The notes beneath the pieces are model-generated. The model did not search any database. It saw nothing but the letters and a program-made list of their open reading frames with translations, and was not told where the DNA came from. Source: a virus. Taken from it: a stretch of DNA of 24,481 nucleotides. The stretch is taken from positions 1-24,481 of the IMG/VR virus record IMGVR_UViG_3300031857_001319. One strand, written 5' to 3'. Below, piece after piece: positions 1 to 24,481 of the stretch; position 1 is the stretch's first letter; every line of letters begins with the position of its first letter. The translations under genes and the position numbers were made by a program.

Positions 1-246
1 GTTATCCTTAATAATTCTTTTGTATTGCTTCCATAGTGTTTCAAAAGGAATAATTACATCCCATTTGCAAGCAGTTGTACCATAAGGCAAATCACACAAA
101 ATCATATCCACCGACTTATCAGCAATCTTATCCATTTCCACAAGGCAATCACCCTGATAGAATGTACTGCGGCTAACACTGCATTGCTGCAATGGCGGCT
201 GATGTGCTTCATTCAACTGTGGTATTTCAAATAAACTTTTCTGCAT
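1..246 (-). CDS. DNA methyltransferase (N6-adenine/N4-cytosine type), N-terminal part, runs off the left edge
   Basis: Only the first 82 residues are present. Residues 31-60 read like the start of a site-specific DNA methylase: QGDCLVEM followed by VDMILCDLPYGTTACKWD, where DLPY (residues 52-55) is the catalytic motif IV of the DPPY class and the following GTTACKWD is common in phage-type adenine methylases. It would transfer a methyl group from S-adenosylmethionine to DNA, plausibly to protect phage DNA or mark it for regulation. The extra N-terminal residues 1-26, upstream of the usual family start, overlap the 3' half of the attC-like site at 171-302, so the chosen ATG (244-246) is uncertain. 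No in-frame ATG lies between that site and the GDCL motif. The target sequence cannot be inferred. Confidence 0.8.
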   Translation of the reverse strand, partial: MQKSLFEIPQLNEAHQPPLQQCSVSRSTFYQGDCLVEMDKIADKSVDMILCDLPYGTTACKWDVIIPFETLWKQYKRIIKDN

Positions 247-302
247 AATTCAACTTTTGTTTTTCAATTTCCGCCACTGACAGCAATGCTTTTACGTTAG
301 TA
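171..302 (-). other. attC-like site A
   Basis: On the plus strand GGCTAAC (171-177) is followed by the arm GCATTGCTGCAATGGCGG (181-198). The matching arm CCGCCACTGACAGCAATGC is at 271-289 and GTTAG at 296-300. The arms pair except for one unpaired base and one wobble. The outer spacers are 3 and 6 nt. The loop of about 70 nt contains the annotated start of the methyltransferase. The site begins about 20 nt after the stop of the 320-571 gene on the minus strand. The extrahelical base and unequal spacers are hallmarks of attC sites. Confidence 0.65.
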
Positions 303-319
303 CCAATAGCCTTTGATGT

Positions 320-571
320 TTACGCTTTGGGTGTTGATATAAATGGTAAATTATCTTTTTCTCTTGATGAGGCTACTATCTTATGTATATTACTTTGAAA
401 TTCTTTATCAAAACAAATGTTTGTATTTCCTAATCTGTAAACAGGATGAAATTTAGTTTCTGTTTGGTCAAATATTAAATCACCAGTTTCAGCACCTGTT
501 TTATTAAGCACTTCAAAAACTTCAATTACTCCTGCGTTTTCTAATTCTATTTTTCTTGTTAATTTTTCCAT
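320..571 (-). CDS. Hypothetical 83-aa cassette protein
   Basis: An 83-residue soluble protein with no signal peptide, membrane segment or motif that I recognise. It is mixed alpha/beta in composition, with a charged N-terminus (MEKLTRKIELENAG) and a single Cys in NICFDKEF. It sits alone between attC-like sites B (upstream) and A (downstream), so it looks like a one-gene cassette. The ATG at 569-571 follows an A/T-rich leader with no clear ribosome binding site, which is usual in Bacteroidota. The function is unknown. Confidence 0.6.
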   Translation of the reverse strand: MEKLTRKIELENAGVIEVFEVLNKTGAETGDLIFDQTETKFHPVYRLGNTNICFDKEFQSNIHKIVASSREKDNLPFISTPKA

Positions 572-610
572 TGTATGTATTTGTTTTTAAGTTTTAATTT
601 GGCTACTGGT

Positions 611-697
611 ACTAACCGCACCTAATAAACATTTGATTAGGCTGCTCACTCACTACTATTGGTTTACAAACGATTTATTAGCTGCAAAACGTTAGTG
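611..697 (-). other. attC-like site B
   Basis: On the plus strand ACTAAC (611-616) is followed after 1 nt by GCACCTAATAAA (618-629). The partner arm TTTATTAGCTGC is at 674-685, followed after 5 nt (AAAAC) by GTTAGTG (691-697). Eleven of twelve arm positions pair. The minus-strand stop codon of the 55-aa zinc-ribbon gene (692-694) lies inside the terminal box, so the gene ends exactly at the site. Confidence 0.65.
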
Positions 698-859
698 GCA
701 ATCAACAGGAAATCCCCACCAACATATTTTTGAACAATACCCATTCCATTCATCGCTATCGTGTTCTTTACCGCAATTAGGACAGAATTGACTGCCACTA
801 ACATCACCCTTATTCAATGCGGGGTTTTCGGCTTCGTTGGACACATTTTCACTATTCAT
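692..859 (-). CDS. Small zinc-ribbon cassette protein (55 aa)
   Basis: A 55-residue ORF starting at ATG 857-859. Residues 26-29 are CPNC and residues 42-46 are CSKIC, giving two Cys pairs that could hold one zinc; D53, C54 and H55 close the protein. The pattern FCPNCGKEH... resembles short zinc-ribbon domains that bind nucleic acid or protein. It is one cassette between attC-like sites C and B, and its TAA is formed by the CACTAAC box of site B. No target can be named. It is shorter than the usual ORF cutoffs, but the Cys spacing and exact fit between sites support it being real. Confidence 0.6.
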   Translation of the reverse strand: MNSENVSNEAENPALNKGDVSGSQFCPNCGKEHDSDEWNGYCSKICWWGFPVDCH

Positions 860-873
860 AATATTCGGTTTTA

Positions 874-926
874 AATTAACATAGTGCTTTTAAGCCCGCA
901 CTAAATAAGGCTGCGGCACGTTACCA
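874..926 (-). other. attC-like site C (short, weakest)
   Basis: On the plus strand AATTAAC (874-880) precedes GTGC (884-887) and GCCCGCA (894-900). The partners TGCGGC (912-917) and GCAC (916-919) come just before GTTACCA (920-926). The stem is short and one C is unpaired. The 3' spacer expected of attC is missing, so this is the least convincing member, kept because it falls exactly between two same-strand ORFs, 2 nt after the stop of the upstream one. Confidence 0.4.
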
Positions 927-927
927 C

Positions 928-1185
928 TCATTTTGCATCCGACACGCTATCGCGTACTGTTCTACAATCACAAATGAATACATCTTGCCAATAACCTCCC
1001 ATTGGTGTCATACTACCATCTGCTGCATAAATATATGTTTGTTGCCATTGTTCTTCATAGTGTCCATAAACACACGGATAAGCATATTCATACCAAATCC
1101 ACCATCCAATTAGTGATAATAATACAATGGTAATAATGTAAATCCATTTGTAATCTGATAAATGTTCTTTAATGTTTTCAATCAT
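928..1185 (-). CDS. Small single-pass membrane cassette protein (85 aa)
   Basis: Start chosen at ATG 1183-1185; an upstream TTG at 1236 would place the start inside attC-like site D and is less likely. Residues about 14-31 (WIYIITIVLLSLIGWWIW) form one hydrophobic membrane segment preceded by a charged cytoplasmic stretch. The rest (about 54 residues) is aromatic-rich and polar, with Cys in YPCVYGHYEEQW and FICDCRTV, and is probably outside. Single-gene membrane proteins of this kind are common in environmental gene cassettes. No family is recognised and the role is unknown. Confidence 0.6.
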   Translation of the reverse strand: MIENIKEHLSDYKWIYIITIVLLSLIGWWIWYEYAYPCVYGHYEEQWQQTYIYAADGSMTPMGGYWQDVFICDCRTVRDSVSDAK

Positions 1186-1224
1186 CTTTTTAATTTTTAT
1201 TTTGCCCACGCTTGCAAAACGAAG

Positions 1225-1312
1225 TGGTAACAACAAATTGGCGCAAGCCGAGCGTTAATGCCAATATGCTGTGTTTTATTTACGGCCTGTCGCCAATTCG
1301 CTGCCGTTATAG
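1225..1312 (-). other. attC-like site D
   Basis: On the plus strand TGGTAAC (1225-1231) precedes AAATTGGCG (1235-1243) and AGCC (1246-1249). The partners GGCC (1284-1287) and CGCCAATT (1291-1298) are followed, after a GC-rich spacer, by GTTATAG (1306-1312). Eight base pairs of the main stem are perfect. The site separates the 85-aa and 43-aa ORFs and is clearly richer in G+C than its surroundings. Confidence 0.55.
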
Positions 1313-1328
1313 GTAAGTTGCGTATCAT

Positions 1329-1460
1329 TTAGAAACATTTTAACATAACAAACTTTTTTTCTATTCGTTCATAGAAAAGTAATCCTTCTTTCAATCTTTT
1401 TACTTTCCACTTCTTTTTATTGTTTTCAATTCTAATAATTTTCATAATCTTATTTTTCAT
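1329..1460 (-). CDS. Tiny basic hypothetical protein (43 aa)
   Basis: A 43-codon ORF from ATG 1458-1460 to TAA 1329-1331, flanked by attC-like sites E and D. The product is very basic (lysine-rich, with IENNKKKWKVKRLKEG in the middle) and has a hydrophobic end (FVMLKCF). A second ATG at 1443-1445 would give 38 residues. It is the only ORF that fills this cassette. Function unknown; a basic nucleic-acid-binding peptide is possible but unsupported. Confidence 0.4.
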   Translation of the reverse strand: MKNKIMKIIRIENNKKKWKVKRLKEGLLFYERIEKKFVMLKCF

Positions 1461-1494
1461 ATTTTGTACTAATTAAACATTCGTTACAACCTAC

Positions 1495-1551
1495 CTATAA
1501 CAGCGTATAAAATCCATTGAAAAAACGGCTCTTATACGCAAAACGTTAGCG
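1495..1551 (-). other. attC-like site E
   Basis: On the plus strand CTATAAC (1495-1501), 1-nt spacer, GCGTATAA (1503-1510), loop of 21 nt, perfect partner TTATACGC (1532-1539), 5-nt spacer AAAAC, GTTAGCG (1545-1551). This is the cleanest compact example in the array. Its AAAAC spacer before GTTAG is shared with site B. The 3' flank ACCTATAAC/GTTATAGGT is also found at the edge of site D, so the 43-aa cassette has matching ends. Confidence 0.7.
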
Positions 1552-1574
1552 GTAATTGCACCCCACCGCACTAG

Positions 1575-1841
1575 TTAATCGTCTAAATTCTGCTCATTAA
1601 TAAATTTCTTTTGTATTCCAAAATACCACCATAAAAAACGAATTGTAAAACTCCAATGATTAAAGTTTGGAGTGTCGATACTTTTGTTTAACCAAAACCT
1701 CGGATATAATTTTAAGTTGCTCCAATTGGCAGTAAAATTTTGGTGAATCCATTTGTATTTATAGTTATTAATAAAATCAACTACAATTCGTTTTATAGTT
1801 TTCTTTTTTGTCACTTCTTTTTTATAAGTTAATGTTATCAT
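1575..1841 (-). CDS. Hypothetical 88-aa cassette protein
   Basis: An 88-residue, basic and aromatic-rich protein (many W, F, Y and N) starting at ATG 1839-1841. The first 20 residues are lysine-rich, and the middle contains NFTANWSNLKLYPRFW and SFTIRFLWWYFGIQKKF. A short hydrophobic patch around FLWWYFGI might touch a membrane but is too short for a clear transmembrane segment. It lies 18 nt after the zinc-ribbon gene 1860-2120 with no attC-like site between them, so the two would share a cassette. No family recognised. Confidence 0.5.
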   Translation of the reverse strand: MITLTYKKEVTKKKTIKRIVVDFINNYKYKWIHQNFTANWSNLKLYPRFWLNKSIDTPNFNHWSFTIRFLWWYFGIQKKFINEQNLDD

Positions 1842-1859
1842 AATTTTATGTTTTTACAG

Positions 1860-2120
1860 TCACCCTACCGTTTTCTTACATTTAGTGCAAGTCCAAACAC
1901 CTGATGGTGAAATATATGATATACATTTCCAATCGTGTTCACACTCCGATTTTATAACATCGGTTTGTTGCAATTGCAAGGCTTGGTAATTGTTAGTAAA
2001 ATTCTGTGATAAGGCAAAAGTTAAATAGTTTTTTTGTTCTTGTGAAAGTTCTTGACCTTGTAATGTTAGGCGTTTATTTGCCCACTCTATTGCGTTATGT
2101 ATTCTTTCTGTAATATCCAT
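1860..2120 (-). CDS. Zinc-ribbon cassette protein (86 aa)
   Basis: The N-terminal 55 residues are helical (MDITERIHNAIEWANKRL...). The C-terminus holds CEHDWKC (residues 60-66) and CTKC (78-81), a four-ligand zinc-ribbon pattern with the common HDW...SGVW.C..C arrangement. Such domains often bind DNA, RNA or a protein partner. It is the first gene after attC-like site F and precedes the 88-aa gene. A start at ATG 2118-2120 is supported by the protein making sense from its first residue. No precise function can be assigned. Confidence 0.6.
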   Translation of the reverse strand: MDITERIHNAIEWANKRLTLQGQELSQEQKNYLTFALSQNFTNNYQALQLQQTDVIKSECEHDWKCISYISPSGVWTCTKCKKTVG

Positions 2121-2194
2121 AATTTTTGTTTTATTAAGTAATTAATTATCTGCAACTGCAACAAGCTGGAGAACGTTAAAACATTAAAACAATT

Positions 2195-2328
2195 TTATAA
2201 CAAAGTATAAAAGAAATAAACGTGGTGTTTTTTCTGTGGTTTATTACACCTCCACATGGTTGATTAATGGCTCAACTTCTATAGGCTTCTTTGTTCACGT
2301 TTACTTCATTTATACTCAATCGTTATAA
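2195..2328 (-). other. attC-like site F, right-hand end of the cassette array
   Basis: On the plus strand TTATAAC (2195-2201), 3-nt spacer, a 20-nt arm (2205-2224) beginning GTATAAAAGAAATAA, and a partner arm (2296-2315) ending CTTCATTTATAC; 18 of 20 positions pair. A 6-nt spacer and GTTATAA (2322-2328) follow. The loop contains a further hairpin GGTGT/ACACC (2224-2228 / 2246-2250). At 134 nt it is as long as the Vibrio-type repeats. It lies 43 nt after the stop of the 2372-2785 gene and marks the last site seen before the phage-like small genes. Confidence 0.7.
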
Positions 2329-2371
2329 GTAATTAATTGCTCATTTAACTCCAATCTCAAAATTACCAATA

Positions 2372-2785
2372 TTAAAATATTGATTTAATTGTAAAAGTAG
2401 TTCCTTTAATTTCATTATCTACAGAATATACACATAATATAGTTCTAGCAATAGGGTTTATTTTAACAATATATTGTTTACCTAAATCACTATTTACTGT
2501 ATACATCCATACTTTCTCTTTTTTTTCATTAAACTCTACTGTTTTATCAGTAATATAATATGTTGATTTATTATCTATTGTTATATGTGTAATCATTGTT
2601 TCTTGTTCATTGATTACAAATAATGAAGTATGATTATAATCCATTGTACAATCTTTCCATAAATCTAATGTTGTATCATAATCACAATATTGTGCTATTT
2701 CAGTTGTTATTGATTGACTAAATGTGTTGGTTAAAATTATTGAGAATAATATTGTCAATAATTTAATTTTAAATATTTTATTCAT
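2372..2785 (-). CDS. Exported hypothetical protein (137 aa)
   Basis: The first 24 residues are a signal peptide: basic MNKIFKIK, hydrophobic LLTILFSIILTNTFS, then Q. The remaining 113 residues are polar with many T, N and Y and predicted beta strands, with Cys in YCDYDTTLDLWKDCTMDY and ILCVYSVD. It is probably secreted to the periplasm or surface. The gene follows another exported protein (2831-3307) across a 45-nt gap that holds a strong hairpin, and is followed by attC-like site F, so it might itself be the cargo of that site. No family recognised. Confidence 0.6.
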   Translation of the reverse strand: MNKIFKIKLLTILFSIILTNTFSQSITTEIAQYCDYDTTLDLWKDCTMDYNHTSLFVINEQETMITHITIDNKSTYYITDKTVEFNEKKEKVWMYTVNSDLGKQYIVKINPIARTILCVYSVDNEIKGTTFTIKSIF

Positions 2786-2803
2786 AGTATTTTATTTTAA
2801 AGT

Positions 2804-2825
2804 GAGTCAGAAATTAATCTGACTC
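2804..2825 (-). terminator. Perfect 8-bp hairpin between two exported-protein genes
   Basis: GAGTCAGA (2804-2811) and TCTGACTC (2818-2825) pair perfectly across a 6-nt loop. On the minus strand the hairpin begins 5 nt after the stop of 2831-3307 and is followed by an A/T-rich tail without a strict T run, 18 nt before the ATG of 2372-2785. It may be a weak terminator or an mRNA 3'-end stabiliser that separates expression of the two genes. Confidence 0.5.
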
Positions 2826-2830
2826 GTTAA

Positions 2831-3307
2831 TTAGTTTTTATATTTTTTAAATGTGTTTAATTCATAATCAAATTTAATTCCACCTGCTAAAATCCTATCA
2901 TTTACACCTGAAGTTAATGCAACAGATGTTACAATATACCAATTATTGTAGGTAGCTTCAGTATTAACAATTATTACTTTAGTGTTAGTATTTTTATAAT
3001 TTATTGATATTTCATATTCAGTAGAGTAATCTAAAAATAATACAAATTTGTTAGATACATGCATTGATGTTAATACACCATTGTTGTAGTTTACAATATT
3101 TAATACATATGATGTATCATCAATTGATTGATCATCTACAAATACAGATAAATCTAATTTGATTTTAGTTTTTTCTAATTGTTTTAATTGAGATCTAGTT
3201 TTAGATATGTTAGTATCAAAACCTGATTGTTGTGCAAATGCACATGCAGACATTACAATAAGCATTAAGCTTATAAATAGCAATTTGATTTTCACTGATT
3301 CTTTCAT
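2831..3307 (-). CDS. Exported hypothetical protein (158 aa)
   Basis: The N-terminus MKESVKIKLLFISLMLIVMSACAFAQQSG is a signal peptide. AFA|QQ (residues about 23-25) is a good signal peptidase I site, while C22 in MSAC leaves a lipoprotein alternative open. The mature part has a helical, lysine-rich start and then beta-rich sequence with SVFVDDQSIDDTSYVLNIV and TEYEISINYKNTNTKVIIV, resembling a small beta-sandwich of the kind found in surface proteins. No enzyme motif is seen. It is preceded by a long structured leader with a terminator. Function unknown. Confidence 0.65.
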   Translation of the reverse strand: MKESVKIKLLFISLMLIVMSACAFAQQSGFDTNISKTRSQLKQLEKTKIKLDLSVFVDDQSIDDTSYVLNIVNYNNGVLTSMHVSNKFVLFLDYSTEYEISINYKNTNTKVIIVNTEATYNNWYIVTSVALTSGVNDRILAGGIKFDYELNTFKKYKN

Positions 3308-3350
3308 GATTTCTAGGTTTTAGTTGATTTATATTTTGATTGAATTATTT

Positions 3351-3375
3351 AAAAAGAACAAGCCTCTCACTTGTT
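3351..3375 (-). terminator. Intrinsic terminator upstream of the 158-aa exported-protein gene
   Basis: On the minus strand AACAAG, 7-nt loop TGAGAGG, CTTGTT, then CTTTTT (plus-strand positions 3375 down to 3351). It is 44 nt upstream of the ATG of 2831-3307 and downstream of a structured leader, the layout of a transcription attenuator. It could also simply end the transcript coming from 3634-3810. Confidence 0.55.
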
Positions 3376-3377
3376 TG

Positions 3378-3452
3378 GTGGTTTCATATTTGTGTATATA
3401 ATGAGAAAACGACTAATAATTATATACAACTACCAAGTTAATGGACAACCAC
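3378..3452 (-). ncRNA. Structured leader element, nested stems
   Basis: Two nested inverted repeats: GTGGTT (3378-3383) with AACCAC (3447-3452), and GTATATAAT (3394-3402) with ATTATATAC (3419-3427). Together with the terminator just downstream (3351-3375) they form a folded, untranslated leader before the exported-protein gene. No known riboswitch class is recognised. Confidence 0.35.
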
Positions 3453-3502
3453 TAAGTTTTGTTAGAATATTTATTAGGGATATTATATTTTAATTTGTTT
3501 TA

Positions 3503-3604
3503 AATAAACTCTTACAAGGTTGTACCTTGGCTATACCTCCTACTTAAGATAGGTGTTCTAAATTCAGTTGAACTATTTATTCTACAATTGGATAAGAGTT
3601 TATT
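3503..3604 (-). ncRNA. Multibranched RNA element closed by a 12-bp stem
   Basis: AATAAACTCTTA (3503-3514) pairs perfectly with TAAGAGTTTATT (3593-3604). The 78 nt between them hold smaller hairpins: CAAGGT/ACCTTG (3515-3529), a CCTA/TAGG pairing (3538-3554) and GTTC/GAAC (3554-3574). The result is a closed multi-arm shape of about 100 nt. On the minus strand it starts 29 nt after the stop of the 58-aa ORF. I do not recognise it as a tRNA or a known riboswitch. Confidence 0.4.
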
Positions 3605-3633
3605 ATTAATCAGTATCACAAAAGTTACTCTGA

Positions 3634-3810
3634 TTAATTTTTTGTACAATGATTATGACCTCTTTCAATTATTAAATAAAAATACTTATTTTTAAGTCTC
3701 TTTCTTCTTTTGTAAAGTATTTTATTATCATATTGCCAAGGATTCATTTTAAGTAAATATTGACATTCATTAAATGACATTACTTCTTTAAGCTTTATTA
3801 TATTTTTCAT
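3634..3810 (-). CDS. Small basic hypothetical protein (58 aa)
   Basis: A 58-residue ORF from ATG 3808-3810 to TAA 3634-3636. It reads as a real protein: MKNIIKLKEVMSFNECQ, then KMNPWQYDNK, a strongly basic run YKRRKRLKNK, then a beta-like YFYLIIERGHNH and a final CTKN. C16, H52, H54 and C55 could bind a metal, but the spacing is not a standard zinc finger. It is flanked by long structured spacers on both sides. Function unknown. Confidence 0.5.
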   Translation of the reverse strand: MKNIIKLKEVMSFNECQYLLKMNPWQYDNKILYKRRKRLKNKYFYLIIERGHNHCTKN

Positions 3811-3838
3811 AATTTATTGTTTTAATGTTTTAAATAAA

Positions 3839-4106
3839 ATATAACTTATTTACTTTAAAGTTAGTAAGACTTTGTTTCAACAAGTTATATAATATTATCT
3901 TTTAGTTTTGGACTAACTGGTGGAAAGATATTAAACCACCTCACGTATAGTATGTTGTATAAGAACTACCAAATACACCACCTAACTATCATCTTTAGTA
4001 ACTAATGTTACAATATTTTAAAGTAAGGTTTGACCAACTAACCTACAAGGAGTATTTTTACAGAATACTTAAACTGTATTGAGGAAACTATCACATAAAC
4101 TCAATA
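3839..4106 (-). ncRNA. Chain of hairpins in a 355-nt gene-free spacer
   Basis: Between the 58-aa gene and the 142-aa gene no convincing ORF is seen. Instead there are hairpins in series: ATATAACTT/AAGTTATAT (3839-3847 / 3882-3890), TTAGT/ACTAA (3902-3916), GGTGG/CCACC (3919-3923 / 3936-3940), GTAAC/GTTAC (3998-4011), AGTATT/AATACT (4051-4069) and TATTGAG/CTCAATA (4077-4083 / 4100-4106). In sequence this A/T-rich, short stems are expected by chance; the number of clean ones is the only reason to list it. It may be an untranslated RNA or a long 5' leader. Confidence 0.3.
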
Positions 4107-4109
4107 TAA

Positions 4110-4155
4110 GAACTAGTGGAGGGAATCGAACCCTCCTTTATTCCAAAACTAGTTC
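4110..4155 (-). ncRNA. tRNA-like minihelix (acceptor stem plus T-arm)
   Basis: On the minus strand GAACTAGT, 11-nt bulge TTTGGAATAAA, GGAGGG, loop TTCGATT, CCCTCC, ACTAGTTC. The outer 8 bp and inner 6 bp are perfect, and their 3' strands are continuous, so the helices would stack. The seven-base loop TTCGATT fits the tRNA T-loop pattern. The D-arm and anticodon arm are missing, leaving the shape of a tRNA acceptor/T-arm minihelix. It begins 10 nt after the stop of the 142-aa gene. No CCA follows. It could be a processing signal for tRNA-maturation enzymes or a relic of a tRNA 3' end. Confidence 0.5.
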
Positions 4156-4165
4156 ACACTAACTA

Positions 4166-4594
4166 CTAAGAGTTAAGTGGTTGTTGAGAACTTACTGCAA
4201 CTGGAGCTACAGAAGTATGTTTGATTAACAAATCTACTTCAGCTATTTCTGAAGTAAATACTGTTTCACGATAAATAGGCATACCATTGTATAATAATAC
4301 ACCACCATCCTTACCTTGAGTTTTAGGCTTTTGTCCTTTATAGAAAGGAGCAGTAGCTTCACGATGGATTAATTTTCCTTCAATAGGAAATTCTGAACCT
4401 GCTGCCAAGTTCATAGCATTTAAAGTTGCTAATTCAGCTCTAAAGAAAGCTGTACGAGTTTGTTTATTAATGATTCCACCATTAATTACAAAACTGTCTT
4501 CTGCTACCATTACTGAACCCCAGTTAGGAGTTTTTTCAGATACATTGATTACTAAGCCTGTGTTTGGGTTTGATTTTACGATTAATTTTGACAT
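4166..4594 (-). CDS. Conserved-looking phage protein (142 aa), possible ssDNA-binding type
   Basis: A 142-residue soluble protein with a beta-rich body. Notable stretches are SNPNTGLVINVSE, NWGSVMVAEDSFVINGG, NKQTRTAFFRAE, then basic and aromatic HREATAPFYKGQKPK, then VLLYNGMPIYRETVF, and a flexible Ser/Pro/Val-rich tail. Beta strands with conserved-looking aromatics and a low-complexity tail suit an OB-fold single-stranded-DNA-binding protein, but the acidic tail tip typical of bacterial SSB is absent and I cannot confirm the family. Its better codon quality suggests good expression. The tRNA-like element lies 10 nt after its stop. Confidence 0.6.
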   Translation of the reverse strand: MSKLIVKSNPNTGLVINVSEKTPNWGSVMVAEDSFVINGGIINKQTRTAFFRAELATLNAMNLAAGSEFPIEGKLIHREATAPFYKGQKPKTQGKDGGVLLYNGMPIYRETVFTSEIAEVDLLIKHTSVAPVAVSSQQPLNS

Positions 4595-4610
4595 GATTTC
4601 TTGTTTTTAA

Positions 4611-4686
4611 TTGTTAATTGATTTATTGATTTATTAATTGTTTGACAAAGTTTAAGTCTATGTCAAGACTATCCAACAATTAACAA
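4611..4686 (-). ncRNA. Leader stem closing 76 nt upstream of the 142-aa gene
   Basis: TTGTTAATTG (4611-4620) pairs perfectly with CAATTAACAA (4677-4686). Inside, TTGACA (4642-4647) pairs with TGTCAA (4661-4666). On the minus strand it sits in the 5' leader of 4166-4594, 16 nt before the ATG, so it could influence translation. No known class recognised. Confidence 0.35.
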
Positions 4687-4690
4687 GATG

Positions 4691-4746
4691 ATATAACTAA
4701 TGTATAGACCAAGTCTGAATGCTATAAATAGCTAATTAGATTATAT
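4691..4746 (-). ncRNA. Compact three-way-junction RNA element
   Basis: Outer stem ATATAA + CTAAT (4691-4701) with ATTAG (4735-4739) + TTATAT (4741-4746), 11 bp with one bulged A. It encloses AGAC/GTCT (4706-4716) and GCTAT/ATAGC (4721-4732). The motif looks like a folded three-way junction, but hammerhead-type core bases (CTGATGA, GAAA) are absent. On the minus strand it starts 27 nt after the stop of the 32-aa ORF and continues directly into the next stem. Confidence 0.4.
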
Positions 4747-4773
4747 GAGAGCTTGTTGATTGTTTAATGTTGT

Positions 4774-4872
4774 TTAAGAGTATAATACTGAAGCATATAG
4801 GTATGTGTATTCAGATAAACATATTTGATGAAATCTGTAATAATGTATTTCTTCTTTAGTTAGTTTAGGCAT
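4774..4872 (-). CDS. Small ORF (32 aa), translationally coupled to the upstream membrane gene
   Basis: ATG 4870-4872 overlaps the 3' end of the 81-aa membrane-protein gene (stop 4865-4867) by 8 nt, in the overlapping style seen elsewhere in the window. The peptide MPKLTKEEIHYYRFHQICL continues to SEYTYLYASVLYS and is amphipathic and tyrosine-rich, more protein-like than random. Without it the spacer 4595-4864 would hold no gene. Function unknown. Confidence 0.4.
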   Translation of the reverse strand: MPKLTKEEIHYYRFHQICLSEYTYLYASVLYS

Positions 4873-5110
4873 GACGTTTAGATTTAATTGATTCAACATA
4901 AATAGTTAGAATTAGTAATGAATAGACTACAAATACAAATGATATTGTAAGTCCTAATATTTGATTAATATAATATGACGTAACAATACATATTAATCCA
5001 TATCCAATGTGTGCAGATAATGGTCTTTCAATACAAAAGTCTGCTATCATATTACCTAAATAGAATAATATGGATATGAATCCAATGATGTGTAATAAGT
5101 TTGATTCCAT
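4865..5110 (-). CDS. Small integral membrane protein (81 aa)
   Basis: Residues about 5-25, 33-49 and 51-71 form three hydrophobic segments (LLHIIGFISILFYLGNMIADF; IGYGLICIVTSYYINQ; ILGLTISFVFVVYSLLILTI). The C-terminal tail VESIKSKRHA is basic, putting it in the cytoplasm by the positive-inside rule. It carries no holin-specific motif. Phages use small membrane proteins for lysis, superinfection exclusion or receptor changes; nothing here chooses between them. It starts at ATG 5108-5110, 31 nt after the 34-aa ORF. Confidence 0.6.
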   Translation of the reverse strand: MESNLLHIIGFISILFYLGNMIADFCIERPLSAHIGYGLICIVTSYYINQILGLTISFVFVVYSLLILTIYVESIKSKRHA

Positions 5111-5141
5111 TGTAATAGTTTTTAATTAGTTAATAATTTAT

Positions 5142-5246
5142 TTAATTTGTTAAAGCATTTAATTTAGGGTAAATTTTTCTGTAATTATATTCATGTGTAT
5201 TTTCTTTAACATGTAACATTTTACAGAATAATAGAAATGTTTTCAT
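5142..5246 (-). CDS. Small basic ORF (34 aa)
   Basis: ATG 5244-5246 to TAA 5142-5144. The peptide starts MKTFLLFCKMLHVKENTHE and ends YNYRKIYPKLNALTN; it is basic and has a hydrophobic first third. It sits 31 nt before the membrane-protein gene in the same direction, so it could be a short upstream gene or a leader peptide. Support is limited to length, composition and position. Confidence 0.3.
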   Translation of the reverse strand: MKTFLLFCKMLHVKENTHEYNYRKIYPKLNALTN

Positions 5247-5277
5247 AATTATTTAGTTTTAAATGATTAATTTGGTA

Positions 5278-5353
5278 TAAACAGTTAGGCGGAAACATAT
5301 AGTATAAACTAAATCTGCATGTATTTCTACATCTGCCACTCTTTAACTGTTTA
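5278..5353 (-). ncRNA. Structured element closed by a 10-bp stem
   Basis: TAAACAGTTA (5278-5287) pairs perfectly with TAACTGTTTA (5344-5353). Just inside, GGCGGA (5288-5293) pairs with TCTGCC (5332-5337) with one wobble, and ATGTA/TACAT makes a hairpin (5319-5332). It contains GTTAGGC and TTTAAC but in the order GTTA...TAAC, opposite to attC, so it is not one of those sites. No riboswitch family recognised. Confidence 0.4.
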
Positions 5354-5362
5354 ATATTGATA

Positions 5363-5453
5363 ATCTATTACATACCCACAAACATTAATATAATACTTGA
5401 TACTTGCACAAGTCCTTGTTATATAATGGTTTACAGTGGAATATGTAATAGAT
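5363..5453 (-). ncRNA. Structured element closed by a 12-bp stem, 6 nt after a stop codon
   Basis: ATCTATTACATA (about 5363-5374) pairs perfectly with TATGTAATAGAT (5442-5453). Inside are CCAC/GTGG near the base, CATTA-TATAA with TTATATAATG, and ACTTG/CAAGT. On the minus strand it begins 6 nt after the stop of the 63-aa gene. It forms a tandem with the element at 5278-5353, and together they fill most of the 213-nt gene-free stretch 5247-5459. Confidence 0.4.
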
Positions 5454-5459
5454 ATTTAG

Positions 5460-5651
5460 TTAGGTTAATAGTGAGACACCAACACATATTGATGCCCAAA
5501 TTTGGTCATGACTAGGTTTGTTGTTTACATAACCTAATTCACGTTTAACAGTATTTAATCTGTTATGTACACTGAATGCATATTCAGGTAATTTAGTTTG
5601 TCTGTTGATAATTGGTCTACCATTTTTAGTAGTACGTTGTAAAGTGTTCAT
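5460..5651 (-). CDS. Hypothetical protein (63 aa)
   Basis: A 63-residue basic protein: MNTLQRTTKNGRPIINRQTK, then LPEYAFSVHNRLNTVKREL, then GYVNNKPSHDQIWASICVG. Polar and probably helical in the middle, with a slightly hydrophobic end. No motif recognised. It is flanked by structured elements on both sides. Start at ATG 5649-5651. Confidence 0.5.
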   Translation of the reverse strand: MNTLQRTTKNGRPIINRQTKLPEYAFSVHNRLNTVKRELGYVNNKPSHDQIWASICVGVSLLT

Positions 5652-5779
5652 AGTTGGATAGTTTTTAGAGGTTAATAATTGGTTTATAAGTTGTTAATTA
5701 AGCTATGTGTATATAAGAGGATATAATTATAGGATAAGTTAGGATTAGGGTTAAAAGGTGAGGGAGAGGAGTGTACTCC

Positions 5780-5848
5780 ATCTACTATTCCATAATTCCC
5801 AATGTTTTCAAGCCTTTCAGAGCATTAATTCCTACTAAACTAGTAGAT
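5780..5848 (-). ncRNA. Inverted repeat in the 311-nt spacer 5652-5962
   Basis: ATCTACTA (5780-5787) pairs with TAGTAGAT (5841-5848), and GAGT/ACTC just outside can extend it past bulges. Inside, AATG/CATT (5801-5804 / 5823-5826) may pair. Next to it, GGAGTGTACTCC (5768-5779) is a perfect palindrome that could be a protein-binding site. The remainder of the spacer (5652-5767) is purine-rich with no ORF or repeat that I can support. Confidence 0.3.
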
Positions 5849-5861
5849 TACTCTAAATTAA

Positions 5862-5952
5862 ATATAAACTCTCCTCAGTGGTCTATTCCACAAGCTTAAC
5901 TAAGATGTAAACATCTCAATTAACTCCAAAGCAGTTGGAGAGAGTTATATAT
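5862..5952 (-). ncRNA. Cloverleaf-like RNA element, 10 nt after a stop codon
   Basis: ATATA + AACTCT (5862-5872) pairs with AGAGTT + TATAT (5941-5952) around one bulged A. Three hairpins are enclosed in order: GTGG/CCAC (5878-5891), AGATGT/ACATCT (5903-5916) and CTCCAA/TTGGAG (5924-5940). A closing stem with three arms is the outline of a tRNA, but no T-loop (TTCRA), D-loop GG or suitable anticodon arm is present on either strand, so it is not called a tRNA. Confidence 0.45.
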
Positions 5953-5962
5953 TTAAGTGTTG

Positions 5963-6085
5963 TTAAAGATTAATACAAGCTAATAGTATAACAAAATCCA
6001 TTGCTAAGCAAATGAATATTGATTTAACTAACTGATTATCAGATAATTTGTTAGATAAGTTTGGAATTATTGTTAGAGTTAACAT
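5963..6085 (-). CDS. Small membrane protein (40 aa from ATG; 65 aa from an upstream TTG)
   Basis: The ATG at 6083-6085 gives a 40-residue protein: MLTLTIIPNLSNKLSDNQL followed by the membrane segment KSIFICLAMDFVILLACINL. A longer reading from TTG 6158-6160 would begin inside the hairpin that ends the preceding gene, so the shorter form is preferred; the longer form adds about 25 polar residues and a first short hydrophobic stretch. A one-pass C-tail-anchored peptide is likely. Function unknown. Confidence 0.45.
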   Translation of the reverse strand: MLTLTIIPNLSNKLSDNQLVKSIFICLAMDFVILLACINL

Positions 6086-6137
6086 AATATATAAGGTTAA
6101 TTGGTTAATTGGATTTGAATTAGAATTAAATAAAGAG

Positions 6138-6154
6138 GAGAGCACTAGGCTCTC
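6138..6154 (-). terminator. Hairpin with T-rich tail 8 nt after the 78-aa gene
   Basis: On the minus strand GAGAGC, loop CTAGT, GCTCTC, then CTCTTTATTT. Six perfect, mostly G/C pairs and a T-rich tail fit an intrinsic terminator for the 6163-6399 gene. It follows the stop-then-structure spacing seen at several other minus-strand genes. Confidence 0.55.
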
Positions 6155-6162
6155 ACTCAATA

Positions 6163-6399
6163 CTATAATGACATAGTCTCCTCTTCTACATAAGAGTTGA
6201 CAGTAGCAATAGCTTGTCCCTCTTCAGTAATCAATACATTAAATGTTGATAATGTACCATCATAAGACCTTTTACCAACTGGTAATGTAGCTTTAGCACC
6301 ACTAGCTAATTCATAGCTAATAAATTTACCATTTGGACCAGCAATAATAGATGCTTTAACTGCACCTAATTCTTTTAAATACTCTAATAAAGTTTTCAT
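6163..6399 (-). CDS. Hypothetical protein (78 aa), first gene of the minus-strand region
   Basis: A 78-residue protein: helical MKTLLEYLKELGAVKASI, then AGPNGKFISYELASGAKATL, then PVGKRSYDGTLSTFNVLIT and EEGQAIATVNSYVEEETMSL. The alternating pattern after residue 20 suggests a small beta-sheet domain, and the N-terminal helix may dimerise. It is transcribed away from the endonuclease gene across the divergent spacer, so it is likely an early, strongly expressed gene, with codons similar to the 142-aa gene. Family not recognised. Confidence 0.6.
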   Translation of the reverse strand: MKTLLEYLKELGAVKASIIAGPNGKFISYELASGAKATLPVGKRSYDGTLSTFNVLITEEGQAIATVNSYVEEETMSL

Positions 6400-6569
6400 A
6401 ATGTGATAGTTTTAAAGTTATAAAGGAAATGATTTTCTCTCAAAGTTTAGTGGGGGATGGAAATTGGGGGTGCTGGAAATCCTTATATACATTGAAAATT
6501 TTGAAAAAAAATAAAATTTTTGGTGATTAATATTTGTAAAAATAACTAAATAATGCTTATCTTTATATT
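6400..6569. promoter_or_regulatory. Divergent intergenic spacer with G-rich island and promoters
   Basis: This 170-nt spacer separates minus-strand and plus-strand transcription. At 6452-6475 the plus strand has G tracts of 5, 2, 5 and 2 (TGGGGGATGG ... TTGGGGGTGCTGG) in otherwise A/T-rich DNA; they could form a two-layer G-quadruplex. To the right TTAATATTTG (6528-6537) is close to the Bacteroidota -7 box TAnnTTTG and would drive the endonuclease gene. On the minus strand TAAACTTTG is a loose equivalent for the leftward gene. No repeat iterons are seen. Confidence 0.45.
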
Positions 6570-7124
6570 ATGAAAATATGTAAAAAATGTAAAGTAGAAA
6601 AAGAACTTACTGATTTTAATCAGTGTTCAGTAAACAAAGACGGGTATTTAGGGTTTTGTAAAGAATGTAGATATGGTCATAAACCACATAAACCTATTGT
6701 AGAGGGTTTAAAAATATGCACCACATGTACAGAATCTAAAGATATATCTTGTTTTTCAATTATCAATAAAAATACAGGAAGTACTCAATCTAGTTGTAAA
6801 GTATGCAGAAATAAATACAAAGCAATAAAAAGAAAAGCTAACCCTATTAAAGAGTCTCTAAGAAAGAGAAAACAAAAATTAAAATCTAACTATGATATGA
6901 CGATAGAAGATTATGATAAATTGTATAGTACTCAACAAGGTAACTGCTTGATTTGTAATACTTACCATAGAAAATTATCAATAGATCACTGTCATGATAC
7001 AGGATTAGTAAGGGGTTTATTATGCTCTAATTGTAATTCAGGATTGGGTATGTTTAAGGATAATTCAATTTTATTATTAAAAGCCGTAGAATACCTTAAA
7101 CTATCTAACACTGATAAATCTTAA
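6570..7124 (+). CDS. HNH / recombination endonuclease VII-type nuclease
   Basis: A 184-residue protein with two N-terminal Cys-rich knuckles (CKKC...CKEC, residues 4-33; CTTC...CKVC, residues 50-79), a basic linker (KAIKRKANPIKESLRKRKQK), and an endonuclease VII-like core: CLIC (126-129), SIDHCHDTGLVRGLLCSNC (137-155) and NSGLGMF. D139-H140 with H142 form the His-Me finger active site, and C126, C129, C152 and C155 bind the structural zinc. T4 endonuclease VII cuts branched DNA before packaging; related free-standing HNH enzymes also act as homing endonucleases. It is alone between two regulatory spacers, which fits a mobile or early gene. All catalytic residues are present. Confidence 0.85.
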   Translation: MKICKKCKVEKELTDFNQCSVNKDGYLGFCKECRYGHKPHKPIVEGLKICTTCTESKDISCFSIINKNTGSTQSSCKVCRNKYKAIKRKANPIKESLRKRKQKLKSNYDMTIEDYDKLYSTQQGNCLICNTYHRKLSIDHCHDTGLVRGLLCSNCNSGLGMFKDNSILLLKAVEYLKLSNTDKS

Positions 7125-7163
7125 ATCTCATACCCATTTATGCACTATAATACACATTCCCGT

Positions 7164-7190
7164 GTAACAAATACTTACTACTTTTGTTAC
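7164..7190 (+). promoter_or_regulatory. Operator-like palindrome overlapping a -7 promoter box
   Basis: GTAACAAA (7164-7171) and TTTGTTAC (7183-7190) form an 8-bp inverted repeat. TACTTTTG (7179-7186) inside the right half matches the Bacteroidota -7 consensus TAnnTTTG exactly, though no good TTTG box is found 20 nt upstream. A regulator bound to the palindrome would block the promoter. It is placed to serve the small-gene operon starting at 7310. Confidence 0.45.
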
Positions 7191-7241
7191 AACTTTGCAT
7201 GAATTTTTCATAAAATGAAACCTATTAAAGCTATATTCTAT

Positions 7242-7268
7242 GTCCCCAAAATATAAGATAATTGGGAC
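7242..7268 (+). terminator. Hairpin in the leader of the small-gene operon
   Basis: GTCCC(C)AA (7242-7249) pairs with TTGGGAC (7262-7268), seven base pairs with one bulged C. There is no T run after it, so it is more likely a leader structure than a true terminator. A second imperfect palindrome, GGTAATTAG...TTAGTTACC (7277-7301), follows just before the ATG at 7310. Confidence 0.4.
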
Positions 7269-7309
7269 GAGTATTTGGTAATTAGTTAATTATTAGTTAC
7301 CTTTAGATC

Positions 7310-7525
7310 ATGGAAATTAAGATATTACACCGTACTCCAGACTTAGAACATACTACTATTATGTTAGGAGAAGTCATAAGACATACAGTTACTACTGTAG
7401 AATATACTAATATTATTAAACCTGCTACTAGAGTAGAAGGAACTGGTGCTGATTACATTATAGCTAGAAACAAGATATTAGAAGAATACTTTATTAATGG
7501 ACCTAAAGAACAATTCTCATGGTAG
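7310..7525 (+). CDS. Hypothetical protein (71 aa), first gene of the rightward operon
   Basis: A 71-residue soluble protein: MEIKILHRTPDLEHTTIML, GEVIRHTVTTVEYTNI, then GTGADYIIARNKILEEYF, NGPKEQFSW. Alternating beta strands followed by one helix. No motif recognised. The gene follows the regulatory region 7164-7301 and overlaps the next gene by 7 nt, so translation of the two is probably coupled. Confidence 0.6.
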   Translation: MEIKILHRTPDLEHTTIMLGEVIRHTVTTVEYTNIIKPATRVEGTGADYIIARNKILEEYFINGPKEQFSW

Positions 7526-7701
7526 AACAAGACCCAATAATGTTTGTATATAATCACCCATTAGGAAATGTAACTATTTACTTAGGAAGTAAATCTAAAT
7601 TTTTACCTATTGAAGAGTGGAAAGAATTTAAGAATGGTGCTAGTGGTAAAGTAGAAATAAGAATTAAAGTAGAACAATTATTTAACAATGAGCAACAATG
7701 A
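7519..7701 (+). CDS. Hypothetical protein (60 aa)
   Basis: A 60-residue protein, MVEQDPIMFVYNHPLGNVT then IYLGSKSKFLPIEEWKEFK then GASGKVEIRIKVEQLFNNEQQ: small beta-rich start, one helix, one strand. It overlaps the preceding gene by 7 nt and the next by 4 nt (ATGA). No family recognised. Confidence 0.55.
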   Translation: MVEQDPIMFVYNHPLGNVTIYLGSKSKFLPIEEWKEFKNGASGKVEIRIKVEQLFNNEQQ

Positions 7702-7877
7702 GTAACAATGAATATAAACAACAACAGTTTTGGGTAGATGAACCTGTAGATATTAGGATTAAACATAAACATCTGTATGATATTATAACCTATAGACTAG
7801 AAGAAGCTTTACACCAAACAATAATTAAACAATCTAATAAATCAACATTACCTAAAGATTATACAAATGGAAAATAA
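7698..7877 (+). CDS. Hypothetical protein (59 aa) in an overlapping gene chain
   Basis: ATG 7698-7700 overlaps the previous TGA (ATGA) and its TAA (7875-7877) overlaps the next gene by 11 nt, so it fills the only gap in this part of the operon. The product is polar and mostly helical: MSNNEYKQQQFWVDEPVDI, RIKHKHLYDIITYRLEEAL, HQTIIKQSNKSTLPKDYTNGK. No motif recognised. Confidence 0.6.
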   Translation: MSNNEYKQQQFWVDEPVDIRIKHKHLYDIITYRLEEALHQTIIKQSNKSTLPKDYTNGK

Positions 7878-8337
7878 CTTATACTATACACCTACAATAG
7901 AAGAGTTTCATGTAGGATTTGGATATGAATATATGAATGGAGATAGGTGGGAAGAATCTAAAATGAGAATACAAGATTATAAATCTGATGGACCAGATTA
8001 TGAAAGATCAGATAGTTGGTTTGAAGAAGAATTATTAGGAGGAATTAGAACAGTTAGAGTTAAATACCTAGACCAATCTGATATAGAAAGTTTAGGTTGG
8101 GAATTAAGAGATTCTAAAAAATCACCATTTACAGGAAGACAATTAATGACTTTTCAAAAAACAGAAGAGTTTGGATTTAACAATGGTATTCATTATTGGT
8201 TAATTCAACAAGATGATAATTGGGTTATTAAAATACAAGCATATTCATCTTATGTACCTGGAGAATGGGTTATGAGATTTAAAATTAAAAACAAATCAGA
8301 ATTAATTAAACTAATGCAACAATTAAATATTAAATAA
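7867..8337 (+). CDS. Hypothetical protein (156 aa)
   Basis: A 156-residue acidic, aromatic-rich, probably beta-rich protein. Stretches include FHVGFGYEYMNGDRWEESKM, RIQDYKSDGPDYERSDSWF, VRVKYLDQSDIESLGWELRD and the C-terminal IKIQAYSSYVPGEWVMRFK, KNKSELIKLMQQLNIK. The DQSDIESLGWEL phrase with a later GIHYWLI and LMQQL recurs, as far as I recall, in small phage proteins of unknown role. No catalytic motif. It overlaps its neighbours (11 nt upstream, TAATG downstream). Confidence 0.6.
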   Translation: MENNLYYTPTIEEFHVGFGYEYMNGDRWEESKMRIQDYKSDGPDYERSDSWFEEELLGGIRTVRVKYLDQSDIESLGWELRDSKKSPFTGRQLMTFQKTEEFGFNNGIHYWLIQQDDNWVIKIQAYSSYVPGEWVMRFKIKNKSELIKLMQQLNIK

Positions 8338-8549
8338 TGAGAACAAAATCTAAAAATTTCAACGATCATCAAATCATAGGTATATTACCTGATGGATCAA
8401 TTTACCTTAAAATGGGTGTAACTAAGAAACACTATAACGATAAACTAGATTATGAGGATATGGATCATATCAATGAGAAGTTAATCATGGCTGAGAAAAT
8501 CAATAAGTTTTATTTATTAACTGGGACTAGTCCTATAACTGAAGAATAA
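8337..8549 (+). CDS. Hypothetical protein (70 aa)
   Basis: A 70-residue protein: basic MRTKSKNFNDHQIIGILPDG, SIYLKMGVTKKHYNDKLDY, EDMDHINEKLIMAEKINKF, YLLTGTSPITEE. Starts by TAATG overlap with the previous gene and ends 1 nt before the next ATG. No motif recognised. Confidence 0.55.
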   Translation: MRTKSKNFNDHQIIGILPDGSIYLKMGVTKKHYNDKLDYEDMDHINEKLIMAEKINKFYLLTGTSPITEE

Positions 8550-8550
8550 T

Positions 8551-8736
8551 ATGAAACTAGTATATGATTTAAAATCAAAACCTAATCAAATGGAAATTAC
8601 AGAATTTCTATATTGGGTAAAAGAAAAAGGGATAGTTTGGTGGGATTCTTCATTAGAAGGGCAAGCACCCATAATTACTCCAGAATCCGATTTAGAAATT
8701 AAAGATATTTCTAAAGATTTAACACCTGAAATTTGA
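8551..8736 (+). CDS. Hypothetical protein (61 aa)
   Basis: A 61-residue acidic protein: MKLVYDLKSKPNQMEITEF, LYWVKEKGIVWWDSSLEGQ, APIITPESDLEIKDISKDL. Tryptophan-rich centre. Last gene before the 355-nt noncoding block, so any transcript from the 7.2-kb promoter region would run into that block here. No family recognised. Confidence 0.5.
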   Translation: MKLVYDLKSKPNQMEITEFLYWVKEKGIVWWDSSLEGQAPIITPESDLEIKDISKDLTPEI

Positions 8737-9091
8737 TAGTGTCCTAGAAAAAGCTTATATTTATACTGTACTATTACTGAAGAAGTAATTCAGCAAGGAA
8801 TACCCAAAAAGTTAACACTTGCTTAGAAGTTGGATAGTAAACTCTGAGATTGAAATAACATCTAAACATAAGGGTTGAGGTTTCTCCGATAGGTACAAAA
8901 AAAGGTTATAAATGAAATTCTATAACTGCTACAAGAGGTATGAAGTATCCTCCTGAATTAACAGGGTTAAAGTAAGCAGTGGCCAGGTAACTGGAACGGT
9001 TAAAGACAGATAGATATAAGTTTATAATTAATCCTAACATCTGGTGTACAAACTGGAAGGGGAATATTGTGTTCAATTCAAAATAAAAATT
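8737..9091 (+). ncRNA. Unassigned noncoding block rich in hairpins (candidate structured RNA)
   Basis: No credible ORF in 355 nt within an otherwise gene-packed operon. Visible helices include ATTACT/AGTAAT (8773-8789), GCAAG/CTTGC (8794-8823), GTTATA/TATAAC (8904-8925), CTGCT/AGCAG (8926-8980) enclosing GAGG/CCTC and CCTG/CAGG, and CCAG-GTAA-CTGG (8984-8995) with a GNRA-type tetraloop. GC content is a little higher than in the flanking genes. The style recalls large phage-encoded RNAs or an intron core, but group I and group II diagnostic sequences were not found. Promoter and ends are not visible. Confidence 0.45.
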
Positions 9092-9415
9092 ATGGAAATA
9101 AGTAAAGAGTTTATACAACAACTATTAGATATAGTAAACAAAGATGCTGATAGCAAAGTAAGATCTAAACCTGGATATGGTAGATTTGAAATAGATGAAT
9201 GGACAACAAATGAAGGTAAAGGGGTATGTTTTACTTTATGGTATAAACCAACTAAAATTGATATAGGATTTAATAAAGTTGTTTTAAGAAAGAATTATGA
9301 TCTAACAGTAGACCATTTAGAAGTATTTCAATCTGTATTTTATGAGGAAGTAGTTAGATATTTAACAATGCATCCAGATTCCCATAAATTGATACAATAT
9401 GGAATAACTAGATAA
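9092..9415 (+). CDS. Hypothetical protein (107 aa)
   Basis: The ATG at 9092 is chosen; a GTG at 9044 would extend 16 residues into the noncoding block. The protein is helix-strand-helix: MEISKEFIQQLLDIVNKDA, SKVRSKPGYGRFEIDEWTT, GVCFTLWYKPTKIDIGFNK, DLTVDHLEVFQSVFYEEVV, RYLTMHPDSHKLIQYGITR. No recognised motif. It is separated from the next gene by 57 nt that carry a good promoter. Confidence 0.55.
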   Translation: MEISKEFIQQLLDIVNKDADSKVRSKPGYGRFEIDEWTTNEGKGVCFTLWYKPTKIDIGFNKVVLRKNYDLTVDHLEVFQSVFYEEVVRYLTMHPDSHKLIQYGITR

Positions 9416-9436
9416 TTAACTTAGTTATATAATTTA

Positions 9437-9468
9437 TTTGGTTATTATAATTAAATCAGTTATATTTG
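9437..9468 (+). promoter_or_regulatory. Bacteroidota-type promoter (TTTG-N20-TATATTTG)
   Basis: TTTG (9437-9440) and TATATTTG (9461-9468) match the -33 (TTTG) and -7 (TAnnTTTG) elements known from Bacteroidota housekeeping promoters, with a 20-nt spacer in the usual range. Transcription would start very close to the ATG at 9473, giving a nearly leaderless mRNA for the 27-aa gene and the genes after it. CAGTTATATTT (9458-9467 region) recurs before the scaffold gene near 17715-17725. Confidence 0.65.
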
Positions 9469-9472
9469 ATGT

Positions 9473-9556
9473 ATGGAATTAAACGATTTAAATTTAGTAC
9501 TTATAGTAATAGGATTAAGTGTATTAATTTCTGCTTATTTTGAAGATGATAAATAA
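9473..9556 (+). CDS. 27-aa single-pass membrane micropeptide
   Basis: ATG 9473 to TAA 9554-9556, overlapping the next ATG (TAATG). The peptide starts MELNDLNLVLIVIGLSVL and ends ISAYFEDDK: acidic start, an uninterrupted hydrophobic core of about 14 residues, acidic tail. It lies right after the promoter and is tightly coupled to the next gene, which supports translation. A small membrane regulator or a leader peptide for the next gene are both possible. Confidence 0.45.
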   Translation: MELNDLNLVLIVIGLSVLISAYFEDDK

Positions 9557-9876
9557 TGGAATTCAAACTTAAACTTCCCATAGCTCAAAAAACTAAATAT
9601 CTTATTCAGATGTTGAATCCTATTATGGGTAACTTAACAGATAAAGAGATTGAGATCTTAGTTGTTATTGCTGATAAGCAGATAACTATTATTGATAAGA
9701 ATACTAGAACAGATGTTCGTATGTTCTTAGATATGGATAAGTTTAATTTTAATAACTATATTAAAAAACTAGTTACTAAGAAAGTATTACAACAAGTAGA
9801 TAGACTAACCCTTAAAGTTAATCCTAATATTCTACATATTTTAAAACATGATTCAGTTAATTTAAGTTTTGTATAA
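9556..9876 (+). CDS. Winged-helix-like DNA-binding protein (106 aa), putative
   Basis: Residues 27-95 have the rhythm of a MarR-like winged helix: GNLTDKEIEILVVIADKQ (first helix and turn), a middle region with RTDVRMFLDMDKFNFNNYI (recognition-helix region) and KKLVTKKVLQQVDRL TLKVNP (wing). The phrase LT.KE.EIL recurs in phage helix-turn-helix proteins. It would bind DNA as a regulator of phage genes. It is the first larger gene of the 9.47-kb transcription unit, a good place for a regulator. The assignment is by pattern only. Confidence 0.5.
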   Translation: MEFKLKLPIAQKTKYLIQMLNPIMGNLTDKEIEILVVIADKQITIIDKNTRTDVRMFLDMDKFNFNNYIKKLVTKKVLQQVDRLTLKVNPNILHILKHDSVNLSFV

Positions 9877-10037
9877 TGGAAGAGTTATTAAAAGATTATT
9901 TATTATTACAATCTCAAGTATTTTCATATAGAAATAAACTTATAAATATGGGTTTAAATGGTATTATTATGGATATGAAAATTGAAGAATTTGACAAACA
10001 TTTTAATATAACTAGTGATAGAGAAGGTAAAATATGA
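9876..10037 (+). CDS. Hypothetical protein (53 aa)
   Basis: ATG 9876 (TAATG overlap with the previous gene) to TGA 10035-10037, overlapping the next gene by 4 nt (ATGA). The product, MEELLKDYLLLQSQVFSYR, NKLINMGLNGIIMDMKIEE, FDKHFNITSDREGKI, is helical and amphipathic and may dimerise. It fills the gap between two credible genes, so I consider it real. No family recognised. Confidence 0.55.
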   Translation: MEELLKDYLLLQSQVFSYRNKLINMGLNGIIMDMKIEEFDKHFNITSDREGKI

Positions 10038-10267
10038 ACTCAACAAAAAGTAATATCTATGAAGAAATATTGGATGAAATTAAGGGTGACTTTACATTAT
10101 CTAAAATGGAACTTGAAAGAATATGTGACTCACAGTTCAGAGTAATTAGAAATACTATGAGTAATAGAGAGGGTAAAGTAGTTCAGTTAATTTACTTAGG
10201 TAAGTTTAGACCTACTGCTTACAATCAAGATTATATTAAACGATTAAAACTTAAGACAGATGAGTAA
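10034..10267 (+). CDS. HU/IHF-like small phage protein (77 aa), putative
   Basis: Residues 17-57 read FTLSKMELERICDSQFRVI, NTMSNREGKVVQLIYLGKF: a helix ending in SQFRVI and a beta strand ending in V.L.YLGKF. In HU/IHF proteins the matching parts are the alpha-helical dimerisation region and the GFGTF strand before the DNA-binding arm, but the long arm is missing here. Short proteins with the SQF...V.L.YLGKF pattern are, as I recall, common in Bacteroidota phages. A role in DNA architecture is inferred, not shown. Confidence 0.5.
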   Translation: MNSTKSNIYEEILDEIKGDFTLSKMELERICDSQFRVIRNTMSNREGKVVQLIYLGKFRPTAYNQDYIKRLKLKTDE

Positions 10268-10460
10268 ATTAATGGAAATTATTTCAGGATGGTCCAATGT
10301 AATTTGGGAAAATCCTAAAGTAGAAAAGATAGCTATGGACAGAGCAGTAGTTTGTTCAAATTGTTTTTACAATATTAACAATACTTGCTCACAATGTGGG
10401 TGTCCTTTAATTGCTAAAACAAGGTCAGAATATTCTAAATGTCCAATGAACAAATGGTAA
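10260..10460 (+). CDS. Small zinc-ribbon protein (66 aa)
   Basis: Residues 32-61 carry CSNCFYNINNTCSQCGCPL followed by C56-P: Cys at CSNC (32-35), C43, CGC (46 and 48) and SKCPMNKW, enough for one zinc site and a spare Cys. The first third, MSKLMEIISGWSNVIWENP, is helical. Similar tiny zinc-ribbon proteins with the sequence order CSNC...C..CGCPL...KCP occur often in phages, usually of unknown role. The start overlaps the previous gene by 8 nt. Confidence 0.6.
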   Translation: MSKLMEIISGWSNVIWENPKVEKIAMDRAVVCSNCFYNINNTCSQCGCPLIAKTRSEYSKCPMNKW

Positions 10461-10681
10461 ATAAATTAAAAGTTTATACTACAGATACTTTAAATGTACC
10501 TCAAAACCATTCTTTTAAATTATTTAAAGAAATAGATACAGAATTAGCAAATAAAGTAATATCTTTAGTTAAACCCAAATTACGTAAAATGAAACTTAAA
10601 ATGTTTATTATAATCAAATTAAAAGATAATGATTCATTTTATTCTTATTCAACATGGTTATTCAGTAAAGACTTAAAATAA
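10454..10681 (+). CDS. Hypothetical protein (75 aa)
   Basis: Start placed at ATG 10454, a 7-nt overlap with the zinc-ribbon gene as in neighbouring gene pairs; ATG 10439 would add five residues. MVNKLKVYTTDTLNVPQNH, SFKLFKEIDTELANKVISL, VKPKLRKMKLKMFIIIKLK, then SFYSYSTWLFSKDLK. Basic, mixed alpha/beta. No motif recognised. Confidence 0.55.
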   Translation: MVNKLKVYTTDTLNVPQNHSFKLFKEIDTELANKVISLVKPKLRKMKLKMFIIIKLKDNDSFYSYSTWLFSKDLK

Positions 10682-10682
10682 T

Positions 10683-10952
10683 ATGATAATAGAACTAGAA
10701 GTCATATCTCAATTACCTATAAAGGAAAGAGGTAGATCTATTGCAAGATATGTCCCAGAAAGAATATTTCAAAAGAAGCTATTCATTACTGAGGGTATGC
10801 AGATAGAAGAACATATGAATCCTTCTGGTAAGGTTGTACCTAAGTTTACTACTTGTAAATATGATACTGAATACTATAAGATTAATATGCCTTATAAGAA
10901 GTTAAGAGATAATTACTTTACACCAATTACTATTAAAGGATTAGGACAATGA
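10683..10952 (+). CDS. Hypothetical protein (89 aa)
   Basis: A basic 89-residue protein, MIIELEVISQLPIKERGRS, IARYVPERIFQKKLFITEG, QIEEHMNPSGKVVPKFTTC, KYDTEYYKINMPYKKLRDN. Beta-rich with many charged residues. No catalytic motif. Codes for ATGA overlap with the next gene, so translation is coupled. Confidence 0.55.
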   Translation: MIIELEVISQLPIKERGRSIARYVPERIFQKKLFITEGMQIEEHMNPSGKVVPKFTTCKYDTEYYKINMPYKKLRDNYFTPITIKGLGQ

Positions 10953-11239
10953 GATACTGGATATTAGTAATATATTATGCAATATATAAAGATAAAACCT
11001 TTTTAACAGGTTATGTTGATCGTAAAACAAACACATTAAGCTTTTATTGGGGGCATTATTCAATGGAATCTGCAAAATTTAATTTTAGAGAAAATATGAT
11101 AAGAAATATCTATTTTAAATATCGTGATATAAAAGTATTATTAGAATCTTTAAATCTTAAAGATGAGACAACATGTATTGATGGATGTCCTATAAAAACA
11201 AATAATCCTATTATTGTAGAGTTTGATACATATGCATAA
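10949..11239 (+). CDS. Hypothetical protein (96 aa)
   Basis: A 96-residue aromatic-rich protein. The N-terminal MRYWILVIYYAIYKDKTFL is hydrophobic but reads as beta strand rather than membrane segment; GYVDRKTNTLSFYWGHYS follows, then a helix FRENMIRNIYFKYRDIKVL, and Cys pair TTCIDGCPI near the end. No motif recognised. Overlaps the next gene by 8 nt if that gene starts at ATG 11232. Confidence 0.5.
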   Translation: MRYWILVIYYAIYKDKTFLTGYVDRKTNTLSFYWGHYSMESAKFNFRENMIRNIYFKYRDIKVLLESLNLKDETTCIDGCPIKTNNPIIVEFDTYA

Positions 11240-11627
11240 AGAATTAATAATACCTATATATGGTTGTCTTGTTAGTGTCTATGTCATAGATAATTTTAAC
11301 AATGTTAAAAAAGATTTAAAAACACAATATGACATTGATGAAGAATTTATTGAATGTAGAGGGTGTGTTTTTAATAAATTTACTTCTAAATATGAGACTA
11401 GATTACATGTATTAATTGTTAAATATGATGTAAATAAAAAATATTACTTTGATACAATAGGTCATGAATTATTACATTTAACTCAAGATATTTTAGAACA
11501 TAAAAATATAATATTTAAGAAAAAAGATGCCAATGAAACTTATGCTTATCTACAAGGGTATTTATTAAGTGAAACAATTGAATTTTTTGAAAAAGCTTAT
11601 ACTAAATTTAAAAGATTAAAAAATTAA
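11232..11627 (+). CDS. Putative zinc metallopeptidase (HExxH protein, 131 aa)
   Basis: Start chosen at ATG 11232 rather than TTG 11223 (three residues longer). TIGHELLHLTQDILEHKN (about residues 78-95) holds the zinc-metallopeptidase motif HELLH, and NETYAYLQGYLLSETIEFF about 18 residues later supplies a glutamate (NETYAY) that could be the third zinc ligand. Small HExxH proteins of this layout occur in phages. Being two genes upstream of the terminase, it could process a head protein, but the short length and lack of other motifs make it a guess. Confidence 0.6.
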   Translation: MHKELIIPIYGCLVSVYVIDNFNNVKKDLKTQYDIDEEFIECRGCVFNKFTSKYETRLHVLIVKYDVNKKYYFDTIGHELLHLTQDILEHKNIIFKKKDANETYAYLQGYLLSETIEFFEKAYTKFKRLKN

Positions 11628-12148
11628 TGATTAAAATAATAGATTTAAAAGATAGTAAGATTATTGTAGCTCCAGAATGTTTGGTTATAGAACCATTCAA
11701 ATCTGTGTGGGAGAAAGATAAATCTAAAGATAAAACTCATGCATTTAACATAATTAAATACACTTGGTATTATGCTTCATTTAAATCACCATTCTTCCAA
11801 CATAGTAATGTAGATAAGCATAAATTAATTGTAGATCATATTTTAAAAGAACCTAAGTTTAAAATGACGGAAGAACTTTTAGCTTGTATTAATATGTACG
11901 ATAAAATACATACTACTCCTGCAATGAGATTGTTTAAAGCTGTTCAAGAATCTATTGGTAAAATGGAGGAGTTCTTTAAGACTGCAGAATACAATGAGGA
12001 TAGTATTACTAAAATTCAAAAGGCAATTATAGATATGCCTAAGATGCAAGAAGCTGTTCAATCAGCTTTAGATAATTGTAATAAAGAACAATCATCTGGT
12101 AATAAAGTTAGAGGAGATGCTCAGCTTGGAATGTTTGAAGATAAATAA
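11627..12148 (+). CDS. Conserved-looking packaging-module protein (173 aa)
   Basis: Begins by TAATG overlap with the metallopeptidase. Notable stretches: FKSVWEKDKSKDKTHAFNI, IKYTWYYASFKSPFFQHSN and VDKHKLIVDHILKEPKFKM, followed by helical, acidic sequence MRLFKAVQESIGKMEEFFK ... IQKAIIDMPKMQEAVQSAL and a polar tail with DAQLGMFEDK. The W..DKSKDK...A...Y.Y....SPF pattern is, as far as I can recall, found in proteins just upstream of the large terminase in Bacteroidota phages. It may be a small-terminase-like or head protein, but no helix-turn-helix is obvious. Confidence 0.6.
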   Translation: MIKIIDLKDSKIIVAPECLVIEPFKSVWEKDKSKDKTHAFNIIKYTWYYASFKSPFFQHSNVDKHKLIVDHILKEPKFKMTEELLACINMYDKIHTTPAMRLFKAVQESIGKMEEFFKTAEYNEDSITKIQKAIIDMPKMQEAVQSALDNCNKEQSSGNKVRGDAQLGMFEDK

Positions 12149-12150
12149 TT

Positions 12151-12459
12151 ATGGAATTTACAAAAGAAAATCATTATTCAACTTTTTTATTAAATGAATC
12201 TAAAAAAGGATTAGATTTAAAAAATATAAAAAGATACATGTTAGTTATTGGTTGTAATAATACACCAATAGAAATTAATTTTAAAGGAAATCAAAGTTGG
12301 ATATTAGATAATGAATTAAAAACATTAGAACAATATAACTTAAAACCTGAAGACATAAAAGTATTATCATATCTTGAAGGTGTATGTAGTCCTTTTAAAA
12401 ATAAAAATGGATGTTCAGCATCTGCTGTAGATGGTTATGAATTACATATAATGTTTTAA
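12151..12459 (+). CDS. Hypothetical protein (102 aa) with a capsid-like C-terminal phrase
   Basis: MEFTKENHYSTFLLNESKK then a beta-rich middle, MLVIGCNNTPIEINFKGNQ, SWILDNELKTLEQYNLKPE, and an end KNKNGCSASAVDGYELHIMF. The KNG.SAS.VDGY phrase at residues 85-96 also appears near the C-terminus of the major capsid protein candidate (KNGSSASSVDGY). It directly precedes the terminase (1-nt gap). The function is unknown; shared fold, common ancestry or chance are all open. Confidence 0.55.
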   Translation: MEFTKENHYSTFLLNESKKGLDLKNIKRYMLVIGCNNTPIEINFKGNQSWILDNELKTLEQYNLKPEDIKVLSYLEGVCSPFKNKNGCSASAVDGYELHIMF

Positions 12460-12460
12460 T

Positions 12461-14554
12461 ATGCTGAATGACAATAAATACGTAATATGTGTAGACTACT
12501 TTAAGAATACTAAAGAGTTTTCATATCTTGCTGAACAATATAATAGAACAGGATTATATACTAACTCTATTCCAGGAACTATAGAATATGTAGAGTTCTG
12601 GCAAGATGTTAGAGATAAATGTTTAAATGGATTTACTAACTCTTGTGGGCAACATATTACTGGTCAACATTTTTTCTATTTAAACTTCTGTCCAATATTA
12701 GGTCTTAATGAAAAGACTGGAAAGAAATCTAAAATCTTTCCTAGATTTATAGATTTAGATTATGAATTCTTCCACATGGTAGAATATTGTAGACTAAATC
12801 AAAAATCACTAGTTGCTGTAAAAGGTCGTCGTCAAGGTTGGTCTTACAAAGCTGCAGCAATATGTACACATGAATTCTATTTCTATCCAGATAGTAAAGC
12901 AATTATAGGTGCTTTTTACAGCACCTTTAGTCAAAACACTATGAATATGGTTATTGATAATTCAAATTTTATCAATATGAATACTGAATTCAGAAAGCAA
13001 AGAAATCCTGACCTTAAAGACTTTATTAAGGCAAGGTATCAGGCAACTGTTAGCGGGGTTAAGGTGTGGAAGGGGTTTAATTCCGAAGTGCGTGCCATTA
13101 GCTACAAAGATAATCCTACTAGTGGTGTTGGGCTTAGTGCTAACTGGTTAATCCTCGACGAATGCGGTGTTTTTGGAAACATTGTAGATGCATATGGTTA
13201 CTCTGAACCCCTTATAAAAGACGGTAGTACATACACAGGTGTAGCTCTGTTATTTGGATCTTCTGGAGACATGGATTCAGGGAGTAAGTATTTCTATGAG
13301 ATGTTTACTAATCCTGAAAAATACAACATGTTAGATTTTGAGGATCCATTTAATCCTAATGGCAGGATAGGGTTCTTTAGTTCAGCTACAAAAGGCAGAT
13401 TAGGCTTATGTCTTAATCCAGAATCTAAATGGTATAAAAAACCTATGGTTGATGAAGATGGTAACTCTAACTATGAAGCAGCTCAAGATGATATTGACTT
13501 TTTAAGAGCTAAGGCTAAACATGGTTTAGATCCTAAAGCAATTCATAATATTACTACTCAATTCCCTTGTACTTGGAAAGAAGCTTTTTTAAGAAATAAA
13601 GGTAATGTCTTTGGTTCTCCAGAGATGTTAGAATGGTTAGGTCATTTAGAGAATACTCCTAGTCTTAGAGGTCAAGCTCAGAAAGGTGAACTATTCTTTG
13701 ATGATGGATATGTTAAATGGAGACCTAATGATGACTTAGTTCATATTACAGACTTCCCTTTAAGAAAAGATCCTAAGTCAGGAGAATCATTCTCTACAAA
13801 TGGCTGTGCAGTGATTTGGGAACACCCTGAGAAACATGAGAATGGTGAGATACCTAATTACTTATATATTGCAGGATGTGACCCTTATGATCAAGATAAA
13901 TCAGAATCTGGATCTCTAGGCTCATTCTTTGTCTATAAGAGATTTTATAGAGCGGATAGAACTCATGATATTATAGTTGCTGAATACACATCTAGACCAG
14001 ATACTGCAGAAGAGTTTTATGAAGTATGTAGAAAACTATGTATGTATTATAACTCTAAAGTATTGTATGAGAACCAGTTAAAAGGTTTAAAGGTATACTT
14101 TGAACAAAAGAACTCTCTACAATATATGTGTGAACAACCTGGTATTATTAAGGATATGATTAAGGATTCTAGAGTTCAACGTGGATATGGTATCCATATG
14201 AATAGAGGATCTGGAGGTGCGGCGGGTATTAAAGATCAGTGTGAGTTATATCTTAAGAAATGGTTATATGAGGAAATTAATGGTGAGGTAGAAGGAACTA
14301 AACAACTTAGATTTCAGACTATTAAATCTATACCATTGCTAAAAGAGTTAATAGCTTATGATAGAGAAATAAATACAGATAGAGTTATTGCGTTAATGCT
14401 ATGTATTTTACAAACCTATGAATTACATAGAATACATGTAGAAGAGCTATCAAATGATGCTAACCCTATTAGTAATTACTTAGAAAGAATTTATAAAAAA
14501 GGCCTTATATTTAATAGGAAGAATTCCCAATTTAACACAAGTACAAACCAATGA
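12461..14554 (+). CDS. terL: Large terminase subunit (ATPase + nuclease)
   Basis: A 697-residue packaging motor. The ATPase has Walker A KGRRQGWS (121-128) and Walker B WLILDE (229-234, catalytic E234). The nuclease domain, RNase H-like, has its first aspartate in YIAGCDPYDQD (D474), a middle acidic residue in VLYEN (E537) and a late aspartate in NTDRV (D640). The enzyme docks on the portal, pumps DNA into the procapsid with ATP, and cuts the concatemer. Length and order are typical of tailed phages. It overlaps the portal gene by 4 nt. Around 13020-13180 the DNA, which encodes the Walker B region, has unusually G/C-rich codons compared with the rest of the gene. Confidence 0.92.
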   Translation: MLNDNKYVICVDYFKNTKEFSYLAEQYNRTGLYTNSIPGTIEYVEFWQDVRDKCLNGFTNSCGQHITGQHFFYLNFCPILGLNEKTGKKSKIFPRFIDLDYEFFHMVEYCRLNQKSLVAVKGRRQGWSYKAAAICTHEFYFYPDSKAIIGAFYSTFSQNTMNMVIDNSNFINMNTEFRKQRNPDLKDFIKARYQATVSGVKVWKGFNSEVRAISYKDNPTSGVGLSANWLILDECGVFGNIVDAYGYSEPLIKDGSTYTGVALLFGSSGDMDSGSKYFYEMFTNPEKYNMLDFEDPFNPNGRIGFFSSATKGRLGLCLNPESKWYKKPMVDEDGNSNYEAAQDDIDFLRAKAKHGLDPKAIHNITTQFPCTWKEAFLRNKGNVFGSPEMLEWLGHLENTPSLRGQAQKGELFFDDGYVKWRPNDDLVHITDFPLRKDPKSGESFSTNGCAVIWEHPEKHENGEIPNYLYIAGCDPYDQDKSESGSLGSFFVYKRFYRADRTHDIIVAEYTSRPDTAEEFYEVCRKLCMYYNSKVLYENQLKGLKVYFEQKNSLQYMCEQPGIIKDMIKDSRVQRGYGIHMNRGSGGAAGIKDQCELYLKKWLYEEINGEVEGTKQLRFQTIKSIPLLKELIAYDREINTDRVIALMLCILQTYELHRIHVEELSNDANPISNYLERIYKKGLIFNRKNSQFNTSTNQ

Positions 14555-17130
14555 GTCAAGATATATACGCCAATTTAGGTGGTCAGAATTTACCACAACA
14601 AAAGTTACCTATGTCTAGCAAAGACAAAGAGTGGGGTAAGTCTTGCATTAATTATTATTCAAATTACAGATATACTAATGGTAGTAATCTGCGTTCTGAT
14701 AGACTTAGAAAGTTAATTAACTACGATTTATATAATGGTAAAGTCAACCATAAGGATATTGAAACTATATGTGATCCATTGGGTATCAATACTTCAAATA
14801 CATTTCCCGCTAGATTTCAACATTATGACATCATCTCTGAACCAATTAAGTTACTTATTGGTGAGGAAACTAAACGTCCAGATAATCATATTGTGGTATC
14901 TGAATCTCCAGATGATATTAACAGAAAGACTTCAGCAATTAAGGAAAAGATTTTCCAGGCTTTACAACAAGGTTTGGCTTATCAAATTGATCCTAATGCA
15001 GATCCTAATAATCCACCACCTCCACCGGAAGAAATTATCAAGCATGAAAAATATACACCGTCGGATATAATTGAATCTAAAGCTAACAAGATTCTTAAGT
15101 CTTTAAAGAAGAAATGTAATACTAGATTATTATTTTCTCAAGGATGGAAAGATGCTTTAATTGCTGGAGAAGAGATTTATTGGGTAGGTATTGAGAATGA
15201 TGAAGTAGCTATGCGTAGAGTTAATCCAGTTAACTTAACTGTGATACTAGATGGAGATACTACTTTTATTGATGATGCTATAGCAGTAGTTGAAGAACGT
15301 ATGTTGGCCATCAATACTATTTTAGATGAATATGGTGATATTCTATCTAAAGCAGATATAGAGAAATTAGAAAATTATACTAGAGGGACCTTTGGTTCTT
15401 TTAATACAGCAGGTGGATTTGAACCTCAGTTTGATGTAGTTAATGGACAAAATGCTTTTGCAGGAGTTACTCCAACTAATGCTTATAATGGAAATAATAG
15501 TAATAACTATTCTATTAGAGTTACTAGAGTTGAATGGAAATCAATGAAGAAGATTGGTGAGTTAACTTGGACTGATGAAGAAGGAACTGTTAATACAGAG
15601 ATTGTAGATGAATTCTTTAATACTAGAATATTTAAAGAAGCTTTCCCTGATGCTAAAGTAGAATGGTATTGGATCAATGAAGCTTGGGAAGGTGTTAAAA
15701 TTGGATTAGATATATTTACAGACATTAAACCTAAACCTAACCAAAGACGTAGATTGGATAATCCATACTACTGCAGATTAGGTTATACAGGATTTATATA
15801 TGAAGCTACTAACTCTCAATCAGTTAGTTTAATTGACAGATTAAAACCTTATCAATATTTATATGATATTATATCTTATAGATTAGAGATAGCATTTGCT
15901 TCAGATCAAGGTAAGAAGTTCATCATGGACTTAGCTCAGATACCTCAAAGTCAAGGTATCGATATTGATAAGTGGATGTACTATCTTAAAGAGATGAATA
16001 TTGCATTCATTAACTCATTTGAGGAAGGTAAGAAAGGTGCTGCTACAGGACAATTGGCCAACAAGTTTAATCAGTTTCAAGCAATTGATTTAAGTCTTAG
16101 TCAATCTATTCAACAATATATCAATATGTTGGATTACATTAAACAACAAGTAGCCTTTGTATCTGGTGTTACACCTCAACGTTTAGGTGCTATTAATAAC
16201 TCTGAACTAGTTGGTAATGTAGAAAGATCTGTTAATCAATCATCATTAATTACTGAATATTTGTACGAAGCTCATGCTGAAGTTAAACGTAGAGCCTATA
16301 CAGCAATGATTGAAGTTGCTAAGATATGTTATAAGAAAGGATTAGTTGCTCAGTATGTCTTAGATGATATGGGTATTGAGATGCTTAACCTAGAAGAGAA
16401 TGAATTTGAGAATTCAGAGTTTAATGTATTTGTAACTAACAATACTAAAGATCTTGAATTAAAAGCTAAGTTAGACCAATTAGTTCAAGTAGCATTACAG
16501 TCTGAAAAAATAGATTTATCTTCAATAGTTGAAACATTAATGAATGATTCTCCTAGAGATATTGTAAGATTGTTACAACGTAAAGAAGAGGAGTTCTATA
16601 AACGTCAAGCTGATAGTTCTAAAGCTCAACAAGAGCATGAAATGAAAGTTGAAGCTATTCAACAACAAATGCATGCTGAACAAGTTGAATTAGATCATTT
16701 AAAACTTGATCAAGAAAGATATATTGCTGAAGCTAATAATTCTACAAAAATTCAAATTGCTGAGATTGGTGTATTTGCTAGACAACAAGATTTAGATCAA
16801 AATGATAATGGTATCCCTGATCCTTCAGAGATTGCGGCTAATGCATTAAAACAACAAGAATTATCATCTAAAGCATTCTTAGAACAATCTAAGATTGGAC
16901 ATGATAAATCTAAACATGATGCTCAGTTAGCTCAAAAAGATAAAGAGATTAGAATGAAACAAGATCTAGAAAATAAGAAACTTGAACAAATTAAAATTCA
17001 AAATAAGAATCAAATTGAATTAGCTAATAAGAAAGCTGCTTTAGATAAAGATATGATGAATAAAAAGATGGAGATAGAACGTATGAAGTTGGCCGCAGCT
17101 AAAGCTAAATCTAATAAACCTAAAAAATAA
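14551..17130 (+). CDS. Portal protein
   Basis: An 859-residue protein following the terminase by ATGA overlap. Residues 1-150 hold YSNYRYTNGSNLRSDRLRK and an N-terminal segment with the Pro run PNNPPPPPEE; the central region (about 190-600) carries the portal core with long helices; the last 250 residues are a charged, glutamine/lysine-rich coiled coil (QQEHEMKVEAIQQQMHAEQ ... MNKKMEIERMKLAAAKAK). DQNDNGIPDPSE (749-760) is an EF-hand-like calcium-binding loop within it. Portals form a 12-subunit ring through which DNA enters the head. The size and long coiled tail match the portals of crAss-like and related phages. Confidence 0.85.
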   Translation: MSQDIYANLGGQNLPQQKLPMSSKDKEWGKSCINYYSNYRYTNGSNLRSDRLRKLINYDLYNGKVNHKDIETICDPLGINTSNTFPARFQHYDIISEPIKLLIGEETKRPDNHIVVSESPDDINRKTSAIKEKIFQALQQGLAYQIDPNADPNNPPPPPEEIIKHEKYTPSDIIESKANKILKSLKKKCNTRLLFSQGWKDALIAGEEIYWVGIENDEVAMRRVNPVNLTVILDGDTTFIDDAIAVVEERMLAINTILDEYGDILSKADIEKLENYTRGTFGSFNTAGGFEPQFDVVNGQNAFAGVTPTNAYNGNNSNNYSIRVTRVEWKSMKKIGELTWTDEEGTVNTEIVDEFFNTRIFKEAFPDAKVEWYWINEAWEGVKIGLDIFTDIKPKPNQRRRLDNPYYCRLGYTGFIYEATNSQSVSLIDRLKPYQYLYDIISYRLEIAFASDQGKKFIMDLAQIPQSQGIDIDKWMYYLKEMNIAFINSFEEGKKGAATGQLANKFNQFQAIDLSLSQSIQQYINMLDYIKQQVAFVSGVTPQRLGAINNSELVGNVERSVNQSSLITEYLYEAHAEVKRRAYTAMIEVAKICYKKGLVAQYVLDDMGIEMLNLEENEFENSEFNVFVTNNTKDLELKAKLDQLVQVALQSEKIDLSSIVETLMNDSPRDIVRLLQRKEEEFYKRQADSSKAQQEHEMKVEAIQQQMHAEQVELDHLKLDQERYIAEANNSTKIQIAEIGVFARQQDLDQNDNGIPDPSEIAANALKQQELSSKAFLEQSKIGHDKSKHDAQLAQKDKEIRMKQDLENKKLEQIKIQNKNQIELANKKAALDKDMMNKKMEIERMKLAAAKAKSNKPKK

Positions 17131-17654
17131 TGGAAGTACCTAAAGTAAAACTTGGTGGGGTTAAAAACCCTTTTGCATCTAAAGAATGCATTGATATATT
17201 AAATTATAGAATTGAGCAAGAAGAATATTCTAGTCGGCTATATCAAATAATGTCTTTATGGTTAAATGATCATGGATATACTGGAGCAGCTTCAGCCTGG
17301 TTAAAGGATTCTGAAGATGAGATGAAACATGCTCAATGGGCTAAAGATTTTCTTTTAGATATGGGAGTAACTCCAAAGTTACCGGCTTTAAAAGAACCTC
17401 CTCAAGTATTTGCTGGATTACCTGATATTATTAGACAATCATTTGCTCATGAAATAATGGTTACTCAACAATGTAATGAATTAGCTTCACATGCTATGAA
17501 ATATGGTAATCATTTATTATATCAATTAGCTATGAAATTCTTAACTGAACAACAAGAAGAACTAGGAAAAGTTCAAACTTATATAGATAAATTAGAAGCT
17601 TTTGGTGAAGATAAGATAGCAATGAGATTATTTGATACAGAATTAAAAGGATAA
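17130..17654 (+). CDS. Ferritin (FtnA-like, ferroxidase-competent)
   Basis: A 174-residue protein that aligns over its length with bacterial non-heme ferritin: EEYSSRLYQIMSLWL (31-45; E. coli FtnA has ELYSSLLYQQMSAW), SEDEMKHAQ (61-69), FAHEIMVTQQCNELASHAM (106-123) and FLTEQQEELG (137-146). By alignment the di-iron ligands are E31, E64, H67, E108 and Q141, with E144 matching the third-site glutamate, so the ferroxidase centre looks intact. It would oxidise Fe(II) and store iron as a 24-subunit cage. It sits between portal and scaffold genes (TAATG overlap with portal), so it is co-transcribed with the virion genes. A role in protecting DNA or holding iron for the virion is inference. Confidence 0.9.
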   Translation: MEVPKVKLGGVKNPFASKECIDILNYRIEQEEYSSRLYQIMSLWLNDHGYTGAASAWLKDSEDEMKHAQWAKDFLLDMGVTPKLPALKEPPQVFAGLPDIIRQSFAHEIMVTQQCNELASHAMKYGNHLLYQLAMKFLTEQQEELGKVQTYIDKLEAFGEDKIAMRLFDTELKG

Positions 17655-17664
17655 TAAAGCTATA

Positions 17665-17690
17665 AAAAGTTAGTTAACTGTCTAACTTTT
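17665..17690 (+). terminator. Intrinsic terminator after the ferritin gene
   Basis: AAAAGTTAG (17665-17673) pairs perfectly with CTAACTTTT (17682-17690) around an 8-nt loop, flanked by A and T runs. It lies 11 nt after the ferritin stop and before a promoter-like sequence, so it probably separates packaging from capsid transcription. Being palindromic with A and T flanks, it may work in both directions. Confidence 0.6.
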
Positions 17691-17718
17691 AAAATTAGGA
17701 GACAATAACCAAAACAGT

Positions 17719-17726
17719 TATATTTA
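17719..17726 (+). promoter_or_regulatory. Probable -7 box of the scaffold/capsid promoter
   Basis: TATATTTA (17719-17726) differs by one base from TAnnTTTG and is preceded by CAGT, giving CAGTTATATTT as at the 9.47-kb promoter. TTAG about 20 nt upstream (17695-17698) is a weak -33 box. The leader then has ACTAATAAGGCAAG before the ATG at 17751; ACTAATAAAGGCAA appears again before the gene at 20446. Confidence 0.45.
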
Positions 17727-17750
17727 TAGTATATTACTAATAAGGCAAGC

Positions 17751-18881
17751 ATGAGTAAGGAAAAACAAAAGGAATTTAATATCCTAGATACACCATTTGG
17801 TGAAGGTATGGAAATGCAGTTTAATGATGAATATTCTTCAGATTTTAAAGAGAATAATTCAGTAGCTCAACCATTACTTGAAAATCTAGAAGACGTGACA
17901 CCAGTTGATGAAACTAAGGAAGTTACAAAAGAGGTTGTTAAAGACATCCCCAAAGAAGAAACTAAAGCACCTGAAGAAGTTGCTGAAGTTGAGACTAAAC
18001 AAGAAACTACTGAAGAGAGTTCTTCTCTCAAAGTATTTGCAAGTTGGTTAGGAGATAAAGGTTTAGTAGACTATGATGAAGAAACTTTTGAAGATTCTGA
18101 AGATGGTTTAAAAAAACTAATGAGTACTACAGTTGAGAAAGAAGTTGAAAGGTATAAACAAAGTTTACCTGAAGATGTACACAAACTTGTAGAATTTGTT
18201 GAAGCAGGTGGAGATCCTAAACAATTTATGGATCTTTATTACAACCAAAGTTCTTGGGCAGACTTTAAATTAGAAGATGAATCTGATTCAAAAGTTGTTT
18301 TAAAAGAGTATTTAAAAGCTCAAGGTGAAGATGAAGAAGAAATTAATGAAACTCTTGATACATATGAAGTTTCTGGTATATTGGAAAAGAAAGCTAAAAC
18401 AGCTTTAACTAAATTACAAAATGCTGAAAAGTCTTATCAAGAACAGTTAGTTGAAGTTCAAAAGAAATATGATGCTGAACAAAAGGCTTTAGCTAAAAAA
18501 CAATATGAGGAGTTTAAAGACAAATTATATTCTAAAGATGAAATTCAAGGGTTTAAGTTAACTCCCAAATTAAAAGATAATCTTTGGGACTTCATTATGA
18601 AACCCGATAAATCAGGTAAGACTGGTTTACAGAAGCATAATGAAACTAACGAAAATGCTCAATTTATGTATGCTTATTTAGCAATGAATGATTGGGATAT
18701 GAGTAAGTTAGAAAAACAAGTAAAGAATAAAGTAAGTTCAGAGTTAGCTAGTAAGTTATCTAACTTTAAAGGAGATAGTAGATCTAAATTAAAAACTGGT
18801 CAATCAGATAGTTTTAGTCAAGAAAAATCTTCAAGTAACTTCAGTGCTTTCCGCCAAGCATTAAATAATGGCTTAATTTAA
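17751..18881 (+). CDS. Head scaffolding-like protein (376 aa)
   Basis: An acidic, largely helical protein in the position of the scaffold, directly before the capsid gene. Residues 1-90 are low-complexity and rich in E, K, T and V (VTKEVVKDIPKEETKAPEE). A middle region (about 90-300) carries helices with SLPEDVHKLVEFVEAGGDP and a coiled coil (ALTKLQNAEKSYQEQLVEV). The tail ends SSSNFSAFRQALNNGLI, similar to the basic/Ser-rich ends of scaffolds that contact capsid. It would shape the procapsid and leave, or be digested, at maturation. Sequence family not established; call rests on composition and position. Confidence 0.7.
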   Translation: MSKEKQKEFNILDTPFGEGMEMQFNDEYSSDFKENNSVAQPLLENLEDVTPVDETKEVTKEVVKDIPKEETKAPEEVAEVETKQETTEESSSLKVFASWLGDKGLVDYDEETFEDSEDGLKKLMSTTVEKEVERYKQSLPEDVHKLVEFVEAGGDPKQFMDLYYNQSSWADFKLEDESDSKVVLKEYLKAQGEDEEEINETLDTYEVSGILEKKAKTALTKLQNAEKSYQEQLVEVQKKYDAEQKALAKKQYEEFKDKLYSKDEIQGFKLTPKLKDNLWDFIMKPDKSGKTGLQKHNETNENAQFMYAYLAMNDWDMSKLEKQVKNKVSSELASKLSNFKGDSRSKLKTGQSDSFSQEKSSSNFSAFRQALNNGLI

Positions 18882-18913
18882 GAACAATTATTAATTTAAT
18901 ATAAACAATAAAA

Positions 18914-20365
18914 ATGCAAATTAGTCCATTACAAATAACAAACATGAACTGGCATGCGGGTCTTACTCAAGATTCACATTTGTCTAGTTTCTTTTTAACT
19001 GAGCCAGCTATTGCTAGTCAAGTTATCACTCGTATTTATAACAAACAAAACGGTTATAAAAATGCTCTATCATTCTTAACAGGTGGTATGGGTAAATCTA
19101 AAGAGATTGATGGTATCCAATATCGTTGGAATATCATTGGAGATTCTCGTAAAGCTATTTCAATTACACGTTCAGTATTTGATGCTGCTGCTTCAGTAGG
19201 TATCAATGCTACAACTTTTAAAATTGGTGTAGGTGAAAAATGGTTCTCAGAAGGTGACGTTTTATTATTTGACAGTCCAGATTATAAAGCTCGTGTAATT
19301 TCTGAACCAATTTATGACGGAGCTGATTACATCTTAGTGTGTCAATTAGTTACTGCTGATATTACTAAAGCAATCCCAGGAGCGTTATTAGTAGTTGGTA
19401 AAGAGGTATCTAAAGAATACAACTTAGTAGAGCATGATCATTCTCGTACATCTGGTGAAACTCACTATGCTACACCAATGATGTTAGAAAACTTTATGTC
19501 TACATTGCGTAAAAAATATTCTGTAACTGGTGCTGCTCACAGCCGTGTTATGGTTATCTCAATGTTAAATCCTGAAACTAATGAAAAAACTAACACTTGG
19601 GTAAAATATGCTGAGTGGGAATTCTGGAAACAGTTCATGGATGAGATTGAAATTAGTTTAATGTTTGGTGAATCTAACGTTAAATCTAACGGTACTACAG
19701 ATTTAAAAGGTGCTTCAGGAAATACTATTTATTCTGGTGCTGGATTAGAATCTCAAATTGCTCCAGGTAACAAACGTTTATACACTACTTTGAATGAGAA
19801 AACTATCCGTGATTTCATGGGAGATTTAGCATACAATGGTACTGAAGATGGTCCTCGTGAGTATGTAGCATTATGTGGTCGTGAGTTCATGAACTTATTT
19901 GATCAAGCTATGAAACGTAGTGCATCTGCTTTCAACTTAGTTGATAGTAAATTCATTGCAGGTGAAGGACAAAACTTAGAGTTACATGGCCAGTTCATGA
20001 CTTACACAGGTTTAAATGGTGATAAGATTACTTTAAAAGAATACAAGCCTTATAATGATGTTGTAAGAAATCGTTTGTTACACCCTCAAACTGGTAAACC
20101 AGCTGAGTCTTACAAAGCAACTTTCTTAAACTTTAAGTCTTATAACAAAGGAGAACCAAATATTCAAAAAGTATACTCTAAAGATCGTGAGATGGTAACA
20201 ACTTACATCGAAGGTATGTATGGACCTTATGGACCTAAGAAGAATGGTTCATCTGCAAGTTCAGTAGATGGTTACACATTTGAAGCAATGACTGAATGTG
20301 GTATCATGTTAAGAGATCCTTCAGATGCGGCTCAATTAATTTTAGATGCTTCTAGCATTAGCTAG
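18914..20365 (+). CDS. Major capsid protein candidate (483 aa)
   Basis: A 483-residue protein right after the scaffold, with its own clear terminator, and codon choice unlike its neighbours: most arginines use CGT rather than AGA, a mark of very high expression. It begins MQISPLQITNMNWHAGLTQ and includes FFLTEPAIASQVITRIYNK, YRWNIIGDSRKAISITRSV, a central domain with YAEWEFWKQFMDEIEISLM and a C-terminal part ending MTECGIMLRDPSDAAQLIL. The length fits HK97-fold capsid proteins and the position fits. Alternative: another abundant head protein. The short phrase KNGSSASSVDGY near the end recurs in the 102-aa protein upstream of the terminase. Confidence 0.8.
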   Translation: MQISPLQITNMNWHAGLTQDSHLSSFFLTEPAIASQVITRIYNKQNGYKNALSFLTGGMGKSKEIDGIQYRWNIIGDSRKAISITRSVFDAAASVGINATTFKIGVGEKWFSEGDVLLFDSPDYKARVISEPIYDGADYILVCQLVTADITKAIPGALLVVGKEVSKEYNLVEHDHSRTSGETHYATPMMLENFMSTLRKKYSVTGAAHSRVMVISMLNPETNEKTNTWVKYAEWEFWKQFMDEIEISLMFGESNVKSNGTTDLKGASGNTIYSGAGLESQIAPGNKRLYTTLNEKTIRDFMGDLAYNGTEDGPREYVALCGREFMNLFDQAMKRSASAFNLVDSKFIAGEGQNLELHGQFMTYTGLNGDKITLKEYKPYNDVVRNRLLHPQTGKPAESYKATFLNFKSYNKGEPNIQKVYSKDREMVTTYIEGMYGPYGPKKNGSSASSVDGYTFEAMTECGIMLRDPSDAAQLILDASSIS

Positions 20366-20383
20366 TAAAAATAAAAGGTTTTG

Positions 20384-20417
20384 AAGAGTGTACCTTACCC
20401 AAACACTCTTTATTTTT
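20384..20417 (+). terminator. Intrinsic terminator after the capsid gene
   Basis: AAGAGTGT (20384-20391) pairs with ACACTCTT (20403-20410) around an 11-nt loop, followed by TATTTTT (20411-20417). A textbook terminator 18 nt after the stop codon, which keeps abundant capsid mRNA separate from the neck genes. Confidence 0.8.
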
Positions 20418-20445
20418 AAACTAATAAAGGCAAATTATTAAAACA

Positions 20446-21243
20446 ATGGAAGAACAATTAAAACAGTATGTTATTAGACCTATCATACGAAACAAATTTT
20501 CAGGTCAATCTTATTACAACAAGACTTTAACTGTAATTCAAGGTGCTCAACTAAGTCAAAATGGTTTGTATAAAACTGGATTGTCTTTAGAAGATCAAAA
20601 ACATTATGAAGAAAAGTTAAACTTACCTAAAGGAACTTTAAGTGCTAGAAATGGTGAGTTCTGGGGTGATATGGAAGTACGATTAAGAAATGATAAATTG
20701 ACTATATTTAATATAGTAAATGATTATGATGAATTAAAGTTTAGAATGTTACAACAACATGATTGGATTGCTAATACAGAGCATGACGTTGTTGGAAACT
20801 CTACAGCTAGATTCTACATATATGATCCAGAAGCTGCTTCTAAGATTGAAGATGCTAAAATGGAATTCGAGTTTGCAGCTATTGAGGCTTTCAGTAATGC
20901 AACTATCGAAGAAAGAAAAGGTCTATTGAGAATCTATGGTAAGAAAGGTGTAGATACAATGTCTGAAACTATGGTTAAGACTGAATTGTATAAACAAGTT
21001 AAATCTGATCCTAAAGAGTTTATTCGTTTAGCTACAGCTAAAGATACTCCAGTAAGAGGTTTAATTGAAGCCTTAATTGAGAAAGGTATTCTTAAAAAGA
21101 AAGGAACTTATTTTTATAATGGTGAAGACTTATTAGGTAGTTCAACTGATGAAGTAGTAAGTTACTTATCAGACTTAAAAAACCAAGCTGTTAAATTAGC
21201 TTTAGAAAGTAAATTAAAACCAAAGAAAGTTAAAGCTGAATAA
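20446..21243 (+). CDS. Hypothetical virion protein (265 aa)
   Basis: Begins MEEQLKQYVIRPIIRNKFS, then QSYYNKTLTVIQGAQLSQN and a beta-rich N-terminal half with EFWGDMEVRLRNDKLTIFN; the second half is helical with LATAKDTPVRGLIEALIEK, KGILKKKGTYFYNGEDLLG and a lysine-rich end (SKLKPKKVKAE). The C-terminal DTPVRGLIEALIEKGIL phrase reads like a small helical packing domain. It follows the capsid terminator and precedes the neck protein (TAATG). A head-completion or decoration protein is likely, by position only. Confidence 0.6.
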   Translation: MEEQLKQYVIRPIIRNKFSGQSYYNKTLTVIQGAQLSQNGLYKTGLSLEDQKHYEEKLNLPKGTLSARNGEFWGDMEVRLRNDKLTIFNIVNDYDELKFRMLQQHDWIANTEHDVVGNSTARFYIYDPEAASKIEDAKMEFEFAAIEAFSNATIEERKGLLRIYGKKGVDTMSETMVKTELYKQVKSDPKEFIRLATAKDTPVRGLIEALIEKGILKKKGTYFYNGEDLLGSSTDEVVSYLSDLKNQAVKLALESKLKPKKVKAE

Positions 21244-21920
21244 TGACAATATCTCAATTTCATATTGAATTTAAATTTAGGTTAGATAAAATGGATGCCT
21301 TAAACTATCCTAACTTCTTACCTGAAGAGATTGATTTGATATTGAATAATGCTCAGGATAGGTTAATTAAACAAAGGTATGGTTTTAATAATGCTAAAAG
21401 ACAATCTTTTGAAGAAACTCAGAAGCGTACAGAGGATTTAAAGAATATTACAGAAAATACAATACTAACTCCTTTAGCTTACTCAGTAAACAATATAGAT
21501 GCTAATGCTAGATTTGTAAATTTACCAACTAACCATTGGTTTACTATACAGGAGAGAGCTGGAATAACTTGTACTAATTGTGGTACTCCAATAACACAAA
21601 GAGTTGAAGTAATACCAATTACTCATTTAGAAGCATCTAAATCTTTAAAAGATCCTTTTGCTAAACCTAATAATGAAAAAGTTCTTAGACTTATGATAGC
21701 AGGAAAAGTTGAATTAATATCAAATTGTACAATTGTAGATTATCAATTACGATATTTAAGACAACCTGTTAAAATGAGTTTATCTGGAAATATTACTTGT
21801 GAATTATCAGAACATATTCATAATGAATTAGTAGACACCGCAGTAAGCATTGCATTAGAAGGAATAGAGGGTAAAAGAACACAATCATTTAATCCTTTGA
21901 TTAATAACACTAACGAATAA
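21243..21920 (+). CDS. Neck/head-tail connector-like protein (225 aa)
   Basis: MTISQFHIEFKFRLDKMDA, NYPNFLPEEIDLILNNAQD and RLIKQRYGFN: the pattern of a short N-terminal motif, then E.D..LN.AQ...I..RYG, which I associate with connector/ring proteins of tailed phages in this group. A central insert has CTNC (residues 110-113 area) and ISNC, making a possible zinc site, and the end is LEGIEGKRTQSFNPLINNT. It would seat between portal and tail. The neighbouring gene order supports this. Exact ring position unknown. Confidence 0.55.
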   Translation: MTISQFHIEFKFRLDKMDALNYPNFLPEEIDLILNNAQDRLIKQRYGFNNAKRQSFEETQKRTEDLKNITENTILTPLAYSVNNIDANARFVNLPTNHWFTIQERAGITCTNCGTPITQRVEVIPITHLEASKSLKDPFAKPNNEKVLRLMIAGKVELISNCTIVDYQLRYLRQPVKMSLSGNITCELSEHIHNELVDTAVSIALEGIEGKRTQSFNPLINNTNE

Positions 21921-21935
21921 TAAATTTAATTTAAA

Positions 21936-22346
21936 ATGGCAATATCAAAAACATCCCCTAAGCAATTCTTAGGAGCACAAATTCCAAATGTCAAAGTACT
22001 GTCTTCAAAGATTGATGAAATCATTGATGAAGTAAATGGTACATCTGGTACAGTAACTCAAACAACTAATCGCACTAATGAAGTAACATTAAATGCTACA
22101 AAAGGTGTAATTACTACAAATACAACGTCTTTATCTACAGCAACTAATGTTGTATTTACAGTAAATAACTCGGCTGTAAAAGCGGATTCCGTTGTTATTG
22201 CAAATATGGATACAACAAACTTAACCGCTTATGGTGTACATTTTAGTATTGAAAGTATTACAGCAGGGTCTTTTAAAATACGCTATCTTAATGCTACAGG
22301 TGGGAATATTACTACAGCATTAATTTTTAATTTTGTAGTAAACTAA
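21936..22346 (+). CDS. Virion fibre/decoration-like protein (136 aa)
   Basis: The N-terminal 35 residues (KQFLGAQIPNVKVLSSKID, EIIDEVNGTSG) form a helix suited to trimeric coil. The rest is Thr/Asn/Val-rich beta sequence, TNRTNEVTLNATKGVITTN, then VVFTVNNSAVKADSVVIAN, and HFSIESITAGSFKIRYLNA, TGGNITTALIFNFVVN. This repeating T..N..V.FTV.NS..K..D.V pattern is common in small phage fibre and head-decoration domains. A trimeric decoration or fibre tip is therefore likely. No enzyme motif. Confidence 0.6.
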   Translation: MAISKTSPKQFLGAQIPNVKVLSSKIDEIIDEVNGTSGTVTQTTNRTNEVTLNATKGVITTNTTSLSTATNVVFTVNNSAVKADSVVIANMDTTNLTAYGVHFSIESITAGSFKIRYLNATGGNITTALIFNFVVN

Positions 22347-22392
22347 TTAATAAATATCTTAAATAATAAATAAATTTTAAAAATTAAAAACA

Positions 22393-23715
22393 ATGTCAAT
22401 TCATAAAGTAACAAACATTTTCGTAGGGACAGGTGGTGCATTTCAAACAGATGTAAACACATTAACTCCAGGTAAATTAGGTATGTTTAAAGCTAATCAA
22501 ACAGCTTTAGGTGCAGCAGAACCTTATATAGCAGGAACAGCAACAAATGATATTCAGTTTTCTGAAACGTATTCAGATGGTTCATTTAAAAAATCAATGA
22601 GAATTAATGGTATTGCAGTAAAATCTGCACGTTTTGAAAAATATGCTCCAGCATCTCGTGAAGTATGGGCTATTGGATATGATCGTAAATTAGCTACAGG
22701 TTCAATTGAAGTAAATGCTTCTTCTGATTATACAGCTAGTATTCGTTTTAAAAATGATAAATCTTTATATTCTGAACGTCCAGAAGTATTAAGAATTAAC
22801 TTTACTTCTAGTGTTTCGGCATCACAATTAAGTGTTGCAACTCAATTAAGAGATAATATTAATAATAGTGGTTTTAAATCATTAATTGTAGCATTATTAG
22901 TAGGTAATGGTTCAGGAGCAATGGGATTAACTGGTGCAACTGCTTATGGTGTAGAAATTACAGCTAAAGATATTGAACAATTTCAATCTAGTACTTTTAA
23001 AGAAAACCGTGTATATTTCTCTTGTCATATAGATGATTCTACAGGATTTGGATCTACTTCTTGTACTCAAATTTCTGCTAACTCTTATGGAGAAGGTACT
23101 TATAATCAAATCTATAACAAAGAGAACTTTGAATACCAATACGAAGGTTTATCTAACCGTAGATTATGGCCAGCACAAGCAGTTAAATTTAATGTAGTTA
23201 ATACAGGTTATTTATCTGGAAGTGTTGTTGCAGCAGCAACTACTCCAACAGGAGCTTTATCTGCAGCATCAACTGGTGTATTAGGAGCTAATACAGTAGG
23301 ATATGATGTAGTTGAAGTTGCTACTTCTACAGCAGGTTTAAGAGCAGGTGAATTAATTACTTTAAATAGTGTTGCTTATGAGATTAAATACATAATCAGT
23401 TCTACTAAATTTGTGATCACATCTCCTTTAACAGCAGTTGTAGCAGGTACAGCATTCTTAGTAAAATATTTCTATGATACTTTAACTATAACTTTTGCAG
23501 ACAACACTTTCACTTCAGGGGCAGATATTCAAGCATTAGCTCAAAAAGCAATCATTATAGCTACTCCATCTATTAATGTTAGTTCTGCTGATCCATTTGA
23601 TAGAACATTAGACACAGGAAGTTACTCAACAGAAGGTGTTGAATTACTTACTAATATAGGTGCTTGGTTAGCTGGAACTCCAACTAAAATTAGTACTGCA
23701 GTATTAATCGCATAG
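22393..23715 (+). CDS. Major virion structural protein (440 aa), possibly tail tube/sheath
   Basis: A 440-residue protein between two regulatory regions, ending in a strong terminator, with a mix of CGT and AGA arginine codons that suggests high expression. It starts MSIHKVTNIFVGTGGAFQT, continues IEVNASSDYTASIRFKNDK and SSVSASQLSVATQLRDNIN, and ends DTGSYSTEGVELLTNIGAW, TPTKISTAVLIA. Beta-rich with Ala/Thr/Gly/Ser-rich linkers (SVVAAATTPTGALSAASTG). The pattern fits an abundant shell or tail-tube protein, and the position after the neck genes fits the tail. I cannot identify the family; a sheath is possible but unproven. Confidence 0.5.
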   Translation: MSIHKVTNIFVGTGGAFQTDVNTLTPGKLGMFKANQTALGAAEPYIAGTATNDIQFSETYSDGSFKKSMRINGIAVKSARFEKYAPASREVWAIGYDRKLATGSIEVNASSDYTASIRFKNDKSLYSERPEVLRINFTSSVSASQLSVATQLRDNINNSGFKSLIVALLVGNGSGAMGLTGATAYGVEITAKDIEQFQSSTFKENRVYFSCHIDDSTGFGSTSCTQISANSYGEGTYNQIYNKENFEYQYEGLSNRRLWPAQAVKFNVVNTGYLSGSVVAAATTPTGALSAASTGVLGANTVGYDVVEVATSTAGLRAGELITLNSVAYEIKYIISSTKFVITSPLTAVVAGTAFLVKYFYDTLTITFADNTFTSGADIQALAQKAIIIATPSINVSSADPFDRTLDTGSYSTEGVELLTNIGAWLAGTPTKISTAVLIA

Positions 23716-23753
23716 TCTAGTCCTTAGACTACAATCCACATCATTCTGATGTG
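23713..23753 (+). other. Two tandem 7-bp hairpins after the 440-aa gene
   Basis: TAGTCTA (23713-23719) pairs with TAGACTA (23725-23731), and CACATCA (23737-23743) pairs with TGATGTG (23747-23753). The first begins at the stop codon itself. They stand before the terminator at 23784-23827 and may protect the 3' end of an abundant mRNA. Confidence 0.5.
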
Positions 23754-23783
23754 TCAATCTTTAAAGCCTTAATTAGTATAATT

Positions 23784-23827
23784 AGCCCCTGGTTTCTCTT
23801 CCTTAAAGTTTTCCAGGGGCTTTATTT
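23784..23827 (+). terminator. Strong intrinsic terminator
   Basis: AGCCCCTGG (23784-23792) pairs perfectly with CCAGGGGCT (23813-23821), followed by TTTATTT. At nine base pairs with six G/C it is the most stable terminator in the window, and it ends the transcript of the 440-aa virion protein. Confidence 0.85.
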
Positions 23828-23851
23828 ATGAATTAAATTAAATAAAACATA

Positions 23852-24421
23852 ATGCTTACATTAAAATATGATTTGTGTGTAATTAATGGATGTACACAAT
23901 TACAATTCTCAGAAAATACCGGAATATATACTTTAGCTAATCCTGGTGGTTGGGGTACCCCAAATATTGAAATAGGTAATGTTGTAACAGCTACTCTTTT
24001 AATTAAAGGACCAGATGGTGTAGAATATACTATAGATTTAACTATAGGTAATTTACCATCAAATATCGTTGGATTTAGTTATAATATACCCTTAGTTAGT
24101 ATGGGTAGTCCTATAACTATTACAGATGGTCAATGGTATTTTGTATATACTGTTATTGACGATAATGATGTTGAGTATTCAACAACAGTCAATAAGTACT
24201 TTACTTGTAATACTAAATGTTGTATATCTAACATGTTAGCTAATGTAAATACTTGTGATAGTTGTCCTAAAGATGATTCTGAAGAACTTTATAACAAAGC
24301 TAAAACTATGTTTGATTCACTAGAGAATGCTGCAGAATGTGGTGATCTTACTACATTTAATAGTATTAAAAAAATAATTGATAAATTATGTTTAAATAGT
24401 GGATGTAAAACTTGCAAATAA
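23852..24421 (+). CDS. Cys-rich hypothetical virion-region protein (189 aa)
   Basis: The N-terminal 120 residues are a beta-rich domain (MLTLKYDLCVINGCTQLQF, LLIKGPDGVEYTIDLTIGN, ITDGQWYFVYTVIDDNDVE). The C-terminal 70 have a Cys cluster CNTKCCISNMLANVNTCDSCPKD and a helical end with CGDLTTFNSIKKIIDKLCL, NSGCKTCK; about nine Cys suggest a metal site or disulfides. The Cys-rich tail with CC, CDSC and CKTC recurs, as I recall, in uncharacterised proteins of tail-module regions in Bacteroidota phages. Starts 24 nt after the terminator; TAATG overlap with the next gene. Confidence 0.55.
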   Translation: MLTLKYDLCVINGCTQLQFSENTGIYTLANPGGWGTPNIEIGNVVTATLLIKGPDGVEYTIDLTIGNLPSNIVGFSYNIPLVSMGSPITITDGQWYFVYTVIDDNDVEYSTTVNKYFTCNTKCCISNMLANVNTCDSCPKDDSEELYNKAKTMFDSLENAAECGDLTTFNSIKKIIDKLCLNSGCKTCK

Positions 24422-24481
24422 TGAAAAAAAACCTTATATTATTAATACGTAAACTTTTAAATAAAATTTATATGTGTAACT
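24421..24481 (+). CDS. Start of a further ORF, runs off the right edge
   Basis: ATG 24421 overlaps the previous TAA (TAATG). Only MKKNLILLIRKLLNKIYMCN is visible: basic with a hydrophobic start, resembling a small membrane or helical protein start. Nothing more can be said. Confidence 0.4.
   Translation, partial: MKKNLILLIRKLLNKIYMCN

Follow-up and report, generated by a model that had tools for sequence, protein, structure and literature searches.

Introduction

RNase P and RNase Z cut tRNAs or tRNA-like structures within transcripts, a process of tRNA punctuation exemplified by the mascRNA of MALAT1 and by the tRNAs of bacterial operons. In the T4/RB69 phages, the gene 32 mRNA carries a pseudoknot followed by an unstructured segment of more than 40 nt with UAAA/UUAAA units (PMC535899). 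Other structured phage RNAs, GOLLD and ROOL, often occur near tRNAs (PMC12286853).

Here, we compare these systems with a locus of a crAss-like phage fragment, recognized as such by its matches to terminase, portal and Crassvirus major capsid families. The window, i.e., the whole stretch of DNA that was analysed (24.5 kb), holds on its minus strand a block (2.4–6.4 kb) of small genes with many gaps of 80–350 nt, the remainder of the phage being tightly packed. Two further contigs are the window sequence at 100% identity, and about a dozen distinct relatives, found with TerL, a 142-aa OB-fold gene and a 63-aa gene as queries, share the block. Palindromes resembling attC sites occur at the left end of the window. 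With about even confidence, we propose that this block is punctuated by several kinds of conserved RNA, those lying after stop codons forming or processing mRNA 3′ ends and another one, D, operating as a self-repression leader.

Results

RNA folding downstream of the stop codons

The original prediction held that five minus-strand stops are followed, at a fixed distance of 5–10 nt, by strong RNA structures of different shapes, and that the spacing suggests a common role. We folded the 100 nt located 3′ of each minus-strand stop and compared them with 200 dinucleotide shuffles. The real RNA was more stable at all five stops, with z values from −2.3 to −5.1: 2831 (z = −5.1, 0/200 shuffles as stable), 5963 (−3.7, 1/200), 6163 (−3.0, 3/200), 5460 (−2.8, 1/200) and 4166 (−2.3, 5/200), and the predicted shapes were recovered in the minimum-free-energy (MFE) folds. 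The stop at 4774, which had not been pointed out before, is also followed by strong folding (z = −3.7, 0/200). No excess folding was found after the stops at 2372 (z = +1.3), 1860 (−0.3), 3634 (+0.6) and 4865 (−0.2), so that post-stop structure is not a general pattern of the block. In a survey of same-strand gaps of 60 nt or more in the window and in long contigs of four relatives, the mean z was −1.55 after stops (34% of the values below −2) versus −1.12 before starts (19% below −2). From this survey and the structureless stops, we infer that structure is enriched after stops, yet not universal there.

The spacing argument did not survive. When the post-stop segments are shuffled, pairing begins at a median of 5 nt, and the first paired base falls within 5–10 nt in 26% of the cases; in the structured real segments it falls within 5–10 nt in 34% (range 0–27 nt), and the element following stop 4166 begins 11 nt past it. 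A constant spacing is thus uninformative, because shuffled RNAs likewise start pairing about 5 nt in.

Elements located after the cited stops

As judged from the comparison of the gaps among relatives, the structures following the five cited stops are of different kinds. They, and a second element behind one of them, are as follows, all on the minus strand.

6138 to 6154, minus strand: Y, G/C hairpin GAGAGC-CUAGU-GCUCUC followed by CUCUUUAUUU, after stop 6163; terminator-like in a consensus terminator scan
5860 to 5956, minus strand: A, cloverleaf-like element with three inner arms and a long A/U-rich closing stem, after stop 5963; MFE −35.5 kcal/mol
5363 to 5453, minus strand: B, conserved motif UUCCACUGUAAAnCAUU...AAUGUUUGUGGGU with a closing stem of 12–13 bp, after stop 5460
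5278 to 5353, minus strand: C, second stem-closed element, behind B, seen in the MFE fold
4110 to 4154, minus strand: T, 45-nt tRNA-derived minihelix with discriminator C, recognized by sequence and fold
2804 to 2825, minus strand: Z, perfect 8-bp hairpin 5 nt past stop 2831, supported by its z of −5.1 and by the orthologous slots

The hairpin Y recurs with 92% identity at the same place in L060, and was alone in appearing terminator-like on the minus strand in the consensus terminator scan, Z passing on the plus strand only. Z itself has a weak U-tract. At the 2831 slot, most relatives present a hairpin of unrelated sequence 4–5 nt downstream of the stop, namely GGAGGCUAGA...UCUAGCUUCC followed by U6 in L059 and L011, and a UAAACUCUUAC/GUAAGAGUUUA hairpin 4 nt past the stop in L062, L063, L064, L066 and L067; in L060 the hairpin is absent and the next ATG lies 4 nt past the stop. 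We regard this place as a terminator or 3′-end slot, because its position is kept while its sequence is not, and because U-tracts occur in some of the genomes. These elements resemble intrinsic (Rho-independent) terminators in that a hairpin comes soon after a stop and that a U-tract accompanies Y and, in relatives, the 2831 slot; in contrast, A, B, C and the minihelix lack a U-tract and have more complex folds.

Neither A nor C had a homologue by blastn in the relatives, and the ORF ending at 5963, in front of A, is uncertain as a gene, with only 40 aa from its ATG. B was found in seven more contigs, with a core of at least 20 conserved bases and no U-tract, and its closing stem covaries (own versus cross duplex energy, p = 4.6e-3). 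In the window, G001, G016, G010 and G004 it lies 4–7 nt past a stop (1 nt in G004 by a stricter count), the genes concerned being of three or more different kinds, but in G011 and L148 it lies away from stops. Another hairpin, K, absent from the window and present in relatives, has a 16-nt invariant apical sequence and alternative stems, and lies 6–9 nt past the stops of four different proteins. Matches to the K motif in L136, L137, L139, L142 and L144 were rejected as one common sequence devoid of the stem, as were those in L135, L141 and L145, where the stem is likewise absent.

The minihelix T and its tRNA-like counterparts

T comprises a 7-bp acceptor stem (AACUAGU/ACUAGUU) and a T-arm (GAGGG-UUCGAUU-CCCUC) whose 7-nt loop fits UUCRANU. 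The D-arm and the anticodon arm are absent, just 11 nt separating the acceptor from the T-arm. In the window, T elicited no ARAGORN call and no match to the Rfam tRNA model, and its T-arm was picked up by the tmRNA model. The homologous slot of eight relatives contains a full tRNA-like cloverleaf, 10–12 nt past the stop, scoring 43–63 bits with Rfam in seven of them and 33 bits in L060. Most of these cloverleaves have an abnormal anticodon loop, unfit to decode: read from the sequence, it is CGAUUAA, without U33, in L061, L063 and L066, and has six bases in L062, L064 and L067. ARAGORN reported several of them with the anticodon ATT or with an undefined two-letter anticodon, or missed them.

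The window, L059, L069 and L070 retain the acceptor and the T-arm only, and the changes in their acceptors are compensated. The distance from the stop to the acceptor is 6–12 nt in 11 of 12 genomes. In the distant G015, a U8 terminator stands 5 nt past the homologous stop, and a tRNA comes after it. This sequence comparison indicates that the minihelix occupies the slot where relatives hold a tRNA-like RNA, and that it is a reduced tRNA. The reduction may represent one event rather than repeated selection, because the minihelix alleles share sequence. We dropped the idea that T and the adjoining element F form a circularly permuted tRNA or tmRNA, because both acceptor strands lie within T.

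Like the tRNA-like RNAs at which RNase P and RNase Z cut transcripts in the known cases, T has an acceptor stem and a T-arm right after a coding region and before another RNA, and it retains the 7-bp acceptor, the T-loop and the discriminator base. It differs from them by the loss of the D-arm and anticodon arm in four contigs, and by the conserved pseudoknotted RNA that comes next.

Conserved RNAs downstream of T

The region that follows T includes these elements.

4012 to 4107, minus strand: F, hairpin P1, pseudoknot P2/P3 and hairpin P4, supported by covariation, pair counts and a covariance model
3830 to 3990, minus strand: G, element of the variable region, 95% identical in L011 and common to L011 only
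3503 to 3604, minus strand: E, closing stem AAUAAACUCUUA/UAAGAGUUUAUU, from folds and a motif search
3351 to 3453, minus strand: H, helices P1 and P2, both covarying, with a terminal hairpin CAAGUGAGAGGCUUG, then UUCUUUUU

F, about 96 nt long, begins a few nt past the 3′ end of the tRNA-like RNA in 10 of 12 genomes. Its stem P1 was assessed by own-versus-cross duplex energy, because the MAFFT alignment of the P1 arm was out of register, and was found to covary (p = 8.7e-9), as did the pseudoknot stem P3 (p = 2.4e-7). The pair counts of P2–P4 amounted to 97.6% versus 92.5% after shuffling (0/500), and to 32–48% in slid versions. With R1, the covariance model of F, 13 records gave a single strong match each (the phage of the window being counted twice), and nothing convincing turned up beyond them; a weak match in G014 (E = 0.02) was rejected as devoid of F features, and F was absent from the one bacterial genome that was scanned. 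With Rfam, tRNA was the only family above the gathering thresholds and nothing plausible appeared below them, the GOLLD and ROOL models included. In an annotated phage collection, neither the F-to-H region nor D had a match. On these sequence comparisons, F is a previously unreported conserved pseudoknotted RNA.

H was found in twelve genomes, and both its helices covary (P1, p = 8.1e-6; P2, p = 6.6e-5). A hammerhead ribozyme in H, considered on account of GUC...GAAAC, was dismissed because CUGANGA is absent. The sequence of the closing stem of E recurs in other phages after the stop of the p2831 gene, and HNH/NUMOD4 genes are located within the variable part between F and H. The positions of B, K, the E-type elements and H across genomes indicate that they move independently of genes.

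The leader of the OB-fold gene

The gene ending at 4166 is preceded by a structured and an unstructured segment.

4642 to 4764, minus strand: D, long stem with inner hairpins, then an H-type pseudoknot (4642–4670), between stop 4774 and the 4166 gene
4595 to 4641, minus strand: unstructured A/U-rich leader from the pseudoknot to the start codon, upstream of the 4166 gene
4166 to 4594, minus strand: 142-aa protein with a predicted OB fold (AlphaFold2 pLDDT 82, one confident model of five)

D is conserved in every relative that has the OB-fold gene, and its pseudoknot covaries in twelve genomes (pseudoknot stem p = 3.8e-7; pair counts 95% versus 86.8% after shuffling, 0/500). In eleven genomes the leader is 44–54 nt long, with 82–90% A+T, at most two G and a mean unpaired probability of 0.76–0.96; A/U-rich leaders also occur upstream of other genes of this phage, so that this feature is not specific to the 4166 gene. 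The neighbours of the OB-fold model in the PDB and in a viral library were mostly SSB/PriB proteins, with weak scores (E no better than 0.14, Z around 5). Nothing in the annotated phage collection matched the protein, and the search for Pfam SSB in five relatives yielded no other SSB candidate. Going by the predicted fold, the 142-aa protein is probably a single-stranded-DNA-binding protein (SSB-like).

Similarly to the gene 32 operator of T4/RB69, D places a pseudoknot and then an unstructured A/U-rich leader of more than 40 nt, with UAAA/UUAAA units, in front of the start codon of a gene for an OB-fold DNA-binding protein, here a predicted one. By contrast, it has no sequence relation to that operator, it carries an extra long stem upstream, and the initiation signals of the host differ; the likeness is one of layout only. 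Because the pseudoknot and the A/U-rich tail are laid out as in the T4 operator, D is probably bound by its own protein. By this analogy, D and the leader together are probably a translational operator of the SSB-like gene.

Discussion

About a dozen crAss-like relatives do keep structures at these places, with covariation, as the original prediction would have it. The genome comparison indicates that the structures are real, that several of them covary, and that they are kept or swapped at the same positions. The common role at mRNA 3′ ends that had been suggested for them stands in part: it fits the hairpins of the 2831 slot, the tRNA or acceptor/T-arm core of the 4166 slot, and B with its occurrence after different genes; on the other hand, the elements are not of a single type, and the argument drawn from spacing fails. 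Moreover, some of the best-conserved structures of the interval (D, F and H) are not 3′-end elements of a preceding gene.

Could the block hold nothing more special than ordinary intrinsic terminators and a decaying tRNA gene? We give this explanation a modest chance. The U-tracts in Y and in the relatives' versions of Z speak for it, phage tRNA genes are common and prone to decay, and late genes too carry terminators after them. Yet it would lead one to expect neither covarying conserved pseudoknots, nor a recurrent B core of at least 20 conserved bases without a U-tract, nor compensated stems in the minihelix. It is very improbable that the palindromes are DNA elements, such as recombination or mobile-element sites, instead of RNA signals. 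B, the E-type elements and K do sit behind different genes across genomes, with HNH genes among them and the attC-like palindromes at the left end of the window; however, the orientation of the motifs relative to the gene is constant wherever they are placed, and their asymmetric conserved loops, pseudoknots and adjacency to stops suit RNA better.

Another explanation, which we consider unlikely, joins T, F and H, together with the variable part in between, into one large structured phage RNA in the style of GOLLD and ROOL, which would have a tRNA-like start and a terminator end, and would carry the small genes and homing endonucleases as insertions in its loops. Like GOLLD and ROOL, the T-F-H elements are phage-encoded and pseudoknotted, adjoin or contain tRNAs, and include a variable part. 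The order T-F-H is kept in ten genomes, with F right behind T in most, H ends with a hairpin and a U-run, the HNH/NUMOD4 genes sit in the variable part, and a long stem joins the flanks of F and H in L062, L063 and L067. Nevertheless, pairing of these flanks does not extend to the genomes at large (p = 0.6), L069 and L070 have T and F with no H nearby, and G014 and G015 have H but no F. The region matches neither GOLLD nor ROOL in sequence or by Rfam model, and the single molecule is here a candidate.

Returning to the punctuation that we favour, we propose that the post-stop elements make or protect mRNA 3′ ends, each in its own way. Y and Z would be terminator-type hairpins setting these ends, and B would be a transferable 3′-UTR module. 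The minihelix T may be a tRNA-type cutting signal after the OB-fold gene, having kept the stacked acceptor and T-arm, which are what RNase P and RNase Z read, and lost the decoding parts; a cut at T would provide a defined 3′ end to the OB-fold mRNA and a defined 5′ end to F. As to D, its binding by the SSB-like protein would repress the translation of that protein. More tentatively, and as a rather doubtful extension, this phage lineage may possess a toolkit of exchangeable RNA punctuation modules, among them a stripped tRNA coupled to the new pseudoknotted F (perhaps belonging with H to a new large RNA) and an independently evolved gp32-style operator of the SSB-like gene.

Within a few kb of one phage lineage there are at least five families of conserved RNA with covariation (B, D, F and H, plus K in relatives), and Rfam recognizes none of them. 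The series from tRNA to minihelix may be viewed as a natural experiment showing which part of a tRNA stays once decoding is unneeded. If our interpretation of D is true, Crassvirales would offer, in the pseudoknot leader ahead of the SSB-like gene, an independent instance of self-control in the manner of T4 gp32.

Conserved hairpins

Motif K, a hairpin of the crAss-like relatives with the invariant part UAACGGUGGUCGCCUG, lies 6-9 nt from the stop codon behind four different genes (L059:2310-2340 and L060:2738-2765; also in L011 and other contigs), and its stems differ (AUCUC/GAGAU, AUCUUC/GAAGAU and UUAUUC/GAAUAA). Another conserved hairpin of L061, L011 and L060, AUUAAUCA(A/G)AGU..., is followed by UAACCUCGCCAAGAUUAGGUUAGACUUGGC (for example, L061 about 3536-3600). 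This arrangement looks like another H-type pseudoknot, in which UAACCU would pair with AGGUUA; the first hairpin of this candidate is also carried by the window (3612-3640).

Endonuclease genes and the left end

NUMOD4/HNH homing-endonuclease genes are inserted between the RNA elements of the block in two relatives; the L062 gene falls exactly at the junction of the tRNA-like RNA with the conserved pseudoknotted RNA F:

L059:4888-5388, NUMOD4/HNH gene
L062:4567-5076, NUMOD4/HNH gene

Divergent from the block is a recombination endonuclease VII family gene (window 6570-7124, plus strand; E=3e-23).

The minus strand of window 1-2371 resembles an integron-type gene-cassette array, small ORFs alternating with attC-like palindromes (arms TAACG...GTTA):

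2325-2196, minus, attC-like palindrome
1548-1496, minus, attC-like palindrome
694-611, minus, attC-like palindrome
299-172, minus, attC-like palindrome

Two contigs 100% identical to the window end within this array, at window 2036 and 2238. The array is either an assembly chimera or a set of cassettes carried by a crAss-like phage.
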